Below, piece by piece: positions 1 to 64,000 of a DNA stretch of 64,000 nt (the first letter of the stretch is position 1; each line of letters starts with the position of its first letter). This stretch comes from Natrinema hispanicum (GTDB lineage Archaea > Halobacteriota > Halobacteria > Halobacteriales > Natrialbaceae). The stretch covers positions 1 to 64,000 of the forward strand of contig NZ_SHMP01000004.1 of assembly GCF_004217335.1 (NCBI RefSeq). Reading direction: 5' to 3'. The notes beneath the pieces are model-generated. The model saw only the letters and a program-made list of their open reading frames with translations. It was not told the origin of the DNA and searched no databases. The position numbers and the translations under genes were made by a program.

Positions 1-30
1 CGTTTTCCGACCGGCACCGAACTCCGTTGC

Positions 31-444
31 ATGGAAGAAATCATCCGTGCTCGCGGTCACGAGCACGTCAGCGCCGAACACGCGAGCACCTTCGAAGTGA
101 CGACCGATGACTATCTCACTCCTGCGGGCGATTGCATTCTCGCGATCGAGGCCGACCGTTCCCCGGCTGATTTCGACCCCGAGTTCGTCGTGGCATGTCA
201 GGACGCCGACGCAACGATCACGGTCACGCTCGAGGCCGACGGCTACACGGAATCGGTCTCGGGACGTGGCCACCCCGATCTCGAACTGACCAACGAGCGA
301 AGCGCGGTCGGACGAACGAGCGACTACATCGACGACCGGACGATCATGGTTGGTGCAGAGTTCGCAGCCGAGGGGTTCGACCGCGACCTCGTCGACGCAC
401 TGGCTGACGGTGCCGACGTGACGGTGACGATTCGCGTCGAGTGA
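31..444 (+). CDS. DUF371 family protein
   Basis: A 137-residue acidic protein that matches my memory of the archaeal DUF371 family, whose members are about 130-140 residues and have no assigned function. The family-like features are an N-terminal RGHEHVSAEHASTFEVT stretch (residues 8-24) and a GDCILAIEADRSPADF segment (about 33-48). There is no signal peptide or membrane segment, so it is probably cytoplasmic. It lies 70 bases upstream of endonuclease III on the same strand, which may mean co-transcription. The family call is from recognition; function is unknown. Confidence 0.75.
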   Translation: MEEIIRARGHEHVSAEHASTFEVTTDDYLTPAGDCILAIEADRSPADFDPEFVVACQDADATITVTLEADGYTESVSGRGHPDLELTNERSAVGRTSDYIDDRTIMVGAEFAAEGFDRDLVDALADGADVTVTIRVE

Positions 445-513
445 CCGGTCGTCAGCGCCGCTCGAGCCACCGCTTCCGTCGCGGTTTTGTCCTGTCCGTT
501 CTATCATCCCGAT

Positions 514-1326
514 ATGAGCGATGATCCGGAGCCAGCCGTCAACATCAGCGGTGGCACGGCAGGTGGCGGTGTGGCCGCCGAGTTCGATCCAGCGACAGCC
601 GACACCCGCGCAGAGGCGGTCGTCGACCGACTGGGTGAGCTGTACTGGCAGAAGACCTACGGCGGGCAGGACGCCTTTACCTGTCTCGTCCGGACGATTC
701 TGAGCCAGAACACGAGCGATAAGGCGAGCCAGCCGGCTCATGACGCACTGCTCGAGCGCTACGATGGGGACGACGTCGATCTGGCCGAATCGCTCGCCCA
801 TGCCGAGCAGTCAACGCTCGCCGAGACGATCAGCTCGGCGGGGCTGTACAACCAGAAGTCCGAAACCATCATCGATACCGCCGAGTGGGTACTCGAGGAC
901 TTCGGCTCTGCCGCCGCGTTCGATACGTTCGTCAAAGACGAGGCACCGGCAGCGGTTCGCGAGACGCTGCTCGAGGTTCGCGGCGTCGGCCCGAAGACCG
1001 CCGATTGTGTCCTGCTCTTTGCGGGCGGTCGCGGTGGCGTCTTCCCCGTTGACACGCACGTCCACCGGATCTACCGGCGGCTGGGAATCGCGCCGCCGGA
1101 TGCCGATCACGAAACCGTTCGTGAGATCCTCGAGCGCGACGTCCCCGCGGCCAAGTGTGGCTTTGGCCACACGGCGACGATCCAGTTCGGCCGCGAGTAC
1201 TGCACTGCGCGCAAGCCTGCCTGTCTGGACGATCCCGAGGCGTGCCCGATGGCCGATCTCTGTGAGCAGGTCGGCGTCTATCCTGCGACGGGCGAGGTCG
1301 TCGATCCGGCCGACGCTCCCGAGTGA
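514..1326 (+). CDS. nth: Endonuclease III (DNA glycosylase/AP lyase)
   Basis: A 270-residue protein of the HhH-GPD family that removes oxidised pyrimidines from DNA and nicks the abasic site. The helix-hairpin-helix reads LLEVRGVGPKTADCV, with catalytic Lys at about 161. The catalytic Asp is in PVDTHVHR (about 180). Four cysteines at about 230, 237, 244 and 250 form the C-terminal iron-sulfur loop. Their spacing is 6-6-5 rather than the bacterial 6-2-5, so the middle of the loop is longer. The ATG at 514 is preferred over a TTG nine codons upstream. The N-terminus has an acidic Gly/Ala-rich extension of about 25 residues. Confidence 0.93.
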   Translation: MSDDPEPAVNISGGTAGGGVAAEFDPATADTRAEAVVDRLGELYWQKTYGGQDAFTCLVRTILSQNTSDKASQPAHDALLERYDGDDVDLAESLAHAEQSTLAETISSAGLYNQKSETIIDTAEWVLEDFGSAAAFDTFVKDEAPAAVRETLLEVRGVGPKTADCVLLFAGGRGGVFPVDTHVHRIYRRLGIAPPDADHETVREILERDVPAAKCGFGHTATIQFGREYCTARKPACLDDPEACPMADLCEQVGVYPATGEVVDPADAPE

Positions 1327-1410
1327 CCGGGCCGGCGACTCCTCTCGTCACTGTTGGCAGCCGGTCTCGGCTGTCCTCGCTCGAGTCCCCTCCCAGCGGC
1401 TAGTCACTGG

Positions 1411-1418
1411 ATTTATAC
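1411..1418 (+). promoter_or_regulatory. TATA box of bluB (leaderless start)
   Basis: The sequence atttatac is centred about 27 bases before the bluB ATG at 1443, so transcription should start at or next to the start codon. A leaderless mRNA leaves no room for a 5' cobalamin riboswitch. Confidence 0.6.
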
Positions 1419-1442
1419 AATGTTGATTGCAGTTGTGAAACA

Positions 1443-2144
1443 ATGGTTGCATTCACGGATGCGGAACGGGAGGCAGTGTACAAGACGATTTACGCCCGGC
1501 GCGACATCCGGCGGTTTCGTGACGATCCGATTCCCGAGGAGGTGCTCGAGCGACTGCTGCAGGCCGCCCATCACGCACCGAGCGTCGGGTTCTCGCAGCC
1601 GTGGGATCTCGTGGTTATCCGCAACGATGAGACCAAAGCCGAGATCGCGTCGATCGCAGAGCGCGCCATCGCGGCCGCCCGCGAGGGCTACGAGGAACCG
1701 CGCCGTAGCGAGTTCGCGGAGTTGAAACTCGAGGGCATTCGTGAGTCCCCGATCAACATCTGTGTGACCTGCGATCCGACCCGCGGCGCGCCCCACGTGC
1801 TGGGTCGCAATTCGATGAAGCGCACCGACGTCTACTCGACGTGTCTCGCGGTGCAGAACCTCTGGCTAGCGGCTCGCGCGGAAGGCGTCGGCGTCGGCTG
1901 GGTGAGCGTCCTCTATCCCTACGAGGTTCAGGGGGTGCTCGACATTCCGCCACACGTCAAGCCGATCGCGTATCTCTGTCTCGGCTATCCGGAAGACGGC
2001 TTCCCCGAAGAACCCGTGCTTCAGCAGGAAGGATGGCGTGAGCGACTCGATATGGAGACGCTCGTCCACGAAGAGCGCTGGGACGGAGACGAGTCGATAG
2101 CGGCCGATGGCGAAGCGGCCACCTCATCGAACAACAGTCGGTAA
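1443..2144 (+). CDS. bluB: 5,6-dimethylbenzimidazole synthase (BluB)
   Basis: A 233-residue flavoprotein of the nitroreductase fold. BluB uses O2 to fragment FMNH2 into 5,6-dimethylbenzimidazole, the lower ligand of cobalamin. Family hallmarks are RRDIRRFRDDPIPEEVLERLLQ-type sequence near residues 19-40, AAHHAPSVGFSQPWD (about 41-55), LEGIRESPINICVTCDPTRG in the middle, and a C-terminal NLWLAARAEGVGVGWVSVL segment. These separate BluB from generic nitroreductases. The last 20 or so residues are an acidic, low-complexity tail. A PduO-type cobalamin adenosyltransferase lies about 39 kb away in the window. Confidence 0.9.
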   Translation: MVAFTDAEREAVYKTIYARRDIRRFRDDPIPEEVLERLLQAAHHAPSVGFSQPWDLVVIRNDETKAEIASIAERAIAAAREGYEEPRRSEFAELKLEGIRESPINICVTCDPTRGAPHVLGRNSMKRTDVYSTCLAVQNLWLAARAEGVGVGWVSVLYPYEVQGVLDIPPHVKPIAYLCLGYPEDGFPEEPVLQQEGWRERLDMETLVHEERWDGDESIAADGEAATSSNNSR

Positions 2145-2261
2145 CTCCCTGCTCGAGATTCTGAGCGACTTCGAACTCGATTGGTCATCCGCGTGGCCGA
2201 CTCGAGCGCGCGCCTCGATCAAGTGGCGAGCGCTCGAGTCACGGGGGAGGGCAGGCCGACC

Positions 2262-2356
2262 GCACGGCGCGCGAACCTGCGCGCCGTGCCAATGTCGCCC
2301 TAGTGGCCTGCGGAAATCTTCGATTTCCGGGCGACCGGAGCGCCTGGCGCTCCGGT
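2262..2356. terminator. Three consecutive hairpins between convergent genes
   Basis: Three perfect inverted repeats sit in the gap between the 3' ends of bluB and fttA. Stem 1 has 11-bp arms (2262-2272 and 2279-2289) with loop gaacct. Stem 2 has 7-bp arms (2311-2317 and 2323-2329) with loop cttcg. Stem 3 has 11-bp arms (2334-2344 and 2346-2356) around one base. They may form a two-way terminator or be a repeated palindromic element. No long T-run follows them. Confidence 0.45.
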
Positions 2357-2406
2357 AGACATTGAAAGGGCGAGTGAGGTCTGTCAAGACCGAACGAGGG
2401 CTTTCT

Positions 2407-4341
2407 TTAGAGGAAACGGAAGGTTTCCAGATTCTTCGGCGCGAAGGTGCGCATGTCGTAGTTGTGATAGAGCGCACTCGAGAGGTCCTGTGTGGAGCGT
2501 TCGTCGCCGTGGACACAGAGGACCTTCTCGGGACGTGGGTTCATCGTTTTGACGAAGTTCTCGAGGCCGGCGCGGTCGGCGTGGCCGGAGAAGCCATCGA
2601 CGGTTTCGACGTCCATATTTAGCGAGAGGGTGCCGCGGCCGCCGCCGTTGCCCATGGCACCGACTTCGCTGGTCGGAATCTCGTCCCAACCGTTCTGAAT
2701 GCGTCGGCCGAGGGTTCCCTGGGCCTGATAGCCGACGAAGACGAGCGTCGAGTCCGGGTCAGGGCCGATATGCGAGAGCCAGGACATGATCGGGCCGCCG
2801 GTGACCATCCCTGAAGTCGAGAGGATGATACAGGAGTCGCCGTCGGCGACGTCCTGGCGTTCTTCCTCGCCGCCGTCGATGTGGTTGAATTCCTCGGCGA
2901 GGAAGGGGTTTTCGTCCTCATGGAAGATGCGGTCGCGCAGGTCGTCACGGAGGTATTCGGGGTAGGTGGTGTGGATCGCCGTCGCCTCCCAGATCATGCC
3001 GTCTAAGTGGACCGGCATCGAGGGGATGTCGCCGTTGCGCATCGCCTCCTCTAAGACGAGCATGATTTCTTGGGAGCGGCCGACCGCGAACGCCGGAATG
3101 ACGACCTTGCCACCCTGCTCGTAGGTCTCGTTGATGACTTCCTTGAGTCTCTCTTCGGAGTCCTGCTGGTCGGTCTGGTAGTCGTTGCGACCGCCGTAGG
3201 TCGACTCCATCACGAGCGTTTCGACCCGCGGGAAGTCGTTGGTCGCGCCGTTGAACAGGCGCGTGTCCTCGTAGTGAATGTCGCCGGAGAAGGCGACGTT
3301 GTAGAGGCCGTCACCGATGTGGAAGTGCGAGACGGCCGAGCCGAGGATGTGGCCGGCGTTGTGGAGGGTGAGTTTGACGTCCGGTGCGATGTCGGTGACG
3401 TCGCCATACTCGAGCGGGATGGTGTGTTTGATCGCTTCGCGGACCTGTTCGCTCTCGTAGGGTGGGCTGCGGCCTTCTTTGGCCGCGACGTCGAGATAGT
3501 CGAGGGTCAGCAGGCCCATCAGGTCCCGTGTGGGTTCGGTACAGTAGATCGGGCCGTCGTAGCCGTACTTGAACAGGAGCGGAATGAGCGCGGAGTGGTC
3601 GAGGTGGGCGTGGGTGAGGACGACGGCGTCGATGGTCTGGGGGCCAGCGCCGAGTGCCTCGGGTGCGTGGAGATAGGGCACTTCGCCTTCCGCGCCGGGT
3701 TTATCACCGCAGTCGATGAGGATGCGGGTTTCGGGCGTCGAGAGAATAAACGACGCGCGACCGACTTCACGACAGCAACCCAGTGTGGTGATGCGGACGT
3801 ACTCGTCGTCGGACATCTCCTCGCGGTGGATCTGTCGGCCGACCTTCTCCAAGATGTCTCGGCGCTCGTCGCGTTCCTGTTTGAGAAAACTCCGGACGTT
3901 CGAGACGGTCGAAGATTCGATCGGCGGGGTACGGACGACTTCGGGCGTCCAGCCGACGTTTTTCGTGATTTCGCGGAGCGTCGAGCCGTGACGGCCGATC
4001 ACCATGCCGGGCTTTTCGGCCTCGATGACGACTTCGCCGGTATCGGCGTGGAAATCGAGATCGGTCACCCCGGCTTCGTCGGGAATAACGCCCATGATCT
4101 CCTCGCGGGCCTGCTCGGGTCGCGAGAGAACGCTTGGGTCGGGCCGGACGGTGATCCGCTTGCGAAGCTTGCTCGCGAGCTGTCGGATGAGATCGCCCTG
4201 CTGGGCAAACTTTTTCGGATCGCGAGTGTAGACCACCAGTTCGGGGCCTTCGTATTTCACCGAGGAGACCGAGATATCGCTCGGTAACTCGCTCGTGATC
4301 TGTGCTTTGAGATCGTCGAGTTGCTGCTCTACAGTGCTCAT
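2407..4341 (-). CDS. fttA: Archaeal transcription termination nuclease FttA (aCPSF1)
   Basis: A 644-residue beta-CASP ribonuclease homologous to eukaryotic CPSF73. In archaea it cleaves nascent RNA 3' ends and causes factor-dependent transcription termination. Residues 1 to about 145 hold the two KH-type RNA-binding domains, including VIGRHGS (114-120). The metallo-beta-lactamase domain starts near 183 and carries the zinc motif HAHLDH (244-249). Beta-CASP sequence follows (VVIPAFAVGRSQEIMLVLEEA, SGMVTGG, FSGHADRAGL, CVHGDE). Length and domain order match the family. The start at 4341 keeps the complete KH region. It is convergent with bluB. Confidence 0.95.
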   Translation of the reverse strand: MSTVEQQLDDLKAQITSELPSDISVSSVKYEGPELVVYTRDPKKFAQQGDLIRQLASKLRKRITVRPDPSVLSRPEQAREEIMGVIPDEAGVTDLDFHADTGEVVIEAEKPGMVIGRHGSTLREITKNVGWTPEVVRTPPIESSTVSNVRSFLKQERDERRDILEKVGRQIHREEMSDDEYVRITTLGCCREVGRASFILSTPETRILIDCGDKPGAEGEVPYLHAPEALGAGPQTIDAVVLTHAHLDHSALIPLLFKYGYDGPIYCTEPTRDLMGLLTLDYLDVAAKEGRSPPYESEQVREAIKHTIPLEYGDVTDIAPDVKLTLHNAGHILGSAVSHFHIGDGLYNVAFSGDIHYEDTRLFNGATNDFPRVETLVMESTYGGRNDYQTDQQDSEERLKEVINETYEQGGKVVIPAFAVGRSQEIMLVLEEAMRNGDIPSMPVHLDGMIWEATAIHTTYPEYLRDDLRDRIFHEDENPFLAEEFNHIDGGEEERQDVADGDSCIILSTSGMVTGGPIMSWLSHIGPDPDSTLVFVGYQAQGTLGRRIQNGWDEIPTSEVGAMGNGGGRGTLSLNMDVETVDGFSGHADRAGLENFVKTMNPRPEKVLCVHGDERSTQDLSSALYHNYDMRTFAPKNLETFRFL

Positions 4342-4644
4342 AGGTCGCCAATGTGGCTTGCGTGAACTCGCCGTCCGGGATCGGGGACGCCGCCGGGCCG
4401 GGCGGAGGCGATCGGAGACAACTGACGGAACTCGGTGTCGTGACGACCGCTGACCGGCGGCCGCCGTGTCAACATCGGTGGTGAGTGTCGTCCGGACGGG
4501 ACAACGTAGCTCACACTCCGTCTCGTCTCTTGGATCATCGTATCCTACTCCATGCCTGACGAAGACGCTCCCGGATCGGTTATCCTGGTTCGTGCGGGAA
4601 GATTCCAGGGAGAACCCGCTTACTCGAGGCTATTCTTTGCGGAG

Positions 4645-4702
4645 TATAAAAGCCTTCGCAAAACTGGGACCGGAGCGGCGCTCCTGTTGGCCAACAGGAG
4701 CG
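4645..4702 (+). promoter_or_regulatory. TATA box followed by a 24-bp perfect palindrome
   Basis: A TATA box (tataaaag, 4645-4652) is followed by a perfect, loopless 24-bp palindrome at 4679-4702, whose left arm is cgctcctgttgg. The predicted transcription start is near 4672, so the palindrome lies at the very start of the transcript. That is the usual place for an archaeal repressor operator. It precedes the hypothetical gene beginning at 4779. The rest of the 4342-4778 gap holds no gene I can support. Confidence 0.5.
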
Positions 4703-4778
4703 TTGAACGCGGTCTCTCGCCGGTGTAGGTGTGACGAATGCTACAGAGCTTTGGGAGATGCGACCGTCGTCGATAGCA

Positions 4779-5261
4779 ATGCACGTCACGCCCACTCGCG
4801 TCAGCGAGGAACGAGACTGGATTGCAGCCCGTGCCGATCGCGTCGTCCCGATCATCAACGATGTCCGCGACGACCTCGGAGAGATCTTCGAGACCGATGT
4901 CGATGCGGTGACGACGACACAGTACCGTGCGGCGGTCGACGACGTCTTTGCTGACGGCGATCTGGCAGTCAACGTCGCTGCCTTGGTCGCCATCCTCAGA
5001 GACCTCGATGTCGAGGGCGACTATCCAGGGTTCATTGTCGATGAACTCCTCGGTCGCGAACTCGCCGGAACGATCGCCGGCGAGCAACCGCTTCGGACGC
5101 TCGGTGAGGCGACGTTCCACTACGCCGACGTCCACGTCCACGGCGACGCAGACGAAAACGCCGGCGTCGACGACTGCGAGGCCGCATTGGCCGCCGGCTT
5201 TCAGGAACGGCTGCCGGGGTGGAAGTGGACCGAGCGCGAGAGTCCGTTCAGCGTCGAATAA
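4779..5261 (+). CDS. Hypothetical haloarchaeal protein
   Basis: A 160-residue acidic protein that I do not recognise. It is predicted soluble and mixed alpha/beta, with segments such as ERDWIAARADRVVPIINDVR near the N-terminus and GFQERLPGWKWTERESPF at the C-terminus. There are no cysteine motifs and no membrane segment. The ATG at 4779 is chosen because in-frame candidates at 4731 (GTG) and 4758 add residues without family-like character. A clear TATA box plus palindrome upstream suggests an independently regulated gene. The stop codon touches a 110-bp palindromic repeat. Confidence 0.6.
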   Translation: MHVTPTRVSEERDWIAARADRVVPIINDVRDDLGEIFETDVDAVTTTQYRAAVDDVFADGDLAVNVAALVAILRDLDVEGDYPGFIVDELLGRELAGTIAGEQPLRTLGEATFHYADVHVHGDADENAGVDDCEAALAAGFQERLPGWKWTERESPFSVE

Positions 5262-5371
5262 TACTGCCGGACAGAACGACGTGAAGATCGGTCGCTCTGC
5301 TGCGGCCGTCACCGGTGGAGACGGCCGCGAATCCGCGACCGACTTCGTATTGACTTCTGTCCGACAGTATA
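5261..5371. repeat. 110-bp imperfect palindrome between convergent genes
   Basis: The terminal arms atactgccggacagaa (about 5262) and ttctgtccgacagtat (ending about 5370) are inverted copies with one mismatch. Inside, gatcggtcgc pairs with gcgaccga, and gcggccgtc pairs with gacggccgc. The structure fills the space between the stop codons at 5261 (+) and 5377 (-), so it could be a MITE-like insertion, a bidirectional terminator, or both. Confidence 0.6.
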
Positions 5372-5376
5372 AGCAG

Positions 5377-5937
5377 TTACGACTCGGTGCCGGTGGTCGA
5401 CTCGTTCGTGTCGCCGCTCACATCGGTCGAGTTGTTCGTCGCTCCCTGCTGGTCGTCGGCTGCCGCCTGTTGTTGCTGGAGTTGGTCTCGTCGCTGCGCG
5501 AACTGTTCGTACCGGTCGGCGGCATAGATCGCGTTGATGTCGCCGCTTTGTAGCGCACCAACGATGGTCGCAGGGGGTGCATCGATGAGGAAGAAGCCGA
5601 ACGACGGGGACGATTGTTCGATCGTCACGTCGTCGTTGGCGCTGGCCAGATCCTGGATCGCCGTTCCAGCCTCCTCGGTCAGCTCGCGCTGTTTGTCCTG
5701 GAACCGCTGACCAGCTTGTTGCTGAGTGATGCTACCGTTCTCGATGGATTGGCGGAGGTCCTGCTCGTAACTTGCCAGTTTCTCTTGATCCGGCATGACA
5801 GTCACGGTCAGCGGGCCATCGGCACTTCCCGAATCGCTCTGCGTGATCGACTCGAGTTGTGAACAGCCAGCGAGCGATGCGGCTGTACCGGTGCCAGCAG
5901 CTGCGAGGAATCCGCGACGGGTGGGGAGATTCGCCAT
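5377..5937 (-). CDS. Tat-exported lipoprotein, hypothetical
   Basis: A 186-residue predicted secreted lipoprotein. The N-terminus MANLPTRRGFLAAAGTG has the twin-arginine motif typical of haloarchaea, followed by the lipobox LAGC with Cys at 25. The mature part is acidic and polar, with a Gln-rich helical segment (RRDQLQQQQAAADDQQ) and a Ser/Thr/Asn-rich tail. It should be anchored on the outer face of the membrane. The start at 5937 places the Tat motif at residues 7-8; a longer in-frame extension to 6213 is rejected. It is divergent from nucS. Function unknown. Confidence 0.8.
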   Translation of the reverse strand: MANLPTRRGFLAAAGTGTAASLAGCSQLESITQSDSGSADGPLTVTVMPDQEKLASYEQDLRQSIENGSITQQQAGQRFQDKQRELTEEAGTAIQDLASANDDVTIEQSSPSFGFFLIDAPPATIVGALQSGDINAIYAADRYEQFAQRRDQLQQQQAAADDQQGATNNSTDVSGDTNESTTGTES

Positions 5938-6062
5938 CGTGTCGTGTGCGGGGTGGGAGGCCAATATACCTTCTGCGTTCGGCTTGACTCGAGGGCGACG
6001 ACTCGAGACGGAATCGACCCGACAGCGGGGAGCTTTTATCGGTCCCGACACTATCGCTGCCA

Positions 6063-6806
6063 GTGACGGAGTCTGAGCACGGCCAGCGGACGGAAACGCT
6101 TCAGGGACCGACGCCGACGGCCGCCCGCGACGTGATCGCTCGCGGATTCGATCGCGACGCCATCGTGACCGTCTTCGGACGCTGTACCGTCGATTACGAC
6201 GGCCGAGCGACAAGTTATCTCGAGGCGGGCGACCGCCACGTCATGTTCAAGCCCGACGGCGCAGCGCTGGTCCACACCGACGAGGGTCAGCAACCGGTCA
6301 ACTGGCAGCCGCCGGGCTGTGACCACGCCGTCTCCTGTGAGGACGGCACGCTCGTCCTCGAGAGCCGTCGGTCGACGCCAGAGGAACGGCTCACCGTCCG
6401 ATTTCAGGACCTCTTGCAGGTCTCCGCGCTGTCGGGGTCCGACGAGAACGACCTCGCACTCATTGGCACAGAGGAAGACCTCCGCCAGCGGATCTTAGAG
6501 GAGCCGGATCTGCTCGAGCCCGGCTTTACGCCGCTGGCGACCGAGCGCGACACGCCGGCGGGTGCGGTCGACATCTACGGCGAGGATGACGCTGGGCGGG
6601 CGGTCGTCGTCGAACTGAAGCGTCGACGGGTCGGCCCCGACGCGGTGAGTCAGCTCCGGCGGTACGTCGACGCCCTCGAGCGGGATCTGCACGCCGAGGC
6701 GACGGTCCGCGGGATTCTAGTCGCGCCGTCGGTGACCGATCGCGCGGCGCGGCTGCTCGACAATCACGGCCTCGAATTCGTTTCGCTCGAGCCGCCGGCC
6801 GAGTGA
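6063..6806 (+). CDS. nucS: Endonuclease NucS (non-canonical mismatch repair)
   Basis: A 247-residue NucS/EndoMS protein. The family cuts double-stranded DNA at mismatches and, in the archaea and actinobacteria that rely on it, works with the sliding clamp. The N-terminal beta-sheet dimerisation and DNA-binding domain covers about 1-115. The C-terminal PD-(D/E)xK nuclease domain shows Asp170 in GAVDIYG and the pair Glu184/Lys186 in VVELKR. The GTG at 6063 fits the family length. A typical C-terminal clamp-interaction peptide is not obvious. mutS is only 0.9 kb downstream on the opposite strand. Confidence 0.92.
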   Translation: MTESEHGQRTETLQGPTPTAARDVIARGFDRDAIVTVFGRCTVDYDGRATSYLEAGDRHVMFKPDGAALVHTDEGQQPVNWQPPGCDHAVSCEDGTLVLESRRSTPEERLTVRFQDLLQVSALSGSDENDLALIGTEEDLRQRILEEPDLLEPGFTPLATERDTPAGAVDIYGEDDAGRAVVVELKRRRVGPDAVSQLRRYVDALERDLHAEATVRGILVAPSVTDRAARLLDNHGLEFVSLEPPAE

Positions 6807-6823
6807 GTAGTCTAGTCGGCACG

Positions 6824-7279
6824 TCAGGCCGGATACGTCCCTTCGAGGCGTGTTTGCTCGAGGACGTGGCCGTCCATCGCTGACCGGAGTTCGTCCGCGC
6901 CGGCATCGGTGTCGAGGTCGAGCGACGCGTCCAACGTATACAGTTCGAACCGGTAGGTATGTTCTCTATCTGGCGGGTTCGGGCCGCCGTAGCCGTGCTC
7001 GCCGTAGTCGTTCGTTCCCTCGGTCGCCGCGCTCGGGTGCCAGTCTTCGGGAATCGTCGTCGTTGTCGGCGGAACGTTCCAGACGATCCAATGATCCCAG
7101 ATCTTCCCCGCGGGGGCCCGCGCGTCGGGATCGTCGACGATCAGCGCGAGCGCGTCGGCGTCGTCAGGAACGCCGTCGATCTCGAGTGGCGGGTTGACGT
7201 TGTCGTTCGTGTAGCCGTACTCTGCGGGGATTCGGTCCCCATCGTCGAACGCCGGACTCGCGAGTGTCAGGGGTTCCAT
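6824..7279 (-). CDS. YbhB/YbcL family (PEBP-like) protein
   Basis: A 151-residue phosphatidylethanolamine-binding-protein family member, often annotated as Raf kinase inhibitor-like. The family pattern is visible: PAFDDGDRIPAEYGYTNDNVNPPLEI near the N-terminus, then LALIVDDPDAR, WDHWIVWNVPP, and the C-terminal GGPNPPDREHTYRFELYTLDA. The anion-binding pocket residues, DPDAR and the HWIVWN His, are present. The biological role in archaea is not known. The ATG at 7279 (MEPLTLASPAF) is preferred over the ATG four codons upstream. It converges on nucS with 17 bases between stops. Confidence 0.88.
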   Translation of the reverse strand: MEPLTLASPAFDDGDRIPAEYGYTNDNVNPPLEIDGVPDDADALALIVDDPDARAPAGKIWDHWIVWNVPPTTTTIPEDWHPSAATEGTNDYGEHGYGGPNPPDREHTYRFELYTLDASLDLDTDAGADELRSAMDGHVLEQTRLEGTYPA

Positions 7280-7403
7280 CTCGATCACCAACTCTCGTGT
7301 CGGGCGTTCACCGCCGCGATAAAAGAACCTTACAGCCGGCTCGAGAGCTGGCTGTGGGGCGATCGAACCAGCGTACGCGGCCCGAACCCGTCCAAGCGGT
7401 CGG

Positions 7404-7547
7404 CTACCGACGAACGGTGAAGATCACGATCCCCAGTACCAGCAACATAACACCCCACCACCACGATTTGCCCGGGAGATACGCTAGCAGGAGGGTGACG
7501 ATGCCCGACGTGATGAGCGACCAGCCAATGGTCGTTCGATACGTCAT
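7404..7547 (-). CDS. 47-residue membrane protein
   Basis: A very short protein, MTYRTTIGW..., made of two hydrophobic segments (about residues 8-22 and 29-44) separated by the turn LPGKSWWWG and ending VRR. It is therefore a predicted two-pass membrane miniprotein. The ATG at 7547 is used because the upstream in-frame extension is Arg/Cys/His-rich and unlike coding sequence. Such small membrane proteins are common in haloarchaea. I do not recognise the family. Confidence 0.6.
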   Translation of the reverse strand: MTYRTTIGWSLITSGIVTLLLAYLPGKSWWWGVMLLVLGIVIFTVRR

Positions 7548-7660
7548 GGAGTAACATCGTCGCTGGCACGGTTGTGTGTTGTGCCGGATGGTGCCGTCTA
7601 CGGTCTGCTCGGCGTTCCACGCCGGCGGCTTGGATCGATGCAACCGACGGAGCGACCGGC

Positions 7661-10387
7661 TTACTCCTCGAGCAACTGTTTGAGCCGATCGAGTTCCGTC
7701 AGCGCCTCGACGGGTGTGAGGTGCGCGAGATCGAGCGCGCGGAGTTCGGCCGCCACGTCCGCTGGGATGTCGCCACCGTCTGCCGTCGCTGGCGCAGGCG
7801 GCTCATCGTCGGCGTCGGCTATCGGGCGATCGCTCGAGTCGGTGTCGTCAGTCCCCTCGTCAGCGCTGTCGGCCGCTCCGGCTTCCGCCGCGGCCGCATC
7901 GGCGACTAGCTCCCGCGCTCGATCGACTACGTTTTCGGGCACGCCGGCCGCGGTCGCGACTTCGACGCCGTACGAGCCCGTGGCCGCGCCGGGCGCGATT
8001 TCGTGGTAGAAGACGACCTCGCCGTCGTCCTGGTCGACCTCGAAGTGAAGCGTGAAGGCGGCCGCGAGGTCGTCGGCGAGTTCGGTCAGCGGGTGGTGGT
8101 GGGTCGCAAAGAGCGTCGTCGCGCCGACTGCGTCGTGGAGGTGTTCAGTGATCGCCTGTGCGATCGCCATGCCGTCGGCAGTCGAGGTACCCCGCCCGAC
8201 CTCGTCGAGGAGGACGAGCGATCCCTCGTCAGCGTCCCGGAGGATCGTCGCGAGTTCGTCCATCTCGACCATGAACGTCGAGCGGCCGCCGGCGATGTCG
8301 TCGCTGGCCCCGACGCGGGTGAAGATCCGGTCGACAGGCGTGAGTCTGGCGGCTCGAGCGGGGACAAAACTCCCGACTTGGGCCAGCAGGACGATCTGGG
8401 CCACCTGGCGCATGTACGTCGATTTCCCGGACATGTTGGGACCGGTGATCACTGCGAGCCGTCGGTCGCTCGTCAGGTGGGCGTCGTTGGGGACGAACGA
8501 CTCCTGGGTGCGCTCGACGACCGGATGGCGGCCGCCCTCGATGTCGATCACGAGGCCGTCCCGTCCCTCGCGCTCGAGCAATTCGGGCCGGCAGTAGTCG
8601 TACTGGGCGGCGACGGTCGCAAGGGAGACGAGCGCGTCGAGCGTCGCCAACGCGTCGGCCAGGGCCTGAACGCGTTCGACTTCGGCAGCGATCTCGCTAC
8701 GAACCTCACAGAACAGCTCGTACTCGCGGTCGTCGGCCCGTTGTTCGGCACCGACGATCTCGTCTTCGCGTGCTTTCAGTTCCGGCGTGACGAATCGTTC
8801 GGAGTTTTTCAGGGTCTGGCGGCGCTGGTAGTCGTCGGGGACGGAATCGAGATTCGGGTTCGTCACCTCGATGTAGTAGCCATGCACCGAGTTGTGACCG
8901 ACCTTCAGCGAGTCGATGCCAGTGCGCTCGCGTTCACGTGCCTCTAAGTCGTCGATCCACTGTTTGCCGTCGCGGGCGGTCGCACGCACCGCGTCGAGGT
9001 CGTCGTCGTACCCCTCCGCGATGATCCCGCCCTCGGTGATCTCGATCGGTGGCTCGGCGACGATCGCGTCCTCGATCAACTCGCGAACGTCCGACAGCGG
9101 GTCGAGCGCCTCGTGGAGTTCCCGCAGCCGCTCGCAGTCGGCGTCCGCGAGCTGGTCACGGATCTTGGGGACGACCGCGAGCGTATCCCGCAGCGAACGC
9201 AGGTCACGGGCGTTGGCCCGCTCGCGGGAGATCCGTCCGATCAGCCGCTCGAGGTCGTAGACCTCCCGAAGCCGTTCGTGAAGCTCTTCGCGCTGCTGGA
9301 CGGCCGCTTTTAGTTCTGCGACTGCGTCGTGGCGGGCCTCGATTCGTGCGGGCTCGAGCAGCGGTCGGCGAAGCCAGTCGCGCAACCGGCGGCCACCGAG
9401 GGCGCTCGCGGTCTCGTCTATCGCGCCGATCAGCGTCGCGTCGTCGCGGCCGTGGACGGTTCGGGGTTCGAACAGCTCGAGGCTACGCAGGGCGACGGCA
9501 TCGAGTAAGAGATACTCGCGGGGGTCATAGCGGGTGAGTTGCGTGATGTACTCGAGGCGCTGTTCTCCCTCGCTCTCGAAGACGGCTGCGACGCGCTCGT
9601 CATCGGCCTCGCCGCGTTCGCCCTCGTGGTCGCCGCCGCGGACGTACTCGGCGTAGGAAAGCAACGCGCCGCAGGCACGGATTTCGGCGTCGGTGGCGAG
9701 CAAGGCGTCGGGGTTCCGGAAGTACGCTGCGACCTTCTTGCCGGCCCGCTCGTGGTCGAAGGCCCGTGCGTCGAACGGCGTCATCATACAGTCGTCGGGG
9801 ACGGGATCAGCCGGCGCGTCGGGGCCGACGACCGCCTCGGAGGGGTTGAATCGGCTTACTTCGTCGGCGATCGACTCGCGTGCGGTCGCACTCGTCGCGT
9901 AGAAGTCGCCGGTCGAGACGTCGAGGAAGGCCAGGCCGAGGCGCTCGTTTTCGCGGGCGAGCGCCGCAACGAAGTTGTTGTCGTCGCTTGCGAGCAGTTC
10001 GTCCTCGGTGAGCGTCCCGGGCGTGATCACGCGTGTGACCGCACGCTCGACGACGCCCGAGGTCTCGCCGGGCTCTTCGACCTGATCCGCGACCGCGACC
10101 CGGTAGCCGGCCTCGAGTAAGTCCTCGATGTACGACTCGGCGTTGTCGATCGGAATGCCGGCCATCGGGTACTCGCCGGTGGAGTCCTCACGGCTCGTCA
10201 GTGCGATCTCGAGTAGACGCGCGGTGCGTTCGGCCGCGCCACAAAAGGTTTCGTAGAAATCTCCGACTTGAAAGAGGACGATCGCGTCGTCGTAGCGCGC
10301 ACAGAGGTCGTGATACTGACGCATCATCGGCGTCAGCTCGTCGCGTTTCTCGGCCATCGCGTCGGGCGGGCCAAGCGCCGGATCCAT
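7661..10387 (-). CDS. mutS: DNA mismatch repair protein MutS
   Basis: A 908-residue MutS1-type protein that binds mispaired bases and signals repair through ATP. Domain I carries the mismatch-reading Phe-x-Glu in VGDFYETF (about residues 42-49). The ATPase domain has Walker [10 protein letters not shown] (about 643-651) and Walker [15 protein letters not shown] (about 725). An acidic Ala/Asp-rich linker (roughly 820-870) precedes a C-terminal [28 protein letters not shown] tail typical of MutS1 dimer/tetramer regions. No mutL is in the window. The first in-frame ATG at 10387 is used; ATGs about 11 and 21 codons in are alternatives. Confidence 0.96.
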
Positions 10388-10467
10388 ACCCGGAGTCGAC
10401 CGTCCGATGCGGAAATAGCTTGCTGGATTGGCTCGCCGACTCGCGTGTTGTGCCGGTCAACGACCGA

Positions 10468-10806
10468 TCACTGTTCTGACACACCGGTCTCGAAGTACAG
10501 CGCTGCGTGGCTCGCACACCCGGGATTGAACGCCGCGTCACATGACGGACACCGATAATCGGCTGCGAGATAGGTGGGGACGGTCAGCGTGGTGTCGCAG
10601 ACGCCACACAGAACTGAGGGCTCATCGAACCGATCGCGTGGCCACGGCACCGCCTCGTGGTCCGTACGCGCCTTGTGGCATCGAAAACAGGGGTAGTAGC
10701 GCTCACAGCACGCGAATTTGAACGCGACCACGTCGCGGTCGGTCTCGTAGTGAGCACACCGGGTTTCCGGGCCGACCTCGACGCCGCGGATGGACGGGCT
10801 TGGCAT
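10468..10806 (-). CDS. CHY zinc-finger protein
   Basis: A 112-residue CHY zinc-finger domain protein. The pattern is clear: RCAHYETDRDVVAFKFACC, then YYPCFRCHKARTDHEAVPWPRDRF, then VLCGVCDTTL and YRCPSCDAAFNPGCASH. That gives about nine Cys and four His residues, enough for three zinc sites. In eukaryotes the domain occurs in Pirh2 and in the Hot13 export protein; in archaea stand-alone versions have no established function. It is predicted cytoplasmic. It sits between mutS and the gas-vesicle locus on the same strand as mutS, with 81 bases between the two genes. Confidence 0.85.
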   Translation of the reverse strand: MPSPSIRGVEVGPETRCAHYETDRDVVAFKFACCERYYPCFRCHKARTDHEAVPWPRDRFDEPSVLCGVCDTTLTVPTYLAADYRCPSCDAAFNPGCASHAALYFETGVSEQ

Positions 10807-10993
10807 AGCGTGTTCGGCCGATTCGACGGGCTATGACGACTTCGAGGTTGTGGTCAGGCGTGACATCGAAGCAGCGTAGACGTCAGCTTACGAGAGCCGC
10901 AAACGCGGCACGAACGGGACAGCAGCAGTGAGTGACGTGGCGAGCGGCGTCGTGACTCGAGCGCCCTCGAGCGAGACTGCTCGCGTCGACCCG

Positions 10994-11536
10994 CTACTCG
11001 AATTCGGTGGTGTCGCCGCGCCGATAGCGGTCGAGCCGGCGGTAGCCGTGGACGGTGGCGTCGGTATCGAGTTCGATCTCGTAGCGACCGATGATGTCCT
11101 GCGTGTCGGGGACGGCCCGGCGTTCGACGACCTCGACGACGGCCCGCCAGCCGTCGTCGGTCGGCGAAATCTCGCTGACGCCGTCGAACTCGTGGCCGAT
11201 GAGTCGGCCGGCAGTCGACTGGACGGTTTCTCGAACCGCGAGGACGCCCGCGATCTCTTCGTCGGCGTCGACGTCCGCGTCGACCGCCTCGGGATCAGTC
11301 GTCTCCGATGCTGTCATGGCCGCCGTGCCGCGGGATCTGGGGTGTTCGACGTCGCCGCTCTCGGCCTGTTCGTCGGGCTGTTCTTGTGTTTCGGCTGCTT
11401 GACTGTCGCTCACTGTTGGATCATGCTCGTTGTGTTGATAGCAGAAGCCATCGTCCTGGGCTGGCCGTGAGCACCGCTCGCCGTCTTCGGTGCGGGCCTT
11501 GCACTGTGCCTGTGATTGGGTGTCGGCTTCGGCCAT
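10994..11536 (-). CDS. gvpO: Gas vesicle protein GvpO
   Basis: A 180-residue protein whose C-terminal 80 residues are GvpO: GHEFDGVSEISPTDDGWRAV, VERRAVPDTQDIIGRYEIEL, LDRYRRGD. GvpO is essential for gas-vesicle formation in haloarchaea, probably in assembly. The N-terminus carries a separate putative zinc motif, Cys12-x9-Cys22-x9-Cys32-x2-His35. An acidic, Gln/Glu-rich linker follows (about 36-85). The ATG at 11536 is chosen because it precedes the zinc motif closely. It lies 149 bases downstream of gvpA on the same strand, with no gvpC or gvpN between them. Confidence 0.9.
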   Translation of the reverse strand: MAEADTQSQAQCKARTEDGERCSRPAQDDGFCYQHNEHDPTVSDSQAAETQEQPDEQAESGDVEHPRSRGTAAMTASETTDPEAVDADVDADEEIAGVLAVRETVQSTAGRLIGHEFDGVSEISPTDDGWRAVVEVVERRAVPDTQDIIGRYEIELDTDATVHGYRRLDRYRRGDTTEFE

Positions 11537-11685
11537 TGGTCTGTGTTCGGTGTACTCTTCGAGTCGCTCGATGCGGTCGTGCTGTCTGTGGGTCAAATCG
11601 TCTCGGTGATCTGCGATCACAGATCGTCGATATCACTGCCGCCATCGCCCGCGACCTTCGGCGCGAGCACGTCGCCCACGAGTGA

Positions 11686-11973
11686 TTACTCCGTTGCGGA
11701 CTTCGGCGACGATTCGGGCCGGGGCTCGACCTCCACTTCCTCGAGTTCCTCGAGTTCGCCCTCGGCCGTGGCTTGCTCAATTTTTGCGATCTCCTCCGCG
11801 TAGTGCAGGAAGGTGTCGACGGAGGCAACCACGACGCGGGCTTCGATCGTCAGCAGTTCGATCCCGACGACCGAGATGCGCGCCCAGACGTCGATGACGA
11901 CGCCCTTATCGAGGACGCGGTCGAGTACCTCTGCGAGACTCGAGGAGTCAGGTCTTCGTTGTGGTTGTGCCAT
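11686..11973 (-). CDS. gvpA: Major gas vesicle structural protein GvpA
   Basis: A 95-residue GvpA, the small hydrophobic protein that forms the ribs of the gas-vesicle wall. Residues 12-67 are almost canonical: [57 protein letters not shown]. The C-terminus is extended by about 25 acidic, Ser/Pro-containing residues ([20 protein letters not shown]), compared with about 76-79 residues in classical GvpA. The ATG at 11973 matches the family start MAQP. It is divergent from gvpFGH...M across a gap of about 390 bp. No strong TATA box is seen at the expected distance. Confidence 0.93.
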
Positions 11974-12365
11974 ACAATCCAGCGTTGATCGGCAGTTCGT
12001 AACACGACTCGGACTGCGACTGCAAGTACGCTGGCCCAAACCAGCCGGTTCACCGGCTCAACGCCTCTTTCGTAGTGGACCGGTCTCGAGAGAACACGGC
12101 TCGAGATCCGGAGGATGAAACTGCAAGCACTACCGTAACCCGCCGGAGCAACGAATTGTTCGCCTGACGATACGTGGGTGCTCGTTGCGGTGTTCGCACG
12201 GAGCGCAGTTACCAATACCATGTTAGTTAGGTTCCCTCCCATCGACAGCGGCGACGTGTTTCGATCGCGTGTCTCGTCCCGTGACGATAGACGGAGTCGG
12301 CACGGACGACCAGACACGAGTTTGGATGGGACGTCCGCCGCGTCCGTTCAACTGGTGATCCACCG
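11974..12365. promoter_or_regulatory. Divergent gvpA / gvpF control region
   Basis: This 392-bp gap separates the divergently transcribed gvpAO and gvpF-M units and must hold both promoters. In Halobacterium the equivalent gap binds GvpE, but gvpD and gvpE are absent here. I see only weak TATA-like candidates (gttacgaa upstream of gvpA) and no gene or strong repeat. Confidence 0.4.
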
Positions 12366-12986
12366 ATGACCAACCGATACGTCTACGGCATCGTCGACGG
12401 TGAGACGGTCGAGTTCGAAACCGAGGCCGTCGGCGGTGCCGAGTGCGTCTATACGATCTCTCATCGGCGACTCGGTGCCGTCGTCTCCGACATCGACACG
12501 ACCGATCCCACGGAAACTGACGAGGACGCCCAGCGCCACGACGATGTCCTCCGCGAGATCATGGGTTCCGACGGCGGGACGACGGTCGTTCCAATGCAGT
12601 TCGGCATGGCCTTCGAGGGAGATCGGGAACTGAAGAACGTTCTGCGTGGGGCACGACCGGCGTTCCGACGCGCGATGACCGATATCGAAGGCCGGTTCGA
12701 ACTCGGCCTCAAACTCGTCCGCGAGGACGACGCCGATGTCGACCGCGAGGCGATCGAAGCGGATGTCGCGGATCGCCTCGAGCCGGTCGCCGCACAGTCG
12801 GTCGAAAACGATCTGTTCAGCGATCGGCTCGTCCTCAATCGCTCGTATCTCGTCGATCGTGACGAGCGCGAAACGTTCGACGACGCGGTTGCCGACTTCG
12901 AGGGCGACCACGACGAGCTCATGGTCCAGTACACGGGGCCGTTCGCGCCGTACAGTTTCGTCGACGTGAAAATCGGAGCCCAGTAA
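12366..12986 (+). CDS. gvpF: Gas vesicle protein GvpF
   Basis: A 206-residue GvpF/GvpL-family protein. GvpF is required for gas-vesicle assembly, interacts with GvpA, and is thought to prevent its aggregation. The family signature is complete: RYVYGIV at the N-terminus, VVPMQFGMAFEGDRELKNVL near residue 75, FELGLKLVRED near 115, and the C-terminal VQYTGPFAPYSFVDVKIG. It is first in an eight-gene operon with gaps or overlaps of a few bases, followed three bases later by gvpG. It is a paralogue of gvpL in the same operon. Confidence 0.94.
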   Translation: MTNRYVYGIVDGETVEFETEAVGGAECVYTISHRRLGAVVSDIDTTDPTETDEDAQRHDDVLREIMGSDGGTTVVPMQFGMAFEGDRELKNVLRGARPAFRRAMTDIEGRFELGLKLVREDDADVDREAIEADVADRLEPVAAQSVENDLFSDRLVLNRSYLVDRDERETFDDAVADFEGDHDELMVQYTGPFAPYSFVDVKIGAQ

Positions 12987-12989
12987 CCC

Positions 12990-13244
12990 ATGTTCGTCCT
13001 CGACGATCTTCTGTTCCGGCCGTTCGTCGGCATCATCGACGCGCTCCACACCATTGCGCTCGACGAACTCTACGACGTCGAGGCCATAGAGGACGATCTC
13101 AAGGAAAACCAGTTGCTGTACGAACTCGGCGAGCGTTCCGAGGCGGAATACCAGCGCCGCAAGGAGGAACTCGAGGCGGAACTCGAGACTGCCCGCGACG
13201 TCCACGAGCGGCTTGCGAGCGGCCGCGTGGAGGTGAAACGATAA
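12990..13244 (+). CDS. gvpG: Gas vesicle protein GvpG
   Basis: An 84-residue GvpG. The N-terminal half (MFVLDDLLFRPFVGIIDALH, then ELYDVEAIEDDLKENQLLYE) and a C-terminal charged helix rich in Glu and Arg (YQRRKEELEAELETARDVHERL) are typical. GvpG is one of the eight proteins needed for gas vesicles in the minimal haloarchaeal system. It is predicted to be largely helical and coiled-coil forming. Its stop overlaps the gvpH start by one base (TAATG). Confidence 0.93.
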   Translation: MFVLDDLLFRPFVGIIDALHTIALDELYDVEAIEDDLKENQLLYELGERSEAEYQRRKEELEAELETARDVHERLASGRVEVKR

Positions 13245-13795
13245 TGAGCGACCAGCCCCCGACCGACGACCGCGACGAATCGAACGACGACCGCACCACC
13301 GACGATCGGTTCGCCGACGAGAACGATCACTGGCTTGCGAGCCTGCTCTCGGCGCTCGAGGCGATCGGAAGCGGCGTGACGTCGGCCTCGAGGCGACGGC
13401 GCGGTGGTCGAACTGTCTTCGAGTACGACATCGCGATCCGGTCGATGACCGACTCGCCATGTGGACGGCGTCCGGACGGCGACGATGGTCAATCACGGAC
13501 GCGACGCGTTCGCTCGTCGAGTCCCTCGAGCGATCACAACATGGCGATCCGAACTGACGACGACGAACTGCTGGTCGTGGCGGATGTCGCCGGTGCCGGT
13601 CCGGACGACATCACGGTCGGCTTCGACGACTCGGTCCTCGTCATCGCTGTCGGCGGGACCGAACTCGATCAGATCGAGGTTCCTTGGCGGGAGACGGACT
13701 CTCGAGCGACGATCAGAAACGGGGTCCTCACTGTCCGGATCCGGCCGGAGACGACGGGTTCGGCGGAACCGGAAGCGATGGAGGATGACCAATGA
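13244..13795 (+). CDS. gvpH: Gas vesicle protein GvpH
   Basis: A 183-residue GvpH with an acidic, Asp-rich N-terminal half (about 1-100). A small C-terminal beta domain resembles the alpha-crystallin/Hsp20 fold (LLVVADVAGAGPDDITVGFD, WRETDSRATIRNGVLTVRIR). GvpH influences vesicle number or shape but is not essential in the minimal system; a chaperone-like role is inferred from the Hsp20-like fold. The gene overlaps gvpG by one base and its stop overlaps the next start (ATGA). Confidence 0.88.
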   Translation: MSDQPPTDDRDESNDDRTTDDRFADENDHWLASLLSALEAIGSGVTSASRRRRGGRTVFEYDIAIRSMTDSPCGRRPDGDDGQSRTRRVRSSSPSSDHNMAIRTDDDELLVVADVAGAGPDDITVGFDDSVLVIAVGGTELDQIEVPWRETDSRATIRNGVLTVRIRPETTGSAEPEAMEDDQ

Positions 13796-14703
13796 GCAAC
13801 GCCGAGCCCGCCGACGAGACGTTCGGTGAACTGCTCGAGGAGGCGGCCGAGGGCCTCCAGCGACTCGACGAGACGCTCGAAAAGAGCGAGACGATCGACG
13901 AGCTCGACGACGAGACCATCGAGACGACCATCGGCGACCTCGACGCCCTCGCGCGGGTCGCCGAAGAAGTCGGCGAACTGCTCGCGGCAATGGACGTCAG
14001 CGAGCTTCCCGAGGCCGTCGCAGTGGACGAACTCGTCGATGCGATCGAACTCGGCGAGCTGCCAGCCGTCTTGGAAGACGAAGACGTAGACGCCACCGAC
14101 CTCGTCGAGTTTAGGGAGTTGTTCGACGCAATCGACCTGCTCGAAACCTGGAACGCCGCGGATCTGACCGGCCTCTGGGAGGAGAAACGCGAACTCGACG
14201 ACGCACTCGCCGATCTCGAGGACAGCGCCGACACCGGCGCGGTCGAAGCGGTCGTGTCTGAAATCGCGGCCAGCGACGAACTCTTGTTCAGCGAAGCGGG
14301 TGCCCTCCTCGAGACGGACGCGGACGCGACCGATGCCGTGACGGCGGCGGCGCTTGGCGACATCGACATCGCGGAGGATCCCGACGCCTATCAGGCAGCC
14401 ATCCAGCGGCAGGCAATCGAAGGCATCGACGCCTTCCGGGCGGCGCTGCTCGAGACGCACGAGCGATTCGAACGGCTCTACGAGTTCAACCGCGAGAAAA
14501 TGCGCCGACAGGACACGAGCACGAACTCGCGGAACCCGACGGCGACGTCGACGATCCCCACCAAACGGCGCGATCTCGGGGGTGGTGCCCGCTATTCGAC
14601 CGTCCCACAGGACGTCAAGCTCTCGACGGCACCCTCCCGGAAACGGATCTACGGCCGTCGGTTCGAACTCGAGCGAGAACGCCGGAGACATACCCATGAC
14701 TGA
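13792..14703 (+). CDS. Acidic helical protein in the gvpI position
   Basis: A 303-residue ORF, translationally coupled to gvpH (ATGA) and lying where gvpI is found in other haloarchaeal clusters. I cannot show it is GvpI, which I recall as short and basic. Residues 1 to about 225 are very acidic and mostly helical, with repeated Glu/Leu-rich segments such as ELLEEAAEGLQRLDETLEKS. The last 75 residues or so switch to basic and Ser/Thr-rich (STVPQDVKLSTAPSRKRIYG, then RRFELERERRR). This reads as a fusion of a long acidic domain with a basic tail. A role in vesicle assembly is inferred from position only. Confidence 0.75.
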   Translation: MSNAEPADETFGELLEEAAEGLQRLDETLEKSETIDELDDETIETTIGDLDALARVAEEVGELLAAMDVSELPEAVAVDELVDAIELGELPAVLEDEDVDATDLVEFRELFDAIDLLETWNAADLTGLWEEKRELDDALADLEDSADTGAVEAVVSEIAASDELLFSEAGALLETDADATDAVTAAALGDIDIAEDPDAYQAAIQRQAIEGIDAFRAALLETHERFERLYEFNREKMRRQDTSTNSRNPTATSTIPTKRRDLGGGARYSTVPQDVKLSTAPSRKRIYGRRFELERERRRHTHD

Positions 14704-14780
14704 CTCACCAACCCGACGACTGAACGGCTGTGAGGGGCGTCCGACCAACGTGTGGCCCCGGCTCACCGGCGGTGATCACG

Positions 14781-15194
14781 ATGGTCGATGAGTTCCAGCC
14801 CAGCCGCCAGAAGGCCGATCTCGCCGAAGTCGTCGAGATGCTCCTGGACAAGGGGATCGTGATCAACGCCGATATCGCCGTCTCGATCGGCGACACGCAA
14901 CTGCTTGGCGTTCAGGTCCGAGCCGCGATCGCCTCTTTCGAAACCGCGGCGAAGTACGGCCTCGAGTTCCCCGAGGGAACGGATATGCGCCGCGTCGCCG
15001 AGGCGGCTGGTGATCCCGAACTCGCCGAGATGGACCGGCCGAATCCGGTGATCGACCCGACTCGAAGCGTCAACGTCACTGCCTCAGAAGAGTCGGATGA
15101 GACTGCGAGCGAGGAGGAAACGGAATCGGCAACCACGGAATCCGAGGCGGACGATGCTGCCCCGGAGGCTGAATCGGAAGGTGAGGTCACATGA
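14781..15194 (+). CDS. gvpJ: Gas vesicle protein GvpJ
   Basis: A 137-residue GvpA-like minor protein. GvpJ is needed for early vesicle assembly. Its GvpA-related core covers about residues 10-75 ([53 protein letters not shown]), and the rest is an acidic Glu/Ser/Thr-rich tail. The ATG at 14781 is chosen because it brings the core to the expected distance from the N-terminus; an in-frame GTG at 14730 adds unfamiliar sequence. It is preceded by the only noticeable gap of the operon (77 bp) and overlaps gvpK by four bases. Confidence 0.92.
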
Positions 15195-15535
15195 CGGCGA
15201 TCAACGTCGGCGACGGTGAGGATGCCCGAGACGGACTGATGACGCTGGTCGTTACCGTCGTCGAGATTCTGATCGACGCACTCGAGCGCGAGGCGATCCG
15301 CCGCATGGAGTCGGGAACCCTCTCGGACGCGGAGATCGAACGGCTCGGCTCCCAACTCGCGACGATCGAGGCCGAGATCGACCAGCTCAAAGCCGACGAG
15401 GGAATCGAAGACGGCGTCGACGACCTTCGGGGCGATCTGGACGGGCTGGTCTCTGACGCGATCGAACAATTGCACGGCGAGCCGACGACCGTTCAGCAGC
15501 CCGGCTACTCCGTATTCGGAGGTGAGGGTGAGTGA
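15191..15535 (+). CDS. gvpK: Gas vesicle protein GvpK
   Basis: A 114-residue GvpK with the family pattern: [20 protein letters not shown], then [20 protein letters not shown], and a charged helix that includes [20 protein letters not shown]. GvpK belongs to the minimal set required for gas vesicles; its biochemical role is not settled. It overlaps both neighbours (ATGA with gvpJ, GTGA with gvpL), so the three are probably translationally coupled. Confidence 0.92.
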
Positions 15536-16479
15536 GCCACGATCGCACTGATGACCTCGGCTCCGGCTCCGACGAGCACCTCGAGACGCTCGACGATCAG
15601 CCGGCCGGGGAGCGTGCCGAGCTGCCGGATATCGAGACGGGGCGTTACCTGTACTGTCTCGTCCAGCCAGACGCGGACGCTTCCCTCGAGACGACCGGCG
15701 TCGACGGCGAATCCGTCTCGATCATCGTCGAGGACGGCATCGGAGCCGTCGTCCACACCTGTGACGGCATCTACGACTCGGCGAATCTCGCACAGATCCG
15801 GCGGTGGCTGGTTCGCCACCAGACGGTCGTCGACGAGGCGGGACAGGCCTTCGGAACGCCGATCCCGTTCCAGTTCGACACGATAATCCGAGGTGACGAC
15901 AGCGTCGTCCGCGAGTGGCTCCGCGAGGAGCGAGCGACCCTCGAGCGCGCGCTCGCCGGGCTGGCCGACCACTGGGAGTACCGCGTCGAGGTCGTCGAAG
16001 TCGATCCGATCGATGACGAGACGCTGACCGAACGCGACGAGCGACTCCAAGACCTCGACGAACGGATCGGCGACTCCGAGGAGGGGACGGCCTTCCTGCT
16101 CGAGAAGCAGTTCGACCAACGGCTGGCGGAACTGCGTGCCGCGCGACGGGAGTCGCTGACCGCCGACCTCGAGGAGCAATTGGCTGCCGAGGCGCGGGAA
16201 GTCCACGCCCTCGAGCGCTCGCCGAGTGCGTCACTGGCTGACGACGTCGCCACCGACGATTCGGGGTCGAATGGCGGTGAGCCCCTCTGTCGGCTCACGC
16301 TGTTGGCTCACGAAGACGACGAGGACGCGATCGGCTCGATCCTCGACGACGTGGCCGCAAACGACGGTCTCGAGGTCAGGTTCACGGGGCCGTGGCCGCC
16401 GTACACGTTCGCGCCGGAACTGGGCGGTGACGATGACGGAGCCACAGCCGCTACTGACCGCCCGAACTCACAGCCATGA
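15532..16479 (+). CDS. gvpL: Gas vesicle protein GvpL
   Basis: A 315-residue GvpF/GvpL-family protein with GTG start at 15532. Signature segments are RYLYCLVQ (about 40), [20 protein letters not shown] (about 105), [25 protein letters not shown] and the C-terminal [15 protein letters not shown]. An acidic N-terminal extension of about 35 residues and the Glu-rich middle distinguish it from GvpF. In haloarchaea GvpL contacts many other Gvp proteins and is proposed as an assembly scaffold. It overlaps gvpK and gvpM by four bases each. Confidence 0.92.
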
Positions 16480-16799
16480 GACCGCGAAAGGACGACGAGG
16501 CGTTCGTCGACGTGCTTGACGTGCTCCTTAGAGACGGTGCGATCCTCCGTGCTGACGTGATCGTCTCGGTCGCAGAGGTTCCACTGGTCGGGATCAAACT
16601 CACGGCGGCGATCGCCGGCATGGAGACGATGACCGACTACGGCCTCTTCGAGGAGTGGGATGCCAGTCGCCGGAACGCGGCCGTCAGCCGCCGCCAGTAC
16701 GCCCGATCCAAACCTGATCGGGACCGCCCCACGTTTGACGAACTCGATGTCAGTCGCTCGTACACGGGTGCCGACGAGAAGGACGACGTGACGCAGTGA
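16476..16799 (+). CDS. gvpM: Gas vesicle protein GvpM
   Basis: A 107-residue GvpA-related minor protein. Residues 8-60 give the GvpM core (EAFVDVLDVLLRDGAILRAD, VIVSVAEVPLVGIKLTAAIA, GMETMTDYGLF). A basic then acidic tail follows. GvpM is essential and tends to aggregate unless bound by GvpF, G, H, J, K or L in published haloarchaeal work. It is the last gene of the operon and is followed by 130 bases without a gene. Confidence 0.92.
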   Translation: MRPRKDDEAFVDVLDVLLRDGAILRADVIVSVAEVPLVGIKLTAAIAGMETMTDYGLFEEWDASRRNAAVSRRQYARSKPDRDRPTFDELDVSRSYTGADEKDDVTQ

Positions 16800-16929
16800 T
16801 CGCGCAGACTCGAGAAGATAGACTGCAGACGAGAGCCGAACGGGCGAGAGCTGAGGGGTATCGCTGCACTGATGGCCCGCCGAACCCTCCCCATGGACTC
16901 TTCCTGTGCCCCCGGACGGGGGCCACCAG

Positions 16930-17145
16930 TCAGGCGTACTTCGGCCGTTCCGTCGTGTGCTCGACGTCGCCGGTGATGCTTTCCTCGTCGCTGTCCTCGT
17001 CGTAGACGTACTGGCCGGTCGCACCACAGAGGGTACACTCGTAGGTCTCAGAGATTTCGTTGATCATCTCGCCGTCCTCGAAGTAGACCCGGCTCTGGGT
17101 GATCTGCAGAAACTGGGCGGTCTCGCAGTTAGTGCAGGTGATCAT
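16930..17145 (-). CDS. Small two-CxxC zinc-ribbon protein
   Basis: A 71-residue acidic protein with CTNC at residues 4-7 and CTLC near 36-39, a four-cysteine zinc-ribbon layout. The region between is beta-strand-like (FLQITQSRVYFEDGEMINEI). Haloarchaea encode many such micro zinc proteins; I do not know this one's role. The ATG at 17145 puts the first CxxC directly after the start, and upstream in-frame sequence is Ser/Thr/Arg-rich and rejected. It converges on gvpM. Confidence 0.65.
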   Translation of the reverse strand: MITCTNCETAQFLQITQSRVYFEDGEMINEISETYECTLCGATGQYVYDEDSDEESITGDVEHTTERPKYA

Positions 17146-17398
17146 ATCCGTTCGATGGCCACTACTGGTTGTAGTTATCCGGCTTGTAACCGACCGGGAC
17201 ACGAGACTATAGGGTTCTTACCCGGGTCGCAGTTGTCGACACGGATTCGGACAGCCCCCTCCGGCATTGCGGGTCGCTCGAGCCGGATCGAACGCGAGTA
17301 ATACCTGCATAATCGCAAGCCAGAAGCGGGTTTCGTGTCGACGATTCGCGAACGAATTACGTTCTCGAAAAACTGTCTTTCGAGACGAAACGAGAACG

Positions 17399-17878
17399 TT
17401 ACACTCCCGATGAGTCATACGGTCTGCTGTCCCGCTGTCCCGGTGGGACCCAGGGCGGGTCGCGGTCCCACCGGTACTGACGTCCAGTCGTCCGTAGCAG
17501 GTTTTCGGGACGAACCATCATCGACAAGGGCTGGTCGCTCGCCCGCTCTAAATCGGTCGTCAGCGGCTTATCACAGTAGACGTGACAGCCGCTATCGAGG
17601 GCAGCGAGGACCTGCTCGTAGGGGTGCATATGGGGAGTTCCGACGAGTACTGCGTCGAGTGGCGTCTCCGTGAGCATCGCCTCGTACGTGGCGTACTGCC
17701 GGTCGGCAGACACGTCGAACTGGCGACCCACTTCGTCGCGAACGGCCCCGTCGAGGTCACAGAGCGCGGCGACGATCGCGTCCGAGTGGCGGTGAAACTG
17801 TTCACCGACGGTCGTCCCGATATATCCGAATCCGACGATACCGATTCGAAGTGGTCGGTGTCGACGTTCGTTGCTCAT
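17399..17878 (-). pseudogene. Truncated Gfo/Idh/MocA oxidoreductase
   Basis: Residues 1 to about 120 are the NAD(P)-binding half of a Gfo/Idh/MocA-family sugar-type dehydrogenase: LRIGIVGFGYIGTTVGEQFH, DAVLVGTPHMHPYEQVLAAL, and HVYCDKPLTTDLERA, the equivalent of the EKP motif. The family is about 330-370 residues, but here the similarity stops after LTTDLERA. Unrelated sequence follows, and the last 25 or so codons lie in a palindromic repeat. The C-terminal substrate domain is missing, so activity is very unlikely. The start is the ATG at 17878. Confidence 0.75.
17412..17497. repeat. Palindromic repeat family A, copy 1
   Basis: About 85 bp beginning tcatacggtctgctgtcccg, with a central GC-rich inverted section (ccggtgggacc / ggtcccaccgg) and a degenerate right end (gtccagtcgtccgta). 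It overlaps the 3' end of the truncated oxidoreductase. Related to the copies near 28.0, 46.9, 47.5, 58.8 and 59.7 kb. Confidence 0.75.
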
Positions 17879-18081
17879 AGGTCTCCACGGACTGGCGCAG
17901 TCCCCGTCTGGAGGCGTCGCAAGCAACAGTCGCTGTTCGTTCGGGATCGTCCTGTGACTATGTGGGAAACTCGAGTTTTCGGCTCGAGTTGCTCTGTTGC
18001 AGCGTCGAATAGCACCAGTTTCAGCCTTGTTCTCGGCTGAATTCCGTGAGACTTGTGGGGAATTGGACGCCGTCTGGCGAT

Positions 18082-18897
18082 ATGAGGTCGAAACGACCGA
18101 TCATACGGCAGTGTAAGAATCTTGCCAAACAGCACGTGGATAACCCTGACGAACCCGCTGCGCCGGACGGCGCCAGCGGGTTCGCCGAGTGGGCTCAGAT
18201 CGCGTTTATCCTCTTGCATGCGGAACTCGACAAAGATTTCCGAGAGACTGAAGCATGGTTCAATGACTCCAGAGCCATCCGTGAAGAGCTCAACATCGAC
18301 AAATCGCCGGATCACACCACGCTCTGTCGATGGGAGCAACAGGTCGACATGCGTGAGCTCCGCAGCCTGCTCCGCCGCAGTGCGGAGCAGGCTGGCTGGT
18401 CGGGAACAGCAGCAATCGACGCCAGTGGCTTCCAGCGAGATCAGACCAGCTATCATTACCGGAATCGTGCTGGCTTCTCGTTTCATAAGCTGAAGACGAC
18501 GGTTTTGGTCGATACAGAGTCACTGGCGATCAAAGACGTTCATTTCACGACGAAGCGCAAGTGGGACGGACACATCGGCTTGCAGGTCTATCGGCGCAAC
18601 GCCGAAGACCTGCAAGAGTTCCTTGCAGATGCGAACTATTCGTGGTCAGATCTCAGAGAGGAGTGTCGCGCTGGCGCGACACGACCGCTAATCAAGCACA
18701 AGGAGCACAATGCGCTGAAGAAAGCGCATAACGCTCGGATGGACGAAGATCTGTACCATCAGCGGACACTGAGTGAGACTGCGTTCTCACTACTGAAGGA
18801 TGACGGTGAGAAGTTACGCTCTCGGAGCTGGCACGGCCAGTTCCGAGAGCTCACGCGCAAGTGTATCGTGCATAACCTATCGCAGGCGGCGAGTTAG
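18082..18897 (+). CDS. IS5 family transposase
   Basis: A 271-residue DDE transposase. Candidate catalytic positions are Asp in AAIDASGFQRDQ, Asp in LADANYSWSDL, and Glu in RTLSETAFSLLKDDGEKLRS near the C-terminus. The domain starts with SGFAEWAQIAFILLHAELDK, as in halobacterial IS5-type elements. ATG at 18082 is preferred over the GTG-like start 12 codons upstream. The frame is intact, so the protein could be active. A 12-bp-arm hairpin encloses its stop codon. Confidence 0.9.
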   Translation: MRSKRPIIRQCKNLAKQHVDNPDEPAAPDGASGFAEWAQIAFILLHAELDKDFRETEAWFNDSRAIREELNIDKSPDHTTLCRWEQQVDMRELRSLLRRSAEQAGWSGTAAIDASGFQRDQTSYHYRNRAGFSFHKLKTTVLVDTESLAIKDVHFTTKRKWDGHIGLQVYRRNAEDLQEFLADANYSWSDLREECRAGATRPLIKHKEHNALKKAHNARMDEDLYHQRTLSETAFSLLKDDGEKLRSRSWHGQFRELTRKCIVHNLSQAAS

Positions 18898-18911
18898 GGC
18901 TCGCCGCCTGC
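18882..18911 (+). terminator. Perfect hairpin over the transposase stop
   Basis: The arms gcaggcggcgag (18882-18893) and ctcgccgcctgc (18900-18911) pair perfectly around loop ttaggg, which contains the stop codon. It could terminate transcription or limit read-through from the IS. Confidence 0.5.
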
Positions 18912-19127
18912 TCTCTTTCTCTGGACGTATCCGCCAGAGACATCGCCGTCATCCACGTACGGGTTCTCACAAAGTGACCTAATTCTGATGGTTGCAGAAT
19001 CAACGAACTGGACTCCTCCCACATCATCCAGATCTCAAAACCATCAGTACAGGAGTTCTAACGCCATCTACCTGAATATCAAAATTTCAATACTGCCGCC
19101 GTCTTGCGTTCAACAGAGCAGCTCGAG

Positions 19128-19735
19128 TCCAACGTTGGGCAGTAGCACGACGCTATACGCCGTTATACGCTGCCTGCGTGTGGTTTGGTGTCGCTACACC
19201 GTACCAAGCGGCTGCATAACTATTGGTGAATCACCCATCGACAGACGTGCGGGGTTGCAAACCCCCGCCGGGTACACGCTCGGCTCAAGCGACGCGCTGA
19301 CAGCCGATTGCGTGCGTTCGTGCCCGGATCGCTCGGACGTGGACTCGCCCCCGCTTCGAGTACGCTCATGTCTCTCACGCCCAGGGCGGCTCCCCCCGCT
19401 CCGCCCGGGGTTCCCCGATACGCGAATCGGAAAGTGCCAACTCACAACCGAACGAGCGACAGGTTGGGGCAAAGACGACGGTGACTGTGTTCTGTGCCAT
19501 CGAGTGTCCCACATTCGACACTGCTGTCCGGTACGTACGATCGGCTCCCATCCTCGAGACGTGTCGGACAGTCCTCACTCTGAAATAAATAATAGCTGAT
19601 GTATATACCAAGCTACTAGATTATCAATACGTTCCATCGTCGAAATTATGCGGGACTGGTAATTAGCCCCCTTCACGCCGAGATCATCACGGATGCAACT
19701 GTCTAGCTTCGCATAAATCAACGAACAAACGGTTG
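19128..19735. other. Gene-poor region, no supported gene
   Basis: About 600 bp right of the IS. It contains a GC-rich structured stretch (about 19230-19430, with gggcggc / gcccgggg-type complementarity) and an AT-rich part (about 19560-19720). A 203-codon open frame across it (18988-19599) has a composition unlike haloarchaeal proteins and is not accepted. Confidence 0.5.
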
Positions 19736-19914
19736 AAAGCCGCTTCAGAGCCGGAACGTATCACGCTGCTAGATGAGTCACGATTGCCCTATAAGCATGA
19801 CGTAATACGCTGGGGATGAGAAAGAGTAATTCCGGTGAAAGCAGCAATCGAGCCGCTTTTGGGCCGTTTGAACCTCGGGTTCCGTACTGCTGGACTCGGA
19901 AGCGTAGTCACGAT
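19736..19914 (+). pseudogene. Possible degraded transposase remnant
   Basis: The frame starting at 19736 reads KAASEPERITLLDESRLPYK then HDVIRWG. A stop codon follows, then VIPVKAAIEPLLGRLNLGFR, which resembles the C-terminal part of haloarchaeal transposases. Further stops follow. The resemblance is weak and from memory. The surrounding DNA to 20239 is AT-rich and otherwise shows no gene. Confidence 0.25.
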
Positions 19915-20239
19915 GCTCTGAACACTATGAGTACCTTCTTCTCAGTATTTCGTTTATTATTGAAATCAAATAGCTATCGTGTCTCGCGTAGCAGCGAACG
20001 CCCACATCGCGGTTTGGCTCCGTCGTCCCCATCACCACAACTGTCGGGTTCCTGTAGGTATGCTGCTCGGATATACCTGCTAGAATTACATTCCTATCCG
20101 TGTAATTGATCGCCGCCTTCCGAATCGACGACACGACTCTGGAACGGGATGCCGGCCGACATCGACGATGGGGTCGGCGACGGTTGCCGGTCGCGTCGAC
20201 GAGCGAGTGGCTTTTGACCTGGCAGAGCGCGATCGTCGG

Positions 20240-22495
20240 TCAGGAACTGTCGCTCTGGGCGTCGACCGTCGCGACAGCCGCGAGGTTTACGATGTCTTTG
20301 ACCTCGTCGCCACGCTGGAGCACGTGAACCGGCTTGTCCATGCCAACGAGCATCGGGCCAGTCGCGTCGGCCCCACCCAGCCGCTGGAGCAGCTTGTAGC
20401 CGATATTTCCTGCCTCGAGGTTCGGGAAGACCAGTACGTTCGCGGGCTGCTCCAACTCGGAGAACTCGTAGGTCCCAGTTACCATCTCTTCGAGGACGGC
20501 GGTATCGGCCTGCATTTCGCCATCAACGGGGAAGTCAATCGTGGGATCCTCGCGGAGCCGTCGGGCTGCCTCGCGGGGTTTGCGGGTGCCCTCGTTGTCG
20601 ACGCTGCCGAAATCGGAGTACGAGAGCAACGCTGCGCGTGGCTCGACATCGAACCGCCGAGCCAACTCGGCCGTGTGGCGGGTGACTTCCTCGAGAACGT
20701 CTTCGTCGGGGGCCTGATTGACCGTCGCGTCGGCGACGAAGACCACACGATTCGTGAACGTCAGCATGTAGACGCCGGCCGCGTAGTCGGCGTCGGCGGC
20801 CGTGCCGATTACCTGCAGCGGCGGGCGCAGCGCCGACGGGTAGTGGTTCGTCAGCCCCGTCAACATCGCGTCGACGTCGCCACGATCGACCATGACGCTC
20901 CCGAAGTAGTTGGTATCGTCATGGATCAGCGACGTGGCCTCGCGGCGGGTGATGCCGTTTCGCTTCCGGCGCTCGTAGAGATGGTCGGCGTAGGCCGCGT
21001 ACGCACCGCTCGTTGGGTCGACCACGTCGGGCTCGAACTCGAGACCGAGAGCTGCGACCGTCTCGCGGATTTCGTGCTCGTCACCGATCAGAACCGGGGT
21101 TGCGATTCCGCGGTCGACCATCTGTGAGGCTGCACGGATGATCGTCTCGTCGGTTCCCTCCGCCAGCGCGATCCGTTTCGGATCGGATTTGGCCTTGTTG
21201 AGGACGACGCGCATCATCTCGCGGGATTTCCCGAGTCGGGCCTCGAGTCGTTCGACGTATCGGTCGATGTCGAGATCGATGCGGGCTGCGCCTGACTCGA
21301 TCGCCGCGCGGGCAACCGCGGGGGCGACTTCGAAGAGGACGCGCGCGTCGAGTGGCTTCGGAATGATGTAGTCGGGGCCGAACTGCAGCGGTTCGTCGCC
21401 GTAGGCTTTGACGACCGCGTCGGGCACGTCCTGTTTCGCGAGGTCGGCCAGCGCCCTCGCCGCTGCGACTTTCATGTCCTCGTTGATCTCGGTCGCGCGG
21501 ACGTCGAGCGCACCGCGGAAGATGAAGGGAAAGCCCAGCACGTTGTTGACCTGATTGGGGTAGTCAGAGCGCCCGGTGGCCATGATGACGGTGTCGTCGC
21601 GGGCCGCTTTGGCTTCCTCGTAGCCGATTTCCGGGTCGGGATTGGCCATCGCGAAGATAATCGGGTCGTCGGCCATCGCTCGCACCATCTCTTGCGAAAC
21701 GATACCGCCAGCTGAGAGGCCAACGAAGACGTCCGCGCCGACCATCGCGTCTGCCAGCTCCCCGTCGGGGCGGTCCTGTGCGAACGCTCTGTTGTACGGG
21801 TTGAGATCGCCGGCTTCGGCCCGCTCGGTCGTCAAGATCCCGTCGATGTCACACATCGTGATGTTCTCCCGTTTAACCCCCAGCGAGACGTAGAACCGCG
21901 CCGTCGCGACCGCGGCTGCACCTGCGCCCGCAAACGTTACCTCGAGGTCGGCGAGGTCTTTCCCCGAGATTTCGATGGCGTTGAGCAGCGCAGCCCCGCT
22001 GATGATGGCGGTGCCGTGTTGGTCGTCGTGGAAGACAGGGATCGACAGGCGCTCGCGGAGTCGTTCCTCGATAGCGAAACACTCGGGCGCTGCGATATCC
22101 TCGAGATTGATCCCGCCGAAGGTCGGTTCCATCGCGGCGACCGACTCGACGAACGCGTCGGTGTCGTCGTGGGCGAGTTCGATGTCGAAGACGTTGATGT
22201 CCGCGAAGCGCTTGAACAGGACACCCTTGCCCTCCATGACGGGTTTCGACGCCTGTGCACCGATATCGCCGAGCCCGAGGACGGCCGAGCCGTTCGAGAT
22301 TACACCGACGAGGTTCCCTTTCGTCGTGTACTGGTAGGCGGCGGTCTCATCGTCGTCGATCTCGAGACACGGGGCAGCGACACCCGGCGAGTACGCAAGC
22401 GAGAGATCACGCTGCGTGTTCGTCGGCTTCGTCGTCGCGATTTCGATCTTGCCCGGTGGGTCGCCCCGATGGTACTCGAGCGCGTCTTCGTCCAT
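20240..22495 (-). CDS. maeB: NADP-type malic enzyme with phosphotransacetylase-like domain
   Basis: A 751-residue bifunctional-type malic enzyme that converts malate to pyruvate and CO2. The malic domain (about 1-420) shows [49 protein letters not shown] and the nucleotide-binding [12 protein letters not shown]. The C-terminal half (about 430-751) is a phosphotransacetylase-like domain ending [16 protein letters not shown]. In characterised MaeB proteins that domain is regulatory and binds acetyl-CoA rather than being catalytic. The ATG at 22495 ([20 protein letters not shown]) matches the family; a 44-codon in-frame extension is rejected. Confidence 0.94.
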
Positions 22496-22749
22496 TGGTC
22501 TGTCCGTGTGTCTCCGCTGCACCAGCAAAAGTGTACGGTTGTAGTCGAATATCCTTTCAATCGAAAACATACGTCGGCAAACCCGGCAGATCACGTCTGA
22601 CGGTATCCTGACCGAAAATACACTCATCGTGTGTCACAACGCGATCGGCTCGGCAGCCACCCGCCGCTCGTTCGACACCGCGATTCGAGACGCCGGCCAT
22701 CGATATTCTAACCACAACATTTGTACGACAGGCATCACTGGCATTCGGT

Positions 22750-23373
22750 ATGACTGACGGCTCGAGTCGCCGCCAAACCAAAGTCGAGCGCGTGATAGAC
22801 GAGTACGACCTCGAGTCGTGGGGTGACCGTCTCGAGGCGAAATGGGTCGGCGACGGGACGGAGCGAACGAGTCTTCGCGATCTTGCAGCCGAGTTCAACA
22901 GGGCGGTCCTTCGGGCAGCCGTCCGCGATGCTGGCGGCTCGATGGTCGAGTCCGACATCGAAACCCTCTACCGGACGCTGACTGACGACGACGTCTCCCG
23001 CTCCGAGACGGTCAGAAAGCGCCGTGAACTGGAACGAACGGGTGTCGATATCGATGCGGTCAGTTCGGACTTCGTCACGCATCAAACGATCTATACGTAC
23101 CTGACGAACGTCCGCAATGCATCGCTTCCCGAAGCGGACACCGACGACCGACTCGAGCGAAAGACCGAGACCGTCCAGCGACTCGCCGGTCGAACGCAAG
23201 TCGTCACCGAATCCACACTCGAGGAGTTAGGCAATGCAGGCGAGATCGCGGACCGAGACTACGAGGTATTCGTCGACGTCCGTGCGATCTGTGGCAACTG
23301 TGGGGCTGATTACCCGATCGCGACACTGCTCGATCAGGGTGACTGCGACTGTGAGATCGCCGACGGCTCGTAG
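22750..23373 (+). CDS. rdfA: Rod-determining factor RdfA
   Basis: A 207-residue haloarchaeal protein that matches RdfA, a factor needed for rod-cell formation in Haloferax volcanii. Recognisable features are the N-terminal KVERVIDEYDLESWGDRLEA plus the TSLRDLAAEFNRAVL segment. The middle is DDVSRSETVRKRRELERTGV, DIDAVSSDFVTHQTIYTYLT, then NVR. The C-terminus is a short cysteine cluster (CGNCGADY and CDCEI) that may bind zinc. The first part looks like a winged-helix or antitoxin-like regulator (inferred). It is followed after 64 bases by an SMC-like gene with its own promoter, a pairing I believe is recurrent in haloarchaea. Confidence 0.8.
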   Translation: MTDGSSRRQTKVERVIDEYDLESWGDRLEAKWVGDGTERTSLRDLAAEFNRAVLRAAVRDAGGSMVESDIETLYRTLTDDDVSRSETVRKRRELERTGVDIDAVSSDFVTHQTIYTYLTNVRNASLPEADTDDRLERKTETVQRLAGRTQVVTESTLEELGNAGEIADRDYEVFVDVRAICGNCGADYPIATLLDQGDCDCEIADGS

Positions 23374-23408
23374 CGTGAGGCAGCCGGGGTTCCTGTAACC
23401 AAATAACA

Positions 23409-23416
23409 TTTATACT
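23409..23416 (+). promoter_or_regulatory. TATA box of the SMC-related gene (leaderless)
   Basis: The sequence tttatact is centred 26 bases before the GTG at 23438, so transcription should begin at the start codon. This supports the GTG start and an SMC gene that can be expressed independently of rdfA. Confidence 0.6.
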
Positions 23417-23437
23417 GGCCGGCGAGAACCATCGATC

Positions 23438-25390
23438 GTGTCATCTCCAGCGTCAGTCTCCTCCTCGATTACCGTTCTGGCGGAGAATATCGGCGGTATC
23501 GACAGTACCGAGGTCACACTTACACCCGGTGTAAACGTGTTGACTGGCCGGAACGCGACGAACCGAACGTCGTTTCTCCAGACGATCATGGCGGCGCTGG
23601 GGAGCCGTCAGACCTCGCTCAAAGGTGACGCAGACGCCGGTCGCGTCGAACTGACACTCGACGGTCGGCAGTACACGCGTACACTCGAGCGATGCAACGG
23701 CGAGGTCGTCTTTGACGGCGAGCCCTATCTCGACGATCCCGAGCTTGCTGATCTCTTTGCCTTCCAACTCGAGTCCAACGAAGCACGCCGCGCCGTCAGA
23801 AGCGGTGATGACCTTCGCGAACTCATCATGCGCCCGATCGATACGGACGAGATCGAGGCCGAAATCGACTCCCTCGAGGCTGAAAAACGCGACCTCGATG
23901 ACCGGCTCGAACACCTCGCCCAGCTCGAAACCGACCTTCCCGGGCTCGAAGAAGAACGGACCGCTCTCGACGACGAGATCGAGTCTGTAACCGACCGGAT
24001 CTCCGCTCTCGAAACCGAACTCGACGAGTTCGAGGTCGACATCGAGGCGAGCCGCGCCCGGAAAGACGCGATCGAGTCGGCGTTTGCCGACCTGCAGGCG
24101 GCGCGAACCGAACTCGAGTCCATCGAGTACGATCTCGAGACCGAACGGGAGAGTTACGCCGAACTCGAAGCCGAACGCGACGAGCTGCAGGCGGAACTGG
24201 CCACCCTCGACGACGAGCAGCCATCGCCGGATCGACTCGAGGGACGGATTCAGGAGCTTCGCGCTCGGAAGCGGTCGCTCGATACGACCGTCAGCGAACT
24301 GCAGAGTGTGATCCGGTTCAACGAGGACCGTCTCACAGACGATGGCGTCGAGATCGAACTCGAGGAAGCAGCTGACTCGGAGGCCAAGACCGACGGCGAC
24401 GTCACCGAGCAACTCCTCGCCGATGACGACGTCGTCTGCTGGACGTGTGGCTCACACGTCGATCGCGGCCGGATCGAGTCGACGCTCGAGCGGCTCCGGT
24501 CGCTCCGCCACCACAAACTCGAGGAACGGAGCGAGTTGCAGGCACAGATCGACGACCTCACGAGCCGCCGGAAAGCGCTTCGCGAGCGATCACAACGACG
24601 AGGCGAGATCGAAACGCGGCTCTCGGCGATCGAGGACGACCTCGAGCGTCGACAGCACCGCATCGAGGAACTCGAGGCCGAACGCGACGAACAGCGAGCC
24701 CGCATCGACGACCTCGAATCGGACGCCGACACGTTCGAGGACGCCGAGTATAGCGACATCATCGAGACCCACCGCGAACTGAACCGCCTCGAACTCGAAC
24801 GCGAGAGTCTCGAGACCGAACGCGACGAGGTGCAGGCCCGAATCGACGAGATCGAGGCCACACTCGCAGACCGACACGACCTCGAGGATCGACGCGAGAC
24901 CGTCGAGGAAGCCCTCACCGAGTGTCGGACCCGCGTCGACCGGCTCGAAGAAACCGCCGTCGATGCGTTCAACGAGCACATGGACTCGATTCTCTCGCTG
25001 CTCGAGTACGAGAACCTCGATCGCATCTGGATCGACCGCCGCGAGAAGACGGTTCGTGAGGGTCGTCAGACGGTCACGAAAACGGCGTTCGATCTACACA
25101 TCGTCCGATCGACCGCGGATGGGACGAGCTACGAGGACACGATCGATCACCTCTCGGAGAGCGAGCGCGAGGTCACGGGCCTGGTCGTTGCACTCGCCGG
25201 CTATCTGGTTCACGATGTCTACGACGTCGTTCCGTTCATGCTACTCGATTCGCTCGAGGCGATCGATGCGGATCGGATCGCCGCCCTCGTCGAATACCTT
25301 GAGGACTACGCCGACTGTCTCGTCGTCGCCTTGCTCCGTGAGGACGCCGAAGCGCTCCCGGACTCGTATTCGTACGTGCGGGAGATATAG
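23438..25390 (+). CDS. Archaea-specific SMC-related protein
   Basis: A 650-residue SMC/Rad50-like ATPase. Residues 11-60 form the head N-lobe with a P-loop-like GRNATNRTS (37-45) in which Arg replaces the usual Lys. Long charged coiled coils run about 135-330 and 345-535. Between them is CWTC (Cys334, Cys337), a zinc-hook motif. The C-lobe has an ABC-signature-like HLSESEREVTGLVVALAGY and a Walker-B-like VPFMLLDSLEAID. Such proteins are annotated as archaea-specific SMC-related and travel with rdfA. The altered P-loop and D-S in place of D-E raise the possibility of weak or altered ATPase activity. GTG start. Confidence 0.85.
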   Translation: MSSPASVSSSITVLAENIGGIDSTEVTLTPGVNVLTGRNATNRTSFLQTIMAALGSRQTSLKGDADAGRVELTLDGRQYTRTLERCNGEVVFDGEPYLDDPELADLFAFQLESNEARRAVRSGDDLRELIMRPIDTDEIEAEIDSLEAEKRDLDDRLEHLAQLETDLPGLEEERTALDDEIESVTDRISALETELDEFEVDIEASRARKDAIESAFADLQAARTELESIEYDLETERESYAELEAERDELQAELATLDDEQPSPDRLEGRIQELRARKRSLDTTVSELQSVIRFNEDRLTDDGVEIELEEAADSEAKTDGDVTEQLLADDDVVCWTCGSHVDRGRIESTLERLRSLRHHKLEERSELQAQIDDLTSRRKALRERSQRRGEIETRLSAIEDDLERRQHRIEELEAERDEQRARIDDLESDADTFEDAEYSDIIETHRELNRLELERESLETERDEVQARIDEIEATLADRHDLEDRRETVEEALTECRTRVDRLEETAVDAFNEHMDSILSLLEYENLDRIWIDRREKTVREGRQTVTKTAFDLHIVRSTADGTSYEDTIDHLSESEREVTGLVVALAGYLVHDVYDVVPFMLLDSLEAIDADRIAALVEYLEDYADCLVVALLREDAEALPDSYSYVREI

Positions 25391-25417
25391 ACACCACGCC
25401 ACTGCGGGGCGCACACG

Positions 25418-25978
25418 CTACTCGTCGGTCTCTGCCAAATTCTCGAGGAAGGCATCGCCGAGGAGAACGACCAACAGCGCGCCGACGAGGTCGAACACGA
25501 GATCGAGAGCGGTGTCGACTTTCCCGTAGGAGACGAGCAGTGGTTCCCAGCCGAGGTGGTTCGCCGTCGCGTGGACAATGTACTCGGCGATCTCCCAGAG
25601 GACGCCGGCGCAGGCGACGACACCGAGGACTCGAGGGCCGGGGTCGTGATCGTTTCGCCGGGCGGCAGCGAATGTCAGCCCACCGAGCAGCGTTGCTGAA
25701 TGGGTGTGTGTCATGTGGTCCCACCACCAGATATCATCGTACGGGCCGAGCATGCCGATGGCGTGGGTAAGCATCGCGCTGGTGAGATACACGCGTTGCC
25801 ACGATCGGAAGGTCACGTCGTATCGGCGCTCGAGGCGGCCGGGAAGGTACGTCGCCACAAGCGCGATGAGTGCGTTGACGACCGCACCCGGGTCCCGCCG
25901 ACGGTAGCCGATAGCGACCACGGCGAGAAGCGAATATCGGATCCCACGTTCGGCCTCTGTCGCTACCGAGGTCTGCAT
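25418..25978 (-). CDS. DUF2238-like integral membrane protein
   Basis: A 186-residue membrane protein with about five hydrophobic segments. A polar signature, YDDIWWWDHMTHTHSATLLG, and a later WEIAEYIVHA segment with VSYGKVDTALDLVFDLVGAL are reminiscent of the DUF2238/YjdF group of bacterial and archaeal membrane proteins. The conserved His/Asp/Trp residues could be a metal site. Function unknown. The ATG at 25978 (MQTSV) is preferred over the one four codons upstream. It converges on the SMC-related gene with 27 bases between stops. Confidence 0.7.
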   Translation of the reverse strand: MQTSVATEAERGIRYSLLAVVAIGYRRRDPGAVVNALIALVATYLPGRLERRYDVTFRSWQRVYLTSAMLTHAIGMLGPYDDIWWWDHMTHTHSATLLGGLTFAAARRNDHDPGPRVLGVVACAGVLWEIAEYIVHATANHLGWEPLLVSYGKVDTALDLVFDLVGALLVVLLGDAFLENLAETDE

Positions 25979-26052
25979 GTGTTTGCTCACAGGTTATAGC
26001 CGCAACTGATAATAGTTCCGACAGAAACGCGCCGACGCTGCCGTTCGATCGA

Positions 26053-26682
26053 TCACTCGACGTATTCAGGGACGTACCGGGCGGGCAGCCGCGCAAGCAT
26101 GTGATCCGGAATCGCTTGGAGCAGATAGCCCGCGATCAGCACTTCCGCGATCGCCGGGAGCAGCCGTCGCACGGCGGTATAGACGACCCCGATCAGCACG
26201 GCCGTGCCGACGATCATGCGGAGTGTGCCCTCGAGCGCGAACAGGAGCGGGACGGCGACGACCACCGAGAGGACCAGATCCTCGGGTGCGCCGTCGTACC
26301 GGATCCACCGTCGCGGTGCGAGCCAGCGGTCGTGGTAATGGTTGTAGACGGCCCGGCTCGAGGTTGCTTCCCACGGCCGGAGCTCGAGTCCGCCGCCGAA
26401 GACGTCCATCACGCTGTGAGCTGCCGCACCGAGGAGCCCCATCGCTGCAGCGATCGTCGCCGTCGTCGGGGCGAGCGCGGCGACCGGTGCTGCCACGGCG
26501 GCGAGTGCCGAGTAGTAGACCGGATAGTGCAGCGTCTTTCGGTGGCCGATATACATATCCAGATCCGGAATGAGGCCACCGAGCAACCCTGCAGTGAGCG
26601 CGATGTCGGCGTGCTCGGGGACGGCGACTGCGACGGGGAGTGCAAGCGCAAGTCCAACGAGCACGTGCGTTGGCAGCATCAT
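26053..26682 (-). CDS. Membrane-bound metal-dependent hydrolase (YdjM/DUF457-like)
   Basis: A 209-residue protein of the LexA-binding inner-membrane hydrolase-like family. Hallmarks are the N-terminal MMLPTHVLVGLALALPVAVA, GGLIPDLDMYIGHRKTLHYP (Asp, His and Tyr of the putative metal site), and AAHSVMDVFGGG (His and Asp). About four to five transmembrane segments are predicted. Substrate unknown. Two adjacent ATG codons at 26682 and 26679 are possible starts. It is 74 bases upstream of the DUF2238-like gene on the same strand. Confidence 0.8.
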   Translation of the reverse strand: MMLPTHVLVGLALALPVAVAVPEHADIALTAGLLGGLIPDLDMYIGHRKTLHYPVYYSALAAVAAPVAALAPTTATIAAAMGLLGAAAHSVMDVFGGGLELRPWEATSSRAVYNHYHDRWLAPRRWIRYDGAPEDLVLSVVVAVPLLFALEGTLRMIVGTAVLIGVVYTAVRRLLPAIAEVLIAGYLLQAIPDHMLARLPARYVPEYVE

Positions 26683-26833
26683 TGTGTTACATTCCAGGCG
26701 ACACAACCCTTTGAGTATGTCGGTTACAATGCTATGTCAACACTATCCATAGGTGTGCCCCACATCGCTGTCGACGTGTCGGCATGCAGGAGTCGTTGGG
26801 CTGGTGGATCGGTCAACTGGACCCGCTGTACAC

Positions 26834-27256
26834 TCAGTATGGTGGTCGCTGTTGCCGGATGACGCCCGCGAGCTCCTGTTGTTCGTCCGCGAGGAGTTCG
26901 TTGAGGTCGTCGATCGTGATGATGCCCGTCAGAGTGCCGTCCGAGTCCGTCACGGGAAGCCGTCGAACGCCGTGTTCACTCATCAGTTCAGTGGCGTGGT
27001 AGAAGCCCGCTCGATCTTCGATCGTACACAGGTCCTTCGACATCACGTCTTCGGCGACGACCGTGCCCGGATCGGTTCCGGACGCGAGGATTTCCATCAC
27101 CAGATCGCGGTCGGTCACGATTCCGACCGGCGCGTCGTCGTCAGTAATCACGACACAGCCGACGCCCTCGTCTTGCATCGTCGCTGCGAGTTCCTGAATC
27201 GATTCGTCGGGTGCGGCGGTGACAATGTCGCTCCGAGCGAGATTCTGGACTGGCAT
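26834..27256 (-). CDS. CBS-pair domain protein
   Basis: A 140-residue protein made almost entirely of a tandem CBS pair. CBS1 is about residues 1-60 (ELAATMQDEGVGCVVITDDD, then APVGIVTDRDLVMEIL). CBS2 is about 70-125 (ATELMSEHGVRRLPVTDSDG, then TLTGIITIDDLNELLADEQQ). Such Bateman modules bind adenine nucleotides and act as energy or ligand sensors; the partner is not evident here. The ATG at 27256 (MPVQNLARSDIVTAAPDESI) is the natural start. Confidence 0.9.
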   Translation of the reverse strand: MPVQNLARSDIVTAAPDESIQELAATMQDEGVGCVVITDDDAPVGIVTDRDLVMEILASGTDPGTVVAEDVMSKDLCTIEDRAGFYHATELMSEHGVRRLPVTDSDGTLTGIITIDDLNELLADEQQELAGVIRQQRPPY

Positions 27257-27513
27257 GGGTGGCTCACTCGTCGGTCCCACGACCAGTAGCATAATCCCTC
27301 GCAGCTATCAATGTGCCAACCTGATCGACAGTCCTCTCTTCCGGTCGCACACACCACCTCAGATCATGGCTCACCATATCTGGTCTGCAACGGCGTAGCG
27401 ACCAACTGTGCGCTCGAGTACGAGACTCTCAGCTAGTCGCAGCCGGGAAGATCTGACAGGCTGACTGACGGAGCTTTTATTTGGTTGTGTATGGTAGTTT
27501 TGTCGTGGTAAGC

Positions 27514-27648
27514 GTGAAGTCAACTACCTCTAAACAGAAAAACCTGTACGAATGTATGGTCTGCGGAGCGCGAACGAAAGCACGTCATCAAGCCGCCTGT
27601 GCGCACTGTGCGGGAGAGATGCAGAACCTCAGCAATACGCGGGAGTGA
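27514..27648 (+). CDS. Rubrerythrin-like small zinc protein (44 aa)
   Basis: A very short gene. With a GTG start at 27514 (or 27505) it encodes VKSTTSKQKNLYECMVCGAR and then TKARHQAACAHCAGEMQNLS. It has two CxxC knuckles, CMVC (14-17) and CAHC (29-32). This matches the haloarchaeal rubrerythrin-like domain proteins, which bind one zinc or iron in a rubredoxin-type knuckle. The layout YxCxxCG...CxxCxGxMxNL supports real coding. The gene is flanked by AT-rich sequence with possible TATA signals upstream. Confidence 0.7.
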   Translation: MKSTTSKQKNLYECMVCGARTKARHQAACAHCAGEMQNLSNTRE

Positions 27649-27699
27649 ATCGGAGCGATCGCTCGTCGCCCGGTGTGCGACCTGCGGTCCCGCGCTTGT

Positions 27700-27852
27700 T
27701 CACCCAGGAAGCGTTTTCACTGATCGGAGCTCGATGTCACACGTCTCGCGCCTATCCATCAGACTGCCAACGTGTTGCTCCGTCCGGAGCCATTCTTTGA
27801 CGAGCTCGTTGACGTTGTGAACGAGGATAGCGACGGTCACCAGTGTCGTCAT
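27700..27852 (-). CDS. Possible 50-aa hypothetical protein
   Basis: The ATG at 27852 opens MTTLVTVAILVHNVNELVKE then WLRTEQHVGSLMD, with one hydrophobic segment and a charged tail. Its start overlaps (TGATG) the stop of an upstream hydrophobic remnant, which looks like operon coupling. Length and lack of homologues known to me keep this uncertain. Confidence 0.3.
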   Translation of the reverse strand: MTTLVTVAILVHNVNELVKEWLRTEQHVGSLMDRRETCDIELRSVKTLPG

Positions 27853-27963
27853 CAGATTGATCCGAAGCGGGGCGGGCCGCCAATCGACGCACCGAGGATA
27901 CCGCCCGTGATGCCGACGACGGTCAGCGCGACGACCGCCAGCCCGATGACGACGCCCGGTAGC
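27850..27963 (-). pseudogene. 5'-truncated membrane miniprotein remnant
   Basis: The minus-strand frame reads GVVIGLAVVALTVVGITGGI then LGASIGGPPRFGSI and a stop, a good transmembrane helix with a haloarchaeal-like tail. It has no start codon: a stop lies immediately upstream, inside palindromic repeat copy 2. The repeat has apparently replaced its 5' end. Confidence 0.35.
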
Positions 27964-27966
27964 CCG

Positions 27967-28051
27967 TCTCATACGGACTCCTGTCAGTCAGTGCCGGCCG
28001 GCCGCGACCGTCCTGCGGGCCCACCGGGACATCGGGACAGCAGCCCGTCTC
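27967..28051. repeat. Palindromic repeat family A, copy 2
   Basis: About 85 bp running from gtctcatacggactcctgtc to cgggacagcagcccgtctca, with a GC-rich centre. Its right end reaches the stop codon of the minus-strand ORF at 28050, and its left end abuts the truncated membrane remnant. Confidence 0.8.
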
Positions 28052-28469
28052 AGTCGTCGATCTCACGTGTGGTCGCCTGCGAGAGGTACGCCGCCAGGAT
28101 CGCGGTCTGGATCGTCCGCAGATCCGCCGCTTGAATCGTTGCCGCCGCCTGAAAGCGTTCGCGGGCGTTCGCGACCGTCTGTGGCTCGGCAGCGAGATAC
28201 GCGAGGTCGAACGCGTCGGCGTCGACCTCGCGGGCAGTTTCGAAGGCCGCCTCGTCGTAGAGGTCGGCAAATTCAGTGACGAGGTCTGAAACGAGCCTGT
28301 CGGTCGCGTCAGCACCCGGATCACCCTCGGGGATCGTCGACTCCGACGGGTCGAAGTAGCTCTCGTAGTCGACGACGCCGGCCGCTTCGTACAGGTAGTC
28401 GGCGAGCGCGTCGAACACGTCCTGAGAGACGTAGACACCGAACAGCTTGTACCGATCGTCGGCGGTCAT
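28050..28469 (-). CDS. Hypothetical haloarchaeal protein
   Basis: A 139-residue acidic, largely helical protein (KLFGVYVSQDVFDALADYLY near the N-terminus; FQAAATIQAADLRTIQTAIL toward the end). No motif that I recognise, no membrane segment, no cysteines. The two tandem ATG codons at 28472 and 28469 are equivalent starts. Its stop codon is formed at the edge of repeat copy 2, so the last codons may not be ancestral. Confidence 0.6.
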   Translation of the reverse strand: MTADDRYKLFGVYVSQDVFDALADYLYEAAGVVDYESYFDPSESTIPEGDPGADATDRLVSDLVTEFADLYDEAAFETAREVDADAFDLAYLAAEPQTVANARERFQAAATIQAADLRTIQTAILAAYLSQATTREIDD

Positions 28470-28573
28470 CACATCGGGGTTCTGTGCCGAGACCCATCAA
28501 ACGTCGCCTTCGAGACGGCTATCCGTCTCACGCAAGCGCACGCAGAATTGAATAAAATGTCCCGTCGCGCCGC

Positions 28574-28819
28574 TTAGGCCGTCTTCTTGACGTAGTGTTT
28601 GTAGACGTCGCCGTCCTCGACTTGCTCGAGCAGCTCAACGCCGTCCGTGCCAGTCGCCCAGCCGTCGAGGTCGCTCATGCTCCCCGAATCCGTGGCGACT
28701 ACCTCGAGGATCTCGCCGTCGGCGAGGTCGTCGATGGCAGACTTCGTTTGGACAACCGGCATGGGACACGATGCACCTTTCACGTCGAGCGTCTCCGCGA
28801 TCTGGTATTCCGAACTCAT
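28574..28819 (-). CDS. tusA: TusA-family sulfur carrier protein
   Basis: An 81-residue TusA/SirA-fold protein. The CPMP motif (Cys18 in KGASCPMPVVQTKSAIDDLA) is the persulfide-carrying site. ILEVVATDSGSMSDLDGWAT is the family's second conserved block. TusA-like proteins relay sulfur as a cysteine persulfide in thiolation, cofactor synthesis or sulfur oxidation. The ATG at 28819 gives the family length. It is transcribed divergently from a rhodanese-metallohydrolase fusion, which supports a shared sulfur-trafficking role. Confidence 0.9.
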   Translation of the reverse strand: MSSEYQIAETLDVKGASCPMPVVQTKSAIDDLADGEILEVVATDSGSMSDLDGWATGTDGVELLEQVEDGDVYKHYVKKTA

Positions 28820-29047
28820 AGTTTTGTGTGCTCTCTTGGAGCTATTCCACAATATCGACTACGGCTTCAAAAGGTTGTTGATTCTTGTGGAGTATGCAAA
28901 CAACTGCACAAAATACAAACGCGGCAAATAGCTCATACGGACACAGTATTCCAATCTACCCATTGTTTGGCGAGCCAGTATTGTGCGATAGTAGAACGAC
29001 CATGCAAAGCTTTATGTGGAACGGGACAGTACTCGTTGGTGTACACA
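28820..29047. promoter_or_regulatory. AT-rich divergent promoter region, tusA and rhodanese-MBL
   Basis: A 228-bp AT-rich gap. A TATA-like ctttatg near 29008 is placed for a start about 10-15 bases before the ATG at 29048. No obvious TATA box is placed for tusA. A shared regulator of the two sulfur genes is plausible but no clear operator is visible. Confidence 0.4.
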
Positions 29048-30241
29048 ATGGACGACACGGACTTCCCAACCCCAGACGTCGAGGTCGAATCGATCACCCC
29101 CAGCGAACTCAAAGCGAGCATCGATGCGGGCGAGGACGTAACGCTCCTCGACGTACGCGCCAACTCGGAGTACGAGGAGTGGCACATCGACGGCGACAGC
29201 GTCGAGTCGATCAACATCCCCTACTTCGAGTTCCTCGAGGACGAGATCGACGAGGACGTTCTTGCACAGATCCCCGACGACCGTGAAGTGACGGTCCTCT
29301 GTGCGAAGGGTGGCTCGAGCGAGTTCGTCGCAGCCACGCTCAAAGACCGTGGCTACGACGCAAACCAGCTCGAAGACGGGATGAACGGCTGGGCGCGCAT
29401 CTACGAGCGCGTCGAGGTCTCGGAGTACGACGGCGCGGGCACGCTCTACCAGTACCAGCGTCCCTCCTCGGGCTGTCTGGGCTACCTCGTCGTCGACGGC
29501 GGCGAGGCCGCGGTCATCGATCCACTGCGCGCGTTCACGGATCGCTACCTCAACGACGCTGAGGAACTCGGCGTCGACCTGCAGTACGCGATCGACACGC
29601 ACATCCACGCCGACCACATCTCCGGCGTGCGTGCACTCGACGCCGTCGGCGTCGAAGGCGTCATCCCTGACGCGTCGGTCCAGCGTGGCGTCACCTACGC
29701 CGACGAGATGACCCTCGCCGAGGACGGCGACGAGTTCGAAGTCGGCGACGCGACGATCGAGACGGTCTACACGCCCGGGCACACCTCCGGCATGACCTCG
29801 TACCTGGTCGACGACTCGCTGCTGGCGACCGGTGACGGCCTGTTCATCGAAAGCGTCGCCCGTCCCGACCTCGAGGAAGGCGACGACGGCGCACCCGAAG
29901 CCGCAGCCCAGCTCTACGAGAGCCTGCAAGAGCGCGTGCTGACGCTACCCGACGACACGCTGATCGGTGGCGCACACTTCAGCGACGCCGCCGAGCCCGC
30001 CGACGATGGCACTTACACCGCTCCGATCGGTCAGCTCGAGGAGGAGATGGACGCGCTCACGATGGACGAAGACGACTTCGTCGAGCTCATCCTCTCGGAC
30101 ATGCCCCCACGGCCGGCTAACTACGAGGACATCATCCCGACGAACCTCGGCCAGCAGGAGGCCGACGACGACGAAGCATTCGAACTCGAGCTCGGCCCGA
30201 ACAACTGTGCCGCCAGCCAGGAATCGCTGGCAGGCGACTAA
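29048..30241 (+). CDS. Rhodanese - metallo-beta-lactamase fusion (persulfide dioxygenase-like)
   Basis: A 397-residue two-domain protein. Residues 15-125 form a rhodanese domain with the sulfur-accepting Cys85 in VLCAKGGSSEF. Residues 130-340 are a metallo-beta-lactamase fold with HIHADH (185-190), TPGHTSGM and LLATGDGLF. Similar fusions occur among ETHE1-type persulfide dioxygenases and related glyoxalase II-like enzymes; in those the MBL domain binds one Fe. The usual order is MBL-rhodanese, whereas here the rhodanese is first. The C-terminus is acidic. Divergent from tusA. Exact substrate unproven. Confidence 0.85.
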   Translation: MDDTDFPTPDVEVESITPSELKASIDAGEDVTLLDVRANSEYEEWHIDGDSVESINIPYFEFLEDEIDEDVLAQIPDDREVTVLCAKGGSSEFVAATLKDRGYDANQLEDGMNGWARIYERVEVSEYDGAGTLYQYQRPSSGCLGYLVVDGGEAAVIDPLRAFTDRYLNDAEELGVDLQYAIDTHIHADHISGVRALDAVGVEGVIPDASVQRGVTYADEMTLAEDGDEFEVGDATIETVYTPGHTSGMTSYLVDDSLLATGDGLFIESVARPDLEEGDDGAPEAAAQLYESLQERVLTLPDDTLIGGAHFSDAAEPADDGTYTAPIGQLEEEMDALTMDEDDFVELILSDMPPRPANYEDIIPTNLGQQEADDDEAFELELGPNNCAASQESLAGD

Positions 30242-30542
30242 GCGGAGCCGATCGATACCGGTTCGCCCGATCACCTCTCGGATCGTCCGTGGCGACTCAT
30301 CCCATGCGCTCGAGTTAGACGGCTGTGTGACAGCAGCCGGTGACTCGATCTTTCCTGATTCCCGGATCCTCGTTTCGCGTTTCGACTTCTCGTATTCGTG
30401 GCTCTACGTGCCAGATTTCTATGTCACAATCTCGACATTAGCCCTGAAATGCTCGAGCACCGGACCGTCAGCCCATCGTTTACGACATAGCCGTTCCCAC
30501 TCCGGGGTACGACTATAGGGATCGCGCTGGAATACCGTGGCG
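30242..30542. other. Intergenic region, nothing recognised
   Basis: About 300 bp between the rhodanese-MBL gene and the P-type ATPase. A tataggg-like sequence near 30514 is the only promoter candidate for the ATPase. No gene or repeat is seen. Confidence 0.4.
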
Positions 30543-33110
30543 ATGGCTGACCCGCCACACGAGCAGCCGTGGTCACGGGTTCTCGAGGACCTCGAGTCGA
30601 ACCCCAACGGACTGACGAGCGACGAGGTGCGCCGGCGACGGGAGGAGTACGGTGCGAACGATATCATCGAAGGCGGCGGGCGGACGCCGGTCGACATTTT
30701 TATCGCTCAGTTCGACAGCGTCCTGATCTGGGTGCTGATCGTCGCGGCCGTGCTCTCGGTCTGGGCGGACCACACTGTCGACGCAGTTCTGATCGGCATT
30801 ATCGTCATCGCAAACGGGATCTTCGGCTTCGTCCAGGACTACCGCGCCGAGCGAAGCCTCGAGTCGCTGCGCGAGATGGCCGCGCCGACGGCTACCGTCC
30901 GCCGAGACGGCGAGGTCGTCGAGATCGATGCCCAGGAGATCGTCCCCGGCGATATCGTCGTCTTGCGAGGCGGCGACGTCGTCCCCGCCGACGGTCGGTT
31001 GCTCGAGGAGACCGACCTTCAGGTCGACGAGGCGGCGCTGACCGGCGAGAGTGTCCCGGTCTCGAAGTCAACCGCACCGGTCGAGTCGGAGACGCCGATC
31101 GCAGAGCGGACGAGTGTGGTCTATAAGGGGACGAACGTCACCCGCGGCAAGGGTGTGGCCGTCATTACCGAGACTGGGATGGAGACGGCGGTCGGTGCGA
31201 TTGCCCGCGAACTCGCCATGACTGAGGAGACGCAGACGCCGTTACAGACCGAGCTCGACCAGCTGGGTCGCATGCTCGGCGGTGGCGTTCTCGTCCTTTC
31301 TGCACTGGTTGCCCCGCTGTTGCTCCTACGCGGGACTGCTGCGATCCAGGCCGCGCTTACGGCCGTCTCGCTGGCTGTCGCCGCCATTCCAGAGGGGTTG
31401 CCGGCAGTGGTCACGCTTGCGCTCGCGCTCGGCGTCCGGCGGATGTCCGACGAGAACGCACTCGTCCGTCGACTTCCGGCGGTGGAGGCGCTGGGCGCTG
31501 TCGACGTCGTCTGTACGGACAAGACCGGGACGCTCACGAAGGGACAGATGACCGTCAGCAGACTCTGGGTCAACGACATGGTCCTCGATCTCGACGGCAA
31601 GACAGGGGACACGCAACGCGCTGACCGTGAAGATCTGCTCTTACAAATTGGTGCACTCTGTAACGACGCGACGCTCGAGAGTGGTGATCCGACCGAGCAG
31701 GCCTTACTCGAGGCGGCAGACCGTCGGGGGATCGATCTCGAGGACCTGCGGGACGAGTATCCCCGGAGTGGTGAGGTGCCGTTCTCCTCGGATCGAAAGT
31801 GGATGGGGACGGTCCACGACGACGTCGGCTACGTCAAAGGTGCGCCGGAGGTCGTCGTCGACCACTGCGACCGAATTCTGACCGCCGACGGGCCGGTGGC
31901 GCTGACCGACGACAGTCGCGACCGGATTGAGACGACGGTTCGCGAGTTCGGCGACGACGCGCTGCGTGTGCTGGCGATGGCCTACTGTGAGGAGCCAACT
32001 GGTCCCGACGACCTCGCTGACGGACTGACGTTCGTCGGACTCGCTGGCATGATCGATCCACCTCGAGAGGAAGTCGCCGATGCGATCGCAGCGACGGAAC
32101 ACGCCGGCATCGACGTGAAGATGGTGACCGGGGATAACGTCCGCACGGCCGGTGCGATCGCCAGCGGACTCGGGATCGGCGCTGAAGTGCTCACGGGACG
32201 GGAGATCGAACGGATGGACGACGAGGGGCTGCGCGAGCGCGTCGAGGCCGTCGATGTCTTCGCGCGCACGTCGCCAGAACACAAGGTACGCATCCTGCAG
32301 GCGCTGCAAGACCGAGGTCACAACGTGGCGATGACCGGCGACGGCGTCAACGACGCGCCGGCGCTGAAAAACGCCGACATCGGCGTCGCGATGGGAATCC
32401 GCGGGACGGACGTCGCTAGACAGGCCTCGGATATGGTCTTGCTCGACGACAACTACGCGACGATCGAGCGTGCGATCGAGCGCGGGCGAACGATCTTCGA
32501 TAACATCTGGAAGTTCGTTGCCTACCTTCTCAGTGCGAACATCGGCGAGGTGGCGCTCGTCTTCATCGCATCGCTGTACGGCTATCTCATCCTGCCTGCA
32601 GTGCAGTTGCTATGGATCAACCTGGTGACCGACGGGTTGCCGGCGCTGGCACTCGGTTCGGATCCGAAAAGTGAGGACGTGATGGACCGATCGCCACGCG
32701 ACCGCGAGCAGGGGATCATCGGTCGCGCGATGCTCGTCATGATCGGCGGAATGGGTGCCGTGACCACGATCGTCCTCCTCGCACTCATGTTCTACACTCT
32801 CGAGGGAGCATCCGCCGTCACCCCACGCACGATGACGCTTGTCTTCACCGGCTTCGTCTTCCTCGAACTCATCGGGCTCTACGTTATCCGGTGGCTGCGC
32901 GAGACGCCGGTGCTATCGAACAACTGGCTCACGGCGTCCGTCGCGGTCTCGATCCTGCTGCACCTCTCGGTGTTGTATACCCCGCTTTCCCAGTATTTCG
33001 GGACGGTGCCACTCGACATGGCCGACTGGGGCCTCATCGCCGTCGTCCTCGCTGTTTGTCTGCCAGGATATCTCGGGGTTGCCGTCTTCGTCAGGCGCAT
33101 GCAGGACTGA
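30543..33110 (+). CDS. P2A-type cation-transporting ATPase (Ca2+-like)
   Basis: An 855-residue P-type ATPase that exports a cation at the cost of ATP. Motifs in order: LTGES (actuator), PEGLPAVVT in the fourth membrane helix, phosphorylation site CTDKTGTLTKG (Asp near 326), VKGAPEVVV (nucleotide domain), MTGDGVNDAPALKNADIGVA, and NLVTDGLPALALG in helix 6. The helix 4 and 6 residues are those of SERCA/PMR1-type calcium pumps, so Ca2+ (or Mn2+) is the likely substrate. Ten membrane segments are expected. ATG at 30543 is preferred over the GTG two codons earlier. Confidence 0.92.
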   Translation: MADPPHEQPWSRVLEDLESNPNGLTSDEVRRRREEYGANDIIEGGGRTPVDIFIAQFDSVLIWVLIVAAVLSVWADHTVDAVLIGIIVIANGIFGFVQDYRAERSLESLREMAAPTATVRRDGEVVEIDAQEIVPGDIVVLRGGDVVPADGRLLEETDLQVDEAALTGESVPVSKSTAPVESETPIAERTSVVYKGTNVTRGKGVAVITETGMETAVGAIARELAMTEETQTPLQTELDQLGRMLGGGVLVLSALVAPLLLLRGTAAIQAALTAVSLAVAAIPEGLPAVVTLALALGVRRMSDENALVRRLPAVEALGAVDVVCTDKTGTLTKGQMTVSRLWVNDMVLDLDGKTGDTQRADREDLLLQIGALCNDATLESGDPTEQALLEAADRRGIDLEDLRDEYPRSGEVPFSSDRKWMGTVHDDVGYVKGAPEVVVDHCDRILTADGPVALTDDSRDRIETTVREFGDDALRVLAMAYCEEPTGPDDLADGLTFVGLAGMIDPPREEVADAIAATEHAGIDVKMVTGDNVRTAGAIASGLGIGAEVLTGREIERMDDEGLRERVEAVDVFARTSPEHKVRILQALQDRGHNVAMTGDGVNDAPALKNADIGVAMGIRGTDVARQASDMVLLDDNYATIERAIERGRTIFDNIWKFVAYLLSANIGEVALVFIASLYGYLILPAVQLLWINLVTDGLPALALGSDPKSEDVMDRSPRDREQGIIGRAMLVMIGGMGAVTTIVLLALMFYTLEGASAVTPRTMTLVFTGFVFLELIGLYVIRWLRETPVLSNNWLTASVAVSILLHLSVLYTPLSQYFGTVPLDMADWGLIAVVLAVCLPGYLGVAVFVRRMQD

Positions 33111-33293
33111 GCACGGTTTAGAGCGGCTGGCCGACCACTGCTGTCCGGAGCACAGCGCCGTGACACGCGAGTCGCGATTCGAATCACGTCGTTCGGATAT
33201 CGGCCGTCGACCTCGAGCGGCTCGTCCTCGAGACGGTCGTTCGCCAGCCATTGGTATCCATTAGCTATACCGATGGGTGCTGTAGTGTCGAAT

Positions 33294-33938
33294 ATGGACA
33301 ATCCCTTTCGCCGAGACACCGACGAAACGGATCGACTCATTGCGCTGAGCGATGGTGTGATCGCGATCGCGATCACGCTGTTAGTGCTCGAAATCACGGT
33401 CCCGACCGTCCCGGCGGGGAGTTCACTGTCGATCCTTCCTGAGCTCGTCATCGAGCAGTGGGACGAGTTCGTCGGCTACGCGCTGAGTTTTCTGGTTATC
33501 GGGCTCTACTGGATGCTTCACCGTCACGTCTTCGTCCACATCGAACAGCACGATCGAGGGCTTCTCTGGCTCAATCTCCTATTTTTGCTGATGGTCGCGT
33601 TCGTTCCGTACGGGACGAGTCTGTTCACCACCTATCCGAATCAGTTCGGGATCTCAGTTTATGCGGGCGTGTTGGCACTGACTGGGTTCAGTCTCGCGCT
33701 CCTGTGGAACTACGCGTCACGGCAGGATCTCTTGGAGGAGGGGCTCACGTCTCGGATCGTGCTCGTTCAGGAAGCTCGGTTTTTCGCCTCACCACTGGTG
33801 TTCATCCTCTCGATCGCTGTTGCGGCAGTCGATCCGACACTGGCCGTTCTCACCTGGGGGCTCCTGGTTCCGATAAACGCCGTCTTACAGTCACGGCTCG
33901 TCGATAGTCTAGAGCAGGCATCGCAACGGCCCCTGTGA
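33294..33938 (+). CDS. TMEM175-family (DUF1211) K+ channel-like protein
   Basis: A 214-residue six-helix membrane protein. The family signature is at the N-terminus: DRLIALSDGVIAIAITLLVL, a variant of the RxxxFSDG motif of TMEM175/DUF1211 channels, which conduct K+ (or H+). Further helices are clear, for example YALSFLVIGLYWMLHRHVF. An in-frame ATG at 33273 would add seven residues; both are possible. It stands alone between the P-type ATPase and a DUF389 gene. Confidence 0.85.
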   Translation: MDNPFRRDTDETDRLIALSDGVIAIAITLLVLEITVPTVPAGSSLSILPELVIEQWDEFVGYALSFLVIGLYWMLHRHVFVHIEQHDRGLLWLNLLFLLMVAFVPYGTSLFTTYPNQFGISVYAGVLALTGFSLALLWNYASRQDLLEEGLTSRIVLVQEARFFASPLVFILSIAVAAVDPTLAVLTWGLLVPINAVLQSRLVDSLEQASQRPL

Positions 33939-34128
33939 GTGTTCATCACTGGGTTTGGGACACTTGACGGCCGAGGTGTGTCCGGATCGGCGACTGGCAA
34001 ACAAGGGCGAGAGTTTCTTGTACTGAAAGCGACTACGGAACGATTTCTACGCGTCGCTCTGCTCGCTCGCGGTCGGGGGTTGTGTTATCGCGCTTCTGTT
34101 TTATACGTGCGTTCGGCGTATCGTCCCT

Positions 34129-35568
34129 ATGCGGCTCGTGCAGGTGTTGATCCCGGAGGGGAACCGCGATTCGGTCGTGGCGGCATTGGACGAACAGGAA
34201 CTCGACTACGCTATCTTCGAGGAGACGGGCCGCGGCGAGTTCGAAGCGATGGTGCAGTTCCCGGTGCCGCCGACTGGCGTCGAGCCCGTGCTCGATGACC
34301 TGCGTGCCGCTGGCGTCAGCGAGAGCGCGTACACCATCGTGTTACCGACCGAGACCGTCGTCTCGACGCGAATACAGGCGCTGCAGGCGCTCTATCCCGG
34401 GGACCGTCTCTCGCGTGATGAGTTGAAGGCGAACGCAGAGAGTCTCGCACCTGAGCTCTCGACGTATTTCGCGTTCATCGTGCTCAGTACTGTCATCGCC
34501 ACGGGAGGGCTGTTACTTGACTCCTCGGCAACGATCATCGGCGCGATGGTCGTCGCACCGCTGATGGGACCGGCGATCACCGCAAGCGCCGGCAGCGTGC
34601 TGGCGGATCGCGAGCTGACGACACGGGGCATCACGCTGCAGGTCACCGGTCTTCTGCTTGCGATCGCCGTCGCCGCCGCGCTCGGGGTACTCCTCAAGGG
34701 AACGGTGATTGTCCCACCCGGAACCGACATCCGGACGATCCCGCAGGTCGCAGAGCGAACGAGTCCTGACTTCCTCTCGCTGTTTATTGCGTTCGGCTCG
34801 GGAATCGCCGGCGCGATCAGCGTCTCGCGTGGCTCCGGGTCGACGCTTGTGGGCGTCGCAATCGCGGTCGCGCTTATCCCACCTGCGGCGACGGCAGGGC
34901 TCGGCATCGCGTGGGAATACGCCGGCGTGGCCGCGAGCGCCTCGGTGCTGGTGTTGGTCAATCTCCTGGCAATCAACCTCTCTGCGCTGGCAATCTTCTG
35001 GCTCAGTGGGTATCGGCCCGAGCTGACCGACCAGCATGGAACTGTGCGTGCGTCGGTGCTCAGGCGCGGTGCGGTGCTCGTCATCGCGCTCGTCGGGCTG
35101 TCGGTCGTGCTTGGGCTGGTCACGCTCGCCGCCTACCAGACGACGACGTTCGAGCAGCAGGCGACCGCTGAAACGGAACAGTTCTTCGACGAGCCCGAAC
35201 TCTCGGAATACGAACTCGAGAGCGTGGAAGTCGACTACAATACCCAGGACCTCCTCCTCGGACACGATCCAACCGTCACGGTCATCGCCGGACGGCCGAC
35301 TGTCGAATCCGTTCCGCCGGATCTCGCGGATCGTCTCGATCGCCGCCTCGAGGAGCGGTCCGGAGAGGACGTCGCCGTTCGGATCGGATTCATTATCGGT
35401 CAGGAGTCCGACCCGATTCCGCCGACGACCGGGACCTCGACGAGTGCGGTGGCGACTAGTACGCCCCATGCGGAGTGGCCGCTCGTATCGGTCGGTCCAG
35501 ACGTGTCGGGCGGAGCCACAAAAACGGTTGGCGACCGATTCACGCCGCAGTGGCCGTTTCGTCGCTGA
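34129..35568 (+). CDS. TIGR00341 / DUF389 family membrane protein
   Basis: A 479-residue protein. The N-terminal soluble region (1-95) starts MRLVQVLIPEGNRDSVVAAL. About eight transmembrane helices follow (100-350), including STYFAFIVLSTVIATGGLLL, DSSATIIGAMVVAPLMGPAI and IAVALIPPAATAGLGIAWEY, which are diagnostic for DUF389/TIGR00341. The C-terminal 130 residues are soluble. Function is not established. The last 29 bases overlap, tail to tail, the HdeD-like gene, and the C-terminal 40 residues or so are Ser/Thr/Pro-rich. Confidence 0.88.
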   Translation: MRLVQVLIPEGNRDSVVAALDEQELDYAIFEETGRGEFEAMVQFPVPPTGVEPVLDDLRAAGVSESAYTIVLPTETVVSTRIQALQALYPGDRLSRDELKANAESLAPELSTYFAFIVLSTVIATGGLLLDSSATIIGAMVVAPLMGPAITASAGSVLADRELTTRGITLQVTGLLLAIAVAAALGVLLKGTVIVPPGTDIRTIPQVAERTSPDFLSLFIAFGSGIAGAISVSRGSGSTLVGVAIAVALIPPAATAGLGIAWEYAGVAASASVLVLVNLLAINLSALAIFWLSGYRPELTDQHGTVRASVLRRGAVLVIALVGLSVVLGLVTLAAYQTTTFEQQATAETEQFFDEPELSEYELESVEVDYNTQDLLLGHDPTVTVIAGRPTVESVPPDLADRLDRRLEERSGEDVAVRIGFIIGQESDPIPPTTGTSTSAVATSTPHAEWPLVSVGPDVSGGATKTVGDRFTPQWPFRR

Positions 35569-36121
35569 TGACGCGCCGCTCGGCCGAGCCGACAGACAGC
35601 AACGCGACGCCGCTGACGACCAGGTTGACGCCGAGTAACACACCGATCGCCCACAGCGCGGTCGACGGCCAACCGGCCCAGAGCAAGCCGGCCAGCAGGA
35701 GTCCGATCACGCCGCTGACGGCGATCCACAGCCCGTTGGCTTCACGTGGCATGCTCAGCCCGGCGACGATCTCGAAAATCCCTGCTACGAACAGGTACGC
35801 GATCACGAGCAGCGTCAGCGTCGTCAGCCCGACTACCGGGTTCGCAAGCAGGCTGATCCCCGCAATGACGTAAATCACTGCGAGAATCAACTGGACTACG
35901 CTGCCAGTCCAGCCGGGAACCGAGAACGCGTGGGCCACGTGGGCGAAGCCGCCGATCACGAGCAATGCACCGAGGAGCAACGACACCGATATCCCAGTGA
36001 CGAACGGAAACAGGATCGCGAGCACGCCGAGGACGACCAGCAAGACGCCGCCGCCGGCTGGGACGCGCCAATCGTGATCGGAATCGATACTAGTCGACTG
36101 GTCCGCTACAGTGTCTGTCAT
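35540..36121 (-). CDS. HdeD family (DUF308) membrane protein
   Basis: A 193-residue membrane protein with six hydrophobic helices in the repeated DUF308 pattern: GGGVLLVVLGVLAILFPFVT, VSLLLGALLVIGGFAHVAHA, GSVVQLILAVIYVIAGISLL, and equivalents in the second half. HdeD is an acid-resistance-associated membrane protein in enteric bacteria; archaeal members have no assigned role. The N-terminal 20 residues are cytosolic and acidic. It is divergent from the DUF211 gene and overlaps the DUF389 gene by 29 bases. Confidence 0.88.
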   Translation of the reverse strand: MTDTVADQSTSIDSDHDWRVPAGGGVLLVVLGVLAILFPFVTGISVSLLLGALLVIGGFAHVAHAFSVPGWTGSVVQLILAVIYVIAGISLLANPVVGLTTLTLLVIAYLFVAGIFEIVAGLSMPREANGLWIAVSGVIGLLLAGLLWAGWPSTALWAIGVLLGVNLVVSGVALLSVGSAERRVISDETATAA

Positions 36122-36287
36122 TGTCTCTCACCCAGTATACGATACGGCGCTGACATCCGTAAACACCAGTTCTCTCCGACTAATAGCTCTCTCGAGGCGA
36201 CCTGTCACGCGATTTTCCATCGTTTTGACAGTCCGCTCGGCTCCATCGGCCCTCGTCACTAAGGGCATCGAGCGAGACTGATACAGC

Positions 36288-36581
36288 ATGGCAGCCCCGA
36301 TACGACGGCTCGTTCTCGATGTGATGAAGCCACACGAACCCGACATTCTCGAATTCGCCCAGACCGTCGCCGACCAGGAGGGAATCGCCGGCGTCAACGT
36401 CGCGCTGATCGAAACTGATCGCGTCGTCCAGAACCTCAAGGTGACGCTCGAGGGTGAAGACATCGACACAGTCGCTGTCGAGGACGCTATCGCCGACCTC
36501 GGCGGCACCGTCCACTCGATCGACGCCGTCGTCTGTGGGACACGTATGGTCGACGACCACGAAACGCCACAGGATCCCTGA
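36288..36581 (+). CDS. DUF211 family protein
   Basis: A 97-residue archaeal DUF211 protein, a small ferredoxin-like alpha/beta fold: IRRLVLDVMKPHEPDILEFA, GIAGVNVALIETDRVVQNLK, VEDAIADLGGTVHSIDAVVC. Structures of homologues form oligomeric rings, but function is unknown. It ends 12 bases before a VIT1/CCC1-like transporter on the same strand, suggesting an operon and a possible metal- or ligand-sensing role for that transporter. Confidence 0.9.
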   Translation: MAAPIRRLVLDVMKPHEPDILEFAQTVADQEGIAGVNVALIETDRVVQNLKVTLEGEDIDTVAVEDAIADLGGTVHSIDAVVCGTRMVDDHETPQDP

Positions 36582-36593
36582 TATTTTCGAGCC

Positions 36594-37163
36594 GTGACTG
36601 CTATTCGCACGCTGCTTGAGGACGAAGACGTCAGGTCGATCTCGCGGCGGTACTTCATCTCCAACGGCTTCGACGGCACGCTGACGGCCATCGGGGTCGT
36701 CGTCGGTGCGTATCTGTCGGGGATCGACGACGGACTGACCGTCGTGACGATCGGGCTCGGCGCGGCCGTCGGGCTGGGAACCTCCGGCGTCTGGAGCGTC
36801 TGGGAGATCGAACGCGCGGAGAAACAGGCCGAGCTGCTGCGGATCGAACAGGCCATGCTAACCGATCTCGAGGACACGGAACTCCAGCAACGACGGGCGG
36901 GTGCCCGAAAGATCAACGCGGTCGCCAGCGGCATCGGCCCGCTGATCGGCATTATCCTGCCGCTGTTACCGTTTCTCGCACACAACGTCTTTTTCTCGCT
37001 GCTCGAGGCGACGCTGGTCGCGGTCGGAATCGGCGTGGCCGTCCTGTTTACGTTCGGGGCGTACCTCGGCTCGATCTCGAAGCAAAACTGGGTCGTCGCC
37101 GGCGTCCGAATGGGGCTTGCGGGGATCGTGGTCGCGTTTCTCAATCTGTTCCTGCCTGGCTGA
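36594..37163 (+). CDS. VIT1/CCC1-family membrane transporter
   Basis: A 189-residue membrane protein of the VIT1/CCC1 (ferroxidase-like Fe/Mn transporter) superfamily. The first helix and loop, SRRYFISNGFDGTLTAIGVV, match the NGxxDGxxT signature. Helix 2 has LGAAVGLGTSGVWSVWEIER. A charged amphipathic helix follows (AEKQAELLRIEQAMLTDLED), then three more helices. The canonical vacuolar transporters have a longer cytosolic metal-binding insert. GTG start, 12 bases after DUF211. The metal substrate is inferred, not shown. Confidence 0.82.
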   Translation: MTAIRTLLEDEDVRSISRRYFISNGFDGTLTAIGVVVGAYLSGIDDGLTVVTIGLGAAVGLGTSGVWSVWEIERAEKQAELLRIEQAMLTDLEDTELQQRRAGARKINAVASGIGPLIGIILPLLPFLAHNVFFSLLEATLVAVGIGVAVLFTFGAYLGSISKQNWVVAGVRMGLAGIVVAFLNLFLPG

Positions 37164-37187
37164 CCGCAACGCGGCCGCGATAGCCGG

Positions 37188-37733
37188 TCAGTGATCCCCG
37201 TAGTTCTTCTCGCCGGCCTCGATCGGCACCTCGAGCCAGTTGTCCATCGGCGGCAGCGGACACTCGTATTGGTCCGAGTAAGCACACGTCGGGTTGTATG
37301 CCTCGTTGAAATCGAGGATCCAATCGCCGTCGCTCGTCCGGTGGCTGTCGACCTCGAGGTCGAGATATCGACCGGCCCCGTAGGTCTCGTCGCCGCTGGT
37401 CGCGTCCCGGAAGGGCACCCACAGGCGGTCGTCGTCGGGCTCTGCCTTGTAGGCCTGTAGCGTCACGTCCTCGCCGTCGACGGTAAACTGGAACTCGCCC
37501 CACTCGAGGTACTCCTGTTCGCCGTCCGTACTCGTTCCGACGGTGATTCGCTCGGGGTCGTCGTACTCCTCGAGGGAGAGTTCGAACCGGTAGTCCTCGT
37601 CGATGGGATAGTACTCGAGGCCGTCGAACGACTCGCGTTCGTCCGGCGAGAGCGGCGAGTGTGGATGCTCGCCGAAGTACTGGTCCTTCTGTTCGCGCTG
37701 GGTCTCGATCGCGTCGCGCCAGTCGGATGCCAT
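37188..37733 (-). CDS. DUF1684 family protein
   Basis: A 181-residue acidic soluble protein of the DUF1684 family: WRDAIETQREQKDQYFGEHP, HSPLSPDERESFDGLEYYPI, WVPFRDATSGDETYGAGRYL, DFNEAYNPTCAYSDQYECPL, with the late P-P-x-x-N. Conserved Cys, Asn and Tyr residues near the C-terminus are family-typical; the role is unknown. The ATG at 37733 is the usual family start, and the 37-codon upstream extension is rejected. It converges on the VIT1-like gene with 24 bases between. Confidence 0.9.
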   Translation of the reverse strand: MASDWRDAIETQREQKDQYFGEHPHSPLSPDERESFDGLEYYPIDEDYRFELSLEEYDDPERITVGTSTDGEQEYLEWGEFQFTVDGEDVTLQAYKAEPDDDRLWVPFRDATSGDETYGAGRYLDLEVDSHRTSDGDWILDFNEAYNPTCAYSDQYECPLPPMDNWLEVPIEAGEKNYGDH

Positions 37734-37926
37734 CTGTACTGTTCGGTACGGACTCGACACATATGGTTCATCGGGCGACGTGAGTTGGTTGCTCTCGACT
37801 GGGCTCTGCAAGTGTAACCGACAGCGAACGCGGTCGGTCGTCACTCCCCGCTCGCCACTGCGTTATATAAATCCCCGCAGTGATCCGGCAGTATTCACTC
37901 ACGATAGCAGTGAGTATCGACGGGTA

Positions 37927-38820
37927 ATGTCACAGTGGGTTTCTGATCCGTCTCACCGGGAACCAGCCCGGGACAGTCGTCAGCTGATGACGACATCGCT
38001 GGACGGAGACCGCAATCTCGCCTACACCGAATACGGCTGTTCGGATGGCGTCCCGGTCGTCTTTCTCCACGGAACACCCGGCTCCCACCGACTGGGAGCG
38101 CTCTTCGAGACGGTCGCACGGGAACAGGGGATTCGATTACTTGCGTTCGAGCGGCCCGGCTATGGCTACTCGACACCGTGGCCGTCACGCTCGTTGCGTG
38201 ACGCCGGCACGGTCGTCAGTACCGTCCTCGACGACACAAACGTCGAGCGCGCGGGTCTCGTCGCCTTTTCAGGTGGTGGACCACACGCGCTCGCGACTGC
38301 TGTGACGCAATCGGATCGTGTCACCCGCGTCGATGTCGTTTCGGGGGCCGTGCCACCCGACGTCAGCGAGGAGCAACCCGCGACGCAACGGCTACTCGCA
38401 GGCTTGGCGACGAGGACGCCCACCCTGCTTCGCGGCCTCTTCCGGGGCCAGGCGTGGCTCGCCGCTCGACTCGATCCATCGCTCGTCGTCTCCCAGTACA
38501 CGGCGGCTGGGGGCGCGGCGTCGATCCCGGACGACGCCGCGGCGATCGTACAGGCCGATTTCGTTACCGCGTTCGCCCGGCACCGGCGCGGTGCCGTCAC
38601 CGACTTCCGCAATACGACGTCCGATTGGAGGGTCGATCTGGATGACCTCGAGACCGACGTGTGCTTCTGGCACGGCGAGAACGACACGAACGTCCCGATC
38701 GACGGCGTTCGCCGCCTTGCAGCACAACTCCCGACCGCGCAGTTACGGGTGCTCGACGATGCTGATCACCTGCAGACCCTCCTTCAAACTGTTCCTGAGA
38801 TGTTACCCAGGCATCGATGA
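37927..38820 (+). CDS. Alpha/beta hydrolase
   Basis: A 297-residue alpha/beta hydrolase. The oxyanion-hole motif is VVFLHGTPGS, the nucleophile elbow is AFSGGGPHALA (Ser), the acid lies in HGENDTNVP, and the catalytic His is in DDADHLQT. Substrate cannot be predicted. The ATG at 37927 is taken; an ATG at 37987 (MTTSLDGDRNLAYTEYG) is equally good. A TATA-like tatataaa near 37864 lies about 60 bases upstream. Confidence 0.88.
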   Translation: MSQWVSDPSHREPARDSRQLMTTSLDGDRNLAYTEYGCSDGVPVVFLHGTPGSHRLGALFETVAREQGIRLLAFERPGYGYSTPWPSRSLRDAGTVVSTVLDDTNVERAGLVAFSGGGPHALATAVTQSDRVTRVDVVSGAVPPDVSEEQPATQRLLAGLATRTPTLLRGLFRGQAWLAARLDPSLVVSQYTAAGGAASIPDDAAAIVQADFVTAFARHRRGAVTDFRNTTSDWRVDLDDLETDVCFWHGENDTNVPIDGVRRLAAQLPTAQLRVLDDADHLQTLLQTVPEMLPRHR

Positions 38821-39061
38821 CGTAATCGAGATCCCATCCCGTTCCGGTCGACCGACCTGCACCCAGGGTGGCAACCCACCGTGATTGATCTGTCGCTCGA
38901 GCGAAACCCGGGTTCCGGTGAGAACTGCTGTGTACGGCGGAGACGGCTGTGGTTACGGCGTTTCTCGAGCGCCGGTGACGGGCGACGGACTGGACATTAT
39001 CTTTGACGCTCGGGCTACCCAGGTCCACGCTATTTGGGGATGAACAGTGTGTGACTACTGT

Positions 39062-40792
39062 ATGCCCCCAGATGGGTCTTCTTCCAACGGGAGTTCTCGT
39101 CCTGCTACGGACTTCAAGGCGAGAGTGAAATACTGGGCCCCAGCGATCGCCGTGAGTCTGACGACGTTCCTCATCGTCATCAATGCCTCCCTGATGAACG
39201 TGGCGATCCCCACGATGGTGGACGAGTTTGAGACCTCGGTCACCGTGATTCAGGGGGCGGTTGCACTCTACTCGCTGGTGATCGCGGCGCTGATTCTCCC
39301 GGCCGGGACGCTGCCGTCTCGGCATAGTCGGAGACGTGTCATGGCAGTCGCACTGATCGTCTACGCCGGTGGGACGCTGGTGGCGGCGATTAGCTGGAGT
39401 ACGACGATCCTCTATTTCGGCTGGTCATTCGTTGAGGGGGCCGCGGCCGCTGTGTTATATCCCCTGACATACACTGAGTTGAGAGTCAGTTACGACGGCA
39501 CTGACCGGGCGAAGGCGTTCGGACTGTTGGCTGGCGTAAGCGGGGTTGGAGGGACGCTTGGACCGATTATCGGTGGCGCACTAACCACGTACGCAAGTTG
39601 GCGATGGGGATTTACGATCCAACTCGTCGGTGTGGGGGTTATTCTCCTCTTCGTTCAGTACATGAGTCCGAACCCACTGTCAGAAACACGTAGGACGCTG
39701 GATAAAGGTGGGACAGCGCTGTCCATCATCGGTGCAACGTCACTTGTCACTGGCTTTCTTTTGAGTGGAAAGTATGGGTGGTTCCTCGAACGGCGGCCGT
39801 TCGCCGTCGGCGGCGTGCAGTTCAATCCGTTCGGGACATCGCCGGCGATCTGGTTTCTCGGGCTCGGATTCTTTGCGTTTGCTGCGTTCATTCAATACGA
39901 GCGCCGACTGGAACGCGCTGGGAAGTCGCCGCTCGTTCCACTGCACGTCCTGACGAACCGCCCGTTTGTCTCCGGCGTTATTACATACAATATTCGAGCG
40001 ATCGTCTCGGCTGGCTTCTTTTTCATCTTCCCGGTCTATCTCCAGGCCGTACTTGGATACACCGCCTTTGAAACTGGGGTCGCGTTGTTACCGTATTCTC
40101 TCGCGTCGATTCTTTTTGCGACGGTTACGCCCACCTGGCGGACGTACGTCTCACCAAAGACGCTGATCCAGATCGGTATCGTGTGTCTGGGCGTTGGACT
40201 GGTGCTGTTGTACGAGCAGACAGGCCCCGGTCAGACCATCAGCAGCATGGCGATCCCAATGACGATTTATGGAGCCGGTGTCGGGCTCATACTCGCACAG
40301 ATTTCCAATATGACAATGTCGGCTGTCCCGACCGCAGACTCCGCTGAGGCATCCGGCGTCCTAAACGTGAGTAGTTCGATCGGCTATTCTCTGGGGACAG
40401 CAGTCGTTGGCTCGTACTTTCTCGGGCAATTCTATGGGAGTGTCGTCGATGGCGTCCTCCGAGCAGAGCACGTGACCGTTTCAACGGACCGACGAAATGA
40501 GCTGGTGATCGCGCTCGAGGATGCCGTCGAGACAGCGACCGACGCCACCCAACAACAGTTCCTGACCCAACTCACGCCGACCCAACGACAATTGCTCGAG
40601 GGGATCTTTGAGGCTGCGATGTTCGACGCGCAACGAGCGGCGCTGCTCCTCTTGGTACTGTTCGTGCTACTCTTGCTCGTCGCATCCACGTTCCTGCCAC
40701 GGCAGATACCGGACGACGACGACCGACCCGACCACGCCGAATCACCGCAGGGTACACCACGTGAGGGTTCTGAAAGAGCTGCAGAGGACTAA
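39062..40792 (+). CDS. MFS transporter, DHA2-like (14 helices)
   Basis: A 576-residue major facilitator permease, probably a drug/H+ antiporter of the 14-helix DHA2 type. It starts with a polar 25-residue N-terminus, then SLTTFLIVINASLMNVAIPT (DHA2 motif D1-like). AGTLPSRHSRRRVMAVALIV is the motif A region. GVGGTLGPIIGGALTTYASW is motif C. The last helix is LLLLVLFVLLLLVASTFLP, and the C-terminus is acidic. Codon use is less GC-biased than the neighbours, and the gene sits beside a tRNA with a partial tRNA copy, so it may have arrived by integration. The substrate is unknown. Confidence 0.9.
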   Translation: MPPDGSSSNGSSRPATDFKARVKYWAPAIAVSLTTFLIVINASLMNVAIPTMVDEFETSVTVIQGAVALYSLVIAALILPAGTLPSRHSRRRVMAVALIVYAGGTLVAAISWSTTILYFGWSFVEGAAAAVLYPLTYTELRVSYDGTDRAKAFGLLAGVSGVGGTLGPIIGGALTTYASWRWGFTIQLVGVGVILLFVQYMSPNPLSETRRTLDKGGTALSIIGATSLVTGFLLSGKYGWFLERRPFAVGGVQFNPFGTSPAIWFLGLGFFAFAAFIQYERRLERAGKSPLVPLHVLTNRPFVSGVITYNIRAIVSAGFFFIFPVYLQAVLGYTAFETGVALLPYSLASILFATVTPTWRTYVSPKTLIQIGIVCLGVGLVLLYEQTGPGQTISSMAIPMTIYGAGVGLILAQISNMTMSAVPTADSAEASGVLNVSSSIGYSLGTAVVGSYFLGQFYGSVVDGVLRAEHVTVSTDRRNELVIALEDAVETATDATQQQFLTQLTPTQRQLLEGIFEAAMFDAQRAALLLLVLFVLLLLVASTFLPRQIPDDDDRPDHAESPQGTPREGSERAAED

Positions 40793-40930
40793 CCGAACAC
40801 CTCGGATTCGAGCCGTTATCTGTTCGGTTGGTGTGGCTCGAGCGGCCTCTGATGGCTTTCTATCGAGGGACTCAGGTCAGTGTCAGCTGTGATACGGACT
40901 CTCGTCCGTTGACTTCAGGTAATGAATACG

Positions 40931-41007
40931 GGGTTGGGACAGATTTGAACCACGCCGAGACGTGCTCGCTTCGCTGCGCGCGACTCGTCTGGTTCAAACT
41001 GCCCAAC
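40931..41007. repeat. Partial tRNA-Val 3'-end copy with internal inverted copy
   Basis: A 20-base stretch (40931-40950) repeats the 3' end (acceptor and T arm) of the tRNA at 41051-41070 with one mismatch, in the same orientation. An inverted imperfect copy (ggttcaaactgcccaac, 40991-41007) lies just after it. This is what a used attachment site or integration scar looks like. Confidence 0.55.
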
Positions 41008-41050
41008 GTAACGAAGTTGCTGCTCGCGTATTGCTCGCAGCAAAATTAGT

Positions 41051-41124
41051 GGGTTGGGGCAGATTTGAACTGCCGACTTCCTCCGTGTGAAGGAGGTATC
41101 ATAACCGGACTAGATCACCAACCC
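41051..41124 (-). tRNA. tRNA-Val (anticodon CAC)
   Basis: Read on the minus strand, the 74-nt sequence folds as a cloverleaf. The acceptor is GGGTTGG / CCAACCC. The anticodon arm is CCTCC-TTCACAC-GGAGG, giving anticodon CAC. The T arm is GGCAG-TTCAAAT-CTGCC. No intron is seen and CCA is not encoded. The only tRNA found in the window. Confidence 0.93.
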
Positions 41125-41151
41125 GCACGAAAGTGTTTCCGTGCGTTCGAC

Positions 41152-41433
41152 TTAAGACTTCCTTTCATCGCTCGTCGCTACGTTCGAGCGCCACTGCTTC
41201 ACACGATCGCGTACGCCTCGAACCGTCTTCCGGACGCGGGTTTCGGCGCGGTGCTCGAGTGCGCGTACGTCTTCACGGACGCGGTCGATGCGGCTGGGGT
41301 CGTGATCGGGCTCTCGGCCGAGCCGAGCGCGGACCCATCCCGTGAGCCGTGCTCAGTATGCAGCCACGCCGAGTCGGGCGTGGGTAGCGGCTCGCCGCAG
41401 GTCGTATCGGCTATCATGGCAGTGGTTGTTCAT
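41152..41433 (-). pseudogene. Small gene interrupted by an in-frame TGA
   Basis: One frame runs from ATG (41431-41433) through MNNHCHDSRYDLRRAATHAR and LGVAAY, hits TGA at 41353-41355, and then continues without a stop for 66 codons. The continuation is strongly haloarchaeal (ARLTGWVRARLGREPDHDPS, RIDRVREDVRALEHR, VRGVRDRVKQW). The continuation looks coding by composition and its Arg/Glu amphipathic pattern. The most likely explanation is a nonsense mutation. Haloarchaea are not known to read TGA as selenocysteine. The family is unknown. Confidence 0.45.
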
Positions 41434-41593
41434 GTGGTATGTTGTCGTATATAGATTGGGCGAGAATATCGTTCTTCTGCGAACAACAAAATCGGTAGGT
41501 GCCGGTGACGGACAGTGTGACTCGAGTCCAGCTGTGCTGCCGAATGAAGTCACGTGGCGAGTCGGCGGCACCTCATGCAACGTCAGGCGGGCG

Positions 41594-42127
41594 TTAGTAG
41601 TCCGGTGCGTCTTCTGGTTCGCCGTCACGTGCATTGACGACTCGAGCCAGCGTAAACAACCCGTCCGAAAGCCGGTTGAGGTACTGGACTGCGTCCTCGT
41701 TGATCTCCTCTTCGGTGGCGAGCGCGACCGCGCGTCGCTCCGCGCGTCGACAGACAGTGCGGGCGTGATGCAGCGCCGCGCCGTGGTCGCTACCGGTCGG
41801 CAGAATAAAGGAGGTCAGCGGCTCGAGTTCCTCGTCGTACTCGTCGATCCAGTCCTCAACGGTCTCGACGTGGGTGGGACGGATCGCGGGATCGTCCTCG
41901 TCGGGATCGGGGTTCGCGAAGTCTGCCTGGACGACGTGGAGGTGGTTCTGGATCGTTGCCAACTTGTCGTTGATATCGTCGTGGTCGGTCGGCCGGATCG
42001 TCCCGATAAGTGCGTTGAGTTCGTCGACGGTCCCGTACGCTTCGATGCGGGCGCTGGCCTTCGAGACGCGAGTCATATCGCGGAGGTCGGTCTCCCCTTC
42101 GTCGCCGCGACCGGTGTAGATCGACAT
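41594..42127 (-). CDS. PduO-type cob(I)alamin adenosyltransferase
   Basis: A 177-residue PduO/MMAB-type ATP:cob(I)alamin adenosyltransferase that converts reduced cobalamin to adenosylcobalamin. The family pattern is complete: MSIYTGRGDEGETDL (ATP-binding N-terminus), EAYGTVDELNALIG, LTSFILPTGSDHGAALHHAR, TVCRRAERRAVAL, then YLNRLSDGLFTLARV. It is predicted to be a trimeric cytoplasmic enzyme. It is divergent from the DUF7838-like zinc-ribbon gene, and bluB near the window start belongs to the same cofactor's synthesis. Confidence 0.93.
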   Translation of the reverse strand: MSIYTGRGDEGETDLRDMTRVSKASARIEAYGTVDELNALIGTIRPTDHDDINDKLATIQNHLHVVQADFANPDPDEDDPAIRPTHVETVEDWIDEYDEELEPLTSFILPTGSDHGAALHHARTVCRRAERRAVALATEEEINEDAVQYLNRLSDGLFTLARVVNARDGEPEDAPDY

Positions 42128-42257
42128 GGCTGGACCGACGGATGGCGGCCACTTAACTTTCGTGTCACCGGCACTGCCGCCGGTTCGGCTACTCGAGCGT
42201 CACGCGAACCCCGCCGGAACCAGTACGTTAAACTCGCTTCGCTGGCTACCACCGGCC

Positions 42258-42434
42258 ATGGCTCTGGAACTCGAACACGAGTGTCCCAACTGCGGGGAAA
42301 AGAAGACGTTTTACCGCGCTGCTAGCACGACGCTGCATCTCGGCGAGAAAGTCAAGTGGCACTGCCCGGACTGTGACTACGGCTTCGTCCGGATCGGGGA
42401 CAACGGGACTGCCGTCGACTCGAGTACCGCATAA
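42258..42434 (+). CDS. DUF7838-like zinc-ribbon protein (58 aa)
   Basis: A 58-residue zinc-ribbon, MALELEHECPNCGEKKTFYR then AASTTLHLGEKVKWHCPDCD and YGFVRIG. It has CPNC (9-12) and CPDC (about 36-39). Many haloarchaea have a near-identical short protein; function unknown, possibly nucleic-acid binding. The ATG at 42258 places the first zinc knuckle nine residues in; the upstream in-frame extension overlaps the cobalamin gene's promoter and is rejected. Confidence 0.8.
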   Translation: MALELEHECPNCGEKKTFYRAASTTLHLGEKVKWHCPDCDYGFVRIGDNGTAVDSSTA

Positions 42435-42499
42435 CCCGATACTCCGTTTCTGCTCTCGTTCTCGAGACTGTCGTTCGATCTGCGCCCGCAGTCGATCGG

Positions 42500-44023
42500 C
42501 TACGAATCGTCCTCGAGCGCCTGCCACGACAGCCGTGGATTCCGTGCTGCGCTGGTCTGATCGATCCGGCGGGCAGTGGTCCGTTCCGGCGCAGCCTCGA
42601 GCGTGTCGTCGTCCTCGTCGGCGACGGCGTTGAACGCGGCGGCGAGGCGATCCAAGGTGTCCTTGCTTTCGACTTCCGTCGGTTCGGTCATCAGCGCCTC
42701 GGGGACGATTTCGGGCCACTTGGTCGTCGGCGGGTGGACGCCGTAGTCGAGCATTCGTTTCGCTACGTCGGCGGCGTCTTGTTCGCCGGCGCTGGCGACG
42801 AACTCGTGGTGGAACGGCCCGTAGGGGATCTCGTAGTCGATCTGTTCGGCGAGGTAGTTCGCGTTGAGCACTGCAGAAGCGCTTGCATCCGCGAGCCCAT
42901 CATCGCCGAGGCGGGCGATGTAGGCGAAGGTCTTGACGAGGACGAGCCAGTTGCCGTCGAACCCGTGGACCTTGCCGATGGTGTGCTCGGGCTCGAAGCG
43001 TTCGTAGACCGACTCCCCCGACTGTGACAGCTCGGACCGCTCGCGAACGCGAGGCGCGGGCAAGAACGGGGCCAGTTTCTCGACGACGCCGACCGGACCA
43101 GCACCCGGCCCGCCGCCGCCGTGGGGAGTCGCGAACGTCTTGTGGACGTTGTAGTGCATCACGTCGAAGCCCATGTCGCCCGGGCGCGCACGGCCGAGCA
43201 AGGCATTGAGATTTGCCCCATCGTAGTAGAGCAGCCCACCGACGTCGTGGACCATGTCGGCGATCTCCGCGATATCGCGCTCGAAGAGCCCCAGCGTGTT
43301 TGGATTGGTCAACATGAGCGCCGCGGTGTTCTCCGAAAGTGCAGCCTCGAGTGCCTCGAGGTCGACCCGGCCCTCGTCGTCGCTGGGCAGGGAGACGACG
43401 TCGTAGCCGCCGAGTGCGGCGCTCGCGAAGTTGGTGCCGTGGGCGCTCTCGGGAACGATGACTTCGTCGCGGTGACCCTCACCGTTGTGGTCGTGGTAGG
43501 CCGCGGCGACGCGGATGCCGACGAACTCGCCGGCTGCGCCCGCGGGCGGCTGCAGGGTCACTGCGTCCATGCCGCCGATCCGGCCGAGATAGTCTTGCAG
43601 CCGGTAGAGCAACTCGAGGGTGCCCTGGATGGACGCCGCAGATCGGTCGGGATGGACGGCCGCCGACGGCAGCGCGGCCACGTCCTCGGTGAACTTGGGG
43701 TTGTACTTCATCGTACACGACCCCAGCGGGTAGGGGCCGCTGTCGATCCCGTAGATCATCTGGGAGAGGCGCGTGTAGTGGCGCGCGAGTTCGGGCTCGG
43801 AGAGTTCGGGTAGCTCGAGGGAATCCCGCGTCAGATCGTCGGGCAGCGGTGAGTCTGTCGCCTCACCATCATCACCGTTACCGTCGTCTTCGCTGCCGAT
43901 GTCGACCCGCGTCAAGTCCTTCTCCGAGAGCAGCGGTTCGTACTCGCCGTTTTCGACGTATCGAGCCTGATCGTAGCGCGACTGTTCGGGCGTGGTGTCG
44001 CGGTTGGTTCCGTCGTCGTTCAT
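42500..44023 (-). CDS. gcvPB: Glycine dehydrogenase (decarboxylating) subunit 2
   Basis: A 507-residue P-protein beta chain of the glycine cleavage system. The PLP-binding Lys is in [20 protein letters not shown] (about residue 294). Other blocks are [50 protein letters not shown] and the C-terminal [20 protein letters not shown]. With GcvPA it decarboxylates glycine and transfers aminomethyl to GcvH. An acidic N-terminal 50 residues and an acidic C-terminal extension of about 40 residues are present. It overlaps gcvPA by four bases (ATGA). Confidence 0.95.
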
Positions 44024-45357
44024 CGTGCCACCTCCTCGAGGGCCTCGACGAACCGATCGAGTTCTTCGTCGGGAACGCCGGCCACGCAGAGCTGAATCTC
44101 GTGGTCGCCGACGACGTGGACCGCAAAGCCCAGTTGCTCGAGGTCCGCAGCAACGGCGCTTGCGGGCTGGTCGACGTGGGCGACGAACTCCCGGAAGTGC
44201 CGGCGGTCGTGAACCGGCGCTTGCACGCCGACGATGTCGTCGACGCGCTCTGCGAGGGCCTCCGCGCGCGTGACAGCGCGTTTTGCAAGGTCGACCATCC
44301 CGCTTGGCCCAAGGACGGCAGCGTGGATCGCCGTTCGCAGCGCGACCCAGGCCTGATTCGTGCAGATGTTGCTTGTCGCACGCTCCCGGCGGATGTGCTG
44401 TTCGCGCGTCTGGAGCGTGAGCGTAAACGCCCGGCGGTCGGTTGCGTCCTCGCTGACACCGACCAGTCGGCCGGGAACCTGCCGGAGGTAGTCCTCCTTG
44501 GTGGCAAACAGGCCAAGTCCCATCCCGTAGCTCGTCGGGAGGCCCAGCACGCTCGCGTCACCGATGACGACGTCCGCACCGACATCGACGGGGCGCTCGA
44601 GCAGCGACAGCGCGATCGGATCCGAGCCAAGCGCGAAGAATGCGTCGACGTCCGCTGTGAGGTCACCGATCGCTTCCAGTTGTTCCTCGATCGTCCCGCG
44701 CACCGTCGGATTCTCGGCGTAAACCATGACGACGTCCTCGTCGACGGTCGCCTCGAGTCCGGCGAGGTCGACGTTCCCGTCGTCGACCGGGTACGCCTCG
44801 ACGACGAGGTCGGTACCGGCGACGTAGTTCGCGAGTGTACTTTTGCGTTCCTCGCGCATGAGTTCGGGCACGAGCACCCGGTTGCCCGAGGTGTCGCGAA
44901 CGCGGTCGGCCAGCGTTGCGGCTTCGCCGAGTGCGGTCGCGGCGTCGTAGATCGAGCAGTTCGCGATCTCGAGGCCGGTCAACTCGACCAGCAGCGACTG
45001 GTACTCGAATAAGGCCTGCAGGAACCCCTGCGAGATCTCGGGCTGATACTGCGTATATGAGGTCAGAAACTCCGAGCGGTCCGCGAGGTGGTCGACCAGC
45101 GATGGGATGTAGTAGCCGTAGTGGCCGCGTCCGAGCAACTCGGTGCGGTCGTCGTTGCGACCCAGCACCGAGCGCACTAGTCGTCGCGTCTCCCGTTCCG
45201 TTCGCGCGTCGATCTCGAACTGCCCGTCGAACCTGACGTCGGCCGGAATGTCGAAGAGTTCCTCGACCGTCTCCGCGTCGACCGCCTCGAGCATCGCCGT
45301 GCGGTCCTCCGCCGTGTGGGGAGCGTACGGACTCCCTGTGGTGTGTGATCCGTGCAT
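44020..45357 (-). CDS. gcvPA: Glycine dehydrogenase (decarboxylating) subunit 1
   Basis: A 445-residue P-protein alpha chain. Family blocks: [94 protein letters not shown] and [13 protein letters not shown]. It forms a heterodimer or heterotetramer with GcvPB. The start at 45357 ([20 protein letters not shown]) matches the family; a longer in-frame extension to 45525 runs through the 5' leader and is rejected. gcvT and gcvH are 8 kb away, and no lpd gene is in the window. Confidence 0.95.
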
Positions 45358-45453
45358 GACTAGGGGTGGTCTCGACCGATCACGCCGTTCGATCCCCCGC
45401 ATCGATCGAGCCGTTCGGTCCGAGACACGATATTCGCCTCTAGCGGATAGGGG

Positions 45454-45461
45454 ATTATAAA
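45454..45461 (-). promoter_or_regulatory. TATA box of gcvPA-gcvPB
   Basis: Read on the minus strand, tttataat lies about 97 bases upstream of the gcvPA ATG. The predicted transcript therefore has a leader of about 70 bases, unusual among the leaderless genes around it. The leader has repeated cgatcg / gatcgg-type segments that could fold. Confidence 0.5.
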
Positions 45462-45610
45462 CGGCGCGAGGCGGAGACACCTCTTCAGGCAGGGAAGACA
45501 GCTGACACGGTGGGCGATGAGCCACCAGTTCACCCGATCACTCGCGGTCACCATGGAGGGAGACGACCCGCTCGGGATGAGCCCACACCAGTGAGACTTG
45601 CCGGGTATGG

Positions 45611-45690
45611 GATAGTAACAACTGAAACGGTTTAGGCGCTAATCGCACGACGGCTGTGCGATCAGGTGTGCACTGACGTTCAGTGGCTAC
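45611..45690 (-). repeat. Repeat family B, copy 1 (inverted relative to copy 2)
   Basis: Read on the minus strand it starts tagccactgaacgtcagtgc, continues acacctgatcgcac, and ends tttcagttgttactatc. Both ends match the repeat at 49104-49224. The ends are partly complementary to each other, like a MITE. It lies between gcvPA and the AI-2E-family gene, in a gap of about 340-bp without a gene. Confidence 0.7.
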
Positions 45691-45699
45691 GATAGCTGA

Positions 45700-46818
45700 C
45701 TATCCATCGGACTCGATGTCATCGTTCGCATCCGCTGGCGGCTCCGTGTCATCAGGTGTCTCTGTCGGTTCAGGCCCGCTCTCAGCGATCGGTTCGCCGG
45801 TGTGTACCCGAGCAAAGGAATCGAGGACGAGTTTCGCGCCGCCGAGGACGACGGGACCGATAAAGAGGCCGACGGCCCCGAAGACGACGAGGCCGCCGAA
45901 GATGCCGACGACGACGATCGCAGAGTTGAAGGCGCTGGTCCGGCCGATCAGTGCGGGTCGGAGATACGAGTCCGAGAGGCTGACGACGATCCCATAACCG
46001 GTAACTGCCGCGCTAGCGGTGAGCTGGCCGACTGCGACGAGATACGCTGCAACCGGAACCCAGACACCGAACGCGCCGACCAACGGCAGTAGCGTCAGGA
46101 CGAACGTCGCGACGGTGAGAAACATAACTGCGGGGACGCCAGCGATCGCCAGTCCGGCACCGAGCATCACCGCCTGGATAGCCGCGACAGCGACGTTTCC
46201 GACGACGGAAGCCCACATGAGCCGATCCAACCCCGTCTGTAACTCTGCCAGCACGTCGTCGTCGATCGGCAGCACCCACTGGAACCACGCGACGAGTTGC
46301 CGTCCATCCCGCAACAGCGCAAAGAGGACGAACAGCGTGATTGTCAGTCCAATAAAAACACTTGGCAGGCCGCCGACGATGTCGATCGCTCCCGTCGTGA
46401 CTCCCTGCAGGCCGGTTGCGATCCGGTTTTGATTCGCTTCGTACAGGGCAACGAGATCGACCGCGTACCCGTTCGTCTCGAGCACCTGTTCGACAGTCTC
46501 GACGTCGAGTTGCCCTTGTCTGATCGCACGGACGAGTCGAAGCGACTGTCGAATCGCGAGCAACACGACGTAGACGAGCGGGAGTAACACGACGAGCAAC
46601 GTCGCCACCACCACTACGATCGCTGCGACTGTCGGGCGGACGTATTGCTCGAGGCGGTGCTGGACGGGCAGCATGATATAGGCAAGAACGACACCGAAGA
46701 GGACGTACTGCAGATACGGCAGAAGCACGAACAGCGCGAGGAGACTGCTCACCAGTGCAAGCGCGGCCAGTCCCGGCTGTTCGACGACCCAGTCCGGTGA
46801 ATCGGGACTGTCTAGCAT
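45700..46818 (-). CDS. AI-2E family (PerM/YdiK-type) permease
   Basis: A 372-residue membrane protein of the AI-2E/UPF0118 family with about eight helices. Landmarks are LPYLQYVLFGVVLAYIMLPV, VVVVATLLVVLLPLVYVVLL, a soluble central region (LDVETVEQVLETNGYAVDLV), ITLFVLFALLRDGRQLVAWF, and the terminal IFGGLVVFGAVGLFIGPVVL. Despite the name, members include Na+/H+ antiporters and uncharacterised exporters. The C-terminal 40 residues are acidic. The ATG at 46818 is preferred; an ATG at 46869 would start inside repeat copy 3. Confidence 0.88.
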   Translation of the reverse strand: MLDSPDSPDWVVEQPGLAALALVSSLLALFVLLPYLQYVLFGVVLAYIMLPVQHRLEQYVRPTVAAIVVVVATLLVVLLPLVYVVLLAIRQSLRLVRAIRQGQLDVETVEQVLETNGYAVDLVALYEANQNRIATGLQGVTTGAIDIVGGLPSVFIGLTITLFVLFALLRDGRQLVAWFQWVLPIDDDVLAELQTGLDRLMWASVVGNVAVAAIQAVMLGAGLAIAGVPAVMFLTVATFVLTLLPLVGAFGVWVPVAAYLVAVGQLTASAAVTGYGIVVSLSDSYLRPALIGRTSAFNSAIVVVGIFGGLVVFGAVGLFIGPVVLGGAKLVLDSFARVHTGEPIAESGPEPTETPDDTEPPADANDDIESDG

Positions 46819-46865
46819 GGGCAGATATGCAATGTCCCGATACATTAGTCCGATGATGGGACCTA

Positions 46866-46946
46866 TCATACAGACTACTGGCCGTCAGTGCCGGTGCACC
46901 CGCGACTTCCCTCCCCTGCTTGCACCGGGACAGCAGACCGTATCAG
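46866..46946. repeat. Palindromic repeat family A, copy 3
   Basis: From tcatacagactactggccgt to cagcagaccgtatcagc, with a GC-rich palindromic middle. It lies between the 5' end of the AI-2E-family gene and the universal stress protein, so unlike most copies it is upstream of genes. Confidence 0.75.
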
Positions 46947-47040
46947 CTCTGTCGGGGCTACATCAGTCTCGAACGCGCCGGCTGTAGTGCTGTGAGAGTC
47001 GCCCTCGTGATTCACAGGGCTCGAGAACGAATAGCAGATC

Positions 47041-47487
47041 ATGAAGGCACTCGTAGCCGTCGACGGCTCCGACGAATCCGAGAACGCGCTCGCCTACGCT
47101 GCCGACATCGTCGACGCGATGGGCGGCTCGATCACGATCGTCCATGCGGTCGATCCCACCGCGTACGACGAGGGCGGCAGCGAACCGACCGCGTCGCTCT
47201 GGGAGGACCAGCGACTGATCGTCGAGAGCGTCGAAGACGCCGAACAGCGGGGGATCGACATCACTGACGACGCGGCCGACCTCGCCGCGGACCTCGGCCA
47301 CGACGCCGATGTCGAACTCTTCTATGGCAATCCGATCAGGGAGATCACCAACTACGCCGAGGACGAGGGATTCGACGCGATCTACGCCGGCCACCGCGGT
47401 CGATCGGAGCGTGCAGGGCTGATGCTCGGTAGCGTCGCCAAGTCGCTCGTCGAACGCGCGACCGTTCCGGTGACCGTCGTGCGCTGA
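47041..47487 (+). CDS. Universal stress protein (UspA family)
   Basis: A 148-residue single-domain USP. The start MKALVAVDGSDESENALAYA and the ATP-binding signature G-x2-G-x9-G-S in GHRGRSERAGLMLGS, followed by VAKSLVERATVPVTVVR, classify it as an ATP-binding type. Haloarchaea have many USPs, and the specific role is unknown. Its stop codon is the first codon of repeat copy 4. Confidence 0.93.
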   Translation: MKALVAVDGSDESENALAYAADIVDAMGGSITIVHAVDPTAYDEGGSEPTASLWEDQRLIVESVEDAEQRGIDITDDAADLAADLGHDADVELFYGNPIREITNYAEDEGFDAIYAGHRGRSERAGLMLGSVAKSLVERATVPVTVVR

Positions 47488-47570
47488 GACGGTCTGCTGT
47501 CACTGTTTCCCGGTACACCCGTACAGCGGGCCGCAGGCCCACCGGCACTGACGAACAGTAGATCGTATGA
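47485..47570. repeat. Palindromic repeat family A, copy 4
   Basis: About 86 bp, starting tgagacggtctgctgtcact (the first tga is the stop of the universal stress gene) and ending agtagatcgtatga. It fills most of the gap between the stop codons of the stress protein and HMG-CoA synthase, which are convergent. Confidence 0.75.
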
Positions 47571-47587
47571 AACCGCCAAAAACGCCG

Positions 47588-48925
47588 CTATTCCACGTAC
47601 CGATACTTCCGCTCGCCCATGCGGCCCCAGCCGTCGAAGACGAACTCCTCGCTCGGCGTCGTGAATTCCTCAACGTCGACGTCCATCTCGTGGTTGTGGA
47701 CGTCGTGGATCTCCTCGTAGTCTTCCCACGTCATCTCATAGCGGTTGTCGAGTTGCTCGTCGACGTTCAGGGCCTCGATTTCGGCTTCCCAGCCGTCCTG
47801 AATCGTCTCGGCGTGGATCTCCGCCTGTGCGCCACTGCCATAGGAGCCAACGAGCAGCTTTTCGCCGGTCAGGTCGCGGCCTGCCTCGAGTGCGTGTTTG
47901 AGCGCGCTCGCGCGGGCGACGTGGACGGAGCCGGTATACCAGTTGCCCACGTTGCGGGAGATCGTCAGCGTCGGATCGATCGTCGCGTCGTACCACTCGG
48001 CGTAGCGGTCGGTGTCCTTGAGCGCATCCATGTACTCCCGGAGGGCGTCGCGATACTCTTCGTCGGAGTCGAACGCTTCGGGACGTGGCTGACGACCGAT
48101 CTCCTCGGCGAGTTCGTCTTCGGTCGGCGTATCGCGAATGACGTGGCGGAACGCCAGCAGGGCGGCCTTTCGGACCATCCCCGGGAACGGCGTGTGGAAC
48201 GGCGCGTAGACGAAGTCGTCCTCGTGGACCTCGCCGGCAACGCTCTCGAAGTCCTCGAGCGCTTCGCGCATCCGTGCGAGATAGACCTGCACGGAGCGTT
48301 TGCCGTCGACCGAGGGGAACTGCTGGTTGGGTTTGAGGAAGTCGGTCTCGTCGGCCGAGCCATAGCCCTGCTCGGTCGAGAGTTCGACGAGACTCGGGTC
48401 CTCACTGATGAGCATCGCGACGGCACCGGCACCCTGGGTCGCCTCGCCAGCATCACCACGAGCGTAGAGGGCGGTGTCGGTCGCGATAACCAGCGCCGAG
48501 CGACCGCGGTTGCGGCCCGCGCGGATCCAGTTGCAGGCGTCGTCTAGACTCTGGGTCCCCGCGATACAGGCGAACTTCCGCTCGCCTTTGTTCGCATGGT
48601 GGAAGTCGCCGTCGTAGACCTGCTCGAGACAGCCAGCGACGTACGTCGAAACCGGCTTCGAGTTGTCGAAGGCACTCTCGGTCGCGACGTCGATGCGGCC
48701 GATATCGTCGGGCTCGAGGCCTTTACGCTCCATCAAGCGATGGGCGGCGTTTGCCCCCATCGTGACGATGTCTTCGTAGCTGTCGGGGAACGAACTAGCG
48801 TTGAGGCCAAGCCCCTTCGTGTATTTTTCCGGGTCCTCGCCCTTCTCCGCGGCGAACGTCCCCGGCAGATCGAGTTTGAGGTTTCCGGTCCAGATCTCGA
48901 CGGCGTCGATGCCGACTGCTGTCAT
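47588..48925 (-). CDS. hmgB: Hydroxymethylglutaryl-CoA synthase
   Basis: A 445-residue HMG-CoA synthase that condenses acetyl-CoA and acetoacetyl-CoA in the mevalonate route to archaeal isoprenoid lipids. The catalytic triad is visible: Glu83 in IDVATES, Cys120 in KFACIAGTQS, His244 in YAPFHTPFPGM. Length and the start MTAVGIDAVEIWTGNLKLDL match haloarchaeal enzymes. The in-frame extension to 49006 is rejected. It stands alone, convergent with the stress-protein gene. Confidence 0.95.
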   Translation of the reverse strand: MTAVGIDAVEIWTGNLKLDLPGTFAAEKGEDPEKYTKGLGLNASSFPDSYEDIVTMGANAAHRLMERKGLEPDDIGRIDVATESAFDNSKPVSTYVAGCLEQVYDGDFHHANKGERKFACIAGTQSLDDACNWIRAGRNRGRSALVIATDTALYARGDAGEATQGAGAVAMLISEDPSLVELSTEQGYGSADETDFLKPNQQFPSVDGKRSVQVYLARMREALEDFESVAGEVHEDDFVYAPFHTPFPGMVRKAALLAFRHVIRDTPTEDELAEEIGRQPRPEAFDSDEEYRDALREYMDALKDTDRYAEWYDATIDPTLTISRNVGNWYTGSVHVARASALKHALEAGRDLTGEKLLVGSYGSGAQAEIHAETIQDGWEAEIEALNVDEQLDNRYEMTWEDYEEIHDVHNHEMDVDVEEFTTPSEEFVFDGWGRMGERKYRYVE

Positions 48926-49103
48926 ACCTGTCCAATACAGGTGATAGTACAAGGTATTGTCGTTCCCTGTTTCGACGATCAACGATATATTCGTGGCACC
49001 GACCACTATCGACGTGCTTTACATCGTGTTCGCTCGTCGACGATGGCTCGAGCGTGAAGACGGCGACTTAACAGCTCCCGGCATTCCTGCGTTCAACGCT
49101 ACA

Positions 49104-49224
49104 GTAGCCACTGAACGTCACTGCACACCTGATTGCACGACGCGAGCGCGGTTCGGAGCGCGCACCGCGAGCGAGAATTGCGGACTGTGTGATCGGCGTG
49201 TCAATCGGTTCAGTTGTTACTATC
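49104..49224 (+). repeat. Repeat family B, copy 2
   Basis: It starts tagccactgaacgtcactgc, continues acacctgattgcac, and ends gttcagttgttactatc. It has the same ends as the copy at 45611-45690 but opposite orientation and a longer, different middle (about 120 bp). It lies between HMG-CoA synthase and the DUF2150 gene; the rest of that gap shows no gene. Confidence 0.7.
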
Positions 49225-49267
49225 GTGACGATCGATCGATGAAAATCAGCACACGCTTCGATCGTGG

Positions 49268-49846
49268 CTACTCGTCTTCTTCGACGACTTCCGGATCGCT
49301 CATCGCGCTCTGGAGGCTGTCGAGGCCGTTGATCCACTCCGTGACCAGGCCGTACTCGAGATCCTCGGCGACGGTCATATCGAGTTCCTCGCCGTCGATG
49401 ATGAGCGTGCCAGCCTGGGCTGCGTAGCCGAGTGCGGCATCGAGGTCTTCCTCGGCTTCAGCGTCGGCGGCAGCGCTGAGGTAGTCGCCGACAGTGCCGT
49501 CTGCGGCCGGGCCGTTGGCGACGTACTCTTCGGCCGCAAAGAAGACACAGACCAGACTCGTCTGGACACCGTCGACGAGGATCAGTTTCTCCTCGTCGTC
49601 GATGCCGACTTCGCTGAGGACGATCTCACGGACGTCTTCGATCTCCGCGAGCGTTTCCTCCGCATCGAGTTCCCCGTCGTCGTAGGCGGCGACGATCTTC
49701 GCGATCGCGATCGCCGTGTCGTCTTGCAGGTTCAACAGGAGTCGAGCCGAGTCTTCGTCTTCCGGATCGATATCTTCGTCTTTGATGCGATCGATCCAGT
49801 TCTGCCAGCGTTCCTCCGAGTAGAACTCGGTCGGGGGATTGCTCAT
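49268..49846 (-). CDS. DUF2150 family protein
   Basis: A 192-residue acidic protein that matches the haloarchaeal/archaeal DUF2150 family: FYSEERWQNWIDRIKDEDID, DSARLLLNLQDDTAIAIAKI, VQTSLVCVFFAAEEYVANGP, and the C-terminal EYGLVTEWINGLDSLQSAMS. All-helical and predicted soluble; function unknown. It sits alone between HMG-CoA synthase and the TatD-like gene. Confidence 0.85.
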   Translation of the reverse strand: MSNPPTEFYSEERWQNWIDRIKDEDIDPEDEDSARLLLNLQDDTAIAIAKIVAAYDDGELDAEETLAEIEDVREIVLSEVGIDDEEKLILVDGVQTSLVCVFFAAEEYVANGPAADGTVGDYLSAAADAEAEEDLDAALGYAAQAGTLIIDGEELDMTVAEDLEYGLVTEWINGLDSLQSAMSDPEVVEEDE

Positions 49847-50044
49847 ACAGACACCTACACCGGCCGCTTGAAATGCCTTTCTCTACATTAGCCGAACGGA
49901 GCGACTATCAGAGTTCGATAAACGACCGCAACAGCGGCTCAGAAGACCATTTCGCTGTTTAGCTATGGGTGGTCGCTGGTGTGCGTCCAACACCGTCCGA
50001 ACGAGCGTCCTCGAGCGCGCCGGGAGCGGCCCCGCCACACCCGG

Positions 50045-50896
50045 TTACGCCTCGCGCTCGAGCGTCGCTTCCGTGTCGATCCCGTACACTCGCTTTGGCG
50101 TCTCGACGTGGGCGTTGCGAACCGCTTCGTCGTAACCGTTCTCGAGCAGCCACCGGACCCGCCGGGGGACCGTCTTAGGGCCGAGCACCGCCCCCGGTCG
50201 GTCGGGGTCGTCGATGTAGTCAGTCTCCATCAGGAACGGCTTGCCGCGCTCGGCAGCGCGCTCGAGTTCGTCTTTGTCACAGATCACGCTCGGAGTCGGT
50301 CCCGCGAGACGGCCACTCGCGTAGTGTTTGACGACCTTGTGGGCCGGCATCCCAGCCTCGACGGCCCAGTCGGCCACCTCGGTCATGTCCTCGCTGGCCT
50401 CGGCGTGGAGTTGCACGGCACACTCGAGGTCGGCCGCGTGGTCGAACGCCCGGCGCATGACTGCGTTCGAGGCGTCCCAGACGGCGTCGTCGACCTCGTA
50501 GTGGGGGCGTCCGGATTTCAGCGCCAGCGCGTCACCCGATTTGACATACTCCGCGGCGACGTCGATTCCGGCCTGCATGAGATCACGCGCCTCCGCGGGC
50601 GTAAAGCCCCGCTCGTCGACCAGCCGCGAGATCAGGCCCGGATGGACGCCCAGCACCGGCCAGGCCTGTCCTGCGAGTTCGCTCGAGGCTTCCTTGACGA
50701 CCTCGATCGTGCGCTCGAAGACCGCCCGGAAGTCCTCGCCGGTCTCGGCTTCGACGCCGAGGTGCCAGGAGGGTTTGTTCACCACGAGCAGGTGGGTGCC
50801 GCCGACACGAGCGAAGTCTTCGACGGCGTCGATACCCCGGTGGTTGTCCGGATCGAGGTGGAGGTGGTCGTCCAGCACCGGCCGATCGTCGATCAT
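50045..50896 (-). CDS. TatD-family metal-dependent hydrolase
   Basis: A 283-residue amidohydrolase-fold protein. The N-terminal metal motif HLH (His11, His13 in VLDDHLHLDPDNHRG) is present, with later metal ligands in GVHPG, LHAEASED, VKHYASGR and METDYIDDP. TatD proteins are metal-dependent nucleases or hydrolases; this archaeal branch is of unknown substrate. The start at 50896 (MIDDRPVLDDHLHLD) is the family-like one. Confidence 0.87.
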   Translation of the reverse strand: MIDDRPVLDDHLHLDPDNHRGIDAVEDFARVGGTHLLVVNKPSWHLGVEAETGEDFRAVFERTIEVVKEASSELAGQAWPVLGVHPGLISRLVDERGFTPAEARDLMQAGIDVAAEYVKSGDALALKSGRPHYEVDDAVWDASNAVMRRAFDHAADLECAVQLHAEASEDMTEVADWAVEAGMPAHKVVKHYASGRLAGPTPSVICDKDELERAAERGKPFLMETDYIDDPDRPGAVLGPKTVPRRVRWLLENGYDEAVRNAHVETPKRVYGIDTEATLEREA

Positions 50897-51073
50897 GGCC
50901 GATATTCGGCGGGCCGCGCTCGAAAAGTCACCGACTTCGGGACACTGGCGAGAGACTGCGCCGATCACCATTGGTCGACAGAGAGACGGTCCGGAAAGTC
51001 ACCGAGTCGATCACCTCTCGTCGTGGGTAACCCGGTGCCGTGGACGAGATCGTGGTCGTTCGTATTGGGAATA

Positions 51074-51119
51074 GTTATACTTGAGGATACGAATAGTGCT
51101 AGCGCACACCAATATGGTG
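51074..51119 (+). promoter_or_regulatory. NhaC promoter with palindromes near the start
   Basis: A TATA box (gttatac, about 51074-51081) predicts a transcript start near 51104 and a leader of about 23 bases. Two small inverted repeats lie around it: gtgc-tagc-gcac, and cacca-ata-tggtg (51107-51119). They could be operators for an ion-responsive regulator; this is inference. Confidence 0.4.
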
Positions 51120-51126
51120 ATACTGT

Positions 51127-52698
51127 ATGAGTGATAGCGGAGACGGGTCGGCAGATGACGGACCGACAGACCAGTTTACACAACCGGATCGCGATCGTGG
51201 GCCGACCGTCGAGTTCTATGGCGGTCGGGGAATGAGCGCGTTCCCGATCGCATTTTTCATCGTGTGGGCCATTGTCCAGACCGCTCTCTGGCGGATCGGC
51301 GACACGGGTGGGCTCATCGTCGGCATCCTGATCGGGCTCATCGTCGGCATGTTCTTCGTCCGGGGCAACTGGCAGTCCTACGCCAACACGATCTTCGAAG
51401 GGATGACCCAGCCGGTCGCCGTGACAGCCATCGTGGCGTGGATCTGGGCCGGGATGTTCGCCCAGCTCCTGCAAGACGGTGGCTTCGTCGGTGGCCTGGT
51501 CTGGCTGGCGGACACTGCGGGCATCGGCGCGGCACTGTTCCCGGCGATCACGTTCGTCCTCGCGGCCGTCTTCACGACAGGGATCGGGACCGGCTACGGC
51601 GCGACCGTCGCCTTCGTCGGCCTGTTCTTTCCCGCTGGCGTGTTACTCGGCGCAAATCCCGTCTTGTTGTTCGGCGCGATCCTCTCGGGTGCGATCTTCG
51701 GCGATAACCTCGCACCCGTCAGCGACACGACGATCGTCAGTGCCGTCACCCAGGACGCCGACATCGGCGGCGTCGTCGCCTCGCGGTTCAAGTACGTGAT
51801 TATCGCCGCTGCGATCGCCTTCGTCGGCTACGTCGCCGCCGGCAGCGCGATGAGCGGCCTCGAGATCAGCGCCGAAGCCCAGGCGATCTTCCTCGAGAGT
51901 AGCGAGGCGATCGGCCTCGTTCACGTCATCTCGATGCTTGCCGTCATCGGCGCGGCGATCGCCGGCCGCCACATCGTCGAGGCCATTTCGTGGGGGATCG
52001 TCCTCGCAGTCGTCTTCAACCTCGCGTTCGGCCTGACGACCCTCGGTGACATCGTCATGTTCAACGCCCCACCGGACGCGCCGCTGTCCGAACCGCTTGC
52101 GAGCCTACCGATCCTCACCGTCGTCGAAGAACCCAGTGCGATCGGCGTCACCGGCAGTCTGATGACCGGCGTCGCTGGCTTTCTCGAGCTCTCGATTCTC
52201 GTCCTCCTGATCATCGGTGCGGCCCAGATCATGATCCGCGGCGGCGCGTTCGAGGCGCTTCTCGAGTGGTCGATCGAGAACCTCGCGACGAACGTCCGCA
52301 ACGCCGAACTCACGATGGTCGGCTCGGCAGCGCTGATCAACGCGATCATCACCATCAACACCGCTGCCGAAGTCGCGATCGGCCCCTACATCTCGAAGAT
52401 CGGCGAGCGGTTCAACCTGAACGGCTACCGGCGCGCGAACATTCTCGACGGCCAGACCGCCGCGCTGGGCTACATCTTCCCGTGGTCGGGTGGGGTGTTG
52501 GCCGGCTACAGCGCGATGCAGGAGTTGCCCGGCAATTACGAGTGGCTCGACCAGTCGATGCTCGTCACGCCGATCGACGTCGTGCCATTTGTCTTTCAGG
52601 GCTGGCTGCTCGTTGCAGTGTTCGTCGTCGCAGCACTCACCGGCTTCGGCCGCGAGTACATTATCGACCGCCAGAGCGAGGAGGTGGCCCGCGTATGA
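51127..52698 (+). CDS. Na+/H+ antiporter NhaC family protein
   Basis: A 523-residue transporter with 11-13 helices of the NhaC family. Characteristic segments: GMSAFPIAFFIVWAIVQTAL, IWAGMFAQLLQDGGFVGGLV, GIGTGYGATVAFVGLFFPAG, the conserved AIFGDNLAPVSDTTIVSAVT (transport-site Asp) and GQTAALGYIFPWSGGVLAGY. It exchanges Na+ for H+, or possibly transports organic substrates as some members do. The polar N-terminus (1-30) is cytoplasmic. Overlaps the downstream TRAM-like gene by four bases (ATGA). Confidence 0.9.
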   Translation: MSDSGDGSADDGPTDQFTQPDRDRGPTVEFYGGRGMSAFPIAFFIVWAIVQTALWRIGDTGGLIVGILIGLIVGMFFVRGNWQSYANTIFEGMTQPVAVTAIVAWIWAGMFAQLLQDGGFVGGLVWLADTAGIGAALFPAITFVLAAVFTTGIGTGYGATVAFVGLFFPAGVLLGANPVLLFGAILSGAIFGDNLAPVSDTTIVSAVTQDADIGGVVASRFKYVIIAAAIAFVGYVAAGSAMSGLEISAEAQAIFLESSEAIGLVHVISMLAVIGAAIAGRHIVEAISWGIVLAVVFNLAFGLTTLGDIVMFNAPPDAPLSEPLASLPILTVVEEPSAIGVTGSLMTGVAGFLELSILVLLIIGAAQIMIRGGAFEALLEWSIENLATNVRNAELTMVGSAALINAIITINTAAEVAIGPYISKIGERFNLNGYRRANILDGQTAALGYIFPWSGGVLAGYSAMQELPGNYEWLDQSMLVTPIDVVPFVFQGWLLVAVFVVAALTGFGREYIIDRQSEEVARV

Positions 52699-52967
52699 GC
52701 TTCTTCAGCAAGTACCTCAAGGGCTGGCGGCTCCGCGCGAACCGGCCGACGCTCGAGCCCGGCTCCGAGATCGACGTTTTCGTCGCCGAAACCAACGGTA
52801 CCAGCGGCCGCGCGTACATCGGCGATACGGAGCTAATCGTCAACGGTGCCGGCCCGGAGACGGTCGAGAAACAGGTCCGCGTGCGCGTGACCGACTTCGA
52901 CGAGACGACCGCGACGGGGCAGGGCGAACTGCTCGAGGTCGTTGGCGAAAGCTCCTACAGCGGCTAA
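52695..52967 (+). CDS. TRAM-like small protein (DUF7513-type)
   Basis: A 90-residue basic-then-acidic protein. After an N-terminal FFSKYLKGWRLRANRPTLEP, residues 22-85 look like a TRAM beta-barrel (GSEIDVFVAETNGTSGRAYI, GDTELIVNGAGPETVEKQVR, ATGQGELLEVV). TRAM domains bind RNA, and short stand-alone TRAM proteins act as RNA chaperones in archaea. It is co-translated with the NhaC antiporter (ATGA overlap), a surprising pair. The family name is from memory. Confidence 0.78.
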   Translation: MSFFSKYLKGWRLRANRPTLEPGSEIDVFVAETNGTSGRAYIGDTELIVNGAGPETVEKQVRVRVTDFDETTATGQGELLEVVGESSYSG

Positions 52968-52994
52968 AACAACGCTTTTTTCGGCGCGCTCGCG

Positions 52995-53471
52995 TTACGG
53001 CTCTGGCTCGAGCGTCACTGCCTCGTCGGCGGCGTTTCGCAGCGCGTCCGAGCGACCATGTGTGCCTGGGGCGATCGCGATCGTCTCGACGCCGACGGTC
53101 CCTGCGTGCTCGAGGACGGGTTTGAAATCGGTATCTCTCGAGGCGATCGCAAGCCGGTCGATGGTGCTATCGCCGGCGAACGCGGTCGCGTCGACGGCGA
53201 GTTTGACGTCGACGTCGCCGCTGGTGACGATTACTTCGAAGCCGCGGGCCTCGGCGGCCTGAATGAGGCCGGGTGTGGCGTGTTCGTCGAGATAGAGGCG
53301 GATAACGCCGATTCGGCCGAGATCGCGCGCTGCGTCGCGCAAGTCGTCGAGGTCGACATCGAACTCGTCGCGGAAGACGTTCGGCCCGTCGACGAACAGC
53401 CCCACCGCTGGCTCGGCGTCGGGCTGTGGGTCGACCAGGTGGGCGAGACGGGCGCGAACGTGGTCGAACAT
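52995..53471 (-). CDS. NYN domain (PIN-like) protein
   Basis: A 158-residue NYN/DUF88 protein, a PIN-like fold expected to cleave RNA. Conserved acids are in GLFVDGPNVF (Asp), VIVTSGDVDVKLAVDATAF (Asp) and LAIASRDTDFKPVLEHA (two Asp). The Mg2+-binding quartet therefore appears complete. Role in RNA decay or processing is inferred. It is convergent with the TRAM-like gene and divergent from gcvT. Confidence 0.88.
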   Translation of the reverse strand: MFDHVRARLAHLVDPQPDAEPAVGLFVDGPNVFRDEFDVDLDDLRDAARDLGRIGVIRLYLDEHATPGLIQAAEARGFEVIVTSGDVDVKLAVDATAFAGDSTIDRLAIASRDTDFKPVLEHAGTVGVETIAIAPGTHGRSDALRNAADEAVTLEPEP

Positions 53472-53570
53472 ACTCTGCTTTCCCGTGGCCGCGAGATAGA
53501 TGTGACGAAACGTTCCGACGAGTGTGGGAGACGAAACTGCAAGCGATCGCGCCCGGCCGACGAAAAGACA

Positions 53571-53577
53571 TTACTAT
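53571..53577 (+). promoter_or_regulatory. TATA box of gcvT (leaderless)
   Basis: The sequence ttactat lies 26 bases before the ATG at 53599, so the gcvT-gcvH message is probably leaderless. This decides the start over in-frame alternatives beginning at 53524. Confidence 0.5.
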
Positions 53578-53598
53578 GCTGCGGATGTCCGTTCGAGT

Positions 53599-54696
53599 AT
53601 GCCGCTTCAGACGCCGCCGTTACGTGGGTTACACGACGAGCGCGGAGCGAAGTTCACGGAGTTTGGCGGCTGGGACATGCCGGTCGAGTTCGATTCGATC
53701 CAGACCGAGCACGCGGCCGTCCGGGAAGACGTCGGTATCTTCGATGTCTCCCATATGGGCCAGCTTCACGTCACCGGTCCGGACGCGACGGAGCTAATGC
53801 AACGGCTGACATCGAACGACGTCACCCGGCTCGCGGTCGGTGACTCCCAGTACGCCGTGATCACCGACGAGGACGGGATCATCATCGATGACACCGTCGT
53901 CTATCGCCTCCCCGACGAGGACGGCGAGGCGACCTACCTGTTCGTCCCCAACGCCGGCACCGACGAGGCCACCCACGAACGGTGGCTCAGCTACCGCAAC
54001 GAGTGGGACCTCGAGGCGACCGTCGACAACCGAACCGACGAGTACGCCATGTTCGCAATCCAGGGGCCGAACGCGCCCGAACTGGTCGAGCGCGTCACCG
54101 ACGAGTCGGTCGCCGACCTCGAGCGCTTCGAAGCCCGGGACGCGACGATCGACGGCGTCGAGTGCTGGACCGCCCGGACGGGCTACACCGGCGAAGACGG
54201 CTTCGAGCTGATCGTCCCGTCGAACGCGGCTGAAGAGATCTGGACGGCATTCGACTGTCAGCCCTGCGGCCTCGGAGCCCGCGATACGCTCCGCATCGAG
54301 GCCGGACTACTACTCGCCGGACAGGAGTTCGACCACGAGACCGATCCGCGCACGCCCTACGAGGCCGGCATCGGCTTTACGGTCGCGCTCGAGACCGAGT
54401 TCGTCGGCCGCGATGCCTTGGCCGAGATTGACGAAACCGGCGTCGACGAACGGCTCGTCGGCTTCCAGCTGATCGACCGTGGCGTCCCCCGCCACGGCTA
54501 CGACATCACGTCCACCGAGAGCCGGGTCATCGGCACCGTCACCAGCGGGACGATGAGCCCGACCTTAGAGCAGGCGATCGGCCTCGGCTACGTGCCGGTC
54601 GAGTACGCCGAACCGGGCACGACCCTACAGGTCGTCGTCCGCGGCCAGTCGAAAAAGGCAAGAGTTGAGACCACACCCTTCATTGACACAGTATAA
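53599..54696 (+). CDS. gcvT: Aminomethyltransferase (glycine cleavage T-protein)
   Basis: A 365-residue T-protein that moves the aminomethyl group from GcvH to tetrahydrofolate (in haloarchaea, a folate), releasing ammonia. The family blocks are [60 protein letters not shown] and [20 protein letters not shown]. The C-terminal half is the beta-barrel with [17 protein letters not shown]. The ATG at 53599 ([16 protein letters not shown]) is the family start. gcvH starts one base after its stop, so the two form an operon. Confidence 0.95.
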
Positions 54697-54697
54697 C

Positions 54698-55081
54698 ATG
54701 AGCTTCGACGTTCCCGACGAGAGACGGTACCTAGAATCACACGAATGGGCACTCGAGACCGACGGCGTCGTCCGCGTGGGCATCACCGATTTCGCCCAGG
54801 ACGAACTCGGCGACGTGGTCTTTGTCGAACTCCCCGACGAAGGCGACGCCCTCGAGCAGGAAGGCGAGTTCGGCGTCGTCGAATCGATCAAGGCCGTCTC
54901 CGACCTCTATGCCCCCGTCAGTGGCGAGGTTGTGGCGGTCAACGACGAGTTGTTCGACGCCCCCGAACTCGTCAACGACGACCCCTTCGGCGACGGCTGG
55001 ATGCTCGAGATCGATCCGGACGATACAGACGAGCTCGAGGACCTGCTGACGGCCGACGAGTACGAAGATCAGATCGCGTAA
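54698..55081 (+). CDS. gcvH: Glycine cleavage system H protein
   Basis: A 127-residue lipoyl carrier that shuttles the aminomethyl intermediate between P, T and L proteins. The lipoylated Lys65 is in [20 protein letters not shown], within the expected beta-hairpin. The N-terminus is [19 protein letters not shown]. The ATG is one base downstream of the gcvT stop; upstream in-frame codons overlap gcvT and are rejected. The usual lipoamide dehydrogenase partner is not in the window. Confidence 0.96.
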
Positions 55082-55142
55082 CTGGATTCAGACGGACGTT
55101 TTGGAGGGTCCCGTACTTCCCAATCACGGACACTGTGGACAG

Positions 55143-55364
55143 CTACTGACTGTCCGCGATACGCTCGACTGCCAGTACAAGGCGGTACAGCAAATAGACA
55201 ACGAAGAGCGAGAGTCCGATCAAGAATAGTCCGCCCCAAAAGACGAGCCATGCGAATATCTGTGCCGTTACAAATACGCTGTACAAGAGGCTTCCAGCAA
55301 GCAGCACGATAATTGCGGGCACAGCAAATCGTGGAATCTTTTCTTGGAGGAATACCGCACTCAT
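55143..55364 (-). CDS. 73-aa two-helix membrane protein
   Basis: A short hydrophobic protein. A polar MSAVFLQEKIPRF start is followed by two predicted helices (AVPAIIVLLAGSLLYSVFVT, and WLVFWGGLFLIGLSLFVVYL). The C-terminus is RLVLAVERIADSQ. No recognised family. It is the first gene of an AT-rich patch that runs to about 55960. Confidence 0.6.
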   Translation of the reverse strand: MSAVFLQEKIPRFAVPAIIVLLAGSLLYSVFVTAQIFAWLVFWGGLFLIGLSLFVVYLLYRLVLAVERIADSQ

Positions 55365-55467
55365 ATCGACTCTGTCACCTCACAAACATTAAACTCTTTG
55401 TGAATTACAATATTCCACACCGGGTTCGGACAGCACAATCCTTGCCACGGCTATTATAGGGGGGAAA

Positions 55468-55863
55468 TTAACAATCCGGAATGTATCCCAAGCTCGCAGA
55501 GGGAGGGCTCCCTCGAAAGCGGAGTTCAACAGAGACAGACTCATCAGCGTAGTCTGGGAGGAACCACTCTTTCCAATCGTAGTCGTCGATTTTCACCTGA
55601 AGCGTAAAGTGCCCGTTGCGTACTGGAATCTCAGACCCTTCGATTTCAAATCCACCTTGGTGAGAGCCTCCAATTTCGTAGTTCTCTTCATAGACTCTCT
55701 CCCCAGCGTCAGAGAGGCGTAATTGAATCTCGTGGCGTGTTTCGTATGTCGTCCATGCAATAATATCGCAGATACGGACTGAATCATCGAACCAATCAAG
55801 ACACCCTCCTCCCAGAATTACAATACTGCTCCCACAACAGTGGAGAAGAGAACGCCGGTTCAT
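55468..55863 (-). CDS. Putative lipoprotein in an AT-rich patch
   Basis: A 131-residue protein with an N-terminal MNRRSLLHCCGSSIVILGGG-C sequence. The Arg-Arg pair and a lipobox-like GGGC (Cys about 21) suggest export and lipid anchoring, though the Tat motif is not perfect. The mature part is beta-strand-like (HEIQLRLSDAGERVYEENYE; VRNGHFTLQVKIDDYDWKEW). Codon use is distinctly AT-richer than the neighbours, which suggests recent transfer or relaxed composition. Function unknown. Confidence 0.6.
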   Translation of the reverse strand: MNRRSLLHCCGSSIVILGGGCLDWFDDSVRICDIIAWTTYETRHEIQLRLSDAGERVYEENYEIGGSHQGGFEIEGSEIPVRNGHFTLQVKIDDYDWKEWFLPDYADESVSVELRFRGSPPSASLGYIPDC

Positions 55864-55989
55864 GTATTAACATTTGAATGATACGTAAATGTAATATAAG
55901 TGGTTATCTGTTTCGTATTTTGCGCTACTGATCGCCATATCCGACTACAGCGCAAATCAAAAGCAGCGGTCGGATTTGTTCGGAAATCC

Positions 55990-57168
55990 TCAGTTGGTGC
56001 TCACGACCTTGATCACGTCACCCTCCTCGAGTTCGTAATCCTCCCCCACCTCCCGATTCGACTTGGCGTTGACGGCGTGTAAGTAGCCGTCGCCGATGTC
56101 GGAGTGGACCGCGTAGGCGAGATCGACCGGCGTCGAGCCATCGGGCAAGAGGAATGCGTCGGGAAGAATATTCCCGCTGCCGTCGGACCACTTCGCGGCG
56201 TCCTCGACCGGATAGGCGGTGATGTGCTCGAGTAGGTCGTAGACCGCGTGATCGAGGGCCGCCTGGACGCCGGTGCCGTTCCACTCGGCCATCGTGTCTG
56301 CGAGTTCCTCGAGTGCCGTGCGCTGAGCATCGCTGACGTCGTCGCCGATTTCGATCGTCTCGTCGCCAGGATCGTAGTCGACGAGATCGTTGTCCGCGGC
56401 CCGGCGAAGCGCAAGTTCGCCCTCCGCGGTGGTCGGGATAACGGGCTTGTCCAGTTCGAGCAAGCGTTCGACGTTTTCCTCGGGCGCGATGTCGATCTTG
56501 TTCGCCGCGACGACGATCGGTTTCGTGCGCTGGCGGACGTCACGCGCGAGCGCCTCGCGGTGCTCGTCGTCCCACTGGATCGGATCGTCGGGGTAGTCCA
56601 GATCGCGGAGGACGATCGCGATCTGTTTCGGCGAGGCACCGAATCCGGAGAGCATCTCCGCCAGCGCGTCGTCGATGTCGAAGTCGGGCGAGCGGGACTT
56701 GCGCTCGACGGACTCCCAGTTGCGCTCGACGATGCCTGCCAGCCAGAGGTCCATCTCCTCCTCGATGAAGTCGATATCCTCGAGTGGGTCGTGCTCGCCG
56801 ATGTCGACGGGTTCGCCCTTTTCGTTCGTGCCACCGGAAGCGTCGACGACGTTGACGATGACGTCTGCGTTCGTCAGTTCGTCGAGGAACTGATTGCCCA
56901 GTCCCTTCCCCTCGTGGGCACCCGGGACGAGCCCCGCGACGTCCAAGAGTTCGATCGGGACGTAGCGCTTCCCGTCCTCGCAGTTGTCGGCGTTACAGCG
57001 CTCGTCGCGCTCGAGACAGGGACACTCGGTCCGGACGTAGCTCACCCCGCGGTTGGCGTCGATCGTCGTAAAGGGATAGTTGGCGACGTCTACATCCGCC
57101 ATCGTCGCCGCCGTGTAAAACGTGGACTTGCCGGCGTTTGGCTTCCCGGCAAGCGCGATCGAAAGCAT
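55990..57168 (-). CDS. ychF: YchF/Obg-type P-loop NTPase
   Basis: A 392-residue archaeal YchF/OLA1-type NTPase. The P-loop is GKPNAGKST (residues about 8-16). Switch segments, a Cys-rich ECPCLERDERCNADNCEDGK insert, LLDVAGLVPGAHEGKGLGNQ (G3) and AANKID (G4) follow. The C-terminal TGS domain ends EEGDVIKVVSTN. YchF binds ATP in other organisms and contacts ribosomes. The archaeal form keeps NKxD, which suggests it can also use GTP. The start at 57168 is the family start. Confidence 0.92.
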   Translation of the reverse strand: MLSIALAGKPNAGKSTFYTAATMADVDVANYPFTTIDANRGVSYVRTECPCLERDERCNADNCEDGKRYVPIELLDVAGLVPGAHEGKGLGNQFLDELTNADVIVNVVDASGGTNEKGEPVDIGEHDPLEDIDFIEEEMDLWLAGIVERNWESVERKSRSPDFDIDDALAEMLSGFGASPKQIAIVLRDLDYPDDPIQWDDEHREALARDVRQRTKPIVVAANKIDIAPEENVERLLELDKPVIPTTAEGELALRRAADNDLVDYDPGDETIEIGDDVSDAQRTALEELADTMAEWNGTGVQAALDHAVYDLLEHITAYPVEDAAKWSDGSGNILPDAFLLPDGSTPVDLAYAVHSDIGDGYLHAVNAKSNREVGEDYELEEGDVIKVVSTN

Positions 57169-57249
57169 GGCTCAGGGTAGCAGGGTCCGGGAAAACTACC
57201 TTTCGATTCCGACGATGGCGGGCCGACCGCGTGGATCGCAGTCTCGAGC

Positions 57250-57981
57250 CTAGAGTTCGACGGCCATCATCACTTCGTCGACGTACTTGCCGTCGAGCTT
57301 GTAGTGGTCCTCGCGAACGGCCTCGGTCTCCCAGCCGTGGTTTTCGAGAAACGCGATCGCATCCTCGTTGGCCGAAGGCACGCTCTGGTAGACCTTCTCG
57401 TAGCCATTGGAAGCAGCCCACTCGAGGCCGCGCGAGAGGAGGTGTGCGCCGACACCGTGTCCGCGGTACTCCTCGATGACCCCGACAGTGAGTTCAGCGG
57501 TGTGGCTCAGTTTTTCGAGTTCCGGCGCGTGGATGTGTACCCAGCCGACAACGTCGTCGTCGACGGTGGCGACGAAGAACATCCGCGACTCGAGCTCGTT
57601 GTGCCGAAGTAAGGCGCTCTCGTGGTCGATCTCGTCGGCGACGGTCTCGGCTTCGATGTACGTTTTCTCCTCGGCGACCTGTCGGATCGCGCCGACGATC
57701 CCCGTCAGATCCTCCTGGCGCGCCGGCCGGATGTGAAACTCGAGATCCTCGTCGACGTACTCTTCCTCTGTGCCCGCTTCGAGGGACACCCTGAGCGTGC
57801 CGTCTGCTTCCTCGAGTCGCCCGTCTCGCTTGAGGATCGCGATGTGATGGCGGAAAGCGCCCGGATCGAGGCCGAGTTGTTCGCGCGTCTCTTCGGGATC
57901 GACTGCTCCGCGCCGTTCGACGTACTCGTAGATCTGCTTGCGGTCCGTGTGGCCGAACTCGAGCGTCTCTGTCGATTCCAT
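57250..57981 (-). CDS. HTH - GNAT acetyltransferase fusion
   Basis: A 243-residue fusion. Residues 1 to about 68 form a winged-helix domain (RKQIYEYVERRGAVDPEETR, then HHIAILKRDGRLE). Residues 77-243 are a GNAT domain with the acetyl-CoA loop EYRGHGVGAHLLSRGLEW and a C-terminal VPSANEDAIAFLENHGWETE. The fusion suggests a regulator whose activity or target involves acetylation, or an acetyltransferase recruited to DNA. The ATG at 57981 is chosen with a leaderless TATA box. Confidence 0.87.
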   Translation of the reverse strand: MESTETLEFGHTDRKQIYEYVERRGAVDPEETREQLGLDPGAFRHHIAILKRDGRLEEADGTLRVSLEAGTEEEYVDEDLEFHIRPARQEDLTGIVGAIRQVAEEKTYIEAETVADEIDHESALLRHNELESRMFFVATVDDDVVGWVHIHAPELEKLSHTAELTVGVIEEYRGHGVGAHLLSRGLEWAASNGYEKVYQSVPSANEDAIAFLENHGWETEAVREDHYKLDGKYVDEVMMAVEL

Positions 57982-58002
57982 GTTAGTCGCTACCACAAAC
58001 CA

Positions 58003-58010
58003 ATACTTAA
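58003..58010 (-). promoter_or_regulatory. TATA box of the HTH-GNAT gene (leaderless)
   Basis: Read on the minus strand, ttaagtat is centred about 26 bases before the ATG at 57981, giving a leaderless message and supporting that start. Confidence 0.5.
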
Positions 58011-58219
58011 CGCTTGGCCGGCCGATCCAGCCAGTGCTCCATCGGAGCCAGACCGCAGTTAACGCGAGCAGTATTCATGTGCCGGCTCGCGGAGCGATCA
58101 TCCACGCCCGTCCTTAAGACGACAACTGGTACAGCCGAGCGACCTTCCTCCGCCAGGTCCTCGCTTCGAGTGCGTGAGATGGCGCTCGTGGGGTACAGAG
58201 CGTGCATCTCGCGGTCCCG

Positions 58220-58669
58220 ATGATTGACGCGACCCTAATTGGTGCTGGCTGTGCGCTTGCCCTCTCCCTCGCGGTCGGACTGGTGGCCCACGAGTGGGCA
58301 CACGCGACAGTCCTTCGGCTCGCTGGGGTCGATTACGCTATCTCGTATCTTCCCGGCCGACCCGATGGAATTGTGGGGCTGGTAACGACCCATCCATGGG
58401 CCGTCGTCGTCCCCCACCCGACTGGACACGAACCAGCCTGGGTCCTTCGTCTCGCCGCGCTTGCACCCGCTGCGCTCGCCGTTCCCGTCTTCGGACTGGG
58501 GCTGGCTGGCTCCGTGTCGATCGACTCGCCGGTTGTCGCTGCCACCGCCATCGGCTGGCTCGCCTGTGCGCTCCCCAGTCCACAGGACTTCTCCGTTGCG
58601 TTCTACGCCGACCGACTCCTCGAGCGATCCCGCACATTGAACACGGCGACCGGTCCTCGCGCCGACTGA
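58220..58669 (+). CDS. Membrane zinc-protease-like protein (HExxH)
   Basis: A 149-residue membrane protein with about four helices. The first helix carries HEWAH (24-28) in VGLVAHEWAHATVLRLAGVD, the zinc-binding motif seen in site-2-protease-like families. A later ALPSPQDFSVAFYADRLLER might supply the third ligand (Asp). It is shorter than classic S2P proteins, so activity is uncertain. ATG at 58220 is preferred over 58202. Its stop is followed after about 60 bases by repeat copy 5. Confidence 0.65.
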   Translation: MIDATLIGAGCALALSLAVGLVAHEWAHATVLRLAGVDYAISYLPGRPDGIVGLVTTHPWAVVVPHPTGHEPAWVLRLAALAPAALAVPVFGLGLAGSVSIDSPVVAATAIGWLACALPSPQDFSVAFYADRLLERSRTLNTATGPRAD

Positions 58670-58727
58670 CGGTCGTCGTTCGGTCGCCGTGTTCGGACAG
58701 CGACGGGACACGATTATCATTACCGAC

Positions 58728-58812
58728 TGATACCGACTCCTGGCAGTCAGTTCCGACGCACCCACCCCCGTCATGCGGGTGCGCCGGGACATCGGGACAG
58801 CAGACTGTATGA
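58728..58812. repeat. Palindromic repeat family A, copy 5
   Basis: From tgataccgactcctggcagt to gggacagcagactgtatgac, with a GC-rich palindromic middle containing gcgggtgcgccgggac. It lies between the convergent HExxH membrane gene and the DUF7344-like gene. Confidence 0.8.
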
Positions 58813-58861
58813 CACCTCATCCCCGATTGCATGACAGCACTCCGAGCTGCTCGTCGCTCGT

Positions 58862-59443
58862 CTAGTTGGGCAGCTCGAGATCGAACGCATCAGTCGACCA
58901 CGCGTGTGCGCTCGTAACGATTGCGAACGCGACGAGGATGATCCACGCCGCGACGAGTCCGGTGATCGGAACGATGTCTGCGGTGACTGCCGCCAGACCC
59001 AGTCCACAGCAGACGATCGTTCCCGCGTATCGCCGCGGCCACCGGGGAGGCGAGGCGGGTTGAGACGGCGGCTCGAGATACGGGCGCAATTGCTTGGCAT
59101 GCGGCGTCGGTTCGACCCAGCCGCGGTCTTTGTCGTAGTCGACGATGCCGTGGTTGTCGAGTTTCGGGAGGTGTGACTGATACAGCGAGATGTAGACACG
59201 CTGGCGTTCGTCGGAGGTCAGGTTGTCGACGGTCGTTTCTTGTTCCCAGGCGGCGACCTGTTCGGCGAGGTCCCGCAACCGAACCCGGTCGTCCGCGGTA
59301 CGAAGGTATCGAAGCACGTCCCGCCGGCGTTGTGTTTGAAGCAGATGGTAAATCTCGTCGAGCGAAAGGTCAGCCGAATTCTCAATCGACTCGGATGCTC
59401 GCGGCGATTCACCGACGGCATCCGTCCGACTACGTCCGATCAC
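58862..59443 (-). CDS. DUF7344-type regulator with membrane helices
   Basis: A 193-residue haloarchaeal protein. Residues about 25-110 are a winged-helix region (LSLDEIYHLLQTQRRRDVLR, RVYISLYQSHLPKLDNHGIV, DYDKDRGWVEPT), typical of DUF7344 regulators. Two C-terminal transmembrane helices follow (about 140-185). The domain layout suggests a membrane-tethered regulator. The GTG at 59443 is chosen for its distance to a TATA-like AT-rich stretch near 59480; an in-frame ATG extending to 59518 is possible. Confidence 0.72.
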   Translation of the reverse strand: MIGRSRTDAVGESPRASESIENSADLSLDEIYHLLQTQRRRDVLRYLRTADDRVRLRDLAEQVAAWEQETTVDNLTSDERQRVYISLYQSHLPKLDNHGIVDYDKDRGWVEPTPHAKQLRPYLEPPSQPASPPRWPRRYAGTIVCCGLGLAAVTADIVPITGLVAAWIILVAFAIVTSAHAWSTDAFDLELPN

Positions 59444-59652
59444 GTGGATTCCCAGACGGACGTATTCTTGTTCAACAAATAAAACTACGCACTCGTCCAA
59501 CCGTGACCCCGGTATCACCGTGAGAACGCAGGAAACGGGCCGTGGGACGACCTGCGATGAGTCCCACAGCGACGCGATCAGACAGCCACGAACGATCGCG
59601 AACCGTGATTGAGCATGGGTGATCCACCGATACGCACCGCACTTCTCGGTGG

Positions 59653-59740
59653 CTGATACGGTCTGCTGTCAGTCAGTTCCGATGCATCCGCGACCCGTCC
59701 TGCGGGCCAACCGGCACATCGGGACAGCAGACCGTATGAG
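59653..59740. repeat. Palindromic repeat family A, copy 6
   Basis: From ctgatacggtctgctgtcag to acatcgggacagcagaccgt and atgag. It is the best-conserved copy, with near-perfect terminal inverted repeats. Lies upstream of the DUF7344-type gene. The rest of the 59444-59998 gap is AT-rich near 59760-59840 with no supported gene. Confidence 0.85.
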
Positions 59741-59954
59741 CGGTCGGCATCGCGCCGACAATCAAAATATCGGTTTGTCCAGTAATAAGCTTATCTTTTG
59801 GTATTATTATGGCGTCTCGGTTGAGAGACAAATCGAATGTATGGCAAATGGAGCTATTATGTGGGGTGCTTGCCTTTGGGCAAGGGCTTCAGCGACACCA
59901 AGACACGCTCACGGCAAACTGTAGACTGTCCGACCACGCACACAGTGACACTTT

Positions 59955-59980
59955 ACCACCCACCGCCCGTCAGCACCGCG
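59955..59980. repeat. Short duplicate of the downstream regulator gene
   Basis: A stretch of about 26 bases starting accacccaccgcccgtcagc repeats the sequence at about 60329-60353 inside the HTH_10 gene, in the same orientation, just past that gene's stop. It may be a scrap of a former second gene copy. Confidence 0.55.
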
Positions 59981-59998
59981 TGCGAGTGAGTGACGGTG

Positions 59999-60694
59999 TT
60001 ACCGGTCGATTTCTATCGGCGCGGTTCGCTCGGATAGCTCGGCACTGACGAGGGCGGCGTGACTTCGCCGGAGCCGTTCCGACAGCGCCTGATGTGAAAT
60101 GCCCAGCTCCGCGGCTAACTCCTTGAGCGTCACCCCTCGCGGAACGTCGAAGTAGCCGAGTTCGTGGGCCTTGCAGACGGTCTCGTACTGTGTTTCGGTC
60201 AAGGGTGTCTGTGCCCGTGCGAGGTCGTCAACGCCGCTGATCCGGGTGACGGTGACCCGAAACTCGTATTGCTCGAGCAACTCGTGGCACGCCGACACCG
60301 ATTCCCGGTCGTGAAAGAGTAACTTCACCACCCACCGCCCGTCAGCACCGCGCGCTGTCAAGATCGCACCGTCGTTCTCGGTGACGATCTGTTCGAACAG
60401 TTTCACGCCGTCTCCAAACTCGAGTCGGAACAGCCAGCGATCGTTCTGACTGGTTACGCTTTCTGTATTCGTTGTGGATCGCTCGTCGTCAGCGACGCTC
60501 GCGACGACCTCGATCGAGGGATCCGCCTCGAGCGCCTGCTTGACCGTCCCGTGATCCGGCCCGTTCGTCCAGACGAGCGGTGCCGACCCACCGATCATTC
60601 CACCGACCTGAAACTCGAACGTCGACACTCGATCGAACGTCCGGGCGAAGGCAAGCCGTGCAGCCGGAATCTCGAGTTCGACGACTGTGGTCAT
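59999..60694 (-). CDS. HTH_10 (bacterio-opsin activator-like) regulator
   Basis: A 231-residue transcription regulator of the haloarchaeal BAT/HTH_10 family. The C-terminal helix-turn-helix is unmistakable: TPLTETQYETVCKAHELGYF, DVPRGVTLKELAAELGISHQ, ALSERLRRSHAAL. The N-terminal 150 residues form the associated sensor-like domain (TTVVELEIPAARLAFARTFD onward). Targets cannot be read from context. The start at 60694 (MTTVVELEIP) matches the family; the upstream extension to 60793 is rejected. Confidence 0.9.
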   Translation of the reverse strand: MTTVVELEIPAARLAFARTFDRVSTFEFQVGGMIGGSAPLVWTNGPDHGTVKQALEADPSIEVVASVADDERSTTNTESVTSQNDRWLFRLEFGDGVKLFEQIVTENDGAILTARGADGRWVVKLLFHDRESVSACHELLEQYEFRVTVTRISGVDDLARAQTPLTETQYETVCKAHELGYFDVPRGVTLKELAAELGISHQALSERLRRSHAALVSAELSERTAPIEIDR

Positions 60695-61056
60695 CACCGA
60701 AGCCCACCACGGTGACGTATAGACGGATTTGGTTTCCGGTAGCCTTTCCCGCCACCCAATTCCACCGACTGTCATGTTTGCGTGACTTCTCACTGCATTC
60801 AGTCATCGTTTCTGAGGTGTCCTCTGCGGTAGCTGGCTGTTGTCACTCAGTAACGGTGTGTATTCGACTACTAAATCATGCGCAATCAATCATTTTCGAG
60901 ACTGGTGGGGTGGTCGGTGTTTTATCAACCATTCTCATTTCCTGTAATTACCGGACACTTACAAGTAGTCCCGACTCCTTGGTTAGCATAGCCAACGGAA
61001 ATTGGCTGACAGGGAATGCAGGCTATGCGGCGTTTCTTCTCGCTCGCTGTAATGGC
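60695..61056. other. AT-rich intergenic region with a weak hairpin
   Basis: About 360 bp between the HTH_10 gene start and the 3' end of mutY. It is AT-rich at 60880-60980. A possible long-range pairing gcatagcc (60986-60993) with ggctatgc (61021-61028) is the only structure I see; no gene is supported. Confidence 0.35.
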
Positions 61057-61981
61057 TTACCGGTGGAGCCGCGCAACGGGGCTGGTCCCATCGCGGTCGA
61101 GTTCGACGAGCCCGTCCGACTCGAGGTCCGCGAGCAGTCCCTCGAGCCACTCGCGGCCGTACTCGCCGTCAGGGGTGTAGTCGACACGAATCCGATGCCC
61201 GAGCGTGTCGAGCTCGAGTTCGTCGTACTCCCGGAGCGTGGCGATCACACGGCCCCGGAACTGTCGGCGACTCCCCTCGAAGCTCGGTTGGGTGGGGACG
61301 TCGGGGGCGGTGAAATCGCCGCTGGCGTAGGCACCACACCACTCGCGCCAGGGACAGCCGGCCTCGTCACAGCGTGGGGTTTGCTCACAGGCGACGCCAC
61401 CGAGTTCCATGACGGCGTTGTTCCAGACCCGTGAGCGACCTGTGGGCATGAGGTCGGTCGCGGCGTCCGCGAAGGCTCCGTCGTCGTCCGGCACGTCGAA
61501 GGCCCGATAGAGCACACGTTTGACGTTCGTGTCGACGACTGCCTCACCGTTGTTGAACGCGAAACTCGCCACCGCGTTCGCGGTGTAGGGGCCGACACCC
61601 ATCAGCTCCTGCAGTTCGTCGGGGGTGTCGGGGAACGACCCATCGTATTCCGACTCGACCTGCTGGGCAGCCTCGTGGAGGTACTTCGCCCGATTGTTGT
61701 ACCCCAGACTGTGAGCCGTCCAAAAGCCCACGACATCCGCGCGGTCGGCGTCGGCCAGCGCAGCGGGCGTCGGCCAGCGCTCGAGAAACGCCTCCCAGGC
61801 GTCGACGACACGGCCGAGCTGGGTCTGCTGGCTCATCACTTCGCTGACGAGGATGGCGTACGGATCGTCAGTCTGCCGCCACGGAAAGTCGCGGTGGTCG
61901 TCCTCGTACCACGTGATCAGCGCCTCGCGAACCCCTCTCGAGATCGTCGGGCAACGCCCACTCCTGGGCCCCTGCTGTCAT
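61057..61981 (-). pseudogene. mutY: MutY A/G-specific adenine glycosylase with N-terminal frameshift
   Basis: The downstream frame (61057 to ATG at 61839) is MutY: MSQQTQLGRVVDAWEAFLER, MGVGPYTANAVASFAFNN (HhH), AVVDTNVKRVLYRAF (catalytic Asp), the four-Cys cluster CEQTPRCDEAGCPWREWC, and a short C-terminal domain. The upstream part lies in another frame: ATG at 61981 opens TAGAQEWALPDDLER, then a C-run at 61932-61935 (GGGG on the coding strand) shifts the frame. After it, EALITWYEDDHRDFPWRQTD, DPYAILVSEV continues. Removing one base restores the family. The Glu of SEV that acts in catalysis is lost from the product starting at 61839. Confidence 0.85.
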
Positions 61982-62083
61982 CGACGGGGGTTGGGCCGTC
62001 GGCTGTAAGTGGGTGTCGCAATCCGCTGGCCTGCACACGACGAATCCCCGTAATTTTTCTCTCGAACAGCAGACATCACGACC

Positions 62084-62353
62084 ATGTCCTCGCGATCGCT
62101 CGGGCCGACGCTGATCGCTATCGGCGTTGGGATTATCGTCGTCCCGTTTCTCGTCATGTTCTTTCTGGCGATCGGCCCCCTCGGCTGGGTGCTCCTTGGC
62201 GGCGCTGTCATCATCCTTGGAATCGTCGTCTCGCTCCGGGAGTCGCCCGGCTACGACGACGTCGACCGCAGCAATCGGATCAACTGCGACGACTGTGGGG
62301 CACGGATCGATGCTGACGCCGACACCTGCGAGTACTGCGGTACTGCCCGGTAA
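62084..62353 (+). CDS. Membrane protein with C-terminal zinc ribbon
   Basis: An 89-residue protein with two hydrophobic helices (LIAIGVGIIVVPFLVMFFLA; LGWVLLGGAVIILGIVVSLR). A soluble C-terminal zinc ribbon follows, CDDC...CEYC (about residues 68-86, in INCDDCGARIDADADTCEYC). A tail that binds zinc just under the membrane is typical of small haloarchaeal proteins of unknown function. Confidence 0.72.
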   Translation: MSSRSLGPTLIAIGVGIIVVPFLVMFFLAIGPLGWVLLGGAVIILGIVVSLRESPGYDDVDRSNRINCDDCGARIDADADTCEYCGTAR

Positions 62354-62437
62354 ACCGGAGCGACGACAGACACCGCTACTGTCGCCGCCTGACTCGACCA
62401 CGAAAGGTCTATCCGGCCCGCACCAGTCCCCTCTCGT

Positions 62438-62761
62438 ATGAGTCTCGACGATTTGACCGACGACGTGACGGACTCCTACTCGAGCATCGGCGACGAACTG
62501 GCCGTCTCGCTCGACCGCGAGACACGCAACGAACTCGCCTTGCTCGAGACGGCCCTCGAGCCCGAGGAAACGGACGAACTCGTCCGCCGGGCGATCCACA
62601 TGCTCTTTCAGTCGACCGTCGACACCGGCAAACTCGATTTCCAGCTGCGGACGGCCTACGACGTGACCTATGACGAATACCTCTCGGGAATGACCTTCGA
62701 GGAGATGACCGGCGCGGATCAGTATCCGTCGATGGACGACGAACGCCGCTACCAGTTCTAA
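62438..62761 (+). CDS. Conserved haloarchaeal hypothetical protein
   Basis: A 107-residue acidic helical protein (MSLDDLTDDVTDSYSSIGDE; RNELALLETALEPEETDELV; AIHMLFQSTVDTGKLDFQLR). It ends with the distinctive YDVTYDEYLSGMTFEEMTGA then DQYPSMDDERRYQF. No recognisable domain; the pattern of conserved aromatic and acidic residues suggests a real, conserved family. Soluble. Confidence 0.65.
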   Translation: MSLDDLTDDVTDSYSSIGDELAVSLDRETRNELALLETALEPEETDELVRRAIHMLFQSTVDTGKLDFQLRTAYDVTYDEYLSGMTFEEMTGADQYPSMDDERRYQF

Positions 62762-62845
62762 CGCTATCGCGGCCACTTACGACCGGGACGCGACCGGCGT
62801 GACTACGGCACCACGTCAACCCATCCCTATGTGTTCTAGGCACAA

Positions 62846-62879
62846 TATATACTTTGACCAACATAAGAGGTGCACTTAT
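62846..62879 (+). promoter_or_regulatory. TATA box with an inverted repeat at the start site
   Basis: The TATA box tatatac (62846-62852) predicts transcription from about 62875. An inverted repeat with arms ataag / cttat (62863-62879) overlaps that start site, consistent with a repressor operator. It precedes the small zinc gene at 62905. Confidence 0.4.
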
Positions 62880-62904
62880 CAGTCCTCGATTCTTCGCGTC
62901 GCAT

Positions 62905-63033
62905 ATGGCAATCAGTCAACGCTCACCCGACGCCGACTACCGCTGTCCCGACTGTTCGGGCGTACTTACGGCCCGATACGACTCGCTGGCCTGTGACGAC
63001 TGTGGCTACACGCCGCGCCACGGTGCCGACTAA
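62905..63033 (+). CDS. 42-aa zinc-ribbon protein
   Basis: A very short gene encoding MAISQRSPDADYRCPDCSGV then LTARYDSLACDDCGYTPRHG. CPDC (14-17) and CDDC (30-33) make a compact zinc ribbon. The start is set by the ATG following the TATA box and operator-like repeat. Function unknown; such micro-ribbons often bind RNA, DNA or partner proteins. Confidence 0.65.
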   Translation: MAISQRSPDADYRCPDCSGVLTARYDSLACDDCGYTPRHGAD

Positions 63034-63110
63034 CCGATCGCTGGATAACGCGAGCGAACAGGACAGGTACGACGCCGAAAACAGACTTCTATCACTCCCT
63101 CCGAACGTCC

Positions 63111-64000
63111 TTAGTCGTCGATCGGGGCCGCACTCGAGAGCGCTTCGTCGATGTCGGCCTCGGCCATCTTCTCGACTAAGGCGTCGATGACTTCCTCGCG
63201 CTTGCCGGAGACGAACTTGATCGAGCCGACGACGAGGTGGCCGCCACCGGAGACGCCGCCGCCTGCGATTTCGGCCTCGAGTTCAGAGACCATATTGGGG
63301 ATGTCGAGTCGGACGCCGTCACTGCGGAGCACGGCAAAGTCCGGGCCGTAGCCGACCGTGATCACCGGATCGCCGGTCTCCTCGATCTTGCGGTCGTGGA
63401 TCTCGCCGGTCGTCTTCCCCGGTGCGGGGTAGGTAAACCGGTGGGCGTAGTTTTCGACGTCGATCCGGTAGAGGTGGGCACCGTTGTCGAGCGTCTCGTG
63501 CTCGAGATGGGGCATCGCGGCCTCGAGCTGTTCGTCGACTTCCTCGCGGCCGCGCTCGGCGAAGAACTCGACGAGTTCGCGGTGGCGCGCTTCGTCGCCG
63601 TTGGCGATCTGAAGCAGGTCTTCGATCAGCTGGTCGCCGGAGTTGTAGCGCAGCCAGAAGGCGGCGTAATCGAGTGCCTCGCTGACGTCCTGCAGGCGGT
63701 CCTCGTCGTAGCCTTCCTCGGCGGCGAGCTCGAGGTAGTCGTCCATCGCGTCGGCCTTCGAGCGGTCCGAGATGCCGGCGACGGCGGGAATGTGGCGCAG
63801 CTCGTCGGAGAGGTCAGGGTAGATCATCCGTGCGAGCTCGACACAGAGCATACCCGTCGTGATCCGGTAGTCCTCGTCGTGGAGATACGGGTTGACGTGG
63901 GCGTCGAGTAGGTCCTCGACCGCCTCGGGGTCGGGATGGTGGTGGTCGACGACCGCGATCGGGATGTCGTAGTGGGCCAGCGTCTCGTAGGCCGGGACGT
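63111..64000 (-). CDS. DHH-family phosphoesterase (RecJ-like), 5' end outside the window
   Basis: A partial protein; the frame is open from 63111 to the window edge, and the ATG at 63851 is internal. The DHH motif is visible as IAVVDHHHPDPEAVEDLLDA near the N-terminal end of what is present, with EDYRITTGMLCVELARMIYP after it. The C-terminal DHHA1-like part includes GPDFAVLRSDGVRLDIPNMV and GGGVSGGGHLVVGSIKFVSG. It is probably a single-strand nuclease or phosphodiesterase of the archaeal RecJ-like group. Confidence 0.85.
   Translation of the reverse strand, partial: VPAYETLAHYDIPIAVVDHHHPDPEAVEDLLDAHVNPYLHDEDYRITTGMLCVELARMIYPDLSDELRHIPAVAGISDRSKADAMDDYLELAAEEGYDEDRLQDVSEALDYAAFWLRYNSGDQLIEDLLQIANGDEARHRELVEFFAERGREEVDEQLEAAMPHLEHETLDNGAHLYRIDVENYAHRFTYPAPGKTTGEIHDRKIEETGDPVITVGYGPDFAVLRSDGVRLDIPNMVSELEAEIAGGGVSGGGHLVVGSIKFVSGKREEVIDALVEKMAEADIDEALSSAAPIDD

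Follow-up and report, generated by a model that had tools for sequence, protein, structure and literature searches.

An altered yet invariant ATPase site in the SMC-like partner of the rod-determining factor RdfA in Haloarchaea

The locus considered here lies in a window of 64,000 nucleotides at the start of contig NZ_SHMP01000004.1 of Natrinema hispanicum (assembly GCF_004217335.1), where two genes are separated by a gap of 64 bp (Table 1). The first encodes RdfA, matching the Pfam family PF21811 over its full length (251.6 bits against a gathering score of 27). The second encodes an archaea-specific SMC-related protein (ASRP, also called Sph), matching the NCBIfam family NF045487 over the complete profile (positions 1-593 of 593), with a score of 697.7 bits where the curated cutoff is 300. 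The initial annotation had placed RdfA beside an SMC-like protein, and the two family assignments bear this out. The TATA-like boxes in front of the two start codons suggest separate leaderless promoters for rdfA and asrp. The orthologues of N. hispanicum and N. limicola are 95-97% identical, and the N. hispanicum genome contains a second rdfA-asrp pair on another contig (C7). The Natrinema pair occupies a fixed chromosomal site adjoining maeB; on the far side of maeB, some 4 kb before the pair, comes a DDE transposase (PF01609, window positions 18046-18897).

Table 1. Genes and sequence features of the rdfA-asrp locus, in window coordinates
Feature	Position	Strand	Detail
TATA-like box	22720..22725	+	putative, read from the sequence; ~27 nt upstream of rdfA ATG
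rdfA, rod-determining factor A	22750..23373	+	207 aa; PF21811, residues 10-202
RdfA putative zinc ribbon CxxC...CxC	23290..23352	+	C181, C184, C199, C201; Cys conservation
TTTATA box	23409..23414	+	putative, read from the sequence; ~27 nt upstream of asrp GTG
asrp/sph, archaea-specific SMC-related protein	23438..25390	+	650 aa; GTG start; NF045487
Degenerate Walker A GRNATNRTS	23546..23572	+	residues 37-45; Lys -> Arg43, preceding Gly -> Asn42
Zinc hook CWTC	24437..24448	+	C334-C337; invariant 103/103
ABC signature LSESE	25151..25165	+	L572-E576; invariant 103/103
Walker B and D-loop FMLLDSLEAID	25235..25267	+	D604, then Ser605 replacing the catalytic Glu

A canonical ATPase of the SMC superfamily has a Walker A motif of the form GxxxxGK[ST] and a catalytic Glu after the Asp of Walker B. 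Sph has the layout of an ASRP, with a zinc hook at the hinge (residues 334-337) and with Walker A (37-45) and Walker B (600-605) at the two ends, and it departs from the canonical ATPase at Asn42-Arg43 and at Ser605. The motifs that the initial annotation had read, namely GRNATNRTS, CWTC, the C-terminal signature and the Glu-to-Ser replacement, are all present, and the P-loop is more altered than was claimed, Asn42 being changed too. The AlphaFold2 model of Sph has a pLDDT of 86.6, and its best Foldseek matches are the heads of Rad50, Smc5/6, MukB and Lamassu LmuB; a sequence search of the PDB chains at an E-value of 1e-5 gives no match. The model of RdfA (pLDDT 92.6) has helices throughout and a small zinc-ribbon-like C-terminal end, whose four Cys residues are each kept in 87-95% of 83 RdfA sequences, the methanogen ones included. 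A fold search of RdfA against the PDB returns nothing below an E-value of 0.48. We also considered RdfA as a kleisin or KITE protein; this assignment is rejected on the lack of a fold match and on an HHalign probability of 0.8% to ScpB.

Is the unusual ATPase site a peculiarity of this one gene? The Arg-bearing motif NATNRTS is found in 105 of 105 Sph-type ASRPs, and Ser follows the Asp after the Walker B strand in all 103 readable sequences, with the zinc hook and the signature equally invariant and with E607 and D610 near Walker B invariant as well. A set from named genomes has the altered motifs in 79 of 80 sequences. A DNA-level search of 391 haloarchaeal genomes finds NATN-R-TS encoded in 300 and NATN-K-TS in none. 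Because the residues are invariant in the related proteins and the Lys form is absent at the DNA level, a sequencing error or chance is ruled out as the source of the odd P-loop. The motif changes are a fixed signature of the haloarchaeal clade rather than a local oddity; "altered" is correct relative to textbook SMC proteins, but within the haloarchaeal Sph clade these motifs are the norm. With R43 and S605 fixed and the other motifs invariant, selection appears to act on the altered site, which argues against decay. In the same genus, a close orthologue of the window ASRP (L123 in genome G096, 1292-3233) is split in two frames, through either gene breakage or an error in sequencing.

A second haloarchaeal class, including Sph1 of H. 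salinarum, has AxN[WF]QGKSS with D-G or D-R, while H. salinarum Sph2 has GRNATGRTS with D-S and one further ASRP (L221) has GSNASNKSS with D-A. The Glu position is therefore occupied by Ser in the Sph2-4 types, by Gly or Arg in the Sph1 type and by Ala in L221, and D-E is found in none of the haloarchaeal ASRPs read, the Lys-bearing Sph1 class included. Canonical motifs in relatives, which the initial annotation would have counted against its reading, are absent from the Sph clade of the window and present only in methanogens; the Sph1 class keeps the Lys, not the Glu.

The pairing of the two genes is widespread. Among 145 haloarchaeal genomes, with ASRP presence called at E<=1e-70, RdfA occurs in 125 and ASRP in 123; both are present in 123 genomes, RdfA alone in 2 and neither in 20, and no genome of the 145 has ASRP without RdfA. 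A survey of the neighbourhoods of rdfA homologues, as had been proposed with the idea that rare adjacency would speak against the pair, finds ASRP within about 3 kb at 91 of the 120 fetched RdfA loci. These 91 loci comprise 57 with the order rdfA-asrp, 12 with asrp-rdfA, 16 convergent and 6 divergent. When 80 named loci are fetched by ASRP instead, RdfA is nearby in 63. Linkage is nonetheless incomplete: 29 of the 120 RdfA genes (L084, L091, L105 and 26 others) and 17 of the 80 ASRP genes stand alone over a distance of about 3 kb. In the RdfA tree, one subgroup from the Natrialbaceae is made up entirely of RdfA genes orphaned in this way.

Over the ASRP tree of 154 pairs the orientation changes at least 17 times with the adjacency kept. 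The distance matrices of RdfA and ASRP correlate with r=0.92 for the 154 pairs (permutation maximum 0.19) and with r=0.78 for a core set without the divergent clades (permutation maximum 0.09). In multi-pair genomes all 23 comparisons favour the adjacent partner over its paralogue; they include 3 near-ties and are non-independent. Chance adjacency is rejected on the frequency of pairing, the partner fit and the persistence of adjacency through the orientation changes. The co-evolution signal of such neighbours could also come from joint transfer or linked inheritance without contact. The commonest neighbour of the pair is an IclR-family regulator (43 of 154 pair loci, e.g., L309:5594-6412); its density per 100 kb of flank is about 6.7 at pairs versus 5.9 at unpaired RdfA, and given this similarity we claim no pair-specific link to IclR.

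We turn to the methanogens, where an RdfA profile search of 112 Methanosarcinaceae genomes gives five matches, each beside an ASRP; a sixth methanogen ASRP (L236) has an RdfA-like neighbour with a weaker match. All six of these ASRPs have the canonical GKT and LDE, and two of the pairs are borne on plasmids (pMETEV01 of Methanohalobium evestigatum and pMETHO01 of Methanomethylovorans hollandica). In 6 of 6 loci (L203, L204, L228-L230, L236) asrp, rdfA or its relative, and a winged-helix gene stand in a row. This third gene encodes a protein of about 160 aa and overlaps or abuts the 3' side of rdfA at every one of the loci. Its identification as ScpB is not supported (19% probability over 29 columns), and among proteins of solved structure it comes closest in sequence to MarR-type regulators. 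A relative of the winged-helix gene was sought in the haloarchaeal loci fetched, and none was found. The more distant ASRPs (L205-L210) have no adjoining RdfA. In the ASRP tree, a quick tree with long branches, the canonical outgroups and the methanogen clade (GKT and DE) fall outside the haloarchaeal clade (SH-aLRT 95). Given this placement, the simplest reading of the sequences is a loss of the catalytic Glu along the haloarchaeal branch, with the Walker A Lys lost in the Sph2-4 types. The Lys/Arg distribution needs two changes on the tree, which implies either a single reversal or a second origin. An alternative history, with gene transfer between haloarchaea and halophilic methanogens, is conceivable.

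The pairing and the link to cell shape were already known before this analysis. In Haloferax, rdfA (HVO_2174) and sph3 (HVO_2175) are adjacent and deletion of either gives disk-only, non-motile cells (PMC10869688, 2024); the same work named RdfA and found that 42 of 54 RdfA proteins from 24 genomes neighbour an SMC-like protein. In gene-conversion assays, survival falls when sph1, sph2, sph3 or sph4 is deleted; of the four, only the sph2 deletion is reported to give rods, and the sph2/sph4 double deletion was unobtainable (PMC11276520). The shape phenotypes and the survival loss together give Haloferax backing to a link between cell shape and chromosome biology. ASRPs were defined, and their zinc hook reported, in a study that credits them with Walker A and B and finds no consensus neighbour, and in which the coalescin ClsN, a distant ASRP, organises the chromosomes of Sulfolobus (PMC9389158). 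The earlier view of the pair as not well described is half right, as the adjacency and the knockouts date from the 2024 paper. No mention of the Lys-to-Arg and Glu-to-Ser changes was found in the literature searched, outside of which lie the older subscription papers. A more recent paper reports that the regulator CsmR controls sph3/rdfA and calls Sph3 disk-promoting (PMC13286277, 2026), a description that conflicts with the two knockout papers, where deletion of sph3 abolishes rods.

Starting from the observed motifs, their conservation, the pairing and the co-evolution, and from the shape phenotypes demonstrated by others in Haloferax, we infer impaired hydrolysis, a contact between RdfA and Sph, and a scaffold mode of action. 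The reading that we favour, with modest confidence, is that Sph was once an ATP-hydrolysing SMC-like machine, became hydrolysis-impaired in Haloarchaea and is now an RdfA-controlled clamp or scaffold for the rod state. Sph would be a Rad50-like zinc-hook coiled-coil protein, with a head that lacks the catalytic Glu and, in the clade of the window, the Walker A Lys. Nucleotide or another phosphate ligand bound by Sph would join two heads, most likely with poor or no hydrolysis, and the zinc hook together with the engaged heads would form a stable clamp or scaffold instead of a cycling motor. An active site that is altered yet invariant points to a function that has been kept. RdfA would be the dedicated partner of Sph, probably stabilising, releasing or positioning its assembly, and the two proteins together would commit cells to rods. 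Some hydrolysis may persist, since Arg is able to contact phosphate and the conserved E607 or D610 is a potential alternative base, and a role on DNA is possible in view of the gene-conversion defects of the sph1-4 deletions (PMC11276520).

How do other explanations compare? Sph could still be an active ATPase that organises chromosomes or acts in recombination, with Arg43 and another acidic residue as substitutes and with the effect on shape arising indirectly through the state of the chromosome. A site so invariant must be in use, E607 and D610 are at hand, the gene-conversion survival and the unobtainable double deletion (PMC11276520) fit such a role, and ClsN provides a precedent in a distant ASRP (PMC9389158). 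We regard this as possible though on the unlikely side, since the Sph2-4 types have two catalytic residues replaced at once and none of the haloarchaeal classes read retains the Glu. Less probably, the pair is a cassette for replicon maintenance that belonged to haloarchaeal megaplasmids and chromids before the chromosome recruited it. ASRP is found on 132 records of a plasmid set without Haloferax pHV3 and pHV4, the two named methanogen pairs for which a closed record exists are on plasmids, and both pairs of H. salinarum are on pNRC200; against this, the Natrinema pair is fixed in the chromosome beside maeB, and the Haloferax deletions give shape and motility phenotypes, a growth defect not being reported (PMC10869688).

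The least probable explanation, and one we hold to be very improbable, is the defence module of a regulator and an SMC-like ATPase that the initial annotation had raised as one option; such an anti-virus system would be akin to Wadjet or Lamassu. Lamassu LmuB and JetC are indeed among the Foldseek neighbours of the Sph head, and the occurrence of the pair is patchy and multi-copy. The PADLOC matches, however, are low-scoring and mostly to coiled-coil or P-loop stretches, the best being a partial coiled-coil match of 54.8 bits, and PADLOC gives no match to RdfA. The neighbours of the pair are metabolic, with no nuclease or other effector adjoining, and neither RdfA nor ASRP is found in phage records. 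The pair is near-universal (123 of 145 genomes), sits at a fixed site beside maeB in Natrinema and has a known shape phenotype. Belonging to none of the Wadjet JetC, Lamassu LmuB or DruC families with an accompanying effector, it is rejected as a defence system.

The clamp or scaffold reading can be extended to the origin of the pair, in a form that we offer as speculative and rather doubtful. The row of asrp, rdfA and the winged-helix gene would be the ancestral form of a previously unrecognised SMC-type complex, in which RdfA represents a non-SMC subunit of a new class. The Haloarchaea would have retained Sph and RdfA but dropped the third gene and the hydrolysis, yielding a static shape scaffold that diversified as many plasmid and chromosome paralogues. 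Few genes are known to be necessary for rods in pleomorphic archaea, and those for Sph and RdfA belong to them. If the Sph heads cannot hydrolyse ATP, a motor of the SMC family would, across an entire class of archaea, have become a scaffold or switch. The named residues, and the canonical versions in the methanogens, make the question of motor versus scaffold directly testable by residue swaps.

Among the known systems, the RdfA-Sph3 pair of Haloferax volcanii has the same two families, the adjacency and the rdfA-then-sph order of the window, in another species and copy, a likeness at the family level. The other ASRPs (Sph1 and Sph2 of Halobacterium, ClsN of Sulfolobus) share with the window Sph the family NF045487, the zinc hook and the layout of Walker and signature motifs, while the text of the ASRP account (PMC9389158) is without the Lys-to-Arg and Glu-to-Ser changes that the window Sph has. 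Rad50, the best Foldseek match, resembles Sph in its zinc hook and ABC head; Sph differs in having no adjoining Mre11, a short coiled coil and degenerate catalytic residues. In the SMC-kleisin-KITE complexes the partners are ScpA/ScpB-like, whereas RdfA has neither a PDB fold match below an E-value of 0.48 nor a profile match to ScpB. Arcadin-4 of the Thermoproteales is, like Sph, an SMC-like protein tied in the literature to cell shape or the cytoskeleton, but it is grouped with Rad50 and not with the ASRPs (PMC9389158).
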